Origin: an uncultured Flavobacteriales bacterium
GTDB lineage: Bacteria > Bacteroidota > Bacteroidia > Palsa-965
NCBI GenBank assembly: GCA_903873905.1
Contig: CAIQQJ010000037.1
Coordinates: 1 to 54,010 of the forward strand
Reading direction: 5' to 3'
DNA length: 54,010 nucleotides
In this document: one piece after another, positions 1-54,010 of the stretch
Position numbering within the stretch: position 1 is the stretch's first letter
Layout: the number at the start of each line of letters is the position of its first letter
Notes under the pieces: generated by a model
Told to the model about the DNA's origin: nothing
What the model saw: the letters and a program-made list of their open reading frames with translations, nothing else
Database searches by the model: none
Translations under genes and position numbers: made by a program

Positions 1-450
1 AGTTTGCAATGGTTCGTTTACAGGCTGACGATAAATTACACCAGGAGCTTTTCGCTCAAGTGGCATTTCATAGGTAGTTCCAGTGATCGGACCTTTTCCG
101 TCGATTGGTTGTCCGAGCGTGTCAACAACACGGCCCAACATTCCTTCACCAACTTTAATGGATGCGATTCTTCCTGTACGACGAACGGTATCACCTTCGC
201 GAATGGCATTTGTGGAACCAAGTACAACAGCACCAACGTTATCTTCTTCAAGATTCAACGCGATTCCTTGTAAGCCACTTTCAAATTCAATCAGCTCACC
301 GGATTGTACATTGGAAAGTCCATAGATGCGGGCGATACCATCACCAACTTGGAGAACAGTTCCAACTTCTTCCATTTCTTTTGCCGATTTGAAACCGGCA
401 AGTTGCTGTCGTAGGATTGCGGAAACTTCCGCTGGTTTTACTTCTGCCAT
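1..450 (-). CDS. atpA: F1Fo ATP synthase subunit alpha, N-terminal part (runs off the left edge)
   Basis: The first 150 codons are present, starting at ATG 450 with MAEVKPAEVSAILRQQL; the rest lies outside the window. Alpha is the non-catalytic nucleotide-binding subunit of the F1 head. Visible features are the N-terminal helix that contacts delta, then the beta-barrel domain with GDGIARIYGL, the ELIEFESGLQGIALNLEEDNVGAVVLG-type segment and the GRVVDTLGQPIDGKGPI stretch leading to the nucleotide-binding domain, whose Walker A would come next. It is the last gene visible of the minus-strand order atpB-E-F-H-A and starts 11 nt after the atpH stop. Identification is secure from conserved sequence and neighbours. 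Confidence 0.96.
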   Translation of the reverse strand, partial: MAEVKPAEVSAILRQQLAGFKSAKEMEEVGTVLQVGDGIARIYGLSNVQSGELIEFESGLQGIALNLEEDNVGAVVLGSTNAIREGDTVRRTGRIASIKVGEGMLGRVVDTLGQPIDGKGPITGTTYEMPLERKAPGVIYRQPVNEPLQT

Positions 451-461
451 TTTATTTAAAA

Positions 462-1019
462 TTAAATCTCTCTTACGTATGGATTTTCACTAAAGCTACG
501 GTCCAGATTTTTGATCTGGCGCAGAATACTTGCATCTACTTGTTGATCACCGACACGAAGGATGAATCCGCCGATGAGATCTTTGTTTATTTTTTCTTCT
601 AGCACCACTTCTGATGTTGTGCTGCCCTTTACAATTTGCAAAACTTTTTCGCGAAGATTTTTATCGAGACCAGAAGCAGTTGTAATTACTGCGCTGAGAA
701 TTTGCTTGTGCTTTTTGTATTGGTTGAGAAACGCTTCAGCAATTCCAATTAATTCCATCTCACGACGTTTGCGTGTGATGATTTCAATGAACTCAGCAGA
801 AATAATTCCGATTTTCCCTCCGAAAATTGCTTTGAGAATTTCTTGTTTTTTGTCTGTTTTGATAATTGGACTTTTCAACATGATGGCAAATTCATGACTT
901 GCATGAATAGTATCATACACGAGCTGCATGTCTTCACGCACTTGTTCAAGTTGACCTTTCTCCAATGAAAGATCAATTAATGATTTCGCGTAGCGGTAAG
1001 CAACCCTTGTTTCAATCAT
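462..1019 (-). CDS. atpH: F1Fo ATP synthase subunit delta
   Basis: 185 residues starting MIETRVAYRYAKSLIDLS, the usual OSCP/delta opening. The C-terminal part has LIGGFILRVGDQQVDASI, the conserved delta signature, and ends in a short helix after RQIKNLD. Delta links the F1 head to the peripheral stalk (subunit b). Its length matches the family (about 180). The gene sits 2 nt downstream of the atpF stop and 11 nt upstream of atpA, so it is cotranscribed and probably translationally coupled. Nothing is truncated. Confidence 0.96.
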   Translation of the reverse strand: MIETRVAYRYAKSLIDLSLEKGQLEQVREDMQLVYDTIHASHEFAIMLKSPIIKTDKKQEILKAIFGGKIGIISAEFIEIITRKRREMELIGIAEAFLNQYKKHKQILSAVITTASGLDKNLREKVLQIVKGSTTSEVVLEEKINKDLIGGFILRVGDQQVDASILRQIKNLDRSFSENPYVREI

Positions 1020-1021
1020 AA

Positions 1022-1516
1022 CTAGTTAAGCTTAGTGTCTTTCAATAAATCGCCAATAAGATCTCTTTGTTTGTTCTCGTCGGAAAGTTCTCGCTTGAGA
1101 ATTTTCTCGGCAATGTCAACAGAAAGTAACGCAACCTGATTTTTCAATTCGGTGATTGCAGCCATCTTTTCATTTTGGATTGCTTCACGTGCCGATGCAA
1201 GAATTTTATCTGCTTCCTCTTTTGCTTTTCCTTTTGCTTCTCCAACAATATTGTCTTTCATGTCACGCGCCTCTTTCATCATTTGATCGCGTTCGTGACG
1301 GGCTTGGGCAAGAATTTTTTCATTGTCTGATTGCAGACTGCGCATTTCTTCTTTTGCACGTTCTGCAGATTTGAGCGCACTATCGATGGAATCTTCGCGC
1401 TCTTTGATCATTGTCAAAATCGGTTTCCAGGCGAATTTCTTCAAGAGGATTAACACGATCAGGAAGGTGATCATCATCCAGATCAATAAACCGGTATCGG
1501 GCATTACTAATTGCAT
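1022..1516 (-). CDS. atpF: F1Fo ATP synthase subunit b
   Basis: 164 residues: one N-terminal membrane helix (about residues 8-26, GLLIWMMITFLIVLILLKKFAWKP split by a Lys pair) followed by a long charged coiled coil rich in Ala, Glu and Lys, as expected for the peripheral-stalk dimer. Start ATG 1516, 94 nt after the atpE stop; that gap holds a strong hairpin (1564-1596). The stop is 2 nt before atpH. Family length and architecture are normal. Confidence 0.95.
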   Translation of the reverse strand: MQLVMPDTGLLIWMMITFLIVLILLKKFAWKPILTMIKEREDSIDSALKSAERAKEEMRSLQSDNEKILAQARHERDQMMKEARDMKDNIVGEAKGKAKEEADKILASAREAIQNEKMAAITELKNQVALLSVDIAEKILKRELSDENKQRDLIGDLLKDTKLN

Positions 1517-1563
1517 CGCGATATTTTTTTATGGTTTGTTCTAAATCGAATTCATTTTAAAAA

Positions 1564-1596
1564 CTCACCGAATTTACCAACCGTAAATTCGGTGAG
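1564..1596 (-). terminator. Strong intrinsic terminator between atpE and atpF
   Basis: A perfect 14-bp inverted repeat (arms 1564-1577 and 1583-1596, beginning CTCACCGAA on either strand) encloses a 5-nt loop. Read on the minus strand it is followed directly by TTTTTAAAA, so it meets the definition of a Rho-independent terminator. It lies inside the atp operon, after atpE and before atpF. On the plus strand it is also followed by a T run, but there is no plus-strand gene nearby. Inference: partial termination could raise subunit c over the downstream subunits. Confidence 0.8.
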
Positions 1597-1610
1597 AGAT
1601 TTTTTTCTGA

Positions 1611-1883
<273 letters not shown>

Positions 1884-1904
1884 TTAGGTTAAAAAAATTA
1901 CAAA

Positions 1905-3071
1905 TTAATGTGCCGCAACAGCAGCAGGTGAATCACTGTGTTCTTCGTGATGATGTTCTTCCACTGCTGATCCGAAATAAATCGCGGAAAGCAAAGTGAA
2001 AACGTAAGCTTGGATAAACGCAACAAGTAATTCAAGGAACATCATGAATACACAGAAAGCAACGGATGCAACGGAAACACCAAGACCTGCCCCCATTGAT
2101 TCTCCTCCTTTTGCAAAAATGAAAATCAGCGCGTAGAACGAAAGGGCGATGATATGTCCTGCGGTGATATTTGCAAAAAGTCGAATCATTAACACCATTG
2201 GTTTTAGGAACATTCCGAAAATTTCAATTGGTGTTAGAATCACCAATACACCAATAGGAACGCCTGGCATTGCGAAAATGTGTCTCCAGTAATTTTTCTT
2301 TGCACTTATTAATGTGATGACAAATGTCAAGAGTGCTAATGCAAGTGTAATGGTAATGTTTCCTGTAAAGTTTGCTCCACCTGGGAAGAAAGGAACTAAT
2401 CCGAGCATGTTGGAAATCCAAATGAAGAAAAACACGGTTAACAGATAAGGCATGTAACGTTCGTAGTTTTTCCCAATGCTTGTTTTTGCAATATCATCAC
2501 GGACAAACATAATGAACGGTTCAAAAACCGATTGCATTCCTTTTGTTGTTTGGCCTACACGTTTTTTATAAGTTTTCGCGACGTTGAAGAAAATCAAAAA
2601 CATTAATCCAACAACGATAAACAGCGTCACTACATTTTTGGTAATCGAAACGTCGAGCAATGTTTTTGTTGCGGTTTCATTTTCAGCATCAGCAACTTTA
2701 TCCCAAACAACAATTTTTCCTTCTTTAAGTGCGTAGGTGTAATTTTTTCCTTCGTATGGTTGCAATTCATGTGTTTCGTGATTGCGGAAGTTTCCAGAAG
2801 AGAAACATTCAAAACCCTTGTCAGTTTTTACAATGCAAGGAAGAGGAATAGCCAGCTTACCATAAATGTGCCATTGGTGATTATCGGAAATGTGTTCGAT
2901 AATCATTTCGCCTGGATTAAAACCTTCCGCTTTCTTCTCAGTTTTCACAGGTTCAGCCGCTGACTTAGCGCTATCTGCTTTTTCATCCTCATATCTCGCA
3001 AAACCAAGGGCGGGAACAAGGAACGCTCCAACAAAGAGGACAATTCGGGCAAGTATACTGTTGATTCGCAT
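1905..3071 (-). CDS. atpB: F1Fo ATP synthase subunit a with long N-terminal extension
   Basis: 388 residues, longer than the roughly 270 of E. coli. The extra length is an N-terminal signal-like segment (LARIVLFVGAFLVPALGFA, residues 7-25) and about 110 hydrophilic residues, as usual in Bacteroidota. The membrane domain follows. The essential arginine is R297 in LMIRLFANITAGH, and the partner motif is AFIQAYVFTLLSAIYF near the C terminus. The His-rich tail (EEHHHEEHSD) is unremarkable. A likely own promoter lies just upstream (3099-3128), separating it from the barrel protein gene that interrupts the cluster. Confidence 0.96.
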   Translation of the reverse strand: MRINSILARIVLFVGAFLVPALGFARYEDEKADSAKSAAEPVKTEKKAEGFNPGEMIIEHISDNHQWHIYGKLAIPLPCIVKTDKGFECFSSGNFRNHETHELQPYEGKNYTYALKEGKIVVWDKVADAENETATKTLLDVSITKNVVTLFIVVGLMFLIFFNVAKTYKKRVGQTTKGMQSVFEPFIMFVRDDIAKTSIGKNYERYMPYLLTVFFFIWISNMLGLVPFFPGGANFTGNITITLALALLTFVITLISAKKNYWRHIFAMPGVPIGVLVILTPIEIFGMFLKPMVLMIRLFANITAGHIIALSFYALIFIFAKGGESMGAGLGVSVASVAFCVFMMFLELLVAFIQAYVFTLLSAIYFGSAVEEHHHEEHSDSPAAVAAH

Positions 3072-3098
3072 TGATTAACAGGAGTTTAGCATTCAAAT

Positions 3099-3128
3099 CC
3101 AAGATACTTCCTGAATTCGGGTGCAAAA
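3099..3128 (-). promoter_or_regulatory. Likely promoter of atpB
   Basis: On the minus strand TTTTG is followed after 17 nt by TATCTTGG, one base off the Bacteroidota -7 consensus TAnnTTTG, ending 28 nt before the atpB ATG. It lies in the 183-nt gap after the barrel gene, so atpB-E-F-H-A could be transcribed apart from the upstream genes. Confidence 0.45.
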
Positions 3129-3254
3129 CTAGCTATTTCCATCAAAGCTTAGTAAGATTTTCATCAAGAATTTTGAAGAAAAGCAACCTTTTTTCCACCA
3201 AAAAAAATGGAGCTTATTTTGGTAGGGGCGTGAGGGGTGAATTAATTCGACAAA

Positions 3255-3953
3255 TCATTTCCCATAGCCGATGAATGCGCCAATCATCGTTCCGCTCATG
3301 TCGGTGGCAGCGAGGTTTGTTGGGTTGGCGCCTGAAACCGACCATGATTTCTTGGTTACGTCATAACGATATGCGTAACGAAGGCCAATAAAAAAATGAT
3401 CGGCCAGCCTGACATTAAACTCTACACGTAATTCCGGAGCAAAATATTTATCTAGAAAAGTTGTTTTTGCCCCATTCTTATTTTCAGTAAGCTTTAATCT
3501 TCCAAAGGCCCAACCAAGCCCTCCTGTAAAGGTTACTGTTTGTGATTTAAGAAAGTTTGCGCCAAGAAGATCAAACTGAGCATTATAACCATTTAGTGTT
3601 GCCTTTATTGAATCACCTGCACTGCCTGATTCTTGTGGCAAAAGATAGTGGAACGACATTAGACCCGTTACCGCGTGTGTCAATTTACTAGTTACTGAGG
3701 CATAGCCACGATCAAGGCCAAGGCCAATTGCACTTGTAAAACCTTTTTTCAATCCCATTGATTCCAGTTGTGCATTAACGGAAGCAAGAGGTAGAAAATA
3801 GTAGGAGCAACCTGCAGCAAAATAAGCGTGTGTTTCTTCGGCTGTTGGCGTCACAGATTTTTTGTCATCTGCTCTTAAATCGCCGCTTTCCACTTGTGCA
3901 GGAAGCGCAATCAGTATAAAAGAGGCGCCTATAGAAAGAAGAATATTTTTCAT
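3255..3953 (-). CDS. Predicted outer-membrane beta-barrel protein of unknown role
   Basis: 232 residues. A signal peptide (MKNILLSIGASFILIALPAQV) is followed by alternating hydrophobic/polar strands with many Gly and aromatic residues (AIGLGLDRGYASV, TFTGGLGWAFGRLKL, FFIGLRYAYRYDV) and a C-terminal strand ending MIGAFIGYGK. This is the pattern of a small 8-stranded OmpA/OmpX-like barrel. I do not recognise a specific family. It starts 35 nt after the AtpI-like gene and sits between that gene and atpB, an odd place for an envelope protein. A 183-nt gap with a possible promoter separates it from atpB. A link to ATP synthase is not supported beyond position. Confidence 0.7.
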   Translation of the reverse strand: MKNILLSIGASFILIALPAQVESGDLRADDKKSVTPTAEETHAYFAAGCSYYFLPLASVNAQLESMGLKKGFTSAIGLGLDRGYASVTSKLTHAVTGLMSFHYLLPQESGSAGDSIKATLNGYNAQFDLLGANFLKSQTVTFTGGLGWAFGRLKLTENKNGAKTTFLDKYFAPELRVEFNVRLADHFFIGLRYAYRYDVTKKSWSVSGANPTNLAATDMSGTMIGAFIGYGK

Positions 3954-3988
3954 GAGAAATGATTTTAGAAAGAGGGGTTAATACGGGT

Positions 3989-4372
3989 TCATTCTTTTGG
4001 ACGAAAGTGATTATAAAGTGTTGCAATTTCAAAAGTTGCGAATAGAAAATAGAAAATCAGAAAGTGGAGGATAAAAAGGTGTGCTTGTGTTTTATGTGTC
4101 ATTGCATAAAGTACAATGATGATTACAAACACAAATAAACGTAAGGTGGAGGTTCCCATGAAACGCCGAATGAAAACGCCTGGTTTCTTGTTTTCAGCAT
4201 TGAGCAAAAAAAGATGGTTGAGCAAAAATGAGACTGCAAAAAAAGCAAAGACACCCCAAGAAGCCGACAGCACATTTTCGATGGGTTGAGAATAATTCCA
4301 ATAAAATAATGCGCCTGCAATAAGTGCCAGGAAAATTGAATAAAGCAGAAAATGTTTTGTAAGAGTGGTCAT
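3989..4372 (-). CDS. AtpI-like membrane protein of the ATP synthase cluster
   Basis: 127 residues from ATG 4372 (MTTLTKHFLLYSIFLAL); the frame is open for 13 more codons upstream, but this ATG begins the first hydrophobic segment. Four membrane helices: about 7-25, 35-57 (VLSASWGVFAFFAVSFLLNHLF), 77-95 (LRLFVFVIIIVLYAMTH) and 98-117. Position between AtpZ and atpB and the four-helix plan match the AtpI family, which assists assembly of the c-ring and Mg2+ handling. Sequence identity to classical AtpI is not obvious to me, so the name is by context. TACCTTTG, a -7-like box, ends 5 nt before the ATG. Confidence 0.7.
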   Translation of the reverse strand: MTTLTKHFLLYSIFLALIAGALFYWNYSQPIENVLSASWGVFAFFAVSFLLNHLFLLNAENKKPGVFIRRFMGTSTLRLFVFVIIIVLYAMTHKTQAHLFILHFLIFYFLFATFEIATLYNHFRPKE

Positions 4373-4499
4373 CGTCGCAAAGGTAGCCGCAGTTCTCGCC
4401 GAATGGCTCAATTTTCAAAAACTATTTTATTTCAGATCCAGATCAACCAACGAATACGCGAAAAAAAATTCAAATGAAGATTGATTTTTTTCATCCAAA

Positions 4500-4718
4500 T
4501 CACTTCTTCATGAAATCGCGAATAAAATACCACATTGCTGAAAAAACAGAAAGCAATGAAAGTAATAATGTAAAAAGTGGAAATTTTGTGAGATGAAAAT
4601 GTTGGTCAAGCCACCGACCGCCAAGTGTTCCAGCCACAATTATTACAGCCATATAAGTGGCCATCGACAAATACTTTGCTGTAGAAAAATCAGGCCGTTT
4701 TTTCGGCGAGTTCGGCAT
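4500..4718 (-). CDS. atpZ: AtpZ/AtpI family small membrane protein
   Basis: 72 residues with two membrane helices (about 18-36, MATYMAVIIVAGTLGGRWLD, and 45-66). The GGRWLD turn after helix 1 is characteristic of AtpZ/AtpI-family proteins that sit at the head of atp operons; AtpZ-AtpI pairs have been linked to Mg2+ uptake for the ATP synthase. An alternative ATG four codons upstream (4730) is equally possible. Either start lies inside the 3' end of the bactofilin gene (stop at 4690), giving 29 or 41 nt of overlap, so the two are likely translationally coupled. Confidence 0.85.
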   Translation of the reverse strand: MPNSPKKRPDFSTAKYLSMATYMAVIIVAGTLGGRWLDQHFHLTKFPLFTLLLSLLSVFSAMWYFIRDFMKK

Positions 4719-5112
4719 CAGGGTGTTCATGTTGAATTTCTTTCACTACCCCACCCATGCTGCAAGAGCCTGAGAAGTCAGCGCCAGGTTCAATGGCAAG
4801 TTTGCCTGTAGAAATTTCTCCGCTCAGTTTTGCAGTTCCTTTAAGGGAAAGCAATTCAGTTACATTCACTTTTCCGCGAATATTTCCTGAAATGTCGGCG
4901 TTCTGACAAGTTACCTCTCCTTCAACATTTCCAGAAGGCCCCACGACAAGTTTGCCGCGTGTTTTGAGTGTTCCTTTAAGTGAACCGTCAATACGGATAT
5001 CGCCACTTGAAATGACATCGCCTTCAATGGACGTTCCGGCACCAATGATGTTCACTGTACCTGAATCAGGTGTGTTGTTGCGGTTGCTGCTCATATTCTT
5101 ATTGTTAAACAT
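4690..5112 (-). CDS. Bactofilin family cytoskeletal protein
   Basis: 140 residues from ATG 5112 (MFNNKNMSSNRNN). The core (about 22-120) is the DUF583/bactofilin beta-helix: GTSIEGDVISSGDIRIDG, then repeated rungs GKLVVGPSGNVEGEV, ADISGNIRGKVNV and KGTAKLSGEIST. Bactofilins self-assemble without nucleotide into filaments that organise cell shape or envelope enzymes. The frame runs open to 5319 but the extra codons cross a dispersed repeat (5203-5317), and a -7 box (5130-5137) lies just upstream of 5112, which decides the start. It overlaps atpZ downstream and follows porW. Confidence 0.88.
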   Translation of the reverse strand: MFNNKNMSSNRNNTPDSGTVNIIGAGTSIEGDVISSGDIRIDGSLKGTLKTRGKLVVGPSGNVEGEVTCQNADISGNIRGKVNVTELLSLKGTAKLSGEISTGKLAIEPGADFSGSCSMGGVVKEIQHEHPDAELAEKTA

Positions 5113-5129
5113 GGCTGTTTTTATTTGTC

Positions 5130-5137
5130 CAAAGTTA
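5130..5137 (-). promoter_or_regulatory. Promoter -7 box of bactofilin-atpZ
   Basis: TAACTTTG on the minus strand matches TAnnTTTG and ends 17 nt before the bactofilin ATG. No good -33 TTTG is visible at the usual 19-21 nt. Confidence 0.5.
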
Positions 5138-5202
5138 TGAAATTGAGGGGAATAAGAACATTTTTTGATAAGTTGGGGGAAATTGTTGAAAAAGGGTGTT
5201 TT

Positions 5203-5317
5203 GGGCGTGCCCCCCACAGTACTGTGTGGGTCAGGCTTTCCGCTATTACTCCTCGTATTATTTTTTCTAAAATTAATTTTATCTCTACTGTGGGGTAACC
5301 GCTTCAATCCTTCACGC
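5203..5317 (-). repeat. REP-like dispersed repeat, copy 1
   Basis: Read on the minus strand it runs from GCGTGAAGGATTGAAGCGG to GGGGGCACGCCC, with internal AATAGCGGAAAGCCTGACCC. It shares both end blocks with copies at 44647-44761 and 52246-52340 and the inner block with 28884-28937 and 49014-49090. The middle is a variable inverted repeat. No coding content; it fills the gap between porW and bactofilin and may serve as a 3' structure for porW. Confidence 0.7.
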
Positions 5318-5338
5318 AAAAAAACAGCAATTTAAAAA

Positions 5339-7981
5339 CTACTTCTTCAGAATATTAGCATCAAAAAATGCTTTGTAGGAATCTACATTTTTGTCCTTGA
5401 AGAAGAGAGAGAAATTTTCTGTTGAAATAATCATCACCTGAAAAGTTCCTGAATTTAAGTAGGCAAAAAGGTCAGGTTTTGATTTTAATAAAGTGTAATA
5501 ATCAAGCGACTCCTTTTGATTTTTGAAACTCTTCACCAGAATGCAAGTATGCAAATTATCGAGCACCATACTGTTGATGCTTAATCCTTGCGATGCAAAC
5601 ATCATGGAATTATAATCTGAGATACCGATTTTGAATTTATTCAAATCACCTTTTCCATTATCCACCACAATCATGAATTGGTATTCCACATCGGCATTTT
5701 GCAAATAAACAGGGCCTGTACTTTTCGCTATGGTATCCTGTGGCGCAATAATGATTTGGCCTGCTTGTTTGTGCATTGCATCGAGGAGTGCTTGTGCTTG
5801 TTGCCGCATCGGATCTTTTGGATAATTCGCAACAATTTTTGTGAGCTCTGATTCCATTGCAGCACTTCCTTTTGTTTTGCCAACACTCACCGCGCGGATA
5901 TATGCAAATTGTGCGGCGTGATCATTCTTTTTTCCGAATAAGGAATCAGCCGTATTGCATCGGGAAATCACATCCAGATAATTTCTTCTGACGTAGGAAT
6001 CGTAGGTGACTGAATAATAGGAGTTCACTTTAACGCGCTCGTTTTGTTTTCCAGCCTCGTAGTCCGGATTGTTAATCAGTGAACAATAATCGCTTTCAGG
6101 AAAATTTTTGCAGATGTAATTTTTATGATCTTCAGATTTATTTAATTCACCAGTTGTTTTGTACAAACGCCAGAGTTGGAAATGGGACGCAAGCGCGTAT
6201 TTGTTTGTTGGGTATCGTTGACAAAGTTCCTCGAAAGCAGCAGCAGACTTTTTGTTATTTGCCATTTGCTCCTTATATAATGTTCCGAGATTATATAAAG
6301 CATCCGCAATTCTTTCGTCAGATTTTGCCAGCGCATCAGCAGTAAGGGGGAGATTTTTAATGTAGGTATCGCGGGAATATTTTGGATTTCCACCTTTAGG
6401 ATTTTTTGATGCTGCTGCAGTAGCAGAATCTTTGACTTCAGGATTTGCATTTTCATCCGGAATAAGTGTTTCCTTGTTCAACCTTCTCCAATTATCCTCT
6501 AGTTTTCGACTTCCCCATTTGCGAGTGAATTCATTTACGCCGAAAGTTATATTGGAAGAATTGTAAAAATAAAACGCACTTGCAGCAGGAGATCCACCCG
6601 AACTCCCAGGACTATTCGAGTTATTTCCATTGGCAATTTGTTGTTCGAGCAAATCTTTTTTTATTTTTTCATCCAACTGAATTTGTGCAATCAGTTTGTC
6701 AATGAAAGGATAAAGTTTTGTGGTATCAGTTCCATATTTCTTTGCGATGTCCTGCAAACTATCTTCTGTCGAAACAATATTTATATACCTAACAAGGTTG
6801 GCCAGACTTTTATGTTTTTCATCAATGGCTTTGTAACCTGGAAAATCCTTTGGCAAGAAAGTCATTGTGCTGTCATAATAGGCTTGTGCTTTTTTATAAT
6901 CGGTATCCGCAAAAAACAAATCACCGAGTGCCAAATAGGACATGGCTTTTTGTTTATTGTTTCCCATACTGAAAGCAACAGATTGACGATAATAATTTAT
7001 CGCACCAGTCGTATTGCCCGATCTCTGGTCAAGTTGCGCAAGTGTATAATAAATCTGGTCCTTGTATTCCGTATTCTTCGCATCGGTCAACATTTTTTGC
7101 AAATCTTTTTTCGCAGCAGTTCTGTTTTTTTCGTCCGACGCACTCAGTCTTGCACGATTCAATTTTGCATTGAAAAACATATCGTAGGCCGGATGCATAT
7201 CCACCACTTTTCCATAATTAGCAAATGCATCTTTCTCTTTTCCGACTTTCTCATATAACTGTGCGATTACAAATGTGTAACGTGAAAGTGTTTTTTTAGA
7301 TTTCGTTAATGGAATAGCCTCTTCAAGCATTTTTATGGCATTGACATAATTGCCAGTTTCCATATATAAATATGCGTAAGTAGCCTTTATTTCTCCCTGC
7401 AGTTTTTTCGGGCAGGTTTTGTCATTGGTAACAACATCTAGAATTGATTCTGCATCAGTAAAAGCTCCAAGTTCTATTTGAGCGCGTGCTTTCCATAACA
7501 TCGCGTCAGACCGAATTGGAGAAGTTGAATATTTCTGAATCATGTAATCGAAAATATCCATGGCAGTGAGATATTCTCCTTTATAATAATGCGCTTCTCC
7601 GATTACGAGATAACAATCATCAATCCATTTTACCGCGCCTGCAATTTCCGATCCTGATTTTGTGGTAATGGCATGATGTTCAATACAAGTTGTAGCCTTC
7701 TTAATCGCCTTTTCAAGATCGGAGAAACAACCTTTTGTTTCCGGTGTATTGGGTAAACGGAAGAGCGGAAGCAGTTGCGAATAATCGTCGATGTAGGAAG
7801 TCTCAATTTTCGCTTGTGCATCCTTCATGCTTTCGCGCGCATAAAACAATCCGTTGTAACGCGAATTAATATTATGGTAGGTGCGGGTTACAAATGTATT
7901 CTTCGTTGTAGAGCACGCCCCGATAATTAGTAGGGCGAAAAACAACAGAATGCTGAATTGATATGTAGTATATTTTCTCAC
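5339..7981 (-). CDS. porW: T9SS/gliding TPR lipoprotein PorW/SprE
   Basis: 880 residues from GTG 7981 (RKYTTYQFSILLFFALLIIGAC); a TTG five codons upstream is the alternative, and no ATG exists near. A lipobox IIGAC puts the lipidated Cys at 23. The protein then reads STTKNTFVTRTYHNINSRYNGLFYA, the opening of the SprE/PorW family, followed by many TPR units across residues 120-420 and 560-700. SprE/PorW is an outer-membrane lipoprotein needed for type IX secretion and gliding, thought to connect the PorLM motor to the translocon. The location next to bactofilin and atp genes agrees with other Bacteroidota. Two T9SS cargo genes lie in this window, consistent with an active system. Confidence 0.88.
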   Translation of the reverse strand: MRKYTTYQFSILLFFALLIIGACSTTKNTFVTRTYHNINSRYNGLFYARESMKDAQAKIETSYIDDYSQLLPLFRLPNTPETKGCFSDLEKAIKKATTCIEHHAITTKSGSEIAGAVKWIDDCYLVIGEAHYYKGEYLTAMDIFDYMIQKYSTSPIRSDAMLWKARAQIELGAFTDAESILDVVTNDKTCPKKLQGEIKATYAYLYMETGNYVNAIKMLEEAIPLTKSKKTLSRYTFVIAQLYEKVGKEKDAFANYGKVVDMHPAYDMFFNAKLNRARLSASDEKNRTAAKKDLQKMLTDAKNTEYKDQIYYTLAQLDQRSGNTTGAINYYRQSVAFSMGNNKQKAMSYLALGDLFFADTDYKKAQAYYDSTMTFLPKDFPGYKAIDEKHKSLANLVRYINIVSTEDSLQDIAKKYGTDTTKLYPFIDKLIAQIQLDEKIKKDLLEQQIANGNNSNSPGSSGGSPAASAFYFYNSSNITFGVNEFTRKWGSRKLEDNWRRLNKETLIPDENANPEVKDSATAAASKNPKGGNPKYSRDTYIKNLPLTADALAKSDERIADALYNLGTLYKEQMANNKKSAAAFEELCQRYPTNKYALASHFQLWRLYKTTGELNKSEDHKNYICKNFPESDYCSLINNPDYEAGKQNERVKVNSYYSVTYDSYVRRNYLDVISRCNTADSLFGKKNDHAAQFAYIRAVSVGKTKGSAAMESELTKIVANYPKDPMRQQAQALLDAMHKQAGQIIIAPQDTIAKSTGPVYLQNADVEYQFMIVVDNGKGDLNKFKIGISDYNSMMFASQGLSINSMVLDNLHTCILVKSFKNQKESLDYYTLLKSKPDLFAYLNSGTFQVMIISTENFSLFFKDKNVDSYKAFFDANILKK

Positions 7982-8022
7982 AGACAAAAATGCCAAGCTG
8001 AATTGTGCTAACGTTGGGATCG

Positions 8023-8030
8023 CAAAAATA
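8023..8030 (-). promoter_or_regulatory. Promoter -7 box of porW
   Basis: TATTTTTG on the minus strand matches TAnnTTTG, 26 nt before the TTG and 41 nt before the GTG start. It lies in the 158-nt divergent region shared with the M23-like gene. Confidence 0.5.
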
Positions 8031-8111
8031 GTGTATTCCCGTAATTACAGACGCTTAAAATGAATGGCGGTTGCCTTAAAAGGCTTGTTTATTGCGATAT
8101 TTGTCCGGAAG

Positions 8112-8126
8112 GATCCCTTTGGGATC
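8112..8126 (+). other. Short palindrome in the 5' region of the M23-like gene
   Basis: GATCCC-TTT-GGGATC, a perfect 6-bp hairpin 13 nt before the ATG at 8140. It could be an operator or an mRNA hairpin near the start; it has no T run, so not a terminator. Confidence 0.3.
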
Positions 8127-8139
8127 ATTCTACTATATA

Positions 8140-9009
8140 ATGGCAGCTGAAAAGGAAAAACCCAAACTGATAAATCGCCTGCGGAACAAATACCGCTTGG
8201 TGGTGATGAATGACGACACCTTTGAGGAGCGTTTTTCATTGCGACAAACTCCGCTCGGCTTTCTTATTTTGATTGCTGTGGTGGCCATTGCCATGATCAC
8301 ATTTGTGGTTAGTTTGGTTGCCTTTACGCCCATTCGAGAATATATTCCCGGTTATGCCGATGTGGGAATGCAAAAGGAATTGGTACTGCTCAATTTCAAA
8401 TCCGACTCTTTGGAAAAGGCGATTGTACAGAAGCAACGTTACATGGACAATCTCTCCTTGATTTTGACAGGAAACGATACTGCAGAACATCCAAAAAACC
8501 CCCGCGACACCACAAAAAACTACAATAATTTAAACTTTCGCCCTAGTGCGGCTGATACAGCTTTGAGAAATGAAATTGAAACACAAGACCAATATTCACT
8601 CGCGATTGATGTGAAACATAAAGGTGGCATCAGTGGATTTTTCTTTTTTGTTCCAGTAAAAGGGGTGGTTTCAAATGCATTCAATTCTGCCGAGGAAAAT
8701 TTTGGTGTTGATATTGCTGCGGCAGATGAAAACGAACCAATCCGTGCAACTTTGGACGGAACAATAATTTCTGCAGGTTGGACAACGGATGAGGGTTATG
8801 TGATTTCTGTACAACATGCCGACAATCTGATTTCCATTTACAAACACAATGCTGCGCTCTTGAAAAAAACTGGCGAATATGTAAAAGCAGGAGATCCGAT
8901 TGCGATTGTGGGAAGTTCAGGAGAACAAACTTCTGGTCCGCATTTGCATTTTGAATTGTGGTATAACGGAACGGCAATTGATCCTTCGGAGTATATGGTT
9001 TTTCAGTAA
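8140..9009 (+). CDS. M23/LytM-domain envelope protein with altered first zinc ligand
   Basis: 289 residues from ATG 8140 (MAAEKEKPKLINRLRNKYRL). A cytoplasmic N-terminus is followed by one membrane helix (about 40-65, LGFLILIAVVAIAMITFVV), a short coiled region, and a C-terminal LytM/M23 domain (about 165-285). The second motif is intact: GPHLHFE with H268 and H270. The first motif, normally HxGxD, reads N187-F-G-V-D191, so the His ligand is Asn. M23 enzymes are zinc endopeptidases cutting peptidoglycan cross-bridges; degenerate members such as EnvC act as activators instead. I infer reduced or no hydrolase activity. It is divergent from porW. Confidence 0.8.
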   Translation: MAAEKEKPKLINRLRNKYRLVVMNDDTFEERFSLRQTPLGFLILIAVVAIAMITFVVSLVAFTPIREYIPGYADVGMQKELVLLNFKSDSLEKAIVQKQRYMDNLSLILTGNDTAEHPKNPRDTTKNYNNLNFRPSAADTALRNEIETQDQYSLAIDVKHKGGISGFFFFVPVKGVVSNAFNSAEENFGVDIAAADENEPIRATLDGTIISAGWTTDEGYVISVQHADNLISIYKHNAALLKKTGEYVKAGDPIAIVGSSGEQTSGPHLHFELWYNGTAIDPSEYMVFQ

Positions 9010-9013
9010 AAAT

Positions 9014-9110
9014 CGTATCAGGTATCAGATATTAAGTATCAGGTACTGCATTTATAATTTTGCAATTATTTAAAATACTTGATACCCGCTACTTGATACT
9101 AGATACCATT
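9014..9110. repeat. Word-repetitive palindrome upstream of dxr
   Basis: The left arm (9014-9046) is built from GTATCAGGTA/TATCAGATATTAAG words and the right arm (9078-9109) from their complements (ACTTGATACCC, ACTTGATACTAG). The loop holds the dxr -7 box. Similar architecture with other words recurs at 10280-10375, 33760-33856 and 42243-42330. Confidence 0.55.
9055..9062 (+). promoter_or_regulatory. Promoter -7 box of dxr
   Basis: TAATTTTG matches TAnnTTTG and lies 50 nt before the dxr ATG, inside the loop of the palindrome at 9014-9110. Confidence 0.4.
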
Positions 9111-9112
9111 TT

Positions 9113-10279
9113 ATGTCACAAGAAAAAAAACATCTCGCAATATTAGGTTCAACCGGTTCCATCGGAACGCAGGCACTTGAGGTTATTGACGCGCATCCGG
9201 AGCGTTTTGTGGTAGAGGTTTTGGCAGCGGGAAACAATTCCGATTTGTTAATTCAACAAGCCTTGAAATTCAAACCGAATGTGGTTGTAATAAATGACAA
9301 CTTGCAATTGGCGAAAGTAAAAAGTGCCTTGTTGGATGAAGGAATAAAAGTTTACGGAGGTGAAGAGGCATTGGCCGATGTGGTGCAAATGGATTCCATC
9401 GATATGGTGCTTGCGGCGATTGTTGGTTATGCAGGATTGCGCTCAACACTTTCTGCCGTAAAGGCGGGGAAACAAATTGCGTTGGCGAACAAAGAAACAC
9501 TTGTGGTTGCAGGAGATCTCATTACGGCAGAGGCAAAAAAAAATGGCGTGAATCTTTTTCCTGTCGATTCAGAACATTCTGCTATTTTTCAATGTTTGGC
9601 TGGCGAATTTCAAAATCCAATTGAGAAAATTTATTTGACTGCTTCAGGTGGACCATTCCGCGGAAAAAAACGCGATGAACTTTTGCACGTTACAAAAAAG
9701 GAGGCACTCAAACATCCTAATTGGGAAATGGGAGCGAAGGTTACAATCGATTCTGCAACATTGATGAATAAAGGTTGCGAGGTGATTGAAGCAAAATGGT
9801 TGTTTCATTTGAAGCCAGAACAAATTGATGTGATTGTTCATCCGCAGAGTATTGTGCATTCACTTGTGCAATTCCGTGATGGAAGTATGAAAGCGCAATT
9901 GGGTTTACCCGATATGAAATTGCCGATTCAATATGCATTCAGTTATCCCAATCGTTTGAAATCTGATTTTCCGAGATTTGATTTTACAAAATACCCAGCA
10001 TTGAATTTTGAAAAACCGGACGTGGAAACATTTTCCTGTTTGGGAATCGCGTATGATGCCATGCGTGAAGGTGGAAATCGCGCGTGTGTGATGAATGCCG
10101 CGAATGAAATTGCCGTGAAAGCTTTTCTGGAAGATAGAATAGGTTTTTTGCAGATTGCTGATATTATTGAAAAGACAATTGCTAAATCATCTTTCATAAA
10201 AAATCCTACAATTGAAGATTATATAAAAAGTGATGTGGAAGGAAGAAGAATTGCAGTTGAAATGGTGAATAGAGCCTAA
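9113..10279 (+). CDS. dxr: 1-deoxy-D-xylulose 5-phosphate reductoisomerase
   Basis: 388 residues, the normal family length. It converts 1-deoxy-D-xylulose 5-phosphate to 2-C-methyl-D-erythritol 4-phosphate with NADPH and a divalent metal in the MEP isoprenoid pathway, in the cytoplasm. Visible motifs are the NADPH loop G12-STGSIG (residues 12-18), LANKETLV, the metal-binding PVDSEHSAIFQCL, the flexible-loop region LTASGGPFRGK, and KHPNWEMGAKVTIDSATLMNKG. The C terminus has MNAANEIAVKAFL. It is followed 162 nt later by rseP, a gene order (dxr-rseP) common in bacteria; a palindrome and promoter intervene. Confidence 0.98.
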   Translation: MSQEKKHLAILGSTGSIGTQALEVIDAHPERFVVEVLAAGNNSDLLIQQALKFKPNVVVINDNLQLAKVKSALLDEGIKVYGGEEALADVVQMDSIDMVLAAIVGYAGLRSTLSAVKAGKQIALANKETLVVAGDLITAEAKKNGVNLFPVDSEHSAIFQCLAGEFQNPIEKIYLTASGGPFRGKKRDELLHVTKKEALKHPNWEMGAKVTIDSATLMNKGCEVIEAKWLFHLKPEQIDVIVHPQSIVHSLVQFRDGSMKAQLGLPDMKLPIQYAFSYPNRLKSDFPRFDFTKYPALNFEKPDVETFSCLGIAYDAMREGGNRACVMNAANEIAVKAFLEDRIGFLQIADIIEKTIAKSSFIKNPTIEDYIKSDVEGRRIAVEMVNRA

Positions 10280-10375
10280 GGACTGGTGACTTAGGAAAAC
10301 TATATTGTAAGTTATAAGAATTGTTAAAATCGGCGCTTCTACAAACCCTTGTCCCAAGTCCTAAGCCTCGAGTCC
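10280..10375. repeat. Word-repetitive palindrome between dxr and rseP
   Basis: GGACTGGTGACTTAGG on the left is answered by CCCAAGTCCTAAGCCTCGAG on the right, separated by about 60 nt of AT-rich sequence. No T tract follows, so it is not a classical terminator. Confidence 0.45.
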
Positions 10376-10396
10376 CTTTCCCCCATTATAAATCCG

Positions 10397-10404
10397 TACT
10401 TTTG
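10397..10404 (+). promoter_or_regulatory. Promoter -7 box of rseP
   Basis: TACTTTTG matches TAnnTTTG, 37 nt before the GTG start. No clear -33 element. Confidence 0.45.
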
Positions 10405-10441
10405 CCGTTCCAAATAAACAATCATAAAGTAAATTCAGCCC

Positions 10442-11764
10442 GTGATAAAGTTTACATTATTCTTCCTCAGCCTTTCTTTACTCATCATCCTTCATGAATT
10501 CGGCCATTTCATAACAGCCCGAATGTTCAAAACGAAGGTGAATAAGTTTTATCTTTTTTTCGATTTCCTTTTCCCTTTATCAAACGTGATGCAGTTTGCG
10601 ATTTTCAAAAAGAAAATTGGCGACACAGAATATGGTTTGGGATGGTTTCCATTTGGCGGATATGTTGATATTGATGGAATGATGGGCGACCCCGATGATA
10701 AACTTGCAAAAGAACCGGAGCCACACGAATTTCGCGCAAAGAAACCTTATCAGCGTTTGATCATTCTTGCTGGAGGAATTACAATGAATTTCCTTCTTGG
10801 CATTTTGATTTTCAGTATGGTTTCTTGGGCTTATGGTGTAACTTATCTTCCTGCAAAAAATTTGAAATATGGAATATATGTGGATCCAATCGGAGAAAAA
10901 ATTGGATTGAAAAATGGCGACAAGGTTCTTTCACTCGACAATGTACCTGTTGATGATTTTCATAAAGCGGCAGTTGCAATTTTACTTGATCAACCAAAAT
11001 CAATTCAGGTGGATCGTAATGGCGAGAAAATAAGTATTCCCATTCCAGCTGGATTGGATTTGAAAGCTGTTGACAAGGAAGTAATGTTGATTGACGCAGG
11101 ATATCCATTTGTGATTGCAGAAGTGACACCTGAAACAGGTGCTGCATTTGCAGGATTAAAAAAGGGAGATCACATTGTATCAATTGGAAAAGATACCATG
11201 CCGTTTTTCCAGCAATATTCAAGCGTGATTGGTCGCAATAAAGGTAAGTGGGTGCACGTTGGATATGAACGTGGCGGACAATTGCGTTCAGATTCTGTTA
11301 TGGTAAGTGATGCAGGTAGCCTTGGCGTTTATTGCAAACCACCGACAGATTTCCTTGAAGTAAAAACCATGGAGTTTGGATTCTTTGCGGCTTGGGGTGA
11401 AGGATGGAAAAGAACAACTTCTTCACTTTCCAATTATGTAAAACAATTTAGATTGTTATTCTCGAAAGTTGGAGCATCTAAAATGGGAGGATTTGGAAGC
11501 ATTTCAAAACTTTATCCTAGCGGTTGGGATTGGGAAGCATTCTGGGTTACAACAGCAACCATTTCCTTGATTCTTGCTTTCATGAATTTGTTGCCAATTC
11601 CTGTTCTCGATGGCGGATATATTTTATTTGTGCTTTGGGAAATGATCACGAGAAAAAAAGTGAGCGATAAATTTATGCAACGTGCTTTGACAATCGGAAT
11701 GTATTTCGTTCTTGCCTTGTTGGTTTTTTCGAATGGAAACGATATCGTTCGTGCGTTTAAATAA
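10442..11764 (+). CDS. rseP: RseP-type site-2 intramembrane zinc metalloprotease
   Basis: 440 residues. The start is GTG 10442; no ATG exists before the active site, and the first helix begins right away. The M50 motif H18-E-F-G-H22 lies in helix 1; the third ligand motif is NLLPIPVLDGGYI near residue 380. Two PDZ domains lie between them (about 120-210 and 215-300, with NGDKVLSLDNVPVD and KGDHIVSIGKDT). RseP cuts anti-sigma factors and signal-peptide remnants in the cytoplasmic membrane. The LDG motif and helix order are normal. It follows dxr, as in many genomes, but has its own promoter. Confidence 0.95.
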   Translation: MIKFTLFFLSLSLLIILHEFGHFITARMFKTKVNKFYLFFDFLFPLSNVMQFAIFKKKIGDTEYGLGWFPFGGYVDIDGMMGDPDDKLAKEPEPHEFRAKKPYQRLIILAGGITMNFLLGILIFSMVSWAYGVTYLPAKNLKYGIYVDPIGEKIGLKNGDKVLSLDNVPVDDFHKAAVAILLDQPKSIQVDRNGEKISIPIPAGLDLKAVDKEVMLIDAGYPFVIAEVTPETGAAFAGLKKGDHIVSIGKDTMPFFQQYSSVIGRNKGKWVHVGYERGGQLRSDSVMVSDAGSLGVYCKPPTDFLEVKTMEFGFFAAWGEGWKRTTSSLSNYVKQFRLLFSKVGASKMGGFGSISKLYPSGWDWEAFWVTTATISLILAFMNLLPIPVLDGGYILFVLWEMITRKKVSDKFMQRALTIGMYFVLALLVFSNGNDIVRAFK

Positions 11765-11887
11765 ACAGCATATTCCATTAGAAAAGGTTGTCTAAATAAT
11801 AAAAATACAATAGGTTATTTGGAATCAATTTCTGGCATTGGTCTTGCAACAGAAAAGTAGAATTTGCATTATCTCATCCGCGCTAAA

Positions 11888-12700
11888 ATGAGGAACCTCA
11901 CGATAAAGTCATTATTACCATTACTGCTTTTGTGCCTTCCGTTAATTTCATTGGCTCAAGTAACGACCAAAAACGGAACCACCAAAGAAGATCCGAACGT
12001 AATTAAAAAAACGCGGGTTCTGGTAATTCCCTGGGAACCTCGCATGTTCAATTGCAATTCGGATATTTCCCGTGCCATCAGTTCAGAAACGTCTCAAAAA
12101 TTTACACAGATTGAGGAATCACTTCGTCGCGGAATGGTGGATCAACTCAAACGTGCATTTGGTTCTGCATACAATGTTGTTTCACTTATTGATGACACTC
12201 TGAAAATGAAAGATGATTTGTGGTATGTGTATACGCACACCACCATGTCATATACGCCAGTAAACTTTCCATTGAATGCAACAAAAGCAGACTCTGCGAA
12301 AATAAAACAGCAATCAGGAATTCAGAAAGGGCAAGTGGAAGCACAATCAGATGACGTTGAAAAATTCATGAACACAATTGTTCTTGCACCCAACCTGCTC
12401 GCATACTTGAAGAAAAAGTACAATGCAGATTATGTTTTGTTTTTGAATGAAGTTGATATGGATAATGATTTGGGTTCCGATCCTTACAACACGATGGGAA
12501 AAACAGAATACAATCGTGCCGTCACGATGCATTGGACCATGATGAATACGGCTGATGGAAAACGTGTGGCAATGGGGAAATCAAAAGGAACATTTTCTTC
12601 TGATACCAATTCACCGAAAAAAATTATTGAAAGTTCCTACAGCATTATCTCCAAAGCAATTTTCGATAAATTTATTGTAGGCATCAAGCCAAAGCAATAA
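11888..12700 (+). CDS. Secreted protein of unknown function
   Basis: 270 residues from ATG 11888 (MRNLTIKSLLPLLLLCLPLISLAQ); the frame is open back to a TTG at 11864. A clear signal peptide ends at LISLA-Q. The mature part has VLVIPWEPRMFNCNSDISRAIS, a Cys-containing segment, and a mixed alpha/beta body with YNADYVLFLNEVDMDNDLG and VTMHWTMMNTADGKRVAMGKSKG. I do not recognise a family; the pattern recalls periplasmic proteins that carry a GNA1162/LpoB-like fold, but this is a guess. It ends at a bidirectional terminator. Confidence 0.75.
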   Translation: MRNLTIKSLLPLLLLCLPLISLAQVTTKNGTTKEDPNVIKKTRVLVIPWEPRMFNCNSDISRAISSETSQKFTQIEESLRRGMVDQLKRAFGSAYNVVSLIDDTLKMKDDLWYVYTHTTMSYTPVNFPLNATKADSAKIKQQSGIQKGQVEAQSDDVEKFMNTIVLAPNLLAYLKKKYNADYVLFLNEVDMDNDLGSDPYNTMGKTEYNRAVTMHWTMMNTADGKRVAMGKSKGTFSSDTNSPKKIIESSYSIISKAIFDKFIVGIKPKQ

Positions 12701-12736
12701 AAAAAACAGCGGAATCATTCTGAAACCGCTGTCTTC
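12701..12736. terminator. Bidirectional terminator between convergent genes
   Basis: Stem ACAGCGG (12706-12712) with CCGCTGT (12726-12732) and a 13-nt loop. An A run precedes it, giving a T run on the minus strand; on the plus strand it is followed by CTTCC only. It lies between two convergent genes. Confidence 0.65.
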
Positions 12737-12752
12737 CTAAAACAGTTCCCTT

Positions 12753-15251
12753 TTATCTATTGATCACTAATTTCTTTTTGAAGGAATTTTCTGCAGTTAC
12801 TATTTCCACAAAATAATATCCATTACTCAAGGCAGAAGTGTTGATCTCCAAACTCTCCTTTTGATCCGCTGCGGTAGAGAAGACAATTCTTCCTTGCGCA
12901 TCATAGATCTGCACCATTTTCATTCGTTCTTCTTTTGCAGTAATCAATAAATGATCATCGGCTGGATTTGGAGCAAGTGAAATGTTGTTTTGCAAATTTG
13001 CCTCTTCAATTCCCGTTGTGAAATTTATTGTAATAGCATCGCTGTAATTACAACCTTGTCCGTTATCGATGGTGAGGGTGTACGTTCCGTTTGTTGTTAC
13101 AGTTAGGTTTGCCGTGTGGATGTTACCTGGCATCCAGTTGTAATTGTATCCTGGATAATAGGGTTGTGATATAATATAACTACTTGCCGCTGTACTTACA
13201 TTTGGTCCAAGATCAAAAGTGAAAGTTCCATTGAAGAGGAGGAGTGTGGTGTCAGCTGAATTACACATGTGCAGGTTTGTCACCATTGCAACAATATATT
13301 CTGGAATCCCTTGGTCATTAATATCTATCCATGGATCAAAATATTGATTCATGGGATTCCACATATTGTTATATTCGTCCCACTCACCGACATATAAGCT
13401 GTAGGGTCCGAAATCGAAATGGGCAAATGGGGCGCACACAACAGTTGTGTCTGGGAAAACATCAAGCCCCACATTACCATCTGCAACATATGTAGATTGT
13501 GTACCAATACAACCTGTTGTTACATCGGTAACCGTGACGGAATAGTTTCCTGGAGCAGCAACATTTATTTGGAATGTAGTATCACTTGTGTTCCATAATA
13601 CATCGAAAATGGAATAATTGGATGAAGGGGATCCCAATGTGGTTGGAAAACTACAGTGCCATGCCGTGTCGGGAAGATTCAATCCTGATGGTGTGGAAAT
13701 CATTCCGAAAATAGTGTCAGACACGGAAGGACAACCTTGCGCAGTCAGCATATGAAGTACAATACCATATAGGTTTCCTTGTGTCATCATATTGGTTGGC
13801 AAATAAATGGTGTCATTATTTGAACTCCACATGACAGATTGGGCATTGGTAATATCCAGCAAATCCCAATAGGAAACCTGTCCGGTAAGACCGCCTGCAA
13901 TCACTGTTACAAAATTTCCACTTGCGCAAAAAACATTAAGTCCGTTTCCATCTGTAATTCCTTCCAATGTATAAAGTGAATCAACAGTTGCCTGCAATTC
14001 AAAATGAAAAGTGAGATGCGCCGTATCCAATCCACACATGGAATTGATGTATGCTGTGTAATAATAATATCCTGTGTCAGGAAATGTGATTTGAATATTT
14101 GAACCTGTTCCGATATAATTCCCAGAAACGGTTTCGTGCCAAACGCAAGTTCCAGGATCAATCAGACTGTCATAAATCAAATTGGCTTGAAAGTTTGAAC
14201 AGATATTTGGATCAGGAACAACATACGCATAAGAGGAAGGAGGATCTGGTGCAATTGCAACCCAAATTTGATCCGTACCCCAACAGCCATTTCCATCTGT
14301 CACCGTTACGCTAAATGGTCCACCATATCCAGAATTAATAGTGATAATCTGATTTGGATCGCCATTGCTCCATTGATAAGTCAGGAATCCTGGACCGGCA
14401 TCCAACGTTACAGAAGTACAGGCATAAAGCGTGTCGGGTGCAGAAATGGTTGGAATAGGAGCAGGGAAAATGGTAACTAAAACCTGATACATTGGGCTTG
14501 GGCATCCTCCAATGACATTTTGCAAATAGAAAGTTGTATCGGGTGGAGGCGAATTGAAAATCAGGAAATTTCCAGAATCAATTGGCGTAAGGTTGGTGTC
14601 ATTATACCAATACAATTGACCAAAGGGGGAATAGGCAGAAAGTTGATTGCCGTTCATTTCACACAAAACGGGTTGAGGATCAAACGAAGTCCATTGCATA
14701 GTGTAATTACAATTGATAAATGCTTTGTAATCTTCCACTTCTCCGCCTTCAGCGGTAAAGTTGCAGGCGTCTGTATAGATGAACATGTTGCTAAACGGAT
14801 CATACAATTTTACTATGCGGACATCCACTGTATCAGAATATGCATCGTTTGGAATACTTACGGACAACGACATGTATCCATTTGAAGAAGGGGAATGTTG
14901 CGCAACAAGCATTTCTGATTGTGAAAAATTATGGTCCCTGTTAAGGTCAATCCAAATTCCAACAGCATAAGGGCCAGATTCAACACCGAAAATTTCAAAG
15001 TTGTGATAACCACCTTGTGTGAGCTGAATAACAGGATTTGTGTAAGCCTGATAACTTGGTATGGTACTTTCTACTCCCGTTCCTGCGGAAATGGTAATAT
15101 TATCCACATGAACATCATTGATAGTTGCAAAATAACCTTGCCAATTCACCGAGGAAAGATTTTGAATGGAGTCTGTAGGACACTGACTCTTTCCATATTG
15201 AAAAGTCAACATGGCCATACAGAAGGCGAAAAGCGTAATTGTTTTTTTCAT
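12753..15251 (-). CDS. Large secreted T9SS cargo protein, GEVED domain, type A sorting domain
   Basis: 832 residues. A signal peptide (MKKTITLFAFCMAMLTFQYGKSQ) is followed by a GEVED domain (about 85-178) with IDLNRDHNFSQSEML and the name-giving GGEVEDYKAF near residue 170. Then come several Ig/PKD-like beta domains (TLDAGPGFLTYQWSNG, LGSPSSNYSIFDVLWNTSDT). The last about 75 residues are the type A sorting domain: SLAPNPADDHLLI, VQIYDAQGRIVFS, LSNGYYFVEIVT, KKLVINR. Such proteins are exported by T9SS, trimmed and anchored at the cell surface or released. The actual ligand or activity is not visible. Alone on its transcript, opposite to its neighbours. Confidence 0.88.
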   Translation of the reverse strand: MKKTITLFAFCMAMLTFQYGKSQCPTDSIQNLSSVNWQGYFATINDVHVDNITISAGTGVESTIPSYQAYTNPVIQLTQGGYHNFEIFGVESGPYAVGIWIDLNRDHNFSQSEMLVAQHSPSSNGYMSLSVSIPNDAYSDTVDVRIVKLYDPFSNMFIYTDACNFTAEGGEVEDYKAFINCNYTMQWTSFDPQPVLCEMNGNQLSAYSPFGQLYWYNDTNLTPIDSGNFLIFNSPPPDTTFYLQNVIGGCPSPMYQVLVTIFPAPIPTISAPDTLYACTSVTLDAGPGFLTYQWSNGDPNQIITINSGYGGPFSVTVTDGNGCWGTDQIWVAIAPDPPSSYAYVVPDPNICSNFQANLIYDSLIDPGTCVWHETVSGNYIGTGSNIQITFPDTGYYYYTAYINSMCGLDTAHLTFHFELQATVDSLYTLEGITDGNGLNVFCASGNFVTVIAGGLTGQVSYWDLLDITNAQSVMWSSNNDTIYLPTNMMTQGNLYGIVLHMLTAQGCPSVSDTIFGMISTPSGLNLPDTAWHCSFPTTLGSPSSNYSIFDVLWNTSDTTFQINVAAPGNYSVTVTDVTTGCIGTQSTYVADGNVGLDVFPDTTVVCAPFAHFDFGPYSLYVGEWDEYNNMWNPMNQYFDPWIDINDQGIPEYIVAMVTNLHMCNSADTTLLLFNGTFTFDLGPNVSTAASSYIISQPYYPGYNYNWMPGNIHTANLTVTTNGTYTLTIDNGQGCNYSDAITINFTTGIEEANLQNNISLAPNPADDHLLITAKEERMKMVQIYDAQGRIVFSTAADQKESLEINTSALSNGYYFVEIVTAENSFKKKLVINR

Positions 15252-15550
15252 TGTAGGGGGGAGTTAAAGCGAGGGGGTTTATTATATCGAAAATAAAATT
15301 AAACAATTTGAATTCATATGTAATTAAAATTGTCAATAAAAAAAAGAAGGGCAAATACGGATTTAAATAAAATAATCAATTCGATATTGGATCCATAGTA
15401 TGATTGAGGGTCAAATTCATTGGTTTTCTCCCATACTTATTCATTATTTAGGCATTTCCAATGGCTTGTTTATTAGCAAATACTTGACTCATTTACCTGC
15501 AATCACCTACTCCTTTTTCCTACCTTTATACTCCCTAAAAAAACAAGATT
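15252..15550. other. Divergent intergenic region
   Basis: 299 nt of AT-rich DNA between the minus-strand T9SS cargo gene and the plus-strand ALDH gene. On the plus strand TACCTTTA (near 15523), a near-match to the -7 box, lies about 25 nt before the ALDH ATG. On the minus strand TATTTTCG is the closest -7-like box for the cargo gene. No ORF, hairpin or repeat of note. Confidence 0.4.
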
Positions 15551-17104
15551 ATGTCCCAAGTCCTAACAGATAATTTCGGAATTGCAGAAGCCTTAAGTGC
15601 GCTCGGTATTAAAGAAAATAATTTCGGTGCATCCACTGGAACAAAACACTGGAACACTGCTGGTCCGAAAGTGGATTCTTATTCTCCCGCCGATGGAAAA
15701 TTTATTGGCAGTGTGAATCAAGCAACAAAAGATGATTATGAAAAAGTGATGGCGAAAGCAGAAGAAGCTTTCAAAATATGGAGAACAGTTCCTGCTCCTA
15801 AACGAGGAGAAATTGTTCGTCAGATTGGTGATCAATTGCGTGAATACAAAGCGCCACTTGGCAAACTTGTTTCTTATGAAATGGGAAAATCATTGCAAGA
15901 GGGTTTGGGTGAAGTACAAGAGATGATTGACATCTGTGATTTTGCAGTTGGACTTTCTCGTCAGCTTTACGGATTGACAATGCACAGTGAACGTCCACGA
16001 CATCGCATGTATGAGCAGTGGCATCCACTTGGAATTGTAGGAATTATTTCTGCGTTCAATTTCCCAGTAGCCGTTTGGAGTTGGAATGCTGCACTCGCTT
16101 GGGTGTGTGGTGATGTGTGCGTTTGGAAACCTTCTTCAAAAACTCCTTTGTGTGCTATTGCTTGTCAGAATATTATTTCTTCTGTTTTGAAAAAGAATGA
16201 TGTTCCAGAAGGCGTAAGTTGTGTGTTGATTGGAAATCCGGTTGGAGATATGATGAACAATGACAATCGTGTTCCGATGATTTCATTTACAGGATCAACT
16301 CGCATTGGAAGAATTGTAGCAGGAGCAACAGCACAACGTTTCGGAAAAAGCATTTTGGAATTAGGTGGAAACAACGCCATCATCGTTTCTGAAAATGCCG
16401 ATTTGAATATGGTTTTGGTTGGTGCTGTATTTGGTGCAGTGGGAACAGCAGGACAACGTTGTACTTCTACACGACGTCTGATTATTCACGAAAGCATTTA
16501 CGAAAAAACGCTTTCTGTTTTGAAAAATGCATATGGCCAATTGTCAATTGGAAATCCGCTTGATGCAAATAATCACGTTGGACCACTGATTGACAAAAAA
16601 GCTACAGAAGATTATTTGAACGCCATTGAGAAAGCAAAAAAAGAAGGTGGCAAAATGATTGTTGACGGAGGTGTTGTTTCTGGTGCAGGATACGAAAGCG
16701 GATGTTATGTGAAGCCATGCATCATCGAAGCGAAAAATGAATATCACATTGTGCAGGAAGAAACATTCGCGCCGATTTTATATGTGATGAAATACAAAAC
16801 AATCGAAGAGGCCATTGCATTGCAAAATGGAGTTCCTCAAGGATTGTCTTCTGCCATTTTTACCAACAGTATGCGTGAAATGGAAAAATTCCTTTCTGTT
16901 GAAGGTTCCGATTGCGGAATTGCCAATGTGAACATTGGAACTTCTGGCGCTGAAATTGGTGGCGCATTCGGAGGAGAAAAAGAAACAGGCGGTGGAAGAG
17001 AATCAGGAAGTGATGCGTGGAAAGGATATATGCGTCGTCAGACCAACACAATCAATTACGGAAATCAACTGCCACTTGCACAAGGGATAGAATTTAATTT
17101 TTAA
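15551..17104 (+). CDS. ALDH7-family dehydrogenase (alpha-aminoadipate semialdehyde dehydrogenase type)
   Basis: 517 residues, close to the ALDH7A1/antiquitin family. The catalytic Cys is C304 in GTAGQRCTSTRRL and the general base is E270 in LELGGNNA. The NAD-binding region has FTGSTRIGR and the substrate-side proline region WHPLGIVGIISAFNFP. The C terminus GGEKETGGGRESGSDAWKGYMRRQTNTINY (in pieces here) is diagnostic of ALDH7. The expected reaction is oxidation of L-2-aminoadipate 6-semialdehyde to 2-aminoadipate in lysine breakdown, in the cytoplasm; no other lysine-pathway gene is next to it. Monocistronic, ending at a strong terminator. Confidence 0.92.
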   Translation: MSQVLTDNFGIAEALSALGIKENNFGASTGTKHWNTAGPKVDSYSPADGKFIGSVNQATKDDYEKVMAKAEEAFKIWRTVPAPKRGEIVRQIGDQLREYKAPLGKLVSYEMGKSLQEGLGEVQEMIDICDFAVGLSRQLYGLTMHSERPRHRMYEQWHPLGIVGIISAFNFPVAVWSWNAALAWVCGDVCVWKPSSKTPLCAIACQNIISSVLKKNDVPEGVSCVLIGNPVGDMMNNDNRVPMISFTGSTRIGRIVAGATAQRFGKSILELGGNNAIIVSENADLNMVLVGAVFGAVGTAGQRCTSTRRLIIHESIYEKTLSVLKNAYGQLSIGNPLDANNHVGPLIDKKATEDYLNAIEKAKKEGGKMIVDGGVVSGAGYESGCYVKPCIIEAKNEYHIVQEETFAPILYVMKYKTIEEAIALQNGVPQGLSSAIFTNSMREMEKFLSVEGSDCGIANVNIGTSGAEIGGAFGGEKETGGGRESGSDAWKGYMRRQTNTINYGNQLPLAQGIEFNF

Positions 17105-17119
17105 TCTTTATAGCATTCA

Positions 17120-17168
17120 CAAAAAAACAGGTCACATTAGAAAAATTCTTTTGTGACCTGTTCTTTTT
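17120..17168. terminator. Strong terminator after the ALDH7 gene
   Basis: A perfect 10-bp stem ACAGGTCACA (17127-17136) / TGTGACCTGT (17152-17161) is followed by TCTTTTTAGG and preceded by seven A residues. Confidence 0.85.
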
Positions 17169-17213
17169 AGGACTGACAGAATAAATAAAAATTTCAGATT
17201 GAATATTTTCTGC

Positions 17214-19250
17214 ATGAAAAAGTACATCTTCCTTTTTCCTTTTTTTCTTTTCATTGTCAATGGTTATTCCCAAAACAGAAGATCCGATTCATTGGTAAAA
17301 GTTTTGCAAAACGTGAATCGTTTGCAAGATGGCTTTACAAAAGACACGGCTCGTATAAATGCCTTGGCGGAAGTGGCGTGGGAATTGCGCGTTTCGGGAA
17401 ATTTAATGTTATCATTGAAATATTCAGATTCTGCAATGACGATTCTCAAAAAAGAAATGGATCGTTGCAAAGGAAAACCTGAAATTGTGTTTCTTAAAAA
17501 GAAACGAGTAAAGGTTCAAAGTAATATTGCGCTGGTAAATCACAACCAGGGAAATTATGCCGAAGCGTTAAAAATTTATTATTCGATCCTTCCGTTATGT
17601 GAACAAGCTCATGACTCAACGGATATTATTGTGATGTATAATAATATTGGAAATGTGTTCATTGCCCAGCGAAACAAGGAAGAGGCCATGGATAGTTACA
17701 CAAAGGCGCTTGCTATTGCTGAAAAAAGCAAGTACAAGAACATTGCAAGCATTTATGATAACCTGGGAATTCTATATGCACAAGATGGCAAATACGCGGA
17801 AGCAAAAAAATATTTTAAAATTGGATTGGAGCATAATATCCAGGTAGGTTACAAACCCCAAATAGCATCCTCCTACAATAACCTTGGTTCCCTATCATTG
17901 GCAGAAAATAATTTGGATGAGGCGCTTCATTATTTTCAACTTGCCTTGGAAATGAAGATAGAAGCGGGAGATAAAACCTACTTGCCTTCAACTTACCTCA
18001 GTATTGGAGATGCTTATATTGCCAAAAAGGATTATTTCAATGCAGAGAAAAATTACAAAATGGGTTTAGCCTATTCGCTTGAAACTGGAGGTCGCGAGTG
18101 GACTGTTTCCCTATACAGCGCACTCGCTGATCTTTTTAAGGCAAAAGGAGATTACAAAAACGCCTATGAAAATCAGACACTTTACGTTGTTTATCATGAC
18201 AGTATTCAGAATCAAGAGAACACAAAAAAAAGCATTCAGGCAAAAGTTCAATATGAATACGACAAAAAAGCCGCTGCCGATTCTGTTTCAAATGCAGAAG
18301 CTGAAAAAGTAAAAGATGCGGAATTGACTGCAAAAAATTTCCAACTTGAAAAAGAACAAACGCAACGTTATGGATTGTATGGTGGTGTCGTATTGCTTTT
18401 GGTTTTTGGCGCGTTCATGTTGAATCGGGTTCAAGTAACAAGAAAACAAAAACGAATCATTGAACATCAAAAGGAAATTGTGGAGGAGAAACAAAAGGAA
18501 ATTGTTGACAGCATCAATTATGCTCAAAGAATTCAATCCGCAATTCTTCCTGATCCAAGTGAAATTGGCAATGTTTTTACAGATGCCTTTATTTTTTTCA
18601 AGCCAAAAGATATTGTGAGTGGAGATTTTTTCTGGATGGCTACAATAAACGAATATAATTTTATTGTTGCCGCCGATTGCACAGGGCATGGAGTTCCAGG
18701 TGGCTTCATGAGCATGTTGGGCTCATCTCTGTTGAATGAAATAATTATTGAGAAAAAAATCATTGAGCCAGGAGAAATCCTTGATATGCTACGTGTCAAA
18801 ATAATTCTTGCATTGAAACAGAAAGGTGATTCGGGAGAGAACAAGGATGGAATGGATATGGTGTTGTGTCGCTTCAACAAAAAAAAGAAAGAATTGGTTT
18901 TTGCCGCAGCGAACAATCCATTATGGATGATACGTTCAGGTGAAATGCAAGAATGGAAAGCCGACAAACAGCCTGTTGGGATTTTTACTGGCGAACAAAA
19001 AATGTTTTCGCAACAATCCATTTCTCTTCAGGATGGAGATTCAATTTATCTGTTTACCGATGGCTTTGCAGATCAGTTCGGTGGTCCCAAAGGAAAAAAA
19101 TTCAAGTACAAACAAATGCAGGATCTGTTGTTGGAAAATTCAACATTATCAATGAAGGAACAGGAAGTTTGTCTTGAAAATGATTTTCAAACCTGGAAAG
19201 GAAATCTCGATCAGGTGGATGATGTTTGTGTTATTGGAATAAAAATTTAA
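17214..19250 (+). CDS. TPR sensor with SpoIIE/PP2C phosphatase domain
   Basis: 678 residues from ATG 17214 (MKKYIFLFPFFLFIVNGYSQ, signal peptide); an upstream TTG is less likely. About six TPR units occupy residues 100-340 (for example IMYNNIGNVFIAQRNKEEAMDSYTKAL). One membrane helix (about 390-405, YGGVVLLLVFGAFML) and a charged coiled coil (IIEHQKEIVEEKQKEIVDS) lead to a PPM/SpoIIE phosphatase domain (about 460-678). Metal-binding acidic motifs are visible: VSGDFFWM, AADCTGHGVPGGFMSMLG, DGMDMVLC, FTDGFADQFGG. The layout is an extracytoplasmic TPR sensor signalling to a cytoplasmic Ser/Thr phosphatase, which typically acts on anti-anti-sigma factors. The next gene starts 12 nt downstream. 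Confidence 0.9.
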   Translation: MKKYIFLFPFFLFIVNGYSQNRRSDSLVKVLQNVNRLQDGFTKDTARINALAEVAWELRVSGNLMLSLKYSDSAMTILKKEMDRCKGKPEIVFLKKKRVKVQSNIALVNHNQGNYAEALKIYYSILPLCEQAHDSTDIIVMYNNIGNVFIAQRNKEEAMDSYTKALAIAEKSKYKNIASIYDNLGILYAQDGKYAEAKKYFKIGLEHNIQVGYKPQIASSYNNLGSLSLAENNLDEALHYFQLALEMKIEAGDKTYLPSTYLSIGDAYIAKKDYFNAEKNYKMGLAYSLETGGREWTVSLYSALADLFKAKGDYKNAYENQTLYVVYHDSIQNQENTKKSIQAKVQYEYDKKAAADSVSNAEAEKVKDAELTAKNFQLEKEQTQRYGLYGGVVLLLVFGAFMLNRVQVTRKQKRIIEHQKEIVEEKQKEIVDSINYAQRIQSAILPDPSEIGNVFTDAFIFFKPKDIVSGDFFWMATINEYNFIVAADCTGHGVPGGFMSMLGSSLLNEIIIEKKIIEPGEILDMLRVKIILALKQKGDSGENKDGMDMVLCRFNKKKKELVFAAANNPLWMIRSGEMQEWKADKQPVGIFTGEQKMFSQQSISLQDGDSIYLFTDGFADQFGGPKGKKFKYKQMQDLLLENSTLSMKEQEVCLENDFQTWKGNLDQVDDVCVIGIKI

Positions 19251-19261
19251 TATTACTTGTT

Positions 19262-20530
19262 GTGATAAAAAACATTTTCTGCTTTTTGTTTGTCATTTTT
19301 TCATTTCAAATTTCATTCGCTCAGCAAAGACCGAATCGGCAAATGTCAGAGCCACCACTGCGTGTTCATCTTGGTGAGTGGCGAGGATCGCTGGCGTTAA
19401 ACGACACGACAGAATTGCCATTTACGTTTTCTGTTGAGCTTCAACCAGAAGGCTATTCCTTAACGCTTCACAACGCCGCAGAGAATATTGAAGTTGAAAG
19501 TTTATTCGTCACGAAAGATTCCATCAATTGGCACATGCCTGTTTTTGATTCTTGGTTCAAATGCAAAATTGATTCCCTTGGAGGATTTCAAGGAACATTT
19601 TTCAATAATTCTTCCAGCAGATCGTATCAATTGAAATTTCATGCGCAATACAATTTGCCAAGATTTCCATTATGTAAATCGTGTTACAAAACGTGCAACT
19701 TCAATGGAAAATGGGAATGTGATTTTTCGCCTGGAACAAAAGACAGCAGCATGGCGATTGGACTGTTCAATAATTTTGGAAATGGAACAGCAGGGACTTT
19801 TCTTACGGAATCAGGTGATGATCGATTTCTTGAAGGCGGCTTAACGGATGCCTGTACATTAACGCTATCTAGTTTCGATGGCTCACACGCTTTTCTTTTT
19901 AAAGCGAAACAAAATCACGATGGAACAATTCATGGTGATGCTTGGTATGGAAAATTTGGGCATGAAAAGTGGATTGCAAAACGAAATGAAAATTTTCAAT
20001 TGCGTGATCCACAAAAATTGACTTATGTAAAAGACTCCTCCAACATCAATTTTACTTTCAATGATCTCAATGGAAATCCGGTTTCACTTTCCGATCCAAA
20101 ATTCGAAGGGAAAGTTGTGATTGTGCAAATCATGGGAAGTTGGTGTCCGAATTGCATGGATGAAACGGCGTGGATGGAGGAGGCTTATAAAAAATACAAT
20201 GCACAAGGTTTGGAAATTATCGGACTTGCGTTTGAACGTTCTGCAGATACGGCAAAAGCGAATGCAAATATTCGTCGACTGAAAGCACACTATGGTGTTG
20301 ATTACACATTACTCAACACAGGGAAGTCTGGAGCGAAAGGTGCAGCAGAGAGTTTGCCATTTCTAAATGCAATTATGTGTTTTCCAACAACAATTTATAT
20401 TGACAGATTGGGAACTGTGAGAATGGTTTACACGGGATATAATGGTCCCGCTACAGGAGCGGCTTATGAAAAAGAGTCTGCTGAAACATTACGTTTGATT
20501 CAACTATTGTTATCAGAAAAAGCGAAATAG
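19262..20530 (+). CDS. TlpA-like thiol-disulfide protein with N-terminal beta domain
   Basis: 422 residues from GTG 19262 (MIKNIFCFLFVIFSFQISFA-QQ), chosen because it lies after the upstream stop and starts a signal peptide. Residues about 30-250 form an unrecognised beta-rich domain with conserved Cys (CKSCYKTC). The C-terminal part (about 260-420) is a TlpA/ResA-like thioredoxin fold with W294-C295-P-N-C298 and a cis-Pro region FPTTIYID. Such proteins reduce or exchange disulfides in the periplasm. Coexpression with the SpoIIE phosphatase gene (12-nt gap) is likely. The N-terminal domain may be the target-binding part. Confidence 0.85.
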   Translation: MIKNIFCFLFVIFSFQISFAQQRPNRQMSEPPLRVHLGEWRGSLALNDTTELPFTFSVELQPEGYSLTLHNAAENIEVESLFVTKDSINWHMPVFDSWFKCKIDSLGGFQGTFFNNSSSRSYQLKFHAQYNLPRFPLCKSCYKTCNFNGKWECDFSPGTKDSSMAIGLFNNFGNGTAGTFLTESGDDRFLEGGLTDACTLTLSSFDGSHAFLFKAKQNHDGTIHGDAWYGKFGHEKWIAKRNENFQLRDPQKLTYVKDSSNINFTFNDLNGNPVSLSDPKFEGKVVIVQIMGSWCPNCMDETAWMEEAYKKYNAQGLEIIGLAFERSADTAKANANIRRLKAHYGVDYTLLNTGKSGAKGAAESLPFLNAIMCFPTTIYIDRLGTVRMVYTGYNGPATGAAYEKESAETLRLIQLLLSEKAK

Positions 20531-20623
20531 TATTTGATTTTTAATCATCAATTGGTTTTTGTAAATGCAAAAGAGGCACTCTTGCCCGAGTACCCCTTTC
20601 GCAGCTAACCAAACCAAGCCCGC

Positions 20624-23600
20624 TTATTTTAGTAAAGAGAAACTTCCGGTTAAGCGGTGTGAATGGCCCCTGAAATCCTGGACCAATATTTTGTAGACAT
20701 AAACATCCTGTTGTGCTATAACACTACCGTTTTTTGCACGGCCATCCCATCCCGTATTGATATCATTTGAAGTGAAAATTAAATTCCCCCACCTGTCGAA
20801 CACCATCATTGAGAAGCTGTTGATCTCTGAGCCGTATGCGAAGAAAACGTCATTGTTTCCGTCACCATTGGGAGTGAATGCATTCGGAACATAGAAGGTA
20901 AATTCAGGTTCAACAATTACTGGCATTTCGGTTGTGTCGGCACATCCACCATTTGAAGTTGCGATGAGTCGAACATTGTATGTGCCTTTTTGTGCATAGG
21001 TGTGTGCTGGACTTGGAATGTTGTCTGTGGTGTTGTCACCGAAATCCCATTGCCATCCGATGGTGTTCATTGAACAATCGTTTTCGAATTGAAAAGTTGG
21101 TTCAAGTTCACTCACTACATTGTCTGTAACCTCGAAGTGGGAATGCGGTGAAGCATAAATTATCACATTCGCGAGGGTACTTCCTGTTCCAATGCAACCA
21201 TAAATTGAAGTGATCGTAACGGTTACATTATATGTTCCACTTCCTTCATAATTGTGTGAAATGTTATTTCCGGTTCCTGTCAAACTATCACCGAAATTCC
21301 AAGAATAAAAATCACCAGTATTATTTTGATTAGTATCATTGAAAATCATAGCTACACGATCACAACCAGATAAAACTTGTGGTTGAAGTGTAACTGCAGG
21401 AATGGGATTGACACTTATGGTTGTATTATTTGACACCGTCATTCCACACTGGTTGGAAACAGTAACTTGATAAGTTGTTGTATTATTCGGTTGTACTGTA
21501 AACGGTCCGCCATTTGTCCAGTTCTGATTATTCCAAATCCAAGTGAGTGAACCTGTGTTTCCACTTGTTGATGCACCAACTGTTGCAGTTGCACCAGCAC
21601 ACAAATTTGAGGCTGCTGTCATTGAAAGATTAAGTAGGGTAAGTTCGTATACATCAATCAGAATATTTGTGCTTGCACTCGTGCATCCATTTGCGTCTGT
21701 TGCACTTACAACATAGTTTGTGGAACTCATTGGATAAACAGTGTGTGAAGAATTATTTCCAAGATTATTATTCCAAGAATAAGCAAATGGAGCAGTTCCT
21801 CCTGTAGCGATAACTCCTACAAGTGCAGGTAATCCTGGACAAACGGTATCTCCTGCGAATGGGCTTATGGTAAACGTTGCTGGTTGAGAAATGAAAACAG
21901 TACTGACAGTGGCACAACCATGCGCATCGGTAACAGTTACAGTGTAATTTCCTGCGATTACTCCGACGGCTGCTGCATTGTATTGAGTTGGATTTGTATT
22001 CCAGATGTAATTATAGGGCGCAGTTCCACCACTTGCATTTACAGAAGCACTTCCATTATTTCCACCATTACACGAAACGTTTTGTGAATTTGCGATGCCA
22101 GCAGAAAGTGGAGCCGGTTGTGTGATGATTGCAGGTGGTGTAATTATACAACCATTCGCATCTGTTGTAGTTGCTGTGTAATTTCCAGCCACGAGATTCA
22201 CAGCGCTATTCCCAAATTGTATTGGATTTGTGTTCCAACTTGTATTGTAAGGGGGCGTACCACCGGATAATATTATTTGGGCTGACCCATTTATACCTCC
22301 GTTGCAGGTAACAGAAGTTACATTTACAGTTCCAATCAACATTTGTGGTTCTGTAATGTTAACCGTTCCCGAAGAAACACATCCATTCGCATCTGTTACC
22401 AAAACGGAATATAATCCTGCAGTAAGTGACGAGGCTGTAGCTGTAGATTGTGATGGCGAGGAATTCCAACTGTAAACATAAGGACCGGTTCCGCCTGAAG
22501 CATTGACGGTTGCAACAGCATTGTTTCCACCAAAACAGGAAATGTTTCCAACAATTGAAGCTGCTGTGTTCAATGGACTTGCAGGTTGTGTTATGGTAAT
22601 AGTCAATGTGGAAATACAGCCACTTGCAGTTAAGACGGTTACACTATAAGTTCCTGCGGTCAATCCATTGATTGAACTTGCGGTTGTGTTATTAGACCAC
22701 AAGTAAGTATAAGGACCTTGACCGCCATTTACTGTAAGGGAGGCGCTACCATTATTCCCACTGTAACATGGTACATCGACAACTGTTGCATTTACATTGG
22801 CATTAGAAGTGCCTGGAGATATTGTTGTACTTGCTGTTGATGTGCATCCTGTAGCATCCGTAACAACAACTGAATAATTTCCAGCGGTCAATCCATTCGC
22901 ATTCGGATTATTTCCTCCATTGGGGGACCATATATAATTGTATGGACCATTTCCTCCTACAACTGAAACAGAAGCGCTTCCGTTCGAAGCACCACAGTTT
23001 GCGCTTTGTGAAGTGATGTTTAATGCGAAACCTGTTACTGTAATGCAAAAGGCAAATGTTTGTGAACCAGTATAAGGACAAGCGTCATCTGTAACGGTAA
23101 TTGTAAAACAGTAAGGAGTGTTACTGATATTCACAGCAGATGGTGTCCAAGAAAAAGTTCCTGTTGGAGTGGGACCACCTGTTGTTGTAAATGTTGCGCC
23201 GGGGATTGCGCCATTCCAAGTAACGGTAAGATTATCTCCTGCATCAGGATCGGATGAGTTGATGTAGAAGCTTAAAGAATTTCCCGCGCAAACCGACGCG
23301 CTATATGTATTACCACCATTTATTCCGGTGATAGTCGGCAAATTATTTGTGCAATTAATCGTATGTAATTGAATGTCGCGAACAACACTTCCGATCCAAA
23401 CACCATTTCTCCACTCATCAACACGAACTGCCATTACCGTTACAATGATCTGTGTTGGATTCATGCAGATGTCGCCTGTTACATTATTAAAGGAAACAGC
23501 AGGAGAAGAAAGTACAGGTTGTAAGGCGGAATAAGGAGCGATGTAGGTAACAAAAGTTGTTGGTCCTGTAGCAGGATTTACCAGTGTGTAGGAAAGCGAA

Positions 23601-24193
23601 TCGCCATCAGGATCAACAGCACCATGATTGAAACAATAACTTTGACCGGAACAAATAAACGGGACCGGAATATTTGAAAACGTTGGAGAGCTGTTGCACG
23701 GCGCATCTACATTATTAAGATGTGATTCAATGTAAATGTTTTGTCCTCCAGGATTAACGATGGTGTTGATTGCGGCATTTCGGCAACAAAGTGTAAATGA
23801 GAAAACCCAATCTGTGCACGCTTGTGGTAATTGTACGTTTCCTTCATAGATCCATTCTTGCACTCCGGGATTTTGCCCACCATTGCAAACCGTTAACATG
23901 TTCGGACAAATTGGGGTAACATCTTGTCCTGTTCCAGGAATCGGGTTTAGTGTTGCTGTTAAATTTTGTGCGCAATTAATTGATGAAATATCAATTGTAA
24001 CATTAGACGGCGCACTTACTCCGGAACAATCCCGATAAAATGCTAACCGTAAGCGGTAATTATTTCCGCCAAGACATGTGTAAGTTAAATCACCACCTTG
24101 CGCGTGCGAAGCATATGCTTCTGTGTTTGTTTGGATGAAAGCAATAATTAAACAAATGAGTATTCTCCATCCATGTGTGTAGATGTTTTTCAT
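20624..24193 (-). CDS. Large T9SS cargo protein with SprB-type repeats, PKD domains and type B sorting domain
   Basis: 1189 residues. A signal peptide (to about 29) is followed by the conserved opening SHAQGGDLTYTCLGG and RLAFYRDCSG, found in many gliding-associated cargo proteins. Residues about 385-760 hold five SprB-like repeats of about 70 residues (motif NGSASV..GGTAPYNYIWN..AGNYTVTVTDAHGC..ITQP in pieces), then Ig-like units and two PKD domains (YSWNFGDS, WQWDFGDN). The C terminus is the CHU_C/gliding-associated type B domain: VPNAFTPNGDGNNDVF, VFDRWGNLIF, WDGRAKNG, YKILVQD. It is exported by T9SS and is a candidate adhesin. Function is inferred from repeats only. Confidence 0.88.
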   Translation of the reverse strand: MKNIYTHGWRILICLIIAFIQTNTEAYASHAQGGDLTYTCLGGNNYRLRLAFYRDCSGVSAPSNVTIDISSINCAQNLTATLNPIPGTGQDVTPICPNMLTVCNGGQNPGVQEWIYEGNVQLPQACTDWVFSFTLCCRNAAINTIVNPGGQNIYIESHLNNVDAPCNSSPTFSNIPVPFICSGQSYCFNHGAVDPDGDSLSYTLVNPATGPTTFVTYIAPYSALQPVLSSPAVSFNNVTGDICMNPTQIIVTVMAVRVDEWRNGVWIGSVVRDIQLHTINCTNNLPTITGINGGNTYSASVCAGNSLSFYINSSDPDAGDNLTVTWNGAIPGATFTTTGGPTPTGTFSWTPSAVNISNTPYCFTITVTDDACPYTGSQTFAFCITVTGFALNITSQSANCGASNGSASVSVVGGNGPYNYIWSPNGGNNPNANGLTAGNYSVVVTDATGCTSTASTTISPGTSNANVNATVVDVPCYSGNNGSASLTVNGGQGPYTYLWSNNTTASSINGLTAGTYSVTVLTASGCISTLTITITQPASPLNTAASIVGNISCFGGNNAVATVNASGGTGPYVYSWNSSPSQSTATASSLTAGLYSVLVTDANGCVSSGTVNITEPQMLIGTVNVTSVTCNGGINGSAQIILSGGTPPYNTSWNTNPIQFGNSAVNLVAGNYTATTTDANGCIITPPAIITQPAPLSAGIANSQNVSCNGGNNGSASVNASGGTAPYNYIWNTNPTQYNAAAVGVIAGNYTVTVTDAHGCATVSTVFISQPATFTISPFAGDTVCPGLPALVGVIATGGTAPFAYSWNNNLGNNSSHTVYPMSSTNYVVSATDANGCTSASTNILIDVYELTLLNLSMTAASNLCAGATATVGASTSGNTGSLTWIWNNQNWTNGGPFTVQPNNTTTYQVTVSNQCGMTVSNNTTISVNPIPAVTLQPQVLSGCDRVAMIFNDTNQNNTGDFYSWNFGDSLTGTGNNISHNYEGSGTYNVTVTITSIYGCIGTGSTLANVIIYASPHSHFEVTDNVVSELEPTFQFENDCSMNTIGWQWDFGDNTTDNIPSPAHTYAQKGTYNVRLIATSNGGCADTTEMPVIVEPEFTFYVPNAFTPNGDGNNDVFFAYGSEINSFSMMVFDRWGNLIFTSNDINTGWDGRAKNGSVIAQQDVYVYKILVQDFRGHSHRLTGSFSLLK
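21650..23020 (-). repeat. Internal SprB-like repeats within the T9SS type B cargo gene
   Basis: Five to six degenerate coding repeats of about 205-210 nt, each ending in a TDAxGC motif and ITQP/ISQP linker. The DNA copies are diverged, so the array is old or under repair; unequal recombination could change copy number. Confidence 0.7.
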
Positions 24194-24553
24194 AACAAAC
24201 TCTCCTTTCAGATTTGGTTAATAAACTAAACAAAGAACTATTGGTCTAACGCCCAACAATTGCAAGGGTTTCAGAGGTTTCTAAACAAATGATTGTTGGA
24301 ATTATTTGTTATGCATGAATAGTATTTCGAAAACACTGTAAATCAGATGATCTATATCAGTGAATGAAAAGGTTACAAGAAAATGATGTAACTAAAATAT
24401 TTTCTGTTCGTAAACTACGCTTAGTTACAGAAAAAAATGTAGGAGATTATGAGGGGAAAAAGAAAGAACACGACTTTAAACTCTTCGCAGTCATCGAAAA
24501 TTGATTGACAATTGTCAATAAAGATTTGTTCTTAAAAAGCAAAATTCAATTCA
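24194..24553. other. Intergenic region upstream of the T9SS type B gene
   Basis: 360 nt between hom (3' end) and the T9SS gene start. It contains a purine-rich AAAGGAGAG about 8 nt before the ATG (a rare SD-like sequence here), a CCAACAAT...ATTGTTGG inverted pair near 24250-24295, and a 14-bp palindrome TTGACAATTGTCAA at 24505-24518. No -7 consensus box and no ORF that looks real. Confidence 0.4.
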
Positions 24554-25765
24554 TTACTCTACTTCACAAATAAACACCTTCGACTCTTTATTTCCCTTGA
24601 ATTTATAGAGTGAATTGAAGCCAACATCTGCAATGATAAAATTCATTCCTGGTGAGCGATATTCTTCCACCACATTTTTTATTTCAATTCCATCCATGTC
24701 TTTCTGTTCGTCGTAACGAATGTAAACACGAATGGTGAATTCGGTGTCGAGCAAATCTGCGCCATTGTATTTTGCTCCGAGAATGCGCTTCAGTTTTTTT
24801 AGCTTTTTATAAGAATAACGGTAATTGTAAGTCAAGGCTGAAATATCTGATAACACCGCACTACCAGTGGGATGCGATCCTGCACCTTTCCCAGTGAAAA
24901 CCTGTGTGCAAGAGAATGCCCCCTCCACTTCCACACCGTTGTATTCATACACAACCTTATAAAGCTCATCATCCGATTTTACAAAACGCGGCATTACATA
25001 AACGCGGAATTTGTCGCCTGCTTTCGCTGCACTTGCAACTAATTTAATTCGCAAACCTTTTTCACGTGCATAACGAATATCGTTGAACGTTACGTTTTGA
25101 ATTCCAAGTGCAAGAATTTGTTCAGGTTTTAAAATCACTCCAAATGCATGAACGCTTAACAAACACAACTTGTACATCGTGTCGAATCCTGCAACATCCA
25201 ACCAAGGATCAATTTCTGCAAATCCAATTGATTGTGCGTCCGCCAAAATTTCACTGTAATCCTTGCTCTCCAATTCCATTCGTGTGAGAATGTAATTGGT
25301 GGTTCCATTCAAAATTCCACGAAGTGAACTCAACAACTCATTGTCGTAATACTCTTCCAATGTGCGAATGATGGGGATACTTCCACCTGCAGAAGCTTCG
25401 TAAATCAAAGCCACATTGTTTTCCTCTTGGAGTTTATACAACTCCTCGAAATAAGTCGCCAACATTTTTTTGCTCGCGCTCACCACGGCAATCTTATTTT
25501 CCATTGCTTTTTTCACAATAGCAAATGCCTCATCCGTATCGTTGATCATCTCAACAACAACATCTAGATCTTTTCGATCAAGAATATCATCCTTGGAATA
25601 AGTAATCAGCGACATGTCCACGGATCTTTTTTTCGAAGCATCTTTCACACAAATTTTCTCGATGTTCGCTTGCAGAACCTCTGAATGATTCAACACATCG
25701 TACAGTCCCTGTCCGACACAACCGAATCCGAATAATGCTACTGAAATGTTTTCTTCGTTTGACAT
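24554..25765 (-). CDS. hom: Homoserine dehydrogenase (monofunctional)
   Basis: 403 residues. It reduces aspartate 4-semialdehyde to homoserine, the branch to methionine and threonine. The Rossmann loop ALFGFGCVGQGLY is at residues 10-22; the catalytic region includes GGSIPIIRTL, GILNGTTNYILTRM and GFAEIDPWLDVAGFDTMYKL. The usual HK of this last motif is YK here. The C-terminal part lacks a clear ACT domain, and no aspartokinase is fused. It is last in the sulfur operon, 117 nt after cysH, which fits a role in supplying homoserine as acceptor for reduced sulfur; a repeat fills the gap, so independent transcription is possible. Confidence 0.93.
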   Translation of the reverse strand: MSNEENISVALFGFGCVGQGLYDVLNHSEVLQANIEKICVKDASKKRSVDMSLITYSKDDILDRKDLDVVVEMINDTDEAFAIVKKAMENKIAVVSASKKMLATYFEELYKLQEENNVALIYEASAGGSIPIIRTLEEYYDNELLSSLRGILNGTTNYILTRMELESKDYSEILADAQSIGFAEIDPWLDVAGFDTMYKLCLLSVHAFGVILKPEQILALGIQNVTFNDIRYAREKGLRIKLVASAAKAGDKFRVYVMPRFVKSDDELYKVVYEYNGVEVEGAFSCTQVFTGKGAGSHPTGSAVLSDISALTYNYRYSYKKLKKLKRILGAKYNGADLLDTEFTIRVYIRYDEQKDMDGIEIKNVVEEYRSPGMNFIIADVGFNSLYKFKGNKESKVFICEVE

Positions 25766-25804
25766 AAAGTATTGAGTATTTGGTATTTTGTATTGAGTAA
25801 TTAA

Positions 25805-25888
25805 TTTGTCAGGCTGAGTGTCCCGGCAAACTGATTTGTTTTTGTTTTATAAAAATTCTCTATTGACGGGATGTATCGAAGCCTACAA
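25805..25888 (-). repeat. Stop-codon-anchored hairpin repeat, copy at cysH 3' end
   Basis: On the minus strand the cysH stop TAG is followed directly by GCTTCGATACATCCCG, about 40 AT-rich nt, then CCGGGACACTCAGCCTGACAAA. CCCG/CGGG can pair. The same block order follows stop codons at 34386 and 35963. Confidence 0.6.
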
Positions 25889-26530
25889 ATGCAATCCACA
25901 TTCCGTTTTCGATCTGTTCACCCATCTTCCTTCTCGTCCTCTTCCCTTTACCGTGCAATGAATGCAACCGACAGATGCAAATCCATGCGCGACCAGTGGG
26001 TGTGGTGGTAGATTATTGAGCAATAAATATTCTTTAGAAGTTTTTTCTTCCATGTCAATAATTGGATAAAACTTGATGATATCTTCTTTCTGTTCAAACA
26101 CATTCATTGATTGCCGATGTGAATTTTGAGTTTGCATCAAACCGGAAACCCAAATTTCAAAACCGGGTTTTATTTTATCAAGGGGCTCCACTTTATTTAT
26201 TGAACAACACAAATCAGGGTCCTTGCTCCAAGTATGATCTTCACGTGTGAATTTATTTTTCCATTCTTCTGGTTGAACATCTATAACATGCAAACCCAAT
26301 AATTCCGTCAGCTGATCTTTGTATTGTAATGTTTCTGCAAAATGATAAGTGGTATCGAGAAATTGAACTGCTTGTGCAGAATTTACTTTATTGAAAAGAT
26401 GCAGAAGAATAGCAGAACTTGTTCCGAACGAAGAAGTAAAAAGCACACGACTGAAATCACCATAGAGTGCGCGAATGCGTTCTTCCGGTGACAAAGTGCG
26501 ATACTTTTCGTTTAGAGAATCTAAGTTCAT
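25883..26530 (-). CDS. cysH: 4Fe-4S adenylylsulfate (APS) reductase type CysH
   Basis: 215 residues. The start ATG 26530 overlaps the upstream stop as ATGA, which decides it over an upstream ATG in the same frame. The PAPS reductase fold has the P-loop-like FTSSFGTSSAILLHLF. A CC pair (DLCCSINKVEPL) and a CIHCTVKGRGREGRW motif give the CC...CxxC set that ligates a [4Fe-4S] cluster in enzymes reducing APS rather than PAPS; the C-terminal KTECGLHL holds the catalytic Cys. The product is sulfite, the substrate of the sulfite reductase in the same operon. Consistent with the lack of any APS kinase here, though ATP sulfurylase is also not in the window. Confidence 0.93.
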   Translation of the reverse strand: MNLDSLNEKYRTLSPEERIRALYGDFSRVLFTSSFGTSSAILLHLFNKVNSAQAVQFLDTTYHFAETLQYKDQLTELLGLHVIDVQPEEWKNKFTREDHTWSKDPDLCCSINKVEPLDKIKPGFEIWVSGLMQTQNSHRQSMNVFEQKEDIIKFYPIIDMEEKTSKEYLLLNNLPPHPLVAHGFASVGCIHCTVKGRGREGRWVNRSKTECGLHL

Positions 26531-28056
26531 TTCAGAAATGTTCCAATTATTGTTTTGAGACTCGTAATGATGATGAGCAAACCTACCATGATTAATCCAT
26601 TGCGAATGGAAATGCGTGTGGATAACCAAATTGAAATTGGAGCAGCAGCCATTCCGCCAATGACAAGTCCGAGAATAATTTGCCAGTGACTAATTCCAAT
26701 CATGAAGAAGAAAGTAATCGTACTGATGCAAGCAACGAAAAATTTTGCCGCATGCGCCGATCCAATTGAATAACGAAGATCGCGTCCTCCGGCAACAAGA
26801 GTTGAAGTTACGATTGGTCCCCAGCCACCACCACCAACAGAATCGAAAAATCCTCCTGCAGCGGCAAGTGGTCCGATGTGTTTTATTTTTTTTCGTTTAG
26901 TGCGAAGAACTCCCAATGCTTTTCGAATGATCAGAATTCCAAGAATCAATGTGTAAAGTGCAATGACCGGCTTCACATAAAGCATGTATGGTTTTAACAA
27001 TGAAATGGTACAAGCTCCAACAATTGCACCAACAGCGCCTGGAATCAACATCGTTCGAAAAAGTTTTACGTTAATGTTTCTATAACGCATGTAAACAAGT
27101 GAAGAAGTTCCTGTAGTGAAAATTTCTGAAGCATGCATACTCGCACTCGCCACCGCAGGCGGAATACCAAACGACATTAAGAATGTTGTCGTCGTAACAC
27201 CGTAGGCCATTCCCATAGAACCATCAATCAACTGTGCAATAAATCCTGCGAGAATCCACAACAAAATGGTGGAATTGATTTGTGAAAACCCATCGCTCGC
27301 CCAACCGCCAATGGTGCGAAAGGGGATATATGTAAATAGTAAATGACCAATGACTAAAAGTGAAAGAACCGAAAGGCCATATAAAATTCCAGCACGAATT
27401 TTTTTCTGACGAAATTTTTTCTTGTCTTGCTTTTCTACAAGAACAGCTGTTGCTTTATTGAGCGCAGAAACTTTTTCCTTGAACGGACCTTTCAAGTGTG
27501 TGCGTAATTCGTTCAGGCTTTCAATGGACAATTGCGTTTCATCTGGAATTGCTTCCGTCAAAACTTCACGCAAACGTTTTGAAAGTGTCGGTGATTTCCC
27601 ATTGGTAGAAATGGCAATTTTCAAGTCGCCTTTTTGCACAACCGAGCCAAGATAAAAATCGCACAAGCCAGGCGTGTCTGCAACATTCACCAATAAATTT
27701 CTTGCATGTGCCTCGTTGGTAATTTCTTCCGAAATCCCAAAATCATTTACAGCAATAAAAACAAGATCAACTTCATCGCAATCTTCAGGTTGAAAATCTC
27801 GCTCGTAAATAACAACATTGGTAAATTCTTTCGAGAGATCAATGATCTCTGGAAAAATCAAAGGGGCAACCAATGTAATTTGTGTGTTCGGACTATTCGT
27901 TAGAACAGATTGTAATTTTTCAAGCGCTACATTTCCACCACCTACAATGAGCAAACGCAATTCTTCTAGCTTCAGAAAAACAGGATACAAACGATTTTCG
28001 TTTTCTGTTTTCTCCGGAACGAGTTCGGGATAATATGGCGTTTCAGAATCACTCAC
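26527..28056 (-). CDS. Fusion of CysG N-terminal (siroheme synthase) domain and TSUP sulfite/sulfate permease
   Basis: 509 residues from GTG 28056, which overlaps the upstream stop; there is no ATG before the membrane part. Residues about 22-215 are the precorrin-2 dehydrogenase/ferrochelatase domain: NRLYPVFLKLEELRLLIVGGGNVALEK (in pieces), LVNVADTPGLCDFYLGS, IAISTNGKSPTLSKRLREVL. After a charged linker, residues about 235-509 form a TauE/SafE (TSUP) domain of about eight helices with IAQLIDGSMGMAYG, its inverted counterpart GGFFDSVGGGGWGPI, and HASEIFTTGTSS. One chain thus couples siroheme formation with sulfur oxyanion transport. Overlaps cysH by 4 nt. Confidence 0.9.
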   Translation of the reverse strand: MSDSETPYYPELVPEKTENENRLYPVFLKLEELRLLIVGGGNVALEKLQSVLTNSPNTQITLVAPLIFPEIIDLSKEFTNVVIYERDFQPEDCDEVDLVFIAVNDFGISEEITNEAHARNLLVNVADTPGLCDFYLGSVVQKGDLKIAISTNGKSPTLSKRLREVLTEAIPDETQLSIESLNELRTHLKGPFKEKVSALNKATAVLVEKQDKKKFRQKKIRAGILYGLSVLSLLVIGHLLFTYIPFRTIGGWASDGFSQINSTILLWILAGFIAQLIDGSMGMAYGVTTTTFLMSFGIPPAVASASMHASEIFTTGTSSLVYMRYRNINVKLFRTMLIPGAVGAIVGACTISLLKPYMLYVKPVIALYTLILGILIIRKALGVLRTKRKKIKHIGPLAAAGGFFDSVGGGGWGPIVTSTLVAGGRDLRYSIGSAHAAKFFVACISTITFFFMIGISHWQIILGLVIGGMAAAPISIWLSTRISIRNGLIMVGLLIIITSLKTIIGTFLK

Positions 28057-28789
28057 TTTTCTTCACAGGTTTGGTCAGTAAAAATTGGAGTGTAAAACGG
28101 ATAATTTCTTGTTCTTCAAAATGATTGCTGTCCTTTTGTTGTAGCTGGTAAAGGTACACAAGCTGAGTGGAAAAAGTTTTATTAAATGCATAGGCAAAAC
28201 CAACTGAAAATCGGAAGGTGTCCATGGCGGAAAACCCCGTCTTTTTTGTTGCAAAAAGAATTTCCTGATTTTCAACGATGGAAAACCCACGATCTTTTTC
28301 TAGATTGAAACGATAATTATAATCAACACGAAATCGTTCTCGAAATGCACTGAATGTGGTCTTGTCAGCAAGTACATTTCCATTGAGTTCTCTTATGAAA
28401 CGTTGCTCGAAACGAAAACGCGGATAAATGGTGTGATGACCAATTTTAATTTTATCTCCAACTTCTTCCCATGGTCGCCATTCAGGACGAGCAGGTTTCC
28501 CATTTGGATTTGAATAATAATTAAACTGCGCGAGCCCCGTTCCGAAATTCACGCCACTTTTTGTTTTGTACCAAACGCCAACACGTGTCGCCCATAGCAC
28601 CCAATCGCCATCTGTGTATTCATATCTTCCCTGCACATCGAGCGTTGTACTTAAAACAGGAGTGATTTTATATTCACAGAACAAACCGCCCCAAACAACT
28701 TGTCGTGTGAGTACTTGTCGCGTTGATTGTGCATTTGCATTCCATGAAATAAAAAGGAAAACAAAAATTATTTTGATTTTTAAATTCAA
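28049..28789 (-). CDS. DUF2490-type outer-membrane beta-barrel protein
   Basis: 246 residues from TTG 28789 (MNLKIKIIFVFLFISWNANAQ, signal peptide); no ATG is available. The mature part has the DUF2490 pattern: QVVWGGLFCEYKI, WVLWATRVGVWYKTKSGVNFGTGLAQFNYY, RFRFEQRFIRELNG, FRERFRVDYNYRFNLEKD, DTFRFSVGFAYAFN. Alternating strands point to a barrel of the outer membrane. Function unknown. It overlaps the CysG-TSUP start by 8 nt, so translation is coupled; the operon context suggests a porin-like or accessory role for a sulfur compound (inference). Confidence 0.8.
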   Translation of the reverse strand: MNLKIKIIFVFLFISWNANAQSTRQVLTRQVVWGGLFCEYKITPVLSTTLDVQGRYEYTDGDWVLWATRVGVWYKTKSGVNFGTGLAQFNYYSNPNGKPARPEWRPWEEVGDKIKIGHHTIYPRFRFEQRFIRELNGNVLADKTTFSAFRERFRVDYNYRFNLEKDRGFSIVENQEILFATKKTGFSAMDTFRFSVGFAYAFNKTFSTQLVYLYQLQQKDSNHFEEQEIIRFTLQFLLTKPVKKSE

Positions 28790-28883
28790 CGAAATTATTT
28801 TTTGATGTGGAATGAATATTTTATTTTTAAGAGAAAGAAATTAATAAAGAGGAGGAGCGGAATACCGGAGCAATAAATTTATT

Positions 28884-28937
28884 TTGTTCCTGCTTTCCGG
28901 TCGACGGAGCTCCCTGCAATCAGGGCTAGGAATTTTC
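28884..28937 (-). repeat. REP-like dispersed repeat, copy 2 (short)
   Basis: On the minus strand GGAAAATTCCTAGCCCTG, ATTGCAGGGAGCTCC, a small hairpin (CCGTCGACCGG) and AAAGCAGGAAC. It matches the inner block of the copy at 49014-49090 (AATAGCCCCGATTGAAGCGG). Sits in the cobA-DUF2490 gap. Confidence 0.6.
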
Positions 28938-28972
28938 CACATCTCTTTTAATTTTCTTTTTTTTCAGTGGCC

Positions 28973-29746
28973 TTAGTTCAACAAATGGTGCTGCAAAGAT
29001 AATACATAAGCGGCTTGCGGATTTTTTCTAACCACCTCTCCAATTACAATTATGGCTGGCGCACCAATTCCTTCTTGTGCTACCGTTTCAACAATAGTGT
29101 CGATGGTGCCAAGAGCAAGATTTTCAGTTTGCAATGAACCATTTTGGATCACGGCAACAGGCGTATCATTCCGATTGTAAGATTGAAAAATGGAAACGAT
29201 CTCTTTTAATTTTCCAAGACCCATCAAGATTACAACCGTGGCTCCGGATTGTGCGGCAAGTTTTACATCTTCCGGCACCTTCCCTTCAGAATTTTTTCCT
29301 GTAATCACCCAAAAACTTTCACTGATGCCACGATGCGTGACAGGAATTCTCTGCAAGGCAGGAACACCAATTGAACTTGAAATTCCAGGTACCAAATCCG
29401 TTTCGATATTGAAAGTTTCCGCAAAATCCAATTCTTCCGCGCCGCGTCCGAACACAAATGGATCGCCACCTTTCAGACGCACAACATGTCCATGTGTTAA
29501 GGCATAATCCACAAGAAGTTTGTTTATTTCATCTTGAGAAAAAGTGTGCTTTCCATTGCGTTTTCCCACGTAAACTTTTATCGCTTTAAGGGGAACGTAT
29601 TTTAGTAATTCCGGATTCACAAGTGCATCGTAAAGCACAACATCCGCCTCACTGAGCGCATTGATTCCTTTTACAGTTATCAAATCTGGATCGCCGGGAC
29701 CTGCACCGACTAAAGTAATTTTTGGTTCTATGGTTTCGTTTGACAT
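28973..29746 (-). CDS. cobA: Uroporphyrinogen-III C-methyltransferase
   Basis: 257 residues. It transfers two methyl groups from S-adenosylmethionine to uroporphyrinogen III, giving precorrin-2, which the CysG N-terminal domain two genes downstream turns into siroheme. Motifs: LVGAGPGDPDLITVKG (residues 12-27), DVVLYDALVNPELL, YVGKRNGKH, VRLKGGDPFVFGRGAEE, VPGISSSIGVPA, and PVTHRG. Length is typical of single-domain SUMT. It starts 59 nt after the sulfite reductase stop; that gap has word repeats (CTTCGTGACTTGGTGTCTTCG) but no clear terminator. Confidence 0.96.
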   Translation of the reverse strand: MSNETIEPKITLVGAGPGDPDLITVKGINALSEADVVLYDALVNPELLKYVPLKAIKVYVGKRNGKHTFSQDEINKLLVDYALTHGHVVRLKGGDPFVFGRGAEELDFAETFNIETDLVPGISSSIGVPALQRIPVTHRGISESFWVITGKNSEGKVPEDVKLAAQSGATVVILMGLGKLKEIVSIFQSYNRNDTPVAVIQNGSLQTENLALGTIDTIVETVAQEGIGAPAIIVIGEVVRKNPQAAYVLSLQHHLLN

Positions 29747-29805
29747 TTTTTAGATTTTTTCTGAGTTTATTTAATCCTTCGTGACTTGGTGTCTTCGTGG
29801 CATTT

Positions 29806-31911
29806 TCAATTTGCATTTGAATGTTTGGTTTTCAAGCTATCAGCTTGTTTCAAAAATTCTTTTGCTTCAATAATATATTTTGATGCAAAATCTTTTGTCG
29901 GCGTGTTTTTGTTGATTTGTAAAACCTTTTCTTTAAATCCAATTTGAAATTCCTTTTCGAAATCAGCAATGACTCCATGTTGGGTATTAACATGAATTCC
30001 TTTTGTGAGCAGCAATGATTTTGCAACATGTATAAAACTGTTGTAAGCTTTATAAACAGCATCCGCAAATCGCTTTTCCGAAAAGTTTTCCTCCGCTGCC
30101 GCAAACGCTTCTTTCGCCTCCAACAAAAGAGTAGCTACCAAATCAATTTTCACACCGGCACATTCACCAACTCCAATTGCACTTGCATATTTCTGTTCCT
30201 GATTCCAATCGATGAATTCGGCATCTTTTACAGTGCCCAAATCAGAAAATGGTTTTAGCAGCAAGTAGAAATAATTTTTTCCAACACGATCATAATAATC
30301 ATTGAAAACTTCTGCCGGTTTTGCATTTGTTCTGAAATCAGAAAGCAAGGTTCTCAATACAGCAGGTGCGCGTTTACTTGGGAACTTCAGAATCTTTTCT
30401 GCAACTCGACCGTTTCCACTTCCAGTAATTCCACCACCAAGCACCAATTGCAAAGCAGGAAGAACAAAATTTCCGGCCTTGATTGAACTGCCATGAAATC
30501 CGATTTGTGCAAGCCCATGTTGACTGCAAGAATTCATGCAGCCGCTAATTTTAATGGACAGATTATTTTCCGCAACCAATTCTGGAAACTCTTCACGAAT
30601 TGTTTTTTCAAATTCAAGAGCAACGCCTGTGCTATTTGAAATAGCAAGATTGCAAGTATCCGTTCCTGGGCAAGAAGCAATATCGGCCAATGCATTTCCT
30701 CCTGTTGTTGCCAAGCCAATTCCATTCAGTTCATTGTAAAGTGCTGGCAAGGCCGATTCAGAAACAAAACGGAGCAAGAAACTTTGTCCGATAGTTACAC
30801 GAACATCATCGGCTGCATACCGTTCAACAACCGTTGCGAGGGATCTTGATTTTTCCGATAAAATATTGCCTAATGAAATTTTGACGTAAACACCAAACCA
30901 ACCATTTTGTTTTTGTGGAAACACATTTGCTTTTTTCCATTCGAGAAAGGCGAGACTGTCGCTCACGCGAAAAGTGGTGAATATTTCCGTGATCTTTTTC
31001 TGTGGCAATGTAATTGTGCTTTCTCCTTCGATCGGAATTTTTATAGATGGCAAAGAAAGTTTTTCCACTTCAACCAATTTCAAAACCTCATCCAATCCAA
31101 TTTGATTGACGAAATATTTGAGACGCGCCTTGAGTCGATTATTGCGTTCTCCAAATCGATCGAATACACGTAGTAATGCCTCTGTAAATGGAATAATTTC
31201 TTCAGCAGGCAAAAATTCATAAGCGGTTTTTGCAAGAAACGCTTGTGCACCAAGCCCACCGCCAATTAGAACTTTGAATCCACGTGTGATTTTCTTATTG
31301 ATGATTTCAACACGCGGAATAAATCCGATATCGTGAATGAAAGTAACGGCAGAATCAGCCTCGGAAGAAGAAAATGCGATTTTTATTTTGCGTGGAAGAT
31401 CTTGTCCTGCTGGATGACGAAGAAAATAATTGTACAATGCATCCGAATAGGGAGTGACATCAAAAGGTTCGTGTAGATCAATTCCGGCAGTTGCGGAAGT
31501 GGTAATGTTTCGAACGGTATTTCCACAAGCTTCGCGAAGTGTGAGATTGTCTTTTTCAATTTCCGCCCACAATTCTGGTGTGCGATCCAAACTCACAAAA
31601 TACAATTGTACATCCTGGCGCGTTGTCAAATGAATGTTTCCAGTAGAAAATTCATCTGTGAGATCAGCTATTTTTCGAATTTGTTTTACGCTGAGTTTTC
31701 CATAAGGAATTTTGATGCGAACCATTTGAACACCTGGCTGACGTTGTCCATAAATTCCACGAGCCAAACGAAGACTGCGGAATTTTTCAGGATCAATTTT
31801 TCCCGTTTCAAAAAGTTGAATTTTTTCATCTAACTTCACGATATCACGTTTTGCAATCGCTGTTATTTCATCACTTGGATAATTTGCAATCGCTGTTCTA
31901 AAAGTTGTCAT
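29806..31911 (-). CDS. Siroheme [4Fe-4S] sulfite/nitrite reductase with C-terminal HEPN domain
   Basis: 701 residues from ATG 31911 (MTTFRTAIANYPSDEI); the frame is open upstream through the terminator hairpin, which excludes earlier starts. Two half-repeats of the NirA/CysI fold: RSLRLARGIYGQRQPGVQMVRIKIPYG and GNIHLTTRQDVQLYFV near the N terminus, and cluster/siroheme ligands C414-x5-C420 (SCPGTDTCN) and C458-x3-C462 (GCMNSCSQHG). Residues about 575-700 form an all-helical HEPN domain (RFADAVYKAYNSFIHVAK, KGIHVNTQHGVIADFEKEF). The six-electron reduction of sulfite to sulfide is the expected job in this operon; nitrite is the alternative substrate. First gene after the tandem attenuators. 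Confidence 0.92.
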   Translation of the reverse strand: MTTFRTAIANYPSDEITAIAKRDIVKLDEKIQLFETGKIDPEKFRSLRLARGIYGQRQPGVQMVRIKIPYGKLSVKQIRKIADLTDEFSTGNIHLTTRQDVQLYFVSLDRTPELWAEIEKDNLTLREACGNTVRNITTSATAGIDLHEPFDVTPYSDALYNYFLRHPAGQDLPRKIKIAFSSSEADSAVTFIHDIGFIPRVEIINKKITRGFKVLIGGGLGAQAFLAKTAYEFLPAEEIIPFTEALLRVFDRFGERNNRLKARLKYFVNQIGLDEVLKLVEVEKLSLPSIKIPIEGESTITLPQKKITEIFTTFRVSDSLAFLEWKKANVFPQKQNGWFGVYVKISLGNILSEKSRSLATVVERYAADDVRVTIGQSFLLRFVSESALPALYNELNGIGLATTGGNALADIASCPGTDTCNLAISNSTGVALEFEKTIREEFPELVAENNLSIKISGCMNSCSQHGLAQIGFHGSSIKAGNFVLPALQLVLGGGITGSGNGRVAEKILKFPSKRAPAVLRTLLSDFRTNAKPAEVFNDYYDRVGKNYFYLLLKPFSDLGTVKDAEFIDWNQEQKYASAIGVGECAGVKIDLVATLLLEAKEAFAAAEENFSEKRFADAVYKAYNSFIHVAKSLLLTKGIHVNTQHGVIADFEKEFQIGFKEKVLQINKNTPTKDFASKYIIEAKEFLKQADSLKTKHSNAN

Positions 31912-31965
31912 TGTTCGATTTATTAAAATTTGTCTTTCAATTTTTATTGTCACAGGCATAGGCAA

Positions 31966-31997
31966 TAAAAAAGCCCTCCTGTTTTCACGGGAGAGCT
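31966..31997 (-). terminator. Attenuator terminator 1, before the sulfite reductase gene
   Basis: On the minus strand AGCTCTCCCGTG-AAAA-CAGGAGGGCT folds into about ten pairs with two bulged bases and is followed by TTTTTTATT, 55 nt before the reductase ATG. Its 5' arm (TCTCCCG, 31988-31994) is exactly complementary to a segment inside the preceding leader ORF (32037-32043). Confidence 0.85.
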
Positions 31998-32020
31998 TCA
32001 ATCAAAAACCTAAAATCTGG

Positions 32021-32122
32021 TTAAGACGAATACAAATCTCCCGAGTCGCCACGCATGCAGCAACACATACACATGCACATACACATGTGGAAGGAGAAAT
32101 TTTGTTTCGATGTGTTTTTCAT
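32021..32122 (-). CDS. Cys/Met-rich leader peptide 1 (33 residues)
   Basis: ATG 32122 to TAA 32021. The peptide begins MKNTSKQNFSFH, continues with MCMCMCMCCCM (residues 13-23: six Cys and five Met in eleven residues) and ends RGDSGDLYSS. This composition cannot be chance in an AT-rich intergenic region and is placed 24 nt before an intrinsic terminator, as in amino-acid operon leaders. The codons for N-F-S (around 32093-32100) and S-G-D (around 32034-32043) also encode the pairing segments 1 and 2. Translation of the Cys run would be slow when Cys-tRNA is scarce. Not translated evidence, but very strong by architecture. Confidence 0.85.
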   Translation of the reverse strand: MKNTSKQNFSFHMCMCMCMCCCMRGDSGDLYSS

Positions 32123-32138
32123 CTTAATTCAATTTTAT

Positions 32139-32243
32139 TTTGTCAGACTGAGTGTTTTTCTTTTTTGTCAGCCTTCGATACATTCTCCTGCGTCTAACAA
32201 TTAGTCTGACAAAAAAGAAAAATGTACCGAAGTCTGGCAAAAG
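32139..32243. repeat. Rearranged stop-codon-type repeat between the two attenuators
   Basis: Holds the blocks TTTGTCAGACTGAGTGT (32139-32155), TGTCAGCCTTCGATACAT (32166-32183) and TAGTCTGACAAA with TGTACCGAAGTCTGGC (32202-32239), in mixed orientation. The same blocks occur at 25805-25888, 34386-34467 and 35911-35963. Looks like two copies overlapped or inserted into each other. No promoter consensus is visible in it. Confidence 0.55.
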
Positions 32244-32277
32244 AAAAAAGGCCTTCCGATTTACTGGAAAGCCTTTT
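32244..32277 (-). terminator. Attenuator terminator 2
   Basis: On the minus strand AAAAGGCTTTCC-AGTAAATC-GGAAGGCCTTTT gives an 8-bp GC-rich core (one G-T pair) plus four A-T pairs, and the T run continues to TTTTTTC. It lies 23 nt after leader peptide 2. Confidence 0.88.
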
Positions 32278-32365
32278 CAGATATTATTGCTTTTCCAGAT
32301 CACGACAATGCGCAGCACATCATGCTGTTCATCATTGTTGTTGTATGGAAAAAATTTGTTTTCAT
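32246..32365 (-). promoter_or_regulatory. Transcription attenuator unit 2
   Basis: Segment 1: TTTTCCA (32346-32352) in the F-F-H codons. Segment 2: CTGGAAAAGC (32289-32298), starting 2 nt after the stop codon. Segment 3: GCTTTCCAG (32264-32272), 5' arm of the terminator. Segment 4: the 3' arm. 1:2 is 7 bp; 2:3 is 9 bp with one bulged A; 3:4 is the terminator. The arrangement is the same as unit 1. Confidence 0.78.
32300..32365 (-). CDS. Cys/Met-rich leader peptide 2 (21 residues)
   Basis: ATG 32365 to TGA 32300. The peptide is MKTNFFHTTT followed by MMNSMMCCALS: four Met and two adjacent Cys in the second half. It begins 17 nt after a consensus -7 box, so the mRNA leader is very short. Shared features with leader 1 are the MK start, the N-F-x-F/H stretch that encodes segment 1, the Met/Cys run, and the terminator that follows. 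The stop codon lies just before pairing segment 2, so a ribosome finishing the peptide would mask that segment. Confidence 0.82.
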   Translation of the reverse strand: MKTNFFHTTTMMNSMMCCALS

Positions 32366-32381
32366 GTCGTAATTGATGGCG

Positions 32382-32414
32382 CAAATATAGATGGCTTTTT
32401 TGATTGCTTCCAAA
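32382..32414 (-). promoter_or_regulatory. Consensus promoter of the sulfur operon
   Basis: On the minus strand TTTG (32414-32411), a 21-nt spacer, and TATATTTG (32389-32382), a full match to the Bacteroidota promoter. The expected start of transcription is about 10 nt before leader peptide 2. It is the only consensus promoter seen before the reductase gene. Confidence 0.8.
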
Positions 32415-32508
32415 TTTATTTTAATTAAGGTTCAAAAAACATCTGGAAGCCTTGTCATTATTGGGTTGTTTGAAATTCAATTTTGACGAAGTCAAAGCAA
32501 CCTTTAAC

Positions 32509-33204
32509 CTATTTGACTTTTAAAAACGAAGCAACAGGCCTGAACAAACCGCGTCGATCAAGATTTCTAAGTTGTTCAGGTGTTGCTGATACGATGTAGT
32601 AGGATTGATCAGTTGATCGTTGAAAAGGTGTTACACAGGAGAAAGAACCAGAGGAATCAACCGAACATTTTCCAGCTTCCATTCTCATTTGCATGTGTTT
32701 CTTTTCATCTTTTGGAAGCGAAGGAACAGCGATTACCAATTTGTCCTTATGTAAAACAATCTGCATCACTTTCCATTCTTTCTTATTCGTGATGTCACGC
32801 ATACTCAACCAATACTCATCGTTAAAACTTTTCAGCACGGTGTCAATTCCAAGTTTGTAAGTCTGCAAATTGCGTGTAACAATGGTGATGGAATCTTTTG
32901 TTACTCTTTGAACAATACGATCAGTTCCTGCATGAAATAAATATTTTCCATCTTTTGATTTATACAAGCCAACTTTTGATGAATCGGAAACAGAAATGGA
33001 ATTGACAGTAGGCCGAACCAAAGTGATGGAATTTGCTCGAACATATAATGAATCGGCATTGTCAACATAATTTCCCAAAAGTGCTGAAGGAACTTCTTTC
33101 AAAGCAACTGTTCCCGTTGGCTGATCATTTGTAAAATGAACATCCCCTTCGCAGGAGGTAAAAAGAAGGAGCAGGCAAAAAAGGTGCAGGATGCAGGTTT
33201 TCAT
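32509..33204 (-). CDS. Hypothetical lipoprotein
   Basis: 231 residues. MKTCILHLFCLLLLFTSC is a lipoprotein signal (lipobox LFTSC, Cys 18). The mature part is beta-rich with VPSALLGNYVDNADSLYVRANSITLVRP, a repeated lipocalin-like layout of short strands, and FLKVK at the end. I do not recognise the family. It lies upstream of the sulfur operon on the same strand, but the operon promoter and terminators separate them. Placed in the envelope by its signal only. Confidence 0.7.
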   Translation of the reverse strand: MKTCILHLFCLLLLFTSCEGDVHFTNDQPTGTVALKEVPSALLGNYVDNADSLYVRANSITLVRPTVNSISVSDSSKVGLYKSKDGKYLFHAGTDRIVQRVTKDSITIVTRNLQTYKLGIDTVLKSFNDEYWLSMRDITNKKEWKVMQIVLHKDKLVIAVPSLPKDEKKHMQMRMEAGKCSVDSSGSFSCVTPFQRSTDQSYYIVSATPEQLRNLDRRGLFRPVASFLKVK

Positions 33205-33340
33205 TTATATTATTTGTTCTTTATAAAACTTGAAAAATAGCGCAATTTATTTTTTTGCATTAGGAGCAGTGCAATTCAAAATGTTTTGAGTGCCTCCTGC
33301 TCCATATTTGCCCGCCCCTTACTGATTATGAAAATATTCT

Positions 33341-33748
33341 TTAGAACTTCCGATGCTCCTTCACATAGGAAGAAACATATTCAACAATATTCTTGGTGTC
33401 CGTTCCTGGAGGAAATAATTTTCCAACTCCTATTTCATTCAGCTTTTTCATGTCGGCATCAGGAATGATTCCGCCTCCTGTGAGAAGAACATCTTTCAAT
33501 CCTTTCTCTTTCATCATGTTCATAATCTTTGGGAAGACAGTCATGTGCGCGCCTGACAAAATGCTTACGCCAATTACATCAACATCTTCTTGCAAAGCTG
33601 CATTGACCACCATTTCTGGAGTTTGCCGCAAGCCGGTGTAAATAACTTCCATTCCGGCATCGCGCAAAAAAGATGCAATAACTTTTGCGCCGCGGTCGTG
33701 ACCATCAAGACCAACTTTCGCGACCAACACTCTGATAGGACGTTTCAT
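33341..33748 (-). CDS. Cobalamin-binding domain protein (methylmalonyl-CoA mutase small-domain type)
   Basis: 135 residues, a stand-alone B12-binding domain. The cobalamin ligand motif DxHxxG is D15-G-H17-D-R-G20; the other two motifs are GVSILSGAH (SxL) and [10 protein letters not shown] (GG). This equals the C-terminal domain of methylmalonyl-CoA mutase or the small subunit of acyl-CoA mutases such as 2-hydroxyisobutyryl-/isobutyryl-CoA mutase. The large subunit is not in the window, so the partner must be elsewhere. Monocistronic; TACCTTAG lies 5-12 nt before the ATG as a weak -7 box. Confidence 0.9.
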
Positions 33749-33759
33749 ATCGCTAAGGT

Positions 33760-33856
33760 AATTCTGAATTTTGAATTTTGAGTTCTGAATTCGATTTTAG
33801 TTAAGGAATATTGATTTCCCCAATTCGAAATTTAGAATTCAAAATTCAAAATTTTC
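33760..33856. repeat. Word-repetitive palindrome between divergent genes
   Basis: Left arm of repeated GAATTTTGA words (33764-33797), right arm of their complements (33822-33855). Fills most of the divergent gap between the B12-binding gene and the YbjN-like gene. Confidence 0.55.
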
Positions 33857-33889
33857 TCTGGTTTATTATGATTGAATATCCGATTCTCC

Positions 33890-33897
33890 TATTTTTG
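33890..33897 (+). promoter_or_regulatory. Promoter -7 box of the YbjN-like gene
   Basis: TATTTTTG matches TAnnTTTG, 42 nt before the ATG at 33940. Confidence 0.5.
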
Positions 33898-33939
33898 CTT
33901 TGATCACGCTATAAAGTAAACCACCTAAAACTATTTCAC

Positions 33940-34386
33940 ATGCAAGCAATTCAACATTACTACAATCTTGTAGAAGAAGTCATTCGCGATTTGGGAGTTG
34001 ATCCCGCAACTGCTCGTGGTGACGCACCTGGTCAATGGAATATGAAACTTGGTTCGGCCAGCGTTTGGGTTGATGTTTTTCAAACCAAGGATGAGCAAGG
34101 AAATTTTCTTGATTATGGTTACATGCAAATGTTGGCACCAATTTGTGATGTGCCAAGTGAAAATCAAGCGGCGTTTACCCTGGAATTATTGCAAACCAAT
34201 CATGTGCTGTATGGCGTTGGATTTACAATTTATGAAGGCAAGACATACATTAAAGCAATTCGTGAATTGGAAGGATTGGATAAATCAGAAGTGAGAAGCA
34301 CTTTCGACAGAGTTGGTGTTTATGCTGATGATTACGATGATGAATTAAAAGCAAAATACTTTCCTGTGACAGGTGGACGTGGATAG
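33940..34386 (+). CDS. YbjN/T3SS-chaperone-fold protein of unknown function
   Basis: 148 residues. The sequence MQAIQHYYNLVEEVIRDLG, then NMKLGSASVWVDVFQTKDEQGNF, MQMLAPICDVPSENQAAFTLELLQTNH and GVGFTIYEGKTYIKAIRELEGLD follows the alpha-beta plan of YbjN and class I T3SS chaperones (CesT-like). Such proteins bind partner proteins; no secretion cargo is visible nearby and no T3SS is expected in this phylum. Cytoplasmic. The TAG stop is followed directly by a hairpin repeat and then a strong terminator. Confidence 0.7.
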   Translation: MQAIQHYYNLVEEVIRDLGVDPATARGDAPGQWNMKLGSASVWVDVFQTKDEQGNFLDYGYMQMLAPICDVPSENQAAFTLELLQTNHVLYGVGFTIYEGKTYIKAIRELEGLDKSEVRSTFDRVGVYADDYDDELKAKYFPVTGGRG

Positions 34387-34467
34387 ACTTCGATACGTCT
34401 CGTCGAAAGTAATATTCCAGTAAAAATTTATTTTGAATTTGACGAGCCTATTCAGTCTGACAAAAAA
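34386..34467 (+). repeat. Stop-codon-anchored hairpin repeat after the YbjN-like gene
   Basis: Begins at the TAG stop: ACTTCGATACGTCTCGTCG, an AT-rich middle, GACGAGCC and CAGTCTGACAAAAAA. CTCGTC/GACGAG can pair. Same order as at the cysH and histidine kinase stops. Confidence 0.6.
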
Positions 34468-34510
34468 TAAAAACGGAGTTCTAAAATATTAGGACTCCGT
34501 TTTTTTATTT
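34468..34510 (+). terminator. Intrinsic terminator after the YbjN-like gene
   Basis: 12-bp stem ACGGAGTTCTAA / TTAGGACTCCGT (34473-34484 and 34489-34500; one G-T pair) with a 4-nt AATA loop, followed by TTTTTTATTTT. Confidence 0.88.
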
Positions 34511-34607
34511 TACAGAGAAGTGTTTTTTGAAATGAAGAAAGCCGGCAGCCTTAACATTTCTTTAAGGAATAACGTTACGCATAGCACGCTGAGTGTGCAG
34601 CCGCTCT

Positions 34608-34907
34608 TCATTCATGCAGAATGTTTTCAATGTCCATTCGTTGATGTAATACACGAATTATTTCAACTTCTTCTTTGCTTGTGGCGAATCGATAAAAAAT
34701 CAAATGAGATTGAACTCTTGAACAGCGATAATTCTTTCTAACATGACTATAATCTTTACCTGATAAAGGATTTTCGGTGAGAAATTCAATTTCATCAAAG
34801 ATCAAATTATAATATCTGTCAGCTTGTTCAACTGACCAATTTTCAACCGTATAAAGCCATATTTTCTCAATGTCTCCAAGCGCTTTTTTGCCTAATTTGA
34901 ATTTCAT
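34608..34907 (-). CDS. parE: ParE/RelE-family toxin
   Basis: 99 residues from ATG 34907, 12 nt after the ParD stop. MKFKLGKKALGDIEKIWLYT is the usual ParE opening (helix hairpin with DIExIWxYT), followed by WSVEQADRYYNLIFDEIEFL, NPLSGKDYSHVRKNYRCSRVQSHLIFYRF and a C-terminal strand VEIIRVLHQRMDIENIL. ParE toxins of this set inhibit DNA gyrase. Length, motif order and pairing with ParD are normal. The module is bounded by repeats and a strong terminator, as is typical of mobile accessory DNA. Confidence 0.92.
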   Translation of the reverse strand: MKFKLGKKALGDIEKIWLYTVENWSVEQADRYYNLIFDEIEFLTENPLSGKDYSHVRKNYRCSRVQSHLIFYRFATSKEEVEIIRVLHQRMDIENILHE

Positions 34908-34919
34908 TAGTGGAGCCAA

Positions 34920-35162
34920 TTACAAATGTTTAGCATGAAGTTTTTTAAGATGAAGCTTTCTGTCAACTTTAGGCACGAATCCCGATTTTTCGCCTGACTT
35001 CAGTTCATTGACCAGTACCTTCTTTTGAGTTTCTTCTTGTTCAAAAAGCCTCAACGCAGTTCTGATAACTTCGCTTGCAGAAGCGAAACGACCAGACTTT
35101 ACTTGGTTATTGATGAATTTTTCAAAATATTCACCTAACAAAATGGAAGTGTTTTTTGACAT
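34920..35162 (-). CDS. parD: ParD-family antitoxin
   Basis: 80 residues. The N-terminal ribbon-helix-helix domain reads TSILLGEYFEKFINNQVKSGRFASASEVIRTALRLFE, and the C-terminal tail (GFVPKVDRKLHLKKLHAKHL) is the toxin-wrapping part. It neutralises ParE and represses the shared promoter. Its start is 20 nt after a consensus -7 box. Gene order antitoxin-toxin, same strand. Confidence 0.93.
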   Translation of the reverse strand: MSKNTSILLGEYFEKFINNQVKSGRFASASEVIRTALRLFEQEETQKKVLVNELKSGEKSGFVPKVDRKLHLKKLHAKHL

Positions 35163-35181
35163 TGGATAAAGTTTTATCTTT

Positions 35182-35212
35182 CAAAGATACCAATACTTGG
35201 TATTATCACAAA
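35182..35212 (-). promoter_or_regulatory. parDE promoter with overlapping operator palindrome
   Basis: On the minus strand TTTG (35212-35209), 19-nt spacer, TATCTTTG (35189-35182): a full consensus. A palindrome ATACCAA-TAC-TTGGTAT (35187-35203) occupies the spacer and the edge of the -7 box, as expected for a RHH (ParD) operator that blocks RNA polymerase. Confidence 0.8.
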
Positions 35213-35308
35213 ATCATATTTGAGGACTCAATTGATTGCCATAATGGTTTTCAGCTTTGCATTGTGGTGGATTCGACACAGCTTAGGGTCCTGTGTAAAA
35301 AATGGAAG

Positions 35309-35776
35309 ATTATACCATTAGCCAATATGTTTCAGTCTGTTGTTTGCATAGTGCATAGGAATTATCATAGGTAATTCTTGAATAAATCTATTAATCAGGA
35401 AACAGGAAATTCTAAGGAACAAACAACAGATCGCCCCTACGGCGCTGATTATTATTTGCGAGAACAAATAATTCCAGAACTATTTTCGATCACCGCAATT
35501 TCAAATAAAAAAATCGCTCAAAAAACCTGACGCACCTTATGTCGTCCCTACGGGACTTTTTATTTTTTTTGTTTTAGGTTTTACCAATATGTCATCCCTA
35601 CGGGTTTGAAAAAATCTTAAAATCCCGCAGGGATGACATATCGGTAAAAAAGAATCTAATGGGAAAATAAAAAGTCCCGTAGGGACGACATGTTGTTCGT
35701 ACCTAAAAACTTGTTGGGAAATCGGATTCCTATGAGATTGGATAATGACCTATTTAATATTAGCTAATGGTATTAT
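35309..35776. repeat. Inverted duplicate bounding a gene-free accessory stretch
   Basis: ATTATACCATTAGCCAATAT (35309-35328) is repeated inverted at 35757-35776 with two mismatches. Both copies are followed, 22-25 nt inwards, by CATAGGAAT. Between them lies no plausible gene: a small hairpin (ATTATTTG/CAAATAAT near 35450), and the nested hairpin at 35539-35691. Confidence 0.5.
35539..35691. repeat. Nested double hairpin element, 153 nt
   Basis: Outer arms 35539-35566 and 35664-35691 are perfect 28-bp inverted repeats (starting ATGTCGTCCCTACGGG). Inner arms 35581-35604 and 35624-35647 are 24 bp with two mismatches and share the same core, ATGTCATCCCTACGGG. So four copies of the CCCTACGGG core, two in each orientation. 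Such CCCGTAGGGA palindromes are widespread in Bacteroidota intergenic DNA. Not coding. Confidence 0.8.
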
Positions 35777-35889
35777 TCAATGACCTTGGCAAGTGTGATT
35801 GTATTTCGCGGAATAAATTCAGTTGGCCAAATGAGAATTTTCTCAACGCTCGAGCCATATTCCAATGATCCATTGAAACAAATTTTCAT
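35773..35889 (-). CDS. Possible 38-residue ORF or gene remnant
   Basis: ATG 35889 to TAA 35773; reads MKICFNGSLEYGSSVEKIL and IWPTEFIPRNTITLAKVIE. The composition looks protein-like, but no family is recognised and its stop lies in the inverted duplicate. It may be a remnant of a decayed gene. Confidence 0.2.
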   Translation of the reverse strand: MKICFNGSLEYGSSVEKILIWPTEFIPRNTITLAKVIE

Positions 35890-35910
35890 CAATGTTTTTT
35901 TTGATTTAAT

Positions 35911-35963
35911 TTTTGTCAGACGGAGTGTCCCCACAGAATTTTGGGAATGTATCGAAGCCTGAC
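35911..35963 (-). repeat. Stop-codon-anchored hairpin repeat at the histidine kinase 3' end
   Basis: On the minus strand the TAG stop is followed by TCAGGCTTCGATACATTCCC, a short loop and GGGGACACTCCGTCTGACAAAA. Ends pair (GTCAG/CTGAC), as do TCCC/GGGGA. Shortest and clearest copy. Confidence 0.65.
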
Positions 35964-38900
35964 TACTCGGCGTACTCTGGAAAACTCACATAAAAAGTAG
36001 TTCCTTTTCCTTTGCTCGTTTCAAACCAAATTTGTCCGTTGCAACTTTCCACAATGTTTTTCACCATAGCCAATCCCAATCCCATGCCGGTGGTTTTGGT
36101 GGTGAAATTTGGCACAAAAATTTTATCAAACACTTCATCGGCAATTCCTGCTCCGTTGTCTTTTACTGCAACTATGAAATTCTGATTTTGTTTTGAAAGT
36201 GTCACATCAATTCGGCCCTTACGATCTTCTGGGATAGCCTGAATTGCATTGCGAAAAAGATTGTTGAATACGCGAATCAATTGTTCTTTGTCGGCACAAA
36301 TCCAAGCTTTGGAAATTCCATGATCATGAAAAACAAAATCGGTGCTTTCGCTTGTTTCGTGAAATAGATCAATGGCGTTTTTTGTCAACTCTCGCAAATC
36401 CATTCCATCATTATTCGGTTTTGGCATTTTTGCAAAATCGGAAAAGGCGGTGGCAATAGAAGCAAGTGTGTCAATTTGTTCGATCATCGTTTTGGAAAGT
36501 CTTTCCACTTTCTGATCGATGTCGGGGGCTTTGTCGGCATATGCGCGTTGCAATAATTGAATGCTCAAACGCATTGGTGTTAATGGGTTTTTGATTTCAT
36601 GCGCAACTTGTTTGGCCATTTCGCGCCACGCACTTTCTCGTTCACTCTGCGCTAGTAATTCCGCACTCTTCGCCAATTCCTGAATCATGCGATTGTATTC
36701 TGTAACTAAACTTCCGATCTCATCCTTATTTTTCCATTCAATCTGATCAGATGTTTTTCCAAGTTTCACTTGGCGCATTTTTTCCTGAATCAATCGAAGT
36801 GGATGCGTGAGATAATTGGAAATGAAAATTGCAGCAAGAACGGACAAGGCAAAAAGCAAAACATATACATTGATCAACGCAACCAGGAAAGAGGAAATCT
36901 CTTTTTCCAAATCATTTTGTTTCGCGAAATAAGGAAGATTAAGATAGGCCTGCAATTGACCATTCTTGTTTTTTACTGGTAAATAGTCGGAGAGATAAGC
37001 GAGGTTTCCGATATTCTCATCATGAATGAATTCCGATTTCTTGTCAATGCTGATTTGTAAATAGGCTTCAGGATTCATTTTTTTCGAAATTAAACCCTCG
37101 TCAAAAACTTTTGGTCGCGATGTTGCATAAAGATTTCCTTCAATATCATAAAGATTTATTTCAGTAAAAAACACATTGGAAAGTGTCTTCAATTTATACG
37201 TTGTATATTCTTTGTAGGAATTATTCAATTTGTTTTCCTCGATAAGGGCTTGCAATTCCAATACAACGGAATGCCCTTTTTCACTTATGATTTCGGCATT
37301 TTTTGCTTGGTATTGTTGACGGATATAATAAATGGAACCACCACCGAACAACCCAAGTGAAACCAAAACAATCATCACAAGTACTAATTGAATTCGATAT
37401 TTAAAACTCAGATTTGAAAAGGTTGGGCCAACAAGAATCAACTGTCTTAAGGAAAGAGAAACCAACAACAACAAACTGAAAATTGCGAAAATGTACGAGA
37501 AGCTGGTGGTGATACTTAACCATCCTTCATCGGGTTTACTTAAGATAACGACGGTTGACACATCTGGTCTGTAAACCAAATGACACCATCCGTCAATTTC
37601 AAAGAATTTAATTTCTGGACCTGTTTTTCCAAAAGTTTCCGGTGTTAAACGATATTGAAATTTTCCGGAATGATTAACCATCTGCCCGTTTTTGTATTTG
37701 GCATAGGAATAATTAATCAGTTTTTCATTGATGCCAAGCGAACGATCAAGCAACAATTCAGGAAATCCGATCTCTTCCGAAATTAATTTTGAATCGAGTT
37801 CGACAAATAGTGTCCCTTGTCCAAGCGGTTTTTCGTGTCCTTGCTTTTGCAGAATAATTCTGGCTAGGTATGAAATTCTACCGGAACTGTTTTTTATATA
37901 AAAGAAATTTTTGCTTAAGGTTGCTCCGCCATCTTTTTCAATCAACTCATCAAATCGATTGATGTTTTCGGAGTAAATGGAATTTGAACGAAGTATGGGT
38001 GTGCACATCGTATCGAAGAAGGTCACTTTTACATCGTATTTGTCCCAATAGCCACTGAAGTATTGTTGTTGTACACGTTTTTCAAAAGCGCTTAAATCCA
38101 AATTAGGACTTTGCGAATAGGAGATCAATAAAGAATCGGTTGCAAGTTTGTTTTCGAATTCCGTGAACTCATGTTCTCCAATCGGATCTTGTTCTTCAGC
38201 GAGATTTTCAGCAAACAAAACTCGACTTTCATGCTCCTTGTTTGAATCCTGGTGGATCAGCATGCGTGTGCAGTAGAAAGAAAAAACAAAAACAAGAAAA
38301 ACAATTAATGAAAATGAAAATATTGATTCAGATGCATCTCTTCTCCATACCAATAATAAAAGGATGATTGCAAATGGCCACATAACAGCAATGAGATCCA
38401 CATAGCCGAAAAGATGAAGAGCGCCAGTATGAATTAATAAGGCGATTGCAAAAACATTCCAACGCAATCCTCGATTGACAATAAGTTGTTGTAATATTCT
38501 AGCGCAACGATCTGCAATGATAAAAAATGTTGCCAGTAAAATTGCGATTAATAAAAGCCCAACGTAACTGTAGATGTCGAGATCGAATACATTATTGACA
38601 TTGAATGAAATGTTTGAATTCTGTACCAACCCGATGATCATTCCATTCAGTAGCCAAGCTCCAAAAGACGGAATCAGCAACAACAATATTCCAAACACAA
38701 TTTTTTTCCAAACCGGAAATGCTGATTTTATTTTTATTTCTTTTAAATGTTTGGTGATGTAAAAGGAAAGATAAAAAAGTAAACAAGCATTGATAAGAAA
38801 ATCACCGAGATTGGATAACCAGAAAGAATTTGCATCGCCATAATATTTTGGTCCAAAAAGTGGCAGACTATAAAATGTTTCAGGAAAATGAATTTGAATA

Positions 38901-39700
38901 GTGAGAAAGCGAAGAATAATGACAGAACCAACAAATAATAACAAGGAACCATTTCGACCAATGGAATTTTTTAAGGCAATACTTTCTGAACGAATGAAAA
39001 GGAGAACAAATAGAAATCCGGATAAATTGAAAAGCAAATTCATCCATGTTCTCCATTCGGGAATTTCAACTGGACCGTTTGATTTAAAAACCAAGGAGAA
39101 AAGATAACTTCCATCCGCTGCATGAATACTGGTTGCTGAATTTTCTTTTCCAATTGCGATATCTGTTTCGGGAGGAAGTTGAAAATCCTTTTCAAAAGAA
39201 TTAATGAGATATTTATTCTGATAGGAATAATTATTCTTTATCAGCAGCATTCCAATATAAGTACGTCCAGAAACATCGGGTTTGCGCAACACTTCAAACC
39301 AACCGTTTTTCAGTTTAACCATTCGGTCGTCGAGACAAACTTCTTTCATGTAGTTTTCTACAGAAACAGAATTGTCAGACCAGAATTTTAGGGTGTCACT
39401 TTCGTAAATGAGCAATACAAAACCCTTTTCACGAAAAAGAGAATTATATCGAAGTGGGCGAAGTCGAAAAACGTCATTGAAAGGTTTGTTACTGGAAATT
39501 TTTATGAGTGAATCGAGTTCCGAATTCAGCGCTTTTTCTTTCTGGTGAATGGTGTTTTCGAAAGCGGAAATCCCTGGCGTAATGGCATTGTCAGAAATGG
39601 AAAGTGAAAGTAAATAAGCCGCCACAAATGCCGCCAGTGCCAGCACAAGATGGCTGAAACGATTCCGGAGTAATTTGCGAATGAATGGCCCAATTTGCAT
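35963..39700 (-). CDS. Large multi-spanning sensor histidine kinase
   Basis: 1245 residues from ATG 39700. Membrane helix 1 (about 20-37), an extracytoplasmic domain (to about 215), a block of eight helices (about 220-485), a second extracytoplasmic domain (about 490-740), two helices, a third extracytoplasmic domain (about 795-920), a last helix, HAMP (about 945-1000), HisKA with H1034 in AKQVAHEIKNPLTPM, and HATPase with NLFRNAIQAIP (N box), DNGAGI (G1) and TTKTTGMGLGLAM (G2). The NPLTPMRLSIQLLQ form is NtrY-like. No response regulator is adjacent. The signal is unknown; three separate outside domains point to several inputs. Confidence 0.92.
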   Translation of the reverse strand: MQIGPFIRKLLRNRFSHLVLALAAFVAAYLLSLSISDNAITPGISAFENTIHQKEKALNSELDSLIKISSNKPFNDVFRLRPLRYNSLFREKGFVLLIYESDTLKFWSDNSVSVENYMKEVCLDDRMVKLKNGWFEVLRKPDVSGRTYIGMLLIKNNYSYQNKYLINSFEKDFQLPPETDIAIGKENSATSIHAADGSYLFSLVFKSNGPVEIPEWRTWMNLLFNLSGFLFVLLFIRSESIALKNSIGRNGSLLLFVGSVIILRFLTIQIHFPETFYSLPLFGPKYYGDANSFWLSNLGDFLINACLLFYLSFYITKHLKEIKIKSAFPVWKKIVFGILLLLIPSFGAWLLNGMIIGLVQNSNISFNVNNVFDLDIYSYVGLLLIAILLATFFIIADRCARILQQLIVNRGLRWNVFAIALLIHTGALHLFGYVDLIAVMWPFAIILLLLVWRRDASESIFSFSLIVFLVFVFSFYCTRMLIHQDSNKEHESRVLFAENLAEEQDPIGEHEFTEFENKLATDSLLISYSQSPNLDLSAFEKRVQQQYFSGYWDKYDVKVTFFDTMCTPILRSNSIYSENINRFDELIEKDGGATLSKNFFYIKNSSGRISYLARIILQKQGHEKPLGQGTLFVELDSKLISEEIGFPELLLDRSLGINEKLINYSYAKYKNGQMVNHSGKFQYRLTPETFGKTGPEIKFFEIDGWCHLVYRPDVSTVVILSKPDEGWLSITTSFSYIFAIFSLLLLVSLSLRQLILVGPTFSNLSFKYRIQLVLVMIVLVSLGLFGGGSIYYIRQQYQAKNAEIISEKGHSVVLELQALIEENKLNNSYKEYTTYKLKTLSNVFFTEINLYDIEGNLYATSRPKVFDEGLISKKMNPEAYLQISIDKKSEFIHDENIGNLAYLSDYLPVKNKNGQLQAYLNLPYFAKQNDLEKEISSFLVALINVYVLLFALSVLAAIFISNYLTHPLRLIQEKMRQVKLGKTSDQIEWKNKDEIGSLVTEYNRMIQELAKSAELLAQSERESAWREMAKQVAHEIKNPLTPMRLSIQLLQRAYADKAPDIDQKVERLSKTMIEQIDTLASIATAFSDFAKMPKPNNDGMDLRELTKNAIDLFHETSESTDFVFHDHGISKAWICADKEQLIRVFNNLFRNAIQAIPEDRKGRIDVTLSKQNQNFIVAVKDNGAGIADEVFDKIFVPNFTTKTTGMGLGLAMVKNIVESCNGQIWFETSKGKGTTFYVSFPEYAE

Positions 39701-39706
39701 GATAGA

Positions 39707-39714
39707 CAAAGTTA
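39707..39714 (-). promoter_or_regulatory. Promoter -7 box of the histidine kinase gene
   Basis: TAACTTTG on the minus strand ends 6 nt before the ATG, so the mRNA would be almost leaderless. No clear -33 element. Confidence 0.4.
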
Positions 39715-39892
39715 AGCTTTGGGAAGGGACGCGGGACGGGAGGCGAGGGGTGGGGAAGAAAAAAATTAGAGTGAAAATGGGTCAATCAATGCCATAATTT
39801 TCACGACTTGCAAATCTACACGAGGTTTCCATTCCAATTTTTCGCCCCTCTTCCCTTATCCCTTGTCCCTTTTTAGTAGTTTCGTATTCCTT

Positions 39893-42244
39893 ATGGCTAA
39901 AAAAGTTCTTCCTAAGAAAAAAGCGCAAGGCGCAGCTGCAAAAACAGCAATTTTTACGCTACCCCCATTAGATGGGAAAGGGTGGCTTTTTCTAAAAGAT
40001 TTCAAGTTTCAGGCACTTGTTATTGTAATTGTAGGCGTTTTGTTTTACGCAAACACATACAAAAATCAATATGCTCTTGATGATGATATCATCATGAAAC
40101 AGAACATGTATGTGCAAAAGGGCTTTTCAGGCATTGGGGAAATTCTGAGCAATGATGCCTATAAAAGTTATTACGAGAGCATGGGTGTGGAACAACAACT
40201 TTCCGGTGGCCGTTATCGTCCTTTGTCTGTTATCACTTTTGCAATTGAACAACAAATATTTGGCGAATGTTATGGCGAACGTTACACACAAGTACGCGAT
40301 TCGCTTTTTGATTTGCAGAAGAAAAACATAAATGATCAGAATGTTTATCGGTTGATCAATGAAAAAAACGCACTTGACAAAAAAATAACGAAAGTCAATT
40401 TCGAGTTAGCGCGTGTGAGACATAACATGCAGATCTATTGGTTTGTCTTGACAATGGTTGTTTTGCTTTGGTTGTTCCGCGAACATTTTTTCCGATCCAA
40501 TACCGACATCGCATTCTTAACGGTTTTACTTTTTACAATTCATCCCATTCATACCGAAGTAATTGCCAACGTAAAAAGTCGTGATGAAATATTTTCCTTG
40601 TTATTTATCGGATTGACATTCATTTTCTTTTTCCAATATGATTTGAAAAGGAAAACGAAGGATATGATTTGGGGAATGGTTTGTTTTTTCCTCGCCTTGC
40701 TTTCGAAGGAATATGCTGCTGTAATGATTTTTCTGGTTCCCGCATCGCTGATGATTTTTCATAAACGAAAACTGAAGGATTTGACGAAGCTTCTTTTTCC
40801 AATTGGAGCAGTGATGGTTCTTTATGTTCTTGTTCGACTCAATGCAATTGGTGGAGCAGCATCAGCACCAGTTGACAAATCTTCTCAGGATCCGCTCAAC
40901 GATCCTTATTTGTATGCAAGTAGGGAACAAACATTGGCATCAAAAATAAATCGTCTCGATGATTATTTATGGTTGCTCATTTTGCCTTATCCTTTGGTGT
41001 CTGATTATTCCTACCAACATTTTGCATATTCCAAATTCACAGATCCGATGGTGTGGCTTTCGCTCGCCGTGAATATTGGAATGGTGGTTTTGCTGTATAA
41101 GCTTTGGAAAAAGAAACATCCGATGGCGTTTGCATTATTGCTTTATTTGGGATTCTTCGCATTGGTGTGCAACATCTTTTTTGACATCGGTGCCACAATG
41201 GGCGAACGATTGATTTTCCATTCCTCATTGGGATTTTGTATGGCAATTGCCTGGTTGTTGGTGAAAGGGCTGGAGAAAATAAAAACATCTCAACCGGTAA
41301 TTCTCACTTGTCTTTTCATTGCAATTTCAATTCCTGCTTGGCGATATACACAAGTGAGAAATCAGGATTGGAAAAATGACTTTTCGCTTTTCACCAAGGA
41401 TGTAAAAGTTCATCCGAATTCCGCTCTAGTCAATGGAAACGCAGGTTCGCAATACATGGATTATGGACTTTCCTACCTGGGTCATGACACCATAATTGGA
41501 AGAGACACCATTCACCAATTCGGAAGAGACACCTTAAAAGTTTATCGCTACGCAGATACTGCAAGTGGGTATTTATTAAGAGCGACACAGATTCACAAAA
41601 AATATGTGAATGGCTATCTTAATCTTGGACTCTGTTATTATTATACAAACAGATACGAACAGGCAGCTCAAGCCTGGTCAAGCGCTTACCAATATTTTCC
41701 TTCGAATAACATTTTGTTGACCTATCAACAAATGTTCAAAGGGCAAGCGAATAATCGTGCAGCGAGAAAAGACTATGCAGGTGCAGCAAAATTTTTGAGG
41801 TGCGCTGCCATTTCTGTGCCGAGTGACGCAGGTGCATGGGCGGATTATGCGGGCGCGAGTTTTATGGGCAAGGATTTCAGTAATGCGAAGAATGGTTTCA
41901 CGCAAGCAATTGAAACGATTGGACAACAAATTAGCAATGCACAAACTGCAGGAGATAAACAGCGTGTTCAAGATTTACAGAATCAACAAAATCAGTTGAG
42001 AGGCGGACTTCGCGCTGCAATGCACAATGAAATATGCGTGAATGCATGGAAAAAGGATTCCTTGAATGCAGATAGTACAATAATTCTTGCCAATGCATTT
42101 ATGGGAACAGCCGAATTTTTTCCAGAATCAAAAAGATTGTTGAACAAAGCATTGTCGATTCGTCCAAATGATAAACGTGCACTTTTTCTTCTGGATAGTT
42201 TGGGGACACTTGAGGAAAAACTGAAAACACCCACACTGAAATAA
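39893..42244 (+). CDS. TMTC-like multi-spanning membrane protein with TPR repeats
   Basis: 783 residues from ATG 39893 (MAKKVLPKKKAQGAAAKTA). About ten membrane helices in residues 45-480, with a luminal/periplasmic first loop containing YALDDDIIMKQN (the acidic DD motif of GT-C glycosyltransferases) and LFTIHPIHTEVIANVKSRDEI, the signature seen in TMTC/DUF1736 proteins. TPR units follow (about 490-780; SGYLLRATQIHKKYVNGYLNLGLCYYYTNRYEQAAQAW in pieces). Family members transfer mannose or related sugars to proteins from a polyprenyl donor. Here the sugar and acceptor are unknown. Monocistronic, ending at a palindromic repeat. Confidence 0.85.
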   Translation: MAKKVLPKKKAQGAAAKTAIFTLPPLDGKGWLFLKDFKFQALVIVIVGVLFYANTYKNQYALDDDIIMKQNMYVQKGFSGIGEILSNDAYKSYYESMGVEQQLSGGRYRPLSVITFAIEQQIFGECYGERYTQVRDSLFDLQKKNINDQNVYRLINEKNALDKKITKVNFELARVRHNMQIYWFVLTMVVLLWLFREHFFRSNTDIAFLTVLLFTIHPIHTEVIANVKSRDEIFSLLFIGLTFIFFFQYDLKRKTKDMIWGMVCFFLALLSKEYAAVMIFLVPASLMIFHKRKLKDLTKLLFPIGAVMVLYVLVRLNAIGGAASAPVDKSSQDPLNDPYLYASREQTLASKINRLDDYLWLLILPYPLVSDYSYQHFAYSKFTDPMVWLSLAVNIGMVVLLYKLWKKKHPMAFALLLYLGFFALVCNIFFDIGATMGERLIFHSSLGFCMAIAWLLVKGLEKIKTSQPVILTCLFIAISIPAWRYTQVRNQDWKNDFSLFTKDVKVHPNSALVNGNAGSQYMDYGLSYLGHDTIIGRDTIHQFGRDTLKVYRYADTASGYLLRATQIHKKYVNGYLNLGLCYYYTNRYEQAAQAWSSAYQYFPSNNILLTYQQMFKGQANNRAARKDYAGAAKFLRCAAISVPSDAGAWADYAGASFMGKDFSNAKNGFTQAIETIGQQISNAQTAGDKQRVQDLQNQQNQLRGGLRAAMHNEICVNAWKKDSLNADSTIILANAFMGTAEFFPESKRLLNKALSIRPNDKRALFLLDSLGTLEEKLKTPTLK

Positions 42245-42330
42245 TTTTGAATTATGAGTTTTGAATTCTTGATTATTCGCGTGTAACTATCTTATAACAA
42301 TTCAAAATTTAGCAGTCAAAATTCAGAATT
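42243..42330. repeat. Word-repetitive palindrome upstream of the asparaginase gene
   Basis: AATTTTGAATTATGAG and TTTTGAATTC on the left, AATTCAAAATTTAGC and AAAATTCAGAATT on the right. Occupies the whole gap to the next gene. Confidence 0.5.
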
Positions 42331-43251
42331 ATGAAAATTGCAGTACATGGTGGGGCAGGAACAATTCTTCCTGAGCAACTCACTCCAGAATTAGAAAAAA
42401 ATTACCGAGCAGGATTGGAACGTGCATTAAAGTCGGGATACGAAATATTAAAAAATGGTGGATCTTCTTTGGATGCAGTTCAAGCTGCGGTAACTGTTCT
42501 CGAAGATGATCCGCTTTTTAATGCAGGTCGTGGTGCTGTGCTTACACATGAAGGAAAATGTGAAATGGATGCTGCGATTATGGATGGCGCAACCCGAAGA
42601 GCAGGTGCAGTTGCCGGAATTCACGGAATAAAGAATCCTGTTGTGCTTGCGCGAATGGTGATGGAAAAATCGGAACATGTAATGTTGGTTGGAAAAGGTG
42701 CGGAAGATTTTGCGCGTGCGAATAAATTGATTTTTAAAAACGAGGAATATTTTCTCACCGAACAACGTCGTCAACAATGGTTGAGTGTAAAAGATACCGA
42801 CACAACCTTGTTGGATCATACCAACAAAAAAGATGAAAAGAAATTCGGAACGGTTGGGGCTGTTGCCATTGATTCAAAAGGAAATTTGGCCGCATCAACT
42901 TCAACAGGAGGAATGACCAACAAACGTTGGGGAAGAGTGGGTGATACGCCACTTATCGGTGCGGGCACTTTTGCAGATGAGACGGTTGCAATTTCTTGCA
43001 CTGGTCATGGTGAATTTTATATTCGAAGAGTTGTTGCCCATGAAATTTCCGCCTTGATGCGCTATAAAAATGTGACATTGCAAGAGGCTTGTGATGAAGT
43101 TGTTTTTAATCAATTGCAAAAAGATGGAGGAGAAGGCGGATTGATTGCCATTGACAGCAAGGGAAACTGCACACTTTCCTTCAATACACCGGGAATGTAC
43201 AGAGGAACAATGGATGCAGAAGGGAATTGTACAACGGCTATTTATAAATAG
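42331..43251 (+). CDS. iaaA: Isoaspartyl peptidase/L-asparaginase (plant type, Ntn hydrolase)
   Basis: 306 residues. The precursor is cut before T174 in KKFGTVGAVAID, which becomes the N-terminal nucleophile. Other motifs: AVHGGAGTI at the start, SLDAVQAAVTVLEDDPLFNAGRGAVL, STGGMTNKRWGRVGDTPLIGAGTFAD and CTGHGEFYIRRVVAHEI. It releases aspartate from beta-aspartyl peptides and asparagine. No signal peptide, so cytoplasmic. Length is normal. Confidence 0.96.
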   Translation: MKIAVHGGAGTILPEQLTPELEKNYRAGLERALKSGYEILKNGGSSLDAVQAAVTVLEDDPLFNAGRGAVLTHEGKCEMDAAIMDGATRRAGAVAGIHGIKNPVVLARMVMEKSEHVMLVGKGAEDFARANKLIFKNEEYFLTEQRRQQWLSVKDTDTTLLDHTNKKDEKKFGTVGAVAIDSKGNLAASTSTGGMTNKRWGRVGDTPLIGAGTFADETVAISCTGHGEFYIRRVVAHEISALMRYKNVTLQEACDEVVFNQLQKDGGEGGLIAIDSKGNCTLSFNTPGMYRGTMDAEGNCTTAIYK

Positions 43252-43316
43252 GCTCCGAACAATTCAATGTTAATAAAAGCATTTTTTTAGCGTAACATGC
43301 AAATTGGTTTATCCGT

Positions 43317-43324
43317 TACATTTG
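43317..43324 (+). promoter_or_regulatory. Promoter -7 box of the small conserved gene
   Basis: TACATTTG matches TAnnTTTG, 14 nt before the ATG at 43339. Confidence 0.5.
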
Positions 43325-43338
43325 TATAATCGCCTTTT

Positions 43339-43614
43339 ATGACCATCAGAGAAGACCTTCTTAAAAAATATTTTGCGACAGCTACAATTGGAGGAACGGT
43401 TTCCATCAACGATTTGCGTGATCGTGAATTCAATGGTGAACCGCTTTCACAGAATGAAGTTCTTGCACTTGCTAATTTTGATCATTATCGCATTGAACTT
43501 TTAAATGCACAAACTTCCGATATGGCATTTCACGAACAATACCGTCAGTTGCAAGTGCTCGCAAATCTGGCTGACTGGAAAGATTTTGTGAATATGGAGT
43601 CTTTCGGAAAATAG
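43339..43614 (+). CDS. Small protein of unknown function
   Basis: 91 residues, MTIREDLLKKYFATATIGG, with a helical body (NEVLALANFDHYRIELLNAQTSDMAFHEQYRQLQVLANL in pieces) and no membrane segment or signal. Acidic, probably cytoplasmic. It has its own promoter and a strong terminator, so it is a complete transcription unit. No family recognised. Confidence 0.65.
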   Translation: MTIREDLLKKYFATATIGGTVSINDLRDREFNGEPLSQNEVLALANFDHYRIELLNAQTSDMAFHEQYRQLQVLANLADWKDFVNMESFGK

Positions 43615-43640
43615 GAAGCCCTCGAATTAGGAATTCTACA

Positions 43641-43690
43641 AAAAATAAAAAGGACTAATTCTCTTAGGAGATTGGTCCTTTATTTTTTTT
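43641..43690 (+). terminator. Intrinsic terminator after the small conserved gene
   Basis: AGGACTAATTCTC-TTAG-GAG-ATTGGTCCT (43651-43679; 11-12 bp, one bulge, one G-T pair), followed by a T-rich run TTATTTTTTTT. Confidence 0.85.
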
Positions 43691-43837
43691 CGTAATTCGC
43701 GCAAGCATCGCCCCTCAACTTTTGTAACCTAAACATTAATGATCATCAAATATCACCTGTCGCCACTTGATATTGGATGATTGATTGTGCGTTGCTCGAA
43801 AATTTGAATTGAAAATAAAATTCAAAAATGAGGTATC

Positions 43838-43871
43838 AAAAAAAAGCCGATCAACAGGGTCAATCGGCTTT
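43838..43871 (-). terminator. Intrinsic terminator after slyD
   Basis: AAAGCCGAT (43843-43851) pairs with ATCGGCTTT (43863-43871); on the minus strand it is followed by a T run (the A run 43838-43845 on the plus strand). Confidence 0.8.
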
Positions 43872-43898
43872 CATTTATCATTATGTATTCATCAGTTC

Positions 43899-44417
43899 TT
43901 AGTGATGATGTCCGCCTGGTCCGTGTACGTGACCGTGTTCGAGTTCTTCTTTTGTTGCTTCGCGAACGGCTAAGACTTCACCATTGAAATGAAGTTCTTT
44001 TCCTGCAAGCGGATGATTAAAATCCATCTTGATGTTTTCAAGTGAAATTTCAATCACTTTTCCCCAGAGGCGATGACCTTCTTGATCAACCATTGGAACG
44101 TTTTTTCCAACAGCAATTGTTTCGGAATCCAATGTGCCGTCTTCGCCAAGAAAGTTTGCAACAGGAAGACTCACGATATGATCGAGCTGGAATTCACCAT
44201 AACCTTCTTCAGCGGAAACACGAAAATCAAATTTGTCGCCAATTGTTTTACCGGAAAGATTTTTTTCGAATTCTGGAAGCAATTGTCCGCCACCGAAAAG
44301 AAAAGTAAATGGATCTTCAGTTGAAGTTTTTTCAATTGTGATTTCTTCAGCACCGTTTTCGCCGGCTACTGTGAGATGATAATTGACAGATACTGCTGTG
44401 TTAAGAGAGATGTTCAT
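43899..44417 (-). CDS. slyD: SlyD-like FKBP peptidyl-prolyl isomerase
   Basis: 172 residues. The FKBP core is split by an inserted-flap domain: SVNYHLTVAGENGAEEI, then PFTFLFGGGQLLPEFEKNLSGKTIGDKFDF, AEEGYGEFQLDHI, a chaperone-like insert, and MDFNHPLAGKELHFNGEVLAVREATKEEL. The C terminus GHVHGPGGHHH is a metal-binding tail as in SlyD. It catalyses cis-trans isomerisation of X-Pro bonds in the cytoplasm and may deliver nickel. Monocistronic. Confidence 0.95.
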   Translation of the reverse strand: MNISLNTAVSVNYHLTVAGENGAEEITIEKTSTEDPFTFLFGGGQLLPEFEKNLSGKTIGDKFDFRVSAEEGYGEFQLDHIVSLPVANFLGEDGTLDSETIAVGKNVPMVDQEGHRLWGKVIEISLENIKMDFNHPLAGKELHFNGEVLAVREATKEELEHGHVHGPGGHHH

Positions 44418-44464
44418 TTTTAAAATGTTTTTTGAATTAAATTTCGGTAAAGGTAGGAAAAAGG

Positions 44465-44511
44465 GGTAATTGAGTATTGCGTATTTGGTATTGTGTATTG
44501 AGTATTTGTTT
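44465..44511. repeat. Tandem word repeat next to slyD
   Basis: Variants of TTGAGTATTTGGTA repeated four times; the complement (CCAATACCC, CGCAATAC) recurs at 44790-44815 on the other side of the element and REP copy. Similar words precede hom (25768-25800). Confidence 0.45.
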
Positions 44512-44637
44512 GATTTGTTCGAGCGTATTCTAGAACGGGCCGTGACGGAGGTTTCCTATTGATTAGGAGATGTTCGATAGTAGTCCCTTTACAACTATTG
44601 TATTCGCATGTGACGCTCCACTTCGCTCGAACAAATC
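44512..44637. repeat. 126-nt element with perfect 14-bp terminal inverted repeats
   Basis: GATTTGTTCGAGCG (44512-44525) and CGCTCGAACAAATC (44624-44637) are exact inverted copies. The interior has CGGAGGTTTCC-TATTGATTAGGAG and ACAACTATTGTATTCGCATG, no ORF. MITE-like shape, but no target-site duplication is evident at its ends. A REP copy begins 10 nt further. Confidence 0.6.
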
Positions 44638-44646
44638 CGTCTTTCT

Positions 44647-44761
44647 CGCGTGAGGGATAGCAGTGGAAAGCCCAGAAGACGTGGTGTGGGGTTTTCAAAC
44701 CCGACACTGCGGCTGAGGACTTGGAACGAATAGCCCGACCCGACGCAGGAGGGACACGCCC
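44647..44761 (+). repeat. REP-like dispersed repeat, copy 3
   Basis: CGCGTGAGGGATAGCAGTGG, AAAGCCC, a central hairpin (GTGTGGGGTTT/AAACCCGACAC, one mismatch), GAGGACTTGGAACGAATAG, CCCGACCC and GGGACACGCCC. The most complete copy in the window together with 52246-52340. Confidence 0.75.
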
Positions 44762-44857
44762 ACATTTTCAAATAATTATTTTTCACTCAATTTCCAATAC
44801 CCAAAACGCAATACTTTTTCTGATTAATTTCGCCATCTCATCTCCAATAAAACTAGT

Positions 44858-46015
44858 ATGCCAGAATTTCCAGGACCAATCAGTTCAAAACTTCCACGTG
44901 CGGGGACAAGCATTTTTGCAGTGATGTCGAAATTGGCGGTGGAACACAATGCGATCAATCTTTCGCAAGGTTTCCCTGATTTTGAATGTCCGCGTGAATT
45001 GGTTTCGGCTGTGAATAGTGCGATGAAAGCAGGAAACAATCAATATGCTCCCATGCCTGGTGTGATGAAGTTGCGAGAAATGATTGCAGAAAAAACGGAG
45101 GAATTGTACGGTGCAAAATATAATCCTGAAACAGAAATTACCGTAACGGCAGGAGCGACCCAAGCGATTTACACTGCAATTTCCGCTGTGATTCGAGAAG
45201 ATGATGAAGTGATCATTTTTGAACCCGCTTATGATTGTTATGAACCCGCCATTGAATTGAATGGAGGAAAGGCCATTTATTTGCAATTAAAGGCGCCGGG
45301 TTACAACATTGATTGGAATGAAGTGAAAAAAGTGGTGAATCATCGCACGCGCATGATCATCATAAATAGTCCACATAATCCTTGCGGTTCGGTTTTGAAG
45401 GTGGAGGACATGAAGCAACTCGAAAAAATAACCAAGAATACGGAGATCATCATTCTTTCCGATGAAGTTTACGAGCATATTATTTTTGATGGAAACATTC
45501 ACGAGAGCATGGCGAAATATCCGAATCTCGCGAATAGAAGTTTCATTATTTCATCTTTTGGAAAAACATTTCATACCACAGGATGGAAGGTTGGTTATTG
45601 TGTTGCGCCGAAAGAATTGATGGTGGAATTCAGAAAGGTGCATCAGTTCATGGTGTTCTGTGTGAGCACGCCAATGCAATTCGGTATTGCTGAATTTCTG
45701 AAAAACAAAAATCATTATCAAGAGCTTGGTGCATTTTACCAAGCGAAACGCGATAAGTTTGTGAAGTTGTTGAAAGGTTCACGTTTTTCATTTGTGCCAA
45801 GCGCAGGAACTTATTTTCAATTATTGGGTTACGAAAAAATCACAAATGAAAAGGATACGGATTATGCGATCCGCTTGGTGAAAGAAAGTGGTGTTGCGTC
45901 CATTCCAATTTCCGTTTTTTATCATAAACCTGTTCATGATAATGTGCTGCGTTTCTGTTTTGCCAAAAAAGATGAAACGATTGAGAAGGCGGCGGAGATT
46001 TTGAGAAAAATCTAA
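44858..46015 (+). CDS. ybdL: Methionine aminotransferase (YbdL-type, fold-I PLP enzyme)
   Basis: 385 residues. The PLP lysine is K236 in SSFGKTFHTTGWKVG; other contacts are TAGATQAIYTAI, NSPHNPCGSV and SDEVYEHIIF. GTSIFAVMSKLAVEHNAINLSQGFPDF at the N terminus is typical of the YbdL/KAT class, which transaminates methionine (and aromatic/glutamine) with oxo acids. In methionine salvage the partner is an omega-amidase of the YafV/Nit2 class, and one lies at 49180-49986 on the same strand. Cytoplasmic. A -7-like TAATTTCG lies 27 nt before the start. Confidence 0.9.
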   Translation: MPEFPGPISSKLPRAGTSIFAVMSKLAVEHNAINLSQGFPDFECPRELVSAVNSAMKAGNNQYAPMPGVMKLREMIAEKTEELYGAKYNPETEITVTAGATQAIYTAISAVIREDDEVIIFEPAYDCYEPAIELNGGKAIYLQLKAPGYNIDWNEVKKVVNHRTRMIIINSPHNPCGSVLKVEDMKQLEKITKNTEIIILSDEVYEHIIFDGNIHESMAKYPNLANRSFIISSFGKTFHTTGWKVGYCVAPKELMVEFRKVHQFMVFCVSTPMQFGIAEFLKNKNHYQELGAFYQAKRDKFVKLLKGSRFSFVPSAGTYFQLLGYEKITNEKDTDYAIRLVKESGVASIPISVFYHKPVHDNVLRFCFAKKDETIEKAAEILRKI

Positions 46016-46036
46016 AAATCACTTTTATAAATTTTT

Positions 46037-46102
46037 GCCACAGAGGCGCAAAGTACGCAGAGGTTTTTAACTGAATCTTCGCGCTCTCCGCGCCTCTGCG
46101 GC
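46037..46102. repeat. CAGAGGCGC inverted repeat between convergent genes
   Basis: GCCACAGAGGCGC (46037-46049) and GCGCCTCTGCGGC (46090-46102), 12 of 13 bases complementary; a third copy-like word (ACGCAGAGG) lies within. A T-rich flank on both sides makes it a plausible two-way terminator. Confidence 0.6.
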
Positions 46103-46122
46103 TTTTATTAGCATTCAATTCA

Positions 46123-46662
46123 TCAAATCGAGACAAACTCAATTTTGCATTTCTCCAATCGCGCGTAATAATCTCGTTTGCGTTTGACGGTTTTTCCATC
46201 GAAAAATATTTTCTCCAATCCACTCCAAATTAAAAACCATCCTGCCGGCTCAAATAAAATCCTCAGGAAATTCTGTCCTAATTTGTTCATCTCGATGGTG
46301 GTTATGAGCACAGCAATCATCAAGGCACTTATACCACAAGCGGCCATGATCAATCCCTTATGTCGATTGTTGTTTACCTCACGGGCGATTTGTGCATATT
46401 CCCTTTTGAAATCCTTGCTTAGTCTTTTGATGATGATGTCTTCGATTTTTGCATCACGCTCTTTTACCGGAATTTGGAAACGCAATGTTTTGATCAACTC
46501 ATCTTTTTCCTCTGTGAGTTTGTTCATCTCCCGAATGAAATCATCGGAAATGGCGCGTTCACTGAAAGGTCTTGAATCGAAATCGGAAAAGAGATCGTTG
46601 TACGAATCAATCCAGATATTCAAATCACGCAATAAAGAATGATCAACGTTTGACTTGCTCAT
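46123..46662 (-). CDS. Membrane protein of unknown function
   Basis: 179 residues. A charged helical N-terminal half (1-95; EEKDELIKTLRFQIPVKERDAKIEDIIIKRL in pieces) is followed by two membrane helices (about 104-122, GLIMAACGISALMIAVLITTI, and 130-148, FLRILFEPAGWFLIWSGLE) and a short basic tail. A two-helix hairpin with a cytoplasmic coiled domain is likely. No family recognised. TAACTTGG, a near -7 box, lies 22 nt before the ATG. Confidence 0.65.
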   Translation of the reverse strand: MSKSNVDHSLLRDLNIWIDSYNDLFSDFDSRPFSERAISDDFIREMNKLTEEKDELIKTLRFQIPVKERDAKIEDIIIKRLSKDFKREYAQIAREVNNNRHKGLIMAACGISALMIAVLITTIEMNKLGQNFLRILFEPAGWFLIWSGLEKIFFDGKTVKRKRDYYARLEKCKIEFVSI

Positions 46663-46852
46663 GGCAATATTTCTACAGCCAAGTTAGGAAAGCGGCAGAA
46701 AAAATTCCATGATTTCATTAAGCAAATACATGATTTATTTCATGCATTGTGCTGTCTATTCTGATGCATTAGGAATGCACCTTCATAAAAATTCACCAAA
46801 AGGCACTTATTCGTAATTCGTATATTCGTATCGAATTTATAATTCCTACCCA

Positions 46853-47845
46853 ATGAAGTTATTTTACAACCTGATTCTTTCCACTGTATTTCTTTTTTCA
46901 ATTCCTTTTTCCGCATCCGCACAAAAAGACATTCCAGCTGTTTTGGATTCCGTGATCACTTTAGAAAAAGCGCCTGGAAAAGACACTGTGAAAGTTGGGG
47001 TTTATGTCACATCCATTTACAGCTTGGGCTTCGCACAAAATGATTTCGGAATAGATTATTGGGTTTGGTATATCTATAATGATTCCACGCTTACACCTTT
47101 GGAGACAACAGAAATAGTGAATTCTGAAAGTGTTTCAAAGGATTTCGCCTCAACGGAATTTAAGGGAAATGTTTATTGGGCAACCCATAAATGTTCTGCA
47201 ATGATTAAAAAAAACTGGGACATTGGCAGGTTTCCGCTCGACGGACAAACACTCGATGTGCTGATGGAAGAAACAGTAATGGATACATCCAAGCTTGTTT
47301 ACATTGCCGATACCGCTAATTCTAAAATTGACAAATCGGTGCAATTGAGTGGATGGAAAATTTCCGATTTCAAACTGCTGCCATCCAATTATACCTATAA
47401 TACCACTTATGGTGATCCGACATTACAAGGGAATAGTTCTTATGCAAGACTTTCGATCTCCACAAAAATTGAAAGAGAAAGCAAAAACATTTTCTTGAAA
47501 TTATTTCTCGGATTGTATGTTGCATTCCTGATTGCACTTTCAGTTTTTTTCCTTGATGGAGCGGAGATTGGTGCGCGTGTAAGTTTGTCGGTGGGTGCGC
47601 TGTTCGCCTCTGTTGGAAATAAATACATTGTCGACTCTTCCTTACCCGATCATTCATCGTTTACGATTGTAGATAAAATTCATGACGTAACCTTTGCCTT
47701 GATTCTTCTCAGTATTGTATTTAGCATTATTGCAAATGGTATAGATAAAAAATGGGATGAAAAAAGGACAAAAAAGTTTGATTTGGCTTGCTTCGTATTC
47801 CTAATGCTTGCTTACGCATTTGCACACTTTATCATTATCAAATAA
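46853..47845 (+). CDS. Prokaryotic pentameric ligand-gated ion channel homologue (GLIC/Cys-loop superfamily)
   Basis: 330 residues. Signal peptide to about residue 23 (SASA-QKD). A beta-rich extracellular domain (24-205) contains R126-F-P-L-D-G-Q132, the FPLDxQ signature of the Pro loop of Cys-loop receptors (the disulfide Cys pair is absent, as in other bacterial members). Then four helices: M1 about 213-233, M2 about 238-262 (ARVSLSVGALFASVGNKYIV), the M2-M3 loop VDSSLPDHSSFTIVDK with the conserved LP, M3 about 270-293, M4 about 308-329. The topology equals GLIC/ELIC. The pore-lining M2 is Ser/Ala-rich. The gating ligand is unknown. Usually missed and called hypothetical. Confidence 0.85.
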   Translation: MKLFYNLILSTVFLFSIPFSASAQKDIPAVLDSVITLEKAPGKDTVKVGVYVTSIYSLGFAQNDFGIDYWVWYIYNDSTLTPLETTEIVNSESVSKDFASTEFKGNVYWATHKCSAMIKKNWDIGRFPLDGQTLDVLMEETVMDTSKLVYIADTANSKIDKSVQLSGWKISDFKLLPSNYTYNTTYGDPTLQGNSSYARLSISTKIERESKNIFLKLFLGLYVAFLIALSVFFLDGAEIGARVSLSVGALFASVGNKYIVDSSLPDHSSFTIVDKIHDVTFALILLSIVFSIIANGIDKKWDEKRTKKFDLACFVFLMLAYAFAHFIIIK

Positions 47846-47901
47846 AAAGCAAGTGGCTGGTGCAAGACTAAAATGTTTCATATAAATAGCTAATATTTCT
47901 G

Positions 47902-48954
47902 ATGGTTCTTCCGCATTTGCCAAAAGACAATTCCAATCGTTATCCTTCCATTGATATTTTTCGTGGCCTTGCAATTTTCACAATGCTCATGGCGAATTCT
48001 GCAGCAGAAAGTTTAATTCCTCCGCATCATTTCTGGTTGCGCATTTACGGTTCATTTGCCGCACCCATTTTTATTTTTCTCGCAGGATTCATGGTGGGAA
48101 TCGGTTATCAAAAACATCCACTCACGTATTTCATCAAGCGCGGATTGGAAGTGATTTTAGTTGGTGCGCTGATCGATGTTTTGATTTGGAGAATTGTTCC
48201 TTTCACAACGTTTGATGTTTTGTATTTGACCGGATTGGGAATTCCTGTTGCGGCATTTACCTTAAAACTGAAAACGCCAATCAGAATTTTACTTTGCATT
48301 TTATTTTTTGCCGCCGGTCCGATTCTGCAGCATTTATATTTCTACGATTCCACCGTGTATGAATTCAATCTAAAAGGATTCTCATTTGCACAATTTCCCG
48401 ATGGAATAAAATGGTGGTTGAAAAGTTGGCTGTTCGACGGATGGTTCCCTGTTTTTCCTTGGATAGGTTTTGTGATTGCGGGTACACTCGTATTCACACA
48501 CGGATCGCGCATTGTGAACAACGTAAAATATTTCCTTCCACTCGGAATCATTTTATTTTTCGCTGGATTGACGTGGCTTTATTTTCACCGTCCATTTGAA
48601 GAGCGTGAAGCGTATAGCGAATTATTTTATCCTCCTGGAATAGCCTACTTATGTGCGGCGATAGGCGCAATTACCATTGGTGTTTCTTCACTTAAATATC
48701 TAAAACCAAAATTCGGATTGCAATTTTTGCGTTATCTCGGCTCCTGCAGTTTGTTCATTTATATTTTCCATTCGGCTATTATTTATTTTGTGTTGGATAA
48801 TTATTTTACGGAATTACCATTGAAGGAATATTTGTTGATGTATGCAGTTTTTGCCGCTGCGATGATTTTCTGTGCTTGGATATTATTTGAATTGAAACAA
48901 AAAATGTTCTGGAAAAAAGTTCCGAAGTTTTTGAAATTCATTTTTGGAGGATAG
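47902..48954 (+). CDS. DUF1624/heparan-alpha-glucosaminide N-acetyltransferase-like membrane protein
   Basis: 350 residues, about ten membrane helices. The opening RYPSIDIFRGLAIFTMLMAN, followed by FAAPIFIFLAGFMVGIGY, is the signature of HGSNAT/DUF1624 (YeiB-like) acyltransferases, which move acetyl groups across a membrane to a sugar. Further motifs: WLFDGWFPVFPWIGFVIAGTLVF and FLRYLGSCSLFIYIFHSAIIY. The acceptor in this organism is unknown; cell-surface polysaccharide is a reasonable guess. Follows the channel gene by 56 nt. Confidence 0.8.
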   Translation: MVLPHLPKDNSNRYPSIDIFRGLAIFTMLMANSAAESLIPPHHFWLRIYGSFAAPIFIFLAGFMVGIGYQKHPLTYFIKRGLEVILVGALIDVLIWRIVPFTTFDVLYLTGLGIPVAAFTLKLKTPIRILLCILFFAAGPILQHLYFYDSTVYEFNLKGFSFAQFPDGIKWWLKSWLFDGWFPVFPWIGFVIAGTLVFTHGSRIVNNVKYFLPLGIILFFAGLTWLYFHRPFEEREAYSELFYPPGIAYLCAAIGAITIGVSSLKYLKPKFGLQFLRYLGSCSLFIYIFHSAIIYFVLDNYFTELPLKEYLLMYAVFAAAMIFCAWILFELKQKMFWKKVPKFLKFIFGG

Positions 48955-49013
48955 AAAGATTTTTGATTTTGAAATTTTTGGAGCAGGGAAATCTCTGTTT
49001 TTTAGAAGCACTT

Positions 49014-49090
49014 ACCCGCTTTCCGCTATTAGTCCTCTCCCAACAGAAATGTTGGGATCCGGGCTAACCGCTTCAATCGGGGCTATTTTG
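49014..49090 (-). repeat. REP-like dispersed repeat, copy 4
   Basis: On the minus strand AATAGCCCCGATTGAAGCGG, TTAGCCCGG, a perfect hairpin (TCCCAACA-TTTC-TGTTGGGA), GAGGACTAATAGCGGAAAGC. Sits in the 225-nt gap between the acyltransferase and amidase genes, which otherwise holds no gene. Confidence 0.7.
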
Positions 49091-49179
49091 GAACATTGCA
49101 GTATTTACGATCGCGCACCATTCTTTCCGAATTTCGAATCCTCAAATTTTCGAATCTTTTTCCTTCGTAACTTTATCTC

Positions 49180-49986
49180 ATGACACCACGCGATATTTCT
49201 GTTGCCGCCATTCAATCCCAATTGTTTTGGGAAGACAAAGAAGCAAACCTCCACATGTTTGGAGAAAAAATTCGTGCCATTTCTGAGCCGCTCGATTTGC
49301 TGGTTCTTCCCGAAATGTTTTCCACTGGGTTTTCCATGAATCCAAAAAAATTGGCAGAACAAACTGACGGACCAACCTTGGCGTGGATGCAAAAACAAGC
49401 AGCCAATTTGGATGCTGTTGTAACAGGAAGTTTTATTGCGGAAGAAAATGGAAAATATTTCAACCGCCTGTTGTGGGTTCGACCTGATGGTACGTTTACA
49501 CATTACGACAAACGACATTTATTCCGAATGGCGGGAGAAGAAAAAATTTACACCGCTGGAGAGAAAAAAATAATTGTGGATTTGCACGGATGGAAAGTTT
49601 GCCCATTGGTGTGTTACGATTTGCGTTTTCCAGTATGGAGCAGAAATCGTTGGACAAATACAGAAGAGGGTTTGGTTGCAGATTACGATTTGCTGATTTA
49701 CGTTGCAAATTGGCCAGAGCGCAGAGTGAAAGCTTGGAATACCTTATTGATGGCGCGTGCCATGGAAAACGTTTCTTTTGTAATCGGTGTAAACAGAATC
49801 GGTAATGATGGAAATAACATTTTCCACTCCGGCGATTCCGCGCTACTTGATTTCAAAGGCGATTCATTGAAAAATGCAGTAATCAGTCGTGATGAAATTA
49901 TTTCAGAAAAATTGTCCTATCAATTGCTCATGGAATACCGAAAAAGTTTCCCTGCAGGAATGGATGCTGATGCTTTTAGTATTTAG
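49180..49986 (+). CDS. yafV: Omega-amidase (YafV/Nit2-type nitrilase-superfamily hydrolase)
   Basis: 268 residues. The catalytic triad is E45 (LVLPEMFSTGF), K111 (HYDKRHLF) and C145 (LVCYDLRFP). The FSMNP loop after the Glu and the WSRNRW segment after the Cys fit the YafV/omega-amidase branch, which hydrolyses the amides of 2-oxo acids (2-oxoglutaramate, 2-oxosuccinamate) made by glutamine transaminases. Pairs functionally with the methionine aminotransferase at 44858-46015 in methionine salvage. TAACTTTA, a near -7 box, lies 14 nt before the ATG. Confidence 0.92.
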   Translation: MTPRDISVAAIQSQLFWEDKEANLHMFGEKIRAISEPLDLLVLPEMFSTGFSMNPKKLAEQTDGPTLAWMQKQAANLDAVVTGSFIAEENGKYFNRLLWVRPDGTFTHYDKRHLFRMAGEEKIYTAGEKKIIVDLHGWKVCPLVCYDLRFPVWSRNRWTNTEEGLVADYDLLIYVANWPERRVKAWNTLLMARAMENVSFVIGVNRIGNDGNNIFHSGDSALLDFKGDSLKNAVISRDEIISEKLSYQLLMEYRKSFPAGMDADAFSI

Positions 49987-49998
49987 TTCGGTGAACAT

Positions 49999-50023
49999 AG
50001 TTCGGAGTTCTTTTCTCCGAACT
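49999..50023. terminator. Hairpin between convergent genes
   Basis: AGTTCGGAG / CTCCGAACT, perfect 9-bp stem with a 7-nt loop. No T run on either side, so termination is weakly supported; it is built from the word AGTTCGG, which also occurs just upstream. Confidence 0.4.
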
Positions 50024-50043
50024 AAACACTCCATACTAACCAC

Positions 50044-51666
50044 TCATTTAAAAACCCATTCCACATCCATATCCCAACCCGAACGCATTTTCACCTGCTG
50101 TGCGTAATAAATAATTTTTTCGGGCTGTTTGTGTTGCAAATAATTTCCAGTGTCCCACTTTCCGTTTTTGTTTTCATCTGCAATTAATTTCAAACGATAA
50201 GTGCCGGGTGAAAGTAGATCGAATTGCGCGGATGAAACGCTATTAATTTTTATCTCACGAACGATCGCATCCTTTCCATCCACCAATTGCAACAAATAAT
50301 TTCCAGAAGGAATTCCAGTGAGTTTTACCTTGAGCGTTCCATAATTATTTAAGCTCTGAATTTTGAAAGATGATTTTATGGTGTCATTGTTCTGTCCGAA
50401 GCAATCCGTAACAGCACCAGGTTTTATGAATAGGGAATAGCTGCTGTCTTCAAGAAATACATAATTGCTCGTGAGTAAACGTTTATTTTCGGAAAGCCTG
50501 AATGCTGTTTTCAAGGTGTCTCTTCCACGCAGCAAAATGAAATTTTTCTCATTGATGCTTTTGATGGGATTGTTGCTCATGAACATCAAATTTTTTCCAA
50601 GATCAAAAACCTGTCCTGCTTGTACATTCGGTTTGAATTGCAACTTTCTTGCGTCCGACGCGCCACCTCTTCCGGTACGACTTTTTTCAGCTGGTTTTAT
50701 CAATTGCATTGCGATTGTATCATTCACATGCGTCGCTTCGTCCTTGATAAAAAACGTGAGTGAATCGGCGCTGAGTGCATTGAACCAAAAGTCAAGCGTG
50801 TCTCCCGTTACAGAAAGTTCCTTGAACAATTCTACATTGGAAAAAAGGTCGGGGTGAAAAGAAACCTGCGGATTCTTCAAGGGCAAAGCATAAATGAAAG
50901 TAAATCTACCCACTCCAGGTTGCGAAGCTTTTAAACGGAATTGTTTTCTAGGCTCTTCCTTGAAAAGTTTCAGTTTAAGTGAATCAAGATTTTTCGAAAC
51001 AGTTACGAGCGAATCTGAAAATGCAATTCGTTCATCTGAATTGTCGAAAAGGTAATTTGAATTCTTGTCGTCGAGCGCAAATATTTTAAATTGTCCAGCT
51101 TTGATATTGTTAATGATGAACGAACCGTCTTCCTTTGTTTTGGTAAAATAATAAGGGCGTTTTTTTAATGGTACAGAATCTTCTTTTGTATTATAAAGCA
51201 TTACCAAAATCCCCTTTTCCCCAAGGAGTGTGGCAGCATTGGTGATTTTTCCGGCAACATGAAGTGAATCGATTACAGGACCTGTGGAAAAAATGTAACG
51301 GAAATTTTCCAGTATGTTTCCTTCGGCGATATCGACAATTGCATTTCCAAAACTAATGGTGTAAGTTGTATTTGGAAGCAACGTATCGCTGATTTCAATA
51401 ACGATGTCTTTTTTCCTTATGGTTACATCCGGGTCATGATTCAGCGGAGGGGAAACGATGAGCTGATTCTGCAAATCCTTCAATGCAACGAATTCATTGA
51501 AATGAATGACAATCTTTTTTGATGTGAAATTGGTTGCTGCGCTATCGGGTGAATAGGAAAGAACTTTTGGAGGTGTTTTATCAATTGCCCCGCCATCAGG
51601 CGAGAGGACTTGCGCGCAAGAAGATGCGAGTGCGATAAAAACAAATAATCCAAAAAATTTACGCAT
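50044..51666 (-). CDS. Ig-like domain lipoprotein
   Basis: 540 residues from ATG 51666 (MRKFFGLFVFIALASSC), lipobox ASSC with Cys 17. The first domain (about 30-125) is an SbsA/Ig-like domain: TPPKVLSYSPDSAATNFTSKKIVIHFNEFVAL, TISFGNAIVDIAEGN. Later parts contain a carboxypeptidase-regulatory-like beta sandwich (KTKEDGSFIINNIKAGQFKIFALDDKNSNYLFD, in pieces) and a C-terminal one with SPGTYRLKLIADENKNGKWDTGNYL. Typical of Bacteroidota surface or periplasmic lipoproteins of unknown role. The start overlaps the msrC stop by 8 nt, so they are cotranscribed. Confidence 0.8.
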   Translation of the reverse strand: MRKFFGLFVFIALASSCAQVLSPDGGAIDKTPPKVLSYSPDSAATNFTSKKIVIHFNEFVALKDLQNQLIVSPPLNHDPDVTIRKKDIVIEISDTLLPNTTYTISFGNAIVDIAEGNILENFRYIFSTGPVIDSLHVAGKITNAATLLGEKGILVMLYNTKEDSVPLKKRPYYFTKTKEDGSFIINNIKAGQFKIFALDDKNSNYLFDNSDERIAFSDSLVTVSKNLDSLKLKLFKEEPRKQFRLKASQPGVGRFTFIYALPLKNPQVSFHPDLFSNVELFKELSVTGDTLDFWFNALSADSLTFFIKDEATHVNDTIAMQLIKPAEKSRTGRGGASDARKLQFKPNVQAGQVFDLGKNLMFMSNNPIKSINEKNFILLRGRDTLKTAFRLSENKRLLTSNYVFLEDSSYSLFIKPGAVTDCFGQNNDTIKSSFKIQSLNNYGTLKVKLTGIPSGNYLLQLVDGKDAIVREIKINSVSSAQFDLLSPGTYRLKLIADENKNGKWDTGNYLQHKQPEKIIYYAQQVKMRSGWDMDVEWVFK

Positions 51667-52157
51667 CACGTTTTTTATAAATCTTCGAAATCAATGTACC
51701 CACTTCTTCGAGATGAATCTTGTCGGTTTCGTCAAAATCATTCAAGCGATTGCTGTCGATATCCATCACCAGAATCACATTTCCGAATTCATCCATAACA
51801 GGAACAACAATTTCAGATTTCGAATCACTACTGCAAGAAATGTGCCCGGGAAATTTTTCAACATCGGGAACGAGTAAGGTTTGTTTTTTCTCCCAACTTG
51901 TTCCGCAAACACCTTTTCCCATGTTGATGCGGGTACAGGCGATAGGCCCCTGAAATGGTCCGAGCACCAATTGATTTCCCTTCACCAAATAAACGCCCAC
52001 CCAAAAAAAAACCGAAAGTCTGTTTAAGTGCGCCAATGATATTGGAGAGATTCGCGATAAAATCACTTTCACCATCGGTCAATCCAACAAGTTGTGGAAG
52101 AAGAGAACGGTAAAGTTCTTTTTTGGATGTTCCTGAAATGATGAGGCTTTCTGACAT
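51659..52157 (-). pseudogene. msrC: Free methionine-(R)-sulfoxide reductase (GAF), frameshifted at a T9 run
   Basis: The N-terminal part (ATG 52157, MSESLIISGTSKKELYRSLL) and the C-terminal part are in different frames. They join at a run of nine A on the plus strand (52003-52011): with eight, the protein reads GALKQTFGFFWVGVYLVKGNQLVLGPFQG and is 165 residues, the full fRMsr length. The C-terminal frame keeps the catalytic Cys motifs CTRINMGKGVCG and HISCSSDSKSEI. The enzyme reduces free Met-R-sulfoxide with thioredoxin. All other sequence is intact, so a sequencing/assembly error, phase variation by slippage or a fresh mutation are all open. Confidence 0.85.
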
Positions 52158-52165
52158 TGAGAGTG

Positions 52166-52205
52166 CAAAGATAGTGACAAGTGGCAGGTGACAAGTGACA
52201 AGTGA
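52166..52205 (-). promoter_or_regulatory. msrC promoter with CACTTGTCAC direct repeats
   Basis: On the minus strand TTG, 18 nt, TATCTTTG (52173-52166), ending 8 nt before the msrC ATG. The upstream part consists of three to four repeats of CACTTGTCAC with one CACCTGCC variant; they may be binding sites or merely a word repeat. Confidence 0.55.
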
Positions 52206-52245
52206 TTTTTACAGGAAACCTTTGTGTGTATTTATTGTAATTTTT

Positions 52246-52340
52246 GCGCAAGGGATAGTAGAGGAAAGCCCACAGCAGCGTGGCCAAGTGTATAGGAGCG
52301 AGGACTTGGAACGGATAGCCCGACCCGCAGGGATGCGCCC
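52246..52340 (+). repeat. REP-like dispersed repeat, copy 5
   Basis: GCGCAAGGGATAGTAGAGG, AAAGCCC, a variable middle, GAGGACTTGGAACGGATAGC, CCGACCC and GGATGCGCCC. Same orientation as the copy at 44647-44761. The rest of the msrC-comF gap holds no gene. Confidence 0.7.
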
Positions 52341-52443
52341 TAATTAAAAAAGGAGGCACAACAACGCTGAAAAAGCTTTTTTGCACAAAAGGTCAAAAGA
52401 GGGGCAGGAGGCAGGAAAAAAAGAAAACCATAATCTGTAATTT

Positions 52444-53154
52444 TCAATCCCTCGCACTTGCCAATGAAATGACGCTGACTTTTGTTCCTTCCAGTTCGAG
52501 AATGGGAATGGCGCAGGCTTCTATGGTTGCACCGGTTGTGATGACATCGTCGACAAGTAAAATGTGTTTGCCTTTGAGATTTATTTTTTTGTTGAGCGTA
52601 AAAACATCTTCGACATTTTCCCAACGCTCGTTCCTGTTTTTCTTGGTTTGTGTTTCGGTTGCACTTAAACGCAGAATGCCATGTTCGTATTGGGGAATTT
52701 TCATTGCGCTTGCCAATCCTTCTCCAAAACAGGCGGCTTGGTTGTAACGGCGTTTGGCCAATTTGTCGCGGTGGAGTGGAACGGGAATTACTGCGTCGAT
52801 GGTGTTAAATGGCGTTAAATCTTTTATTTCATTCCCAAATAATTTTCCAGCCGCAATACCAGCATCGGTGCGACCGTTGTACTTGAGGTTGTGAATGAGT
52901 TCCTGAACTTTTCCGCCTTTTGTAAAAACAAACAGTGAAGCGGCACCTTGCAATTGAACGCGTCCCCAGAATGCACGTGCAGCGGGGTTATCAACAGGAT
53001 CATGTTCATCAAAGGTGCGGGGGCACTCCATTAAACAAAGCGTACAAATCGCAACTTCGCCGCGTACAAGAGGACCGTTGCAGGCAGCACATACGGTTGG
53101 GAAAAACAGAGATGCAAAATCTCCAGCAATTTGTTTTAGCCCAGACAATGCCAT
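52444..53154 (-). CDS. comF: ComF-family phosphoribosyltransferase-fold protein
   Basis: 236 residues. An N-terminal zinc-finger-like set CAACNG...CTLCLMEC (about residues 22-44), then the PRTase fold: VQELIHNLKYNG, IDAVIPVPLHRDKLAKRRYNQAACFGEGLA, and the PRPP loop HILLVDDVITTGATIEACA (about 192-210). ComF proteins are needed for DNA uptake during transformation in several bacteria. No other competence gene is in the window. Length is normal. Confidence 0.93.
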   Translation of the reverse strand: MALSGLKQIAGDFASLFFPTVCAACNGPLVRGEVAICTLCLMECPRTFDEHDPVDNPAARAFWGRVQLQGAASLFVFTKGGKVQELIHNLKYNGRTDAGIAAGKLFGNEIKDLTPFNTIDAVIPVPLHRDKLAKRRYNQAACFGEGLASAMKIPQYEHGILRLSATETQTKKNRNERWENVEDVFTLNKKINLKGKHILLVDDVITTGATIEACAIPILELEGTKVSVISLASARD

Positions 53155-53160
53155 AAAGCG

Positions 53161-53168
53161 TAATTTTG
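53161..53168 (+). promoter_or_regulatory. Promoter -7 box of the coiled-coil protein gene
   Basis: TAATTTTG matches TAnnTTTG, 57 nt before the ATG at 53226, in the 71-nt divergent gap with comF. Confidence 0.4.
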
Positions 53169-53225
53169 TAACAAATTAAAGGAATATTTTTTGCTGTATT
53201 GAATTTCAGCAAACGAAATAAGAAA

Positions 53226-54010
53226 ATGGAAAATCAAGCACCTGCTCAAAAAGAAAAAAGTAACGCCAAATTGCACGCGATTTACCTCACCATTATTTTC
53301 CTGCTTGCAGGACTTTGTGGTTTCATGACTTTGCAATACAAAAGTTTAAAAACCATTGTTTCGACGAAAGAAATTTACATCGAACAAGTGGTGAAAGCGA
53401 AAGAAGATGTGGAAGGCGATTTGAAAGAACTGAAAGACCAGTATGCACAATTGCAATCGAGCGACGTGAAATTGAATGCTGAACTCGAGGGAAAACGCGC
53501 GTACATCGATTCACTTTTAATTCAAGCGGAAAAACACAAAGGCGACTCCTACATCATTGCAAAGTTGAGAAAGGAAACAAACACTTTGCGCGCCATCATG
53601 AAAGGTTATATTGTTACGATTGATTCACTCAATCAACTCAACAATAAATTGATTGCGGATAAAAAACAAGTGTTGGGACAACTCGACAATGAGAAAGCGC
53701 ACAGTCAACAAATTTCGGATGAAAAAGATAAGTTGAAGGGAAGAATAGATCGTGCCGCTGTGCTTTCCACCTTGAATGTGAAATCAACAGGAATAAAAAT
53801 TTCACGCGGCGGAAAAAAGGATACAGAAACCAACAAGGCTTCGAAGGTTGACAAAATTCGTGTGACGTTTGATATTGGCGATAACGATCTCACCATTGCA
53901 GGACCGCATGATATTTACATCCGCATCATCACCCCCGATGCGCAGGAATTGACGCAGGAAAAAAATGCAGCGCATCAGTTTTCATTCGGAGGATCCACTT
54001 CTTATTTCTG
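53226..54010 (+). CDS. Membrane-anchored coiled-coil protein, partial (runs off the right edge)
   Basis: 261 codons visible from ATG 53226. A short cytoplasmic start (MENQAPAQKEKSNAKLHAIY) leads to one membrane helix (about 20-36, LTIIFLLAGLCGFMTLQY), a long coiled coil (about 40-180, heptads with Glu/Lys/Leu) and a beta domain that begins TGIKISRGGKKDTETN and continues VRVTFDIGDNDLTIAGPHDIYIRIITPD-like. The pattern occurs in Bacteroidota proteins of unknown role. The 3' end is missing, so the fold of the C-terminal domain cannot be judged. Confidence 0.75.
   Translation, partial: MENQAPAQKEKSNAKLHAIYLTIIFLLAGLCGFMTLQYKSLKTIVSTKEIYIEQVVKAKEDVEGDLKELKDQYAQLQSSDVKLNAELEGKRAYIDSLLIQAEKHKGDSYIIAKLRKETNTLRAIMKGYIVTIDSLNQLNNKLIADKKQVLGQLDNEKAHSQQISDEKDKLKGRIDRAAVLSTLNVKSTGIKISRGGKKDTETNKASKVDKIRVTFDIGDNDLTIAGPHDIYIRIITPDAQELTQEKNAAHQFSFGGSTSYF

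Follow-up and report, generated by a model that had tools for sequence, protein, structure and literature searches.

Leader-peptide attenuation is a classical mode of transcriptional control, with the trp and his operons of Escherichia coli as its models and with a logic that rests on segments 2, 3 and 4 of the leader RNA. Among the described systems closest to the locus considered here is the uORFC-8-2 motif in the leader of cysS of Rhodobacterales, in which an open reading frame (ORF) with Cys codons is combined with an intrinsic terminator, and for which ribosome-mediated attenuation has been proposed (PMC8632094). Mycobacteria possess poly-Cys leaders, short ORFs ahead of cys operons, which the available text of the relevant accounts reports to be Cys-responsive (PMC1262725; Canestrari et al., 2020, as cited in PMC13236596); within that text no intrinsic terminator is found, and Rho-dependent or translational attenuation is proposed instead (PMC1262725; PMC13236596). 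In Salmonella the virulence and Mg genes of mgtCBR are preceded by the tandem attenuators mgtM and mgtP, which respond to ATP and proline and have no intrinsic terminators (PMC3641672). Candidate attenuators have been listed for Flavobacterium psychrophilum, which indicates that the class exists in Bacteroidota, and the main text of that study does not name Cys/Met leaders (PMC9723704).

The locus lies on the minus strand of contig CAIQQJ010000037.1 from an uncultured Flavobacteriales bacterium, of which a stretch of 54,010 nucleotides, hereafter the window, was analysed. An earlier note, made from the sequence by itself, had read it as a series of two classical attenuators governed by Cys/Met leader peptides, and the pieces it named (promoter, leader 2, terminator 2, leader 1, terminator 1 and the reductase ORF) are all present, in that order. 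The Bacteroidota-type promoter TTTG-21 nt-TATATTTG (32382..32414), identified from the sequence and by a pattern search, is the sole site of its type ahead of both units, while the pattern alone is no rarer than chance (2 in the window against 3.7 expected). It is followed by the ORF of the upstream leader peptide 2, MKTNFFHTTTMMNSMMCCALS (32300..32365), which has 21 amino acids with four internal Met and two Cys and has same-place counterparts in relatives, and then by intrinsic terminator 2 (segments 3:4; approximately 32239..32278), a 13 bp hairpin of -15.4 kcal/mol with a U tract behind it. The ORF of the downstream leader peptide 1, MKNTSKQNFSFHMCMCMCMCCCMRGDSGDLYSS, which includes MCMCMCMCCCMRGDSGDLYSS (32021..32122), encodes 33 amino acids with six Cys and five internal Met and is of a type conserved in relatives; intrinsic terminator 1 (segments 3:4; approximately 31967..31999) is recognised from its fold and from three covarying pairs. 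The sulfite/nitrite reductase with a C-terminal HEPN domain (29806..31911; Pfam NIR_SIR, NIR_SIR_ferr and HEPN) is, putatively, the first gene of the regulated operon. On the same strand (24554..29746) there follow genes assigned by Pfam to SUMT/CobA (uroporphyrinogen methyltransferase), DUF2490, a sirohaem synthase-TauE fusion, PAPS/APS reductase (cysH) and homoserine dehydrogenase, with no convincing terminator between them, and these are likely to be co-transcribed as the rest of the operon.

Like uORFC-8-2, these units consist of a short ORF with Cys codons and then an intrinsic terminator, ahead of a Cys-related gene. However, uORFC-8-2 belongs to Alphaproteobacteria, precedes cysS only, has two Cys codons and no Met run, and is a single unit, whereas the Bacteroidota units have long Cys/Met runs, precede sulfur-assimilation operons and occur in tandem. 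With the mycobacterial leaders, so far as the available text describes them, they share short ORFs with runs of Cys codons that precede cys operons, but each Bacteroidota unit also carries an intrinsic terminator together with an antiterminator that covaries. The likeness to mgtCBR is that two short ORFs in series within one leader would govern transcription into the operon; the difference is that here, in Bacteroidota, the two units are of the same type and probably respond to the same signal. The segment 2/3/4 logic and control by a leader peptide are common to E. coli trp and his and to the F. psychrophilum candidates, although those are single units. In the open-licence literature we found no description of Cys/Met attenuators in Bacteroidota, either single or tandem, none of two same-signal leader-peptide attenuators with intrinsic terminators in series in Bacteroidota, and no account of the regulation of sulfate assimilation in Bacteroidota that covers this locus.

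We hypothesise that the locus is a two-stage, ribosome-mediated Cys/Met attenuator of the trp type placed before the sulfite reductase operon, and on the basis of comparative sequence analysis we give this reading a probability of about 0.86. Polymerase starting at the single promoter would meet two leader-peptide/terminator units in turn, in each of which a ribosome would translate the short Cys/Met-rich ORF. With ample charged tRNA-Cys, and secondarily tRNA-Met, the ribosome is predicted to reach the stop codon and cover segment 2, so that the 3:4 terminator forms and RNA synthesis ends; with scarce charged tRNA, it would stall at the Cys/Met codons with its leading edge just short of segment 2, which would permit 2:3 pairing and allow polymerase to go on. 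The signal would accordingly be tRNA charging. As both units would have to be passed to reach the sulfite reductase gene, repression may be multiplied and the response to cysteine shortage made sharper; this two-stage, or AND-gate, logic is predicted from the order of the parts. Same-signal attenuators in series represent a natural design for multiplying repression, and one that is directly testable.

A strict detector, defined as an ATG ORF of 10-75 codons with at least five Cys/Met in 8 residues and an intrinsic terminator close behind, was run on 1,300 nt of upstream sequence from each of 86 homologues (two of them probably second copies from the same genomes), which were taken from the window's GTDB family, a genome collection and 247 genomes of the class. 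It was positive for 32 of the 86, and for none of the 86 reverse complements and none of the 86 dinucleotide shuffles, which bears out the proposal that the leader ORFs are conserved in relatives; short Cys/Met-rich ORFs stand ahead of sulfur genes, and the intrinsic terminator sits between leader and structural gene. By these rules about half of the nirA-HEPN homologues have no unit. A similar scan of 721 kb of the window's own genome, on both strands, returned nothing beyond the window's two units and a single poor match, and the whole of that genome was searched with two covariance models, R1 and R2. For the comparisons below, 80 units were curated by a rule somewhat looser than the strict detector; since the terminator is part of the detector its presence in this set is partly due to selection, whereas the 2:3 pairing was not selected for. 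Leader-like ORFs ending in six Cys, with no terminator directly behind, were also seen in Botryobacter (L044) and Pontibacter (L045 and L078), where they possibly reflect another mode of termination; the Pontibacter loci, with C6 leaders and no adjacent terminator by the detector, were left out of the set.

In most of the 80 units 9-20 nt separate the end of the Cys/Met run from the start of segment 2, and the stop codon lies either just before the start of segment 2 or within 20-35 nt after it. The control codons are thus so placed that a stalled ribosome would free segment 2 and a ribosome at the stop codon would cover it. Segment 2 is directly behind the stop codon in upstream units and in the ORF tail (codons CGGAAGG or CGGGAGA) in downstream ones, and it complements the 5′ arm of the terminator, with 56% of units individually at p<0.05 against shuffles, where the p-values, like all p-values and E-values given here, ignore phylogeny. 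Taken alone, the window shows a modest 2:3 pairing. In unit 2, segment 2 is CUGGAAAAGC (32289..32298, minus strand), which begins 1 nt past the leader stop codon and pairs with the terminator 5′ arm at p = 0.055 by itself; in unit 1 it is CGGGAGA (32037..32043, minus strand), within the tail of leader 1, which pairs with UCUCCCG of terminator 1 (p = 0.04), is supported by covariation, and forms the antiterminator in a predicted fold that lacks the 3′ arm. The upstream units of relatives mostly give p 0.005-0.05, and the pairing is not detectable in some relatives (Pedobacter and some Chitinophaga).

Formal counting of pairs was confined to the downstream type (alignment A1), because in the alignment of the upstream units (A2) MAFFT had placed segment 2 wrongly. 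In the 22 aligned downstream-type units an antiterminator pair is A-U in 18 and G-C in 4, and the same position of the arm shifts from U-A to C-G in the terminator, so that three segments covary; the covariation score of either helix was reached by none of 500 shuffles. Within a single genus (L110 and L111), a change of U to C in the arm is matched by one of A to G in segment 2, and the 3′ arm of the terminator does not follow. The antiterminator (2:3), which excludes the terminator, therefore shows compensatory change, and the pairing that the earlier note had postulated is both conserved, among the 80 units, and covarying, in the 22. Its claim of a full set of segments 1 to 4 holds for both window units, where a segment 1 complementary to segment 2 is found among the N-terminal codons, as UUUUUCCA (codons FFH; 32346..32353, minus strand; duplex score p = 0.003 against shuffles) in unit 2 and as AAUUUCUC (32094..32101, minus strand; p = 0.04 against shuffles, and present in the predicted fold) in unit 1. 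It does not hold for relatives in general, as 1:2 complementarity reaches p<0.05 in only 14 of 77 units (18%), and segment 1 is an accessory feature and not a defining one.

It could be argued that the terminators, which are strong and conserved, are simply stacked to set a basal level or to answer a protein or riboswitch, with no translational control and with fortuitous ORFs. We regard this as extremely improbable, since the ORF content is extreme, conserved and absent from both control sets, the distance from the run to segment 2 is fixed and segment 2 covaries with the arm. Moreover, no Rfam family (for example a SAM riboswitch) was matched at gathering score, and a scan of the locus at relaxed thresholds gave chance-level matches only.

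The tandem arrangement is itself widespread, with 16 loci found by the detector and two more (L021 and L111) by eye. They come from three genera in the family of the window and from at least five families besides, with further MAG loci added, so that the pair has been kept in at least six families. Upstream leaders in relatives mostly end in CCMMC followed by I, V or R, or in something similar, and downstream leaders in MCMCCCMR plus a tail, so that upstream and downstream units are two distinct types, each conserved separately. On a tree of the sulfite reductase (nirA) the tandem state occurs in a single part only, with 3 changes against 8.3 in shuffled data (0 of 500 shuffles); inside that part the single-unit rows are L019, a close relative with the downstream unit only and an apparent loss, and L043, which is on a truncated contig. 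One family (f10; L127, L128 and L131) has a separate tandem of other make-up. Four loci of one genus (L018, L019, L204 and L206), which lie before different genes, share an almost identical spacer, GTTGATTGTTGGTGTGTTGAGCGAAG, from leader stop to terminator; nothing in the attenuator model needs such identity.

A -7 motif, TANNTTTG, lies 17-27 nt ahead of the upstream leader in 13 of the 16 tandem loci and was never found between the units in these 16. The position of the motif is thus conserved, ahead of the upstream unit only, as expected for two attenuators in series behind one promoter. At the Pedobacter-type nirA loci (L061, L065, L066, L072, L087, L093 and L126) just 12 nt separate the -7 motif from the leader ATG, and for this reason translation of these Cys leaders may start on RNA that is leaderless or nearly so.

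The position at which the front edge of a stalled ribosome just clears segment 2 is 17-25 nt upstream of it, and here Cys accounts for 54-67% of codons and Met for 15-34%, Met being dominant farther upstream in the leaders. Across the 16 tandem loci the Cys:Met of upstream and downstream leaders is nearly identical, at 3.6:3.6 and 4.3:4.3. As Cys occupies the stall position and the ratios are equal, Cys is likely to be the main signal of both units. An alternative is that the upstream unit senses Met (or SAM status via Met-tRNA) and the downstream unit Cys, giving a true AND gate with two inputs, and the make-up of the window's own leaders, with Met prevailing in leader 2 and Cys in leader 1, had suggested two charging levels in the earlier note. 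Yet the equal counts among relatives and the predominance of Cys at the stall codons make two different signals unlikely; even in leader 2 of the window it is the two Cys codons that come last ahead of segment 2, and this leader's richness in Met is, by this comparison, a local variant.

Cys-rich leaders are able to sense metals in other bacteria, and the Cys/Met-rich peptide might itself be a sensor of thiols, metals (Cu, Zn) or redox state, with the nascent chain stalling the ribosome or binding metal; in three relatives a peroxiredoxin gene does separate the units from nirA. We consider a sensing peptide highly unlikely, however, because what the 80 units conserve is Cys/Met content at a set distance from segment 2 and not any Cys spacing or motif, and because the downstream genes serve sulfur assimilation and Met biosynthesis, for which the supply of Cys and Met is the natural signal.

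The attenuation reading is extended by units at other sulfur genes. With R1, R2 and inspection, the same device was found before cysC-cysD in 7 of 10 genomes of the family, the window's own included, where a third unit (MNNNLHISITRYSCKNCCWMCM; L260, G000:C97, approximately 66381-66530) is located upstream of the APS kinase gene cysC; outside the family such cysC units are rare (2 of 27 genomes). One relative (G004) has a unit before the homoserine dehydrogenase gene hom. Another (G002), in which no sulfite reductase homologue was found, has tandem units before metY, encoding O-acetylhomoserine sulfhydrylase (L268/L211, G002:C77), and a further unit before an operon with SUMT-like and peroxiredoxin genes. 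Given the units upstream of cysC-cysD, metY and hom, the device forms a regulon. On balance we incline to the view of a Bacteroidota Cys-attenuation regulon that governs sulfate assimilation, in which two same-signal attenuators in series act on the sulfite reductase operon in at least six families, and on metY in one relative, and in which the duplication was favoured by selection as a gate of two stages, multiplying repression and making the response to a shortage of Cys-tRNA sharper. The parts predict that ribosomes would read the cysteine supply where the pathway begins (cysC-cysD) and then twice at its costliest step (sulfite reductase and sirohaem), and the regulon comprises many naturally occurring replicates, of one stage or of two. 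Matches of R1/R2 before a 2-oxoacid:ferredoxin oxidoreductase (L240 and L242) were not counted, having few Cys codons; in their short ORFs a few codons are for Cys or Trp (MCPWKCC and KEMCWCY), and a conserved terminator accompanies them.

Finally, most of the spacer between the window's units consists of an element that the earlier note had overlooked, a dispersed 96-bp palindromic repeat of MITE/REP-like type (32140..32235, minus strand), recognised from near-full copies with unrelated flanks. There are about nine near-full copies in the same genome (G000, L003-L009) and many partial ones. With this repeat between the units, and with a close relative that retains the downstream unit only (L019), so that loss evidently happens, it is conceivable that just one unit functions in this genome and that the repeat was inserted without cost beside a relic. 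Such decay seems improbable to us, since ORF, segment 2, terminator and segment 1 pairing are intact in both units and the pair is retained across families. In most other tandem loci the inter-unit distance is 4-57 nt. The repeat is a double palindrome with the core TTTTTTGTCAGACTGAGTGT...ACACTCAGTCTGACAA and a strong fold (z = -4.5), and it is not part of the two-stage switch, having lengthened the spacer and left both units intact.

Follow-up and report, generated by a model that had tools for sequence, protein, structure and literature searches.

A conserved leader of attenuator design, probably the first of two cysteine-reading gates in series, ahead of a sulfite-reductase operon of Bacteroidota

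Leader ORFs of the polycysteine kind have reportedly been described in mycobacteria, by Canestrari in 2020. According to the available portion of PMC1262725, such mycobacterial ORFs have runs of Cys codons near their stop and lie before cys operons, as do the leaders that we describe here; they belong to another phylum, and that portion reports no conserved terminator hairpin for them. The uORFC-8-2 motif, located before cysS in Rhodobacterales, is predicted to work by ribosome-mediated attenuation (PMC8632094). As it appears in the sections available of that source, it has in common with our locus two adjacent Cys codons, an intrinsic terminator and the prediction of attenuation, but it is alphaproteobacterial, precedes a cysteinyl-tRNA synthetase gene, consists of one unit, and is described with no sulfate-reduction operon. 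In Salmonella mgtCBR, according to an excerpt of PMC3641672, a single leader contains two ORFs, both of which act on elongation. The excerpt assigns them distinct signals (ATP and proline) and mechanisms unlike intrinsic terminators, whereas here both units have Cys codons and intrinsic terminators. Within the phylum, there are clues to leader-peptide attenuation before amino-acid operons in Flavobacterium psychrophilum (PMC9723704); these leaders resemble ours in phylum and in their position upstream of amino-acid operons, and differ in that the extract available mentions neither a cysteine case nor tandem pairs. The literature that we searched contained no Cys attenuator in Bacteroidota and no tandem leader peptides reading the same signal, although the survey of Lopatovskaya 2010 may list Bacteroidota cases. 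As far as this literature goes, the Cys attenuator proposed below is new for the sulfate-assimilation pathway and for the phylum, and its main interest is that it would be the first of two serial gates. With it, Bacteroidota would gain a system for sensing cysteine in sulfate assimilation that is defined and can be tested.

The locus lies in a contig of an uncultured Flavobacteriales bacterium, and the window is the whole stretch of 54,010 nt that was analysed; coordinates below refer to it, and all leader and operon features are on the minus strand. The upstream unit, unit 2, was read from the sequence as a leader ORF of 21 codons (MKTNFFHTTTMMNSMMCCALS, 32300..32365), running from an ATG at 32365-32363 to a TGA at 32302-32300, with two putative regulatory Cys codons (TGC 32317-32315 and TGC 32314-32312) five and four codons ahead of the stop. 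Segment 1, a candidate protector (TTTTCCA, 32346..32352), falls within the codons for F-F-H. Segment 2 (CTGGAAAAGC, 32289..32298), which forms the antiterminator 5' arm, starts at the second base past the stop, and segment 3, the antiterminator 3' arm (GCTTTCCAG, 32264..32272), is within the 5' arm of an intrinsic terminator hairpin followed by a T-rich tract (32245..32278; 13 pairs, about -17.6 to -17.8 kcal/mol). The alternative pairings are mutually exclusive: 1:2 (7-8 bp), 2:3 (9 bp with one bulged A) and 3:4. A previous sequence-only reading of this DNA had described the unit at 32246-32365, with the positions of segments 1 to 3 and the spacing of the stop and Cys codons, all correct to the base, and its pairing counts (7 bp for 1:2, and 9 bp with one bulge for 2:3) agree with ours. 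The leader (131 nt) has a folding energy of -37.2 kcal/mol, compared to -22.2 +/- 3.4 for shuffles, none of 200 being as good. The antiterminator is weak (-8.5 kcal/mol vs -17.8 for the terminator); in the window unit taken by itself, its energy is matched by 7 of 100 shuffles (z -1.9, borderline), and 3% of shuffles have a protector pairing 1:2 as good. Rfam covariance models (riboswitch, T-box, known leader) gave no match in the window at the gathering score.

The anatomy of E. coli trpL is the same in several respects: a short ORF, two adjacent regulatory codons, three codons from the last one to the stop, a segment 2 located past the stop, and the pairings 1:2, 2:3 and 3:4. They differ in the residue (Trp there, Cys here), in the distance from stop to terminator (42 nt there, 21 nt in unit 2), and in the Bacteroidota promoter and putative second serial attenuator found here. 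When Cys is ample the ribosome would reach the unit 2 stop and cover segment 2, leaving segments 3 and 4 to form the terminator, at which RNA polymerase would stop. When Cys is scarce, the ribosome would stall at the two Cys codons, and segment 2 would pair with segment 3 once this is made; the terminator of unit 2 would be averted and the polymerase would proceed to a downstream unit, unit 1, where the same decision would be repeated. We consider it very probable that unit 2 senses charged tRNA-Cys (and perhaps tRNA-Met) as a ribosome-mediated transcription attenuator, the first of two in series controlling the sulfite-reductase/siroheme/CysH operon.

To model the ribosome, we hid the RNA as far as 12 nt past the start of the A-site codon, and computed how probable it is for the terminator 5' arm to be paired with RNA ahead of it while the 3' arm (arm 4) is still unmade, excluding pairs inside the terminator arm itself. 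This nascent pairing in unit 2 was 0.57 with the ribosome at either Cys codon and 0.02 with the ribosome at the stop. The positive control, trpL, behaved alike by the same measure, with 0.62 stalled and 0.00 at the stop. Both ribosome positions had been foreseen in the sequence-only reading, in which a ribosome finishing the peptide sits on segment 2 (the mask at the stop covers the RNA to 32290) and one stalled at the Cys codons leaves it free. That reading also expected the winning structure to switch upon folding, and this did not occur: in the full-length equilibrium fold, the terminator of unit 2 had a probability of 0.97 in every ribosome state. The terminator of trpL likewise won in every state (0.92-0.95), so that the equilibrium fold does not discriminate, and its outcome for unit 2 is no argument against attenuation. 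Since the terminator wins at equilibrium whatever the ribosome state, the switch must be kinetic, decided during transcription. Taken alone, unit 2 is borderline in this measure as well: when its own upstream segment was shuffled 60 times, 7% of the shuffles gave a stall-stop difference as large.

We searched the upstream regions of sulfite-reductase homologues in relatives (matches in 27 of 79 genomes), in the class (93 of 395) and in named genomes (best 80 of 589 relatives). After removal of identical regions and of those shorter than 300 nt, 119 were kept, among which near-duplicates remain (e.g., L017/L041 and L023/L107). Units were defined as an ORF plus terminator with at least three Cys in six codons. 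There were 65 such units on the gene strand, compared to one on the opposite strand and three in five-fold shuffles, and 17 of the 119 regions had two or more (0/119 on the opposite strand, 0/595 in shuffled copies). When units dense in each residue were counted on the gene strand and on the reverse, Cys (65 vs 1) and Met (42 vs 0) were the only ones far raised, while Leu (35 vs 13), Thr (20 vs 7) and Asn (13 vs 2) were mildly so. About half of the regions had no unit; in some, such as L120 and L125, the leader may fall outside the fetched stretch. Several Pedobacter have one unit immediately ahead of the gene (e.g., L069, L070 and L074). Out of 84 units, 77 were analysed (17 upstream tandem, 17 downstream tandem and 43 single); those dropped were two each in L038 and L042 (from the genomes of L013 and L014), the first ORF of L098, L054 and L129. 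A lax rule found a unit in 15 of 46 additional genomes of the class, with one more clear tandem (L160), found after, and outside, the 17-locus counts; L198, which contains unread bases, is a possible further tandem locus, and L193 is doubtful. A search of viral contigs produced one locus, which was left out of the analysis.

Across these homologues, the antiterminator energy had a mean z of -2.83, and in 58 of 77 units no more than 5 of 100 shuffles reached the unit's own value; in L056, no antiterminator was found. Over the 77 units, nascent pairing fell on average from 0.72 (ribosome at the first Cys codon) to 0.16 (ribosome at the stop). It was higher on stalling than at the stop in 76/77 units for the first Cys and in 73/77 for the last Cys, and with the last Cys stalled it was below 0.5 in 8/77. 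Because masking more RNA by itself leaves less to pair, the stall-to-stop drop was repeated on shuffles, and the observed values were larger in upstream (0.52 vs 0.08), downstream (0.66 vs 0.27) and single units (0.54 vs 0.18). Covariation of 2:3 in fixed columns was seen in 42 downstream-type units (209/267 cells; 0/1000 shuffles as high), and not significant in the 17 upstream units (93/128 cells; 63/1000 shuffles as high), where we think that the segments are misaligned, or out of register. This test was replaced by one comparing each unit's own 2:3 duplex with swapped ones. Own duplexes were better in upstream (-14.9 vs -12.0; 0/5000 permutations as low), downstream (-15.9 vs -13.6; 1/5000) and single units (-12.3 vs -9.5; 0/5000). 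Terminator pairing was conserved in both groups (0/1000 shuffles). The protector pairing 1:2 was conserved in the 17 upstream units, with own duplexes at -10.25 vs -8.16 for swapped ones (0/5000 swaps as low) and a place among the best 5% of own shuffles in 10/17; it found no such support in downstream units (1859/5000 swaps as low) or single units (263/5000). The four-segment layout first suggested for unit 2 is borne out in the sequence, and the mechanism finds support in the comparison with homologues, which points to a conserved attenuator of classic design.

The putative regulon extends beyond the sulfite reductase. In the window's own genome, an upstream-type Cys unit (MNNNLHISITRYSCKNCCWMCM), with the TATATTTG promoter motif and a terminator, precedes cysC-cysD-cysN (L139; leader ORF at G000:C97:66381-66449). 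We regard it as a weaker example, since the stop mask fails to abolish its pairing. Of seven other genomes, five had a CysD-like match, and three of those had the leader (G002, G003 and G007). As to the signal, the share of Met near the Cys cluster is 23% in upstream units, 28% in downstream units and 18% in single units, vs 5.1% in the rest of these peptides. In the related loci L009-L134, codons for Met are strongly enriched around those for Cys. The leaders may therefore read both sulfur amino acids, and it is conceivable, although on balance rather unlikely, that methionine or the two together are sensed and not cysteine alone: this would agree with the Met content, with the 42 Met-dense units on the forward strand against none on the reverse, and with the homoserine dehydrogenase gene that comes after the operon. 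The units were chosen for Cys, however, which makes Cys constant among them and leaves Met unseparated from it, and slippage in ATG TGY repeats could be an alternative source of the Met enrichment. Both units of a pair are alike in Cys and Met content, and so they probably read the same signal.

The next Cys unit downstream of unit 2, which we take to be the unit 1 of the sequence-only reading, has its leader ORF (MKNTSKQNFSFHMCMCMCMCCCMRGDSGDLYSS) at 32021..32122, a segment 2 at 32028..32043, inside the ORF past the Cys codons (-20 to -5 from the stop), and an intrinsic terminator hairpin at 31970..31999 (-16.2 kcal/mol). Its antiterminator energy is good (2/100 shuffles match); its stall-stop difference is unremarkable, being reached by 38% of its own shuffles. 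The first structural gene (29806..31911, ATG at 31911) encodes a nitrite/sulfite-reductase-like hemoprotein of 701 aa with NIR_SIR and NIR_SIR_ferr domains. A C-terminal HEPN match was also seen in this protein, at residues 624-691 of a longer frame. The operon continues with a uroporphyrinogen-III C-methyltransferase for siroheme synthesis (28973..29746), a DUF2490 gene, a gene with CysG N-terminal (siroheme) and TauE-like sulfite exporter domains (26527..28056) and a CysH-like phosphoadenylyl-sulfate reductase (25883..26629); a homoserine dehydrogenase gene comes next. Both Cys leaders hence precede sulfate-reduction and siroheme genes.

Before unit 2 we identified a candidate promoter with a -33 element, TTG (32411..32413, recognized by sequence), 21 nt ahead of a -7 element of the TAnnTTTG type (TATATTTG, 32382..32389). 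The latter is backed by a genome-wide pattern count, with TAWWTTTG-N15-45-ATGAA at 176 places in the genome vs 38 for the reversed control pattern, and by the tandem loci, as given below. We take the TTG / TAnnTTTG consensus to be the Bacteroidota promoter form. A sigma-70 promoter scan gave no excess (40 vs 38.8 expected), which agrees with what one would expect in Bacteroidota. A perfect TAnnTTTG within 70 nt before the ATG was present in 15/17 upstream units and 27/43 single units, but in 0/17 downstream units, compared to 2.5% of random positions.

One promoter apparently drives both Cys leader units of the window. We judge it improbable that the two units are not in series, with separate promoters and unit 2 feeding nothing but a short RNA. 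The window units are 122 nt apart, the repeat between them could bring a promoter, and 15 nt ahead of the unit 1 ATG stands TAAAATTG, which matches TAnnTTTG with one mismatch; yet the perfect motif is absent from every downstream unit, and in 13/17 tandem loci the distance from the upstream terminator to the following ORF start is 6-64 nt, which is mostly too close for a separate promoter. The exceptions are L009 (122 nt), L014 (128 nt), L123 (90 nt) and L025, whose longest ORF begins inside the upstream unit. Since unit 2 is half of a tandem pair that we place in series, its role for the operon would differ from that of a lone attenuator.

A tandem of two switches for the same signal, of different designs, recurs in related families. 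The tandem loci belong to at least seven families (f1, f10, f16, f19, f21, f25 and f44), plus the named record L078. In a FastTree phylogeny of the sulfite reductases (117 rows), 14 of the 17 tandem loci fall in one 19-row group and three elsewhere, and the trait requires 8 changes, vs 16.1 for shuffled labels. The five remaining rows of the 19-row group count as single, in two of which (L120 and L125) the fetched stretch was too short. In all 17 loci the upstream unit has fewer codons past the last clustered Cys (0-6) than the downstream unit (8-17). Segment 2 is mostly past the stop in upstream units (median +6 to +18, the stop's first base being the reference), and inside the ORF in downstream units (median -24 to -10), where the stop is nearly fixed at 16-23 nt ahead of the terminator. 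The protector of the upstream units makes sense in this arrangement, because a segment 2 past the stop becomes accessible when the ribosome departs, and so has to be covered; in downstream units, being inside the ORF, it is covered by translation. In ribosome-free folding of these loci, pairing was not clearly lower in upstream units. Unit 1 would follow the second design, with a long tail past the Cys codons, segment 2 in the ORF and no conserved protector.

As both gates must be passed, one would expect multiplied leaks and a steeper response. We are somewhat inclined to view the sulfate-reduction operon of Bacteroidota as governed by a two-stage decoder of one Cys(/Met) signal, in which a protector-bearing, stop-adjacent gate would be followed by a protector-less, long-tailed one, with leak multiplied down and threshold sharpened, while single units would guard other sulfur operons. 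The tandem is a natural experiment for asking why a cell would place same-signal attenuators one after the other, with two different ribosome geometries.

Two further explanations bear on attenuation itself. The control could be mainly translational, or act via Rho, as proposed for mycobacterial Cys leaders; the Cys leader ORFs without terminator hairpins in Actinobacteria, as presented in the part of PMC1262725 available, would speak for this. We find it very improbable here: a hairpin and a T tract follow every unit (by construction of the search), and the terminator pairing is itself conserved. Just as improbable is that the ORFs encode functional Cys-rich small proteins (e.g., metal-binding) before ordinary terminators, with the alternative pairing incidental, since, even though such small proteins exist in general and the ORFs are flanked by a promoter motif and a terminator, the peptides are hardly alike beyond the Cys/Met cluster, the units precede sulfite reductase and cysC-cysD-cysN, and the better own 2:3 pairing in all three groups would be unneeded for a protein role.

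Between units 2 and 1, the window has a dispersed repeat of about 100 bp (32134..32235, minus strand), which is not part of the proposed mechanism. Eight other long matches to it, 77-91% identical, occur in this genome, and eight copies were aligned. The repeat contains interleaved inverted arms (CTTCGGTACATT..TTTCTTTTTTGTCAG..AATGTATCGAAG..CTGACAAAAAAGAAA), so that two exclusive folds could be possible. Elsewhere in the window, each strand carries a copy of the hairpin GTCCCTACGGGAC with TTTTTATTTT after it, at 35544-35556 (+) and 35674-35686 (-), about 130 bp apart, and the pair resembles the ends of a small mobile element.
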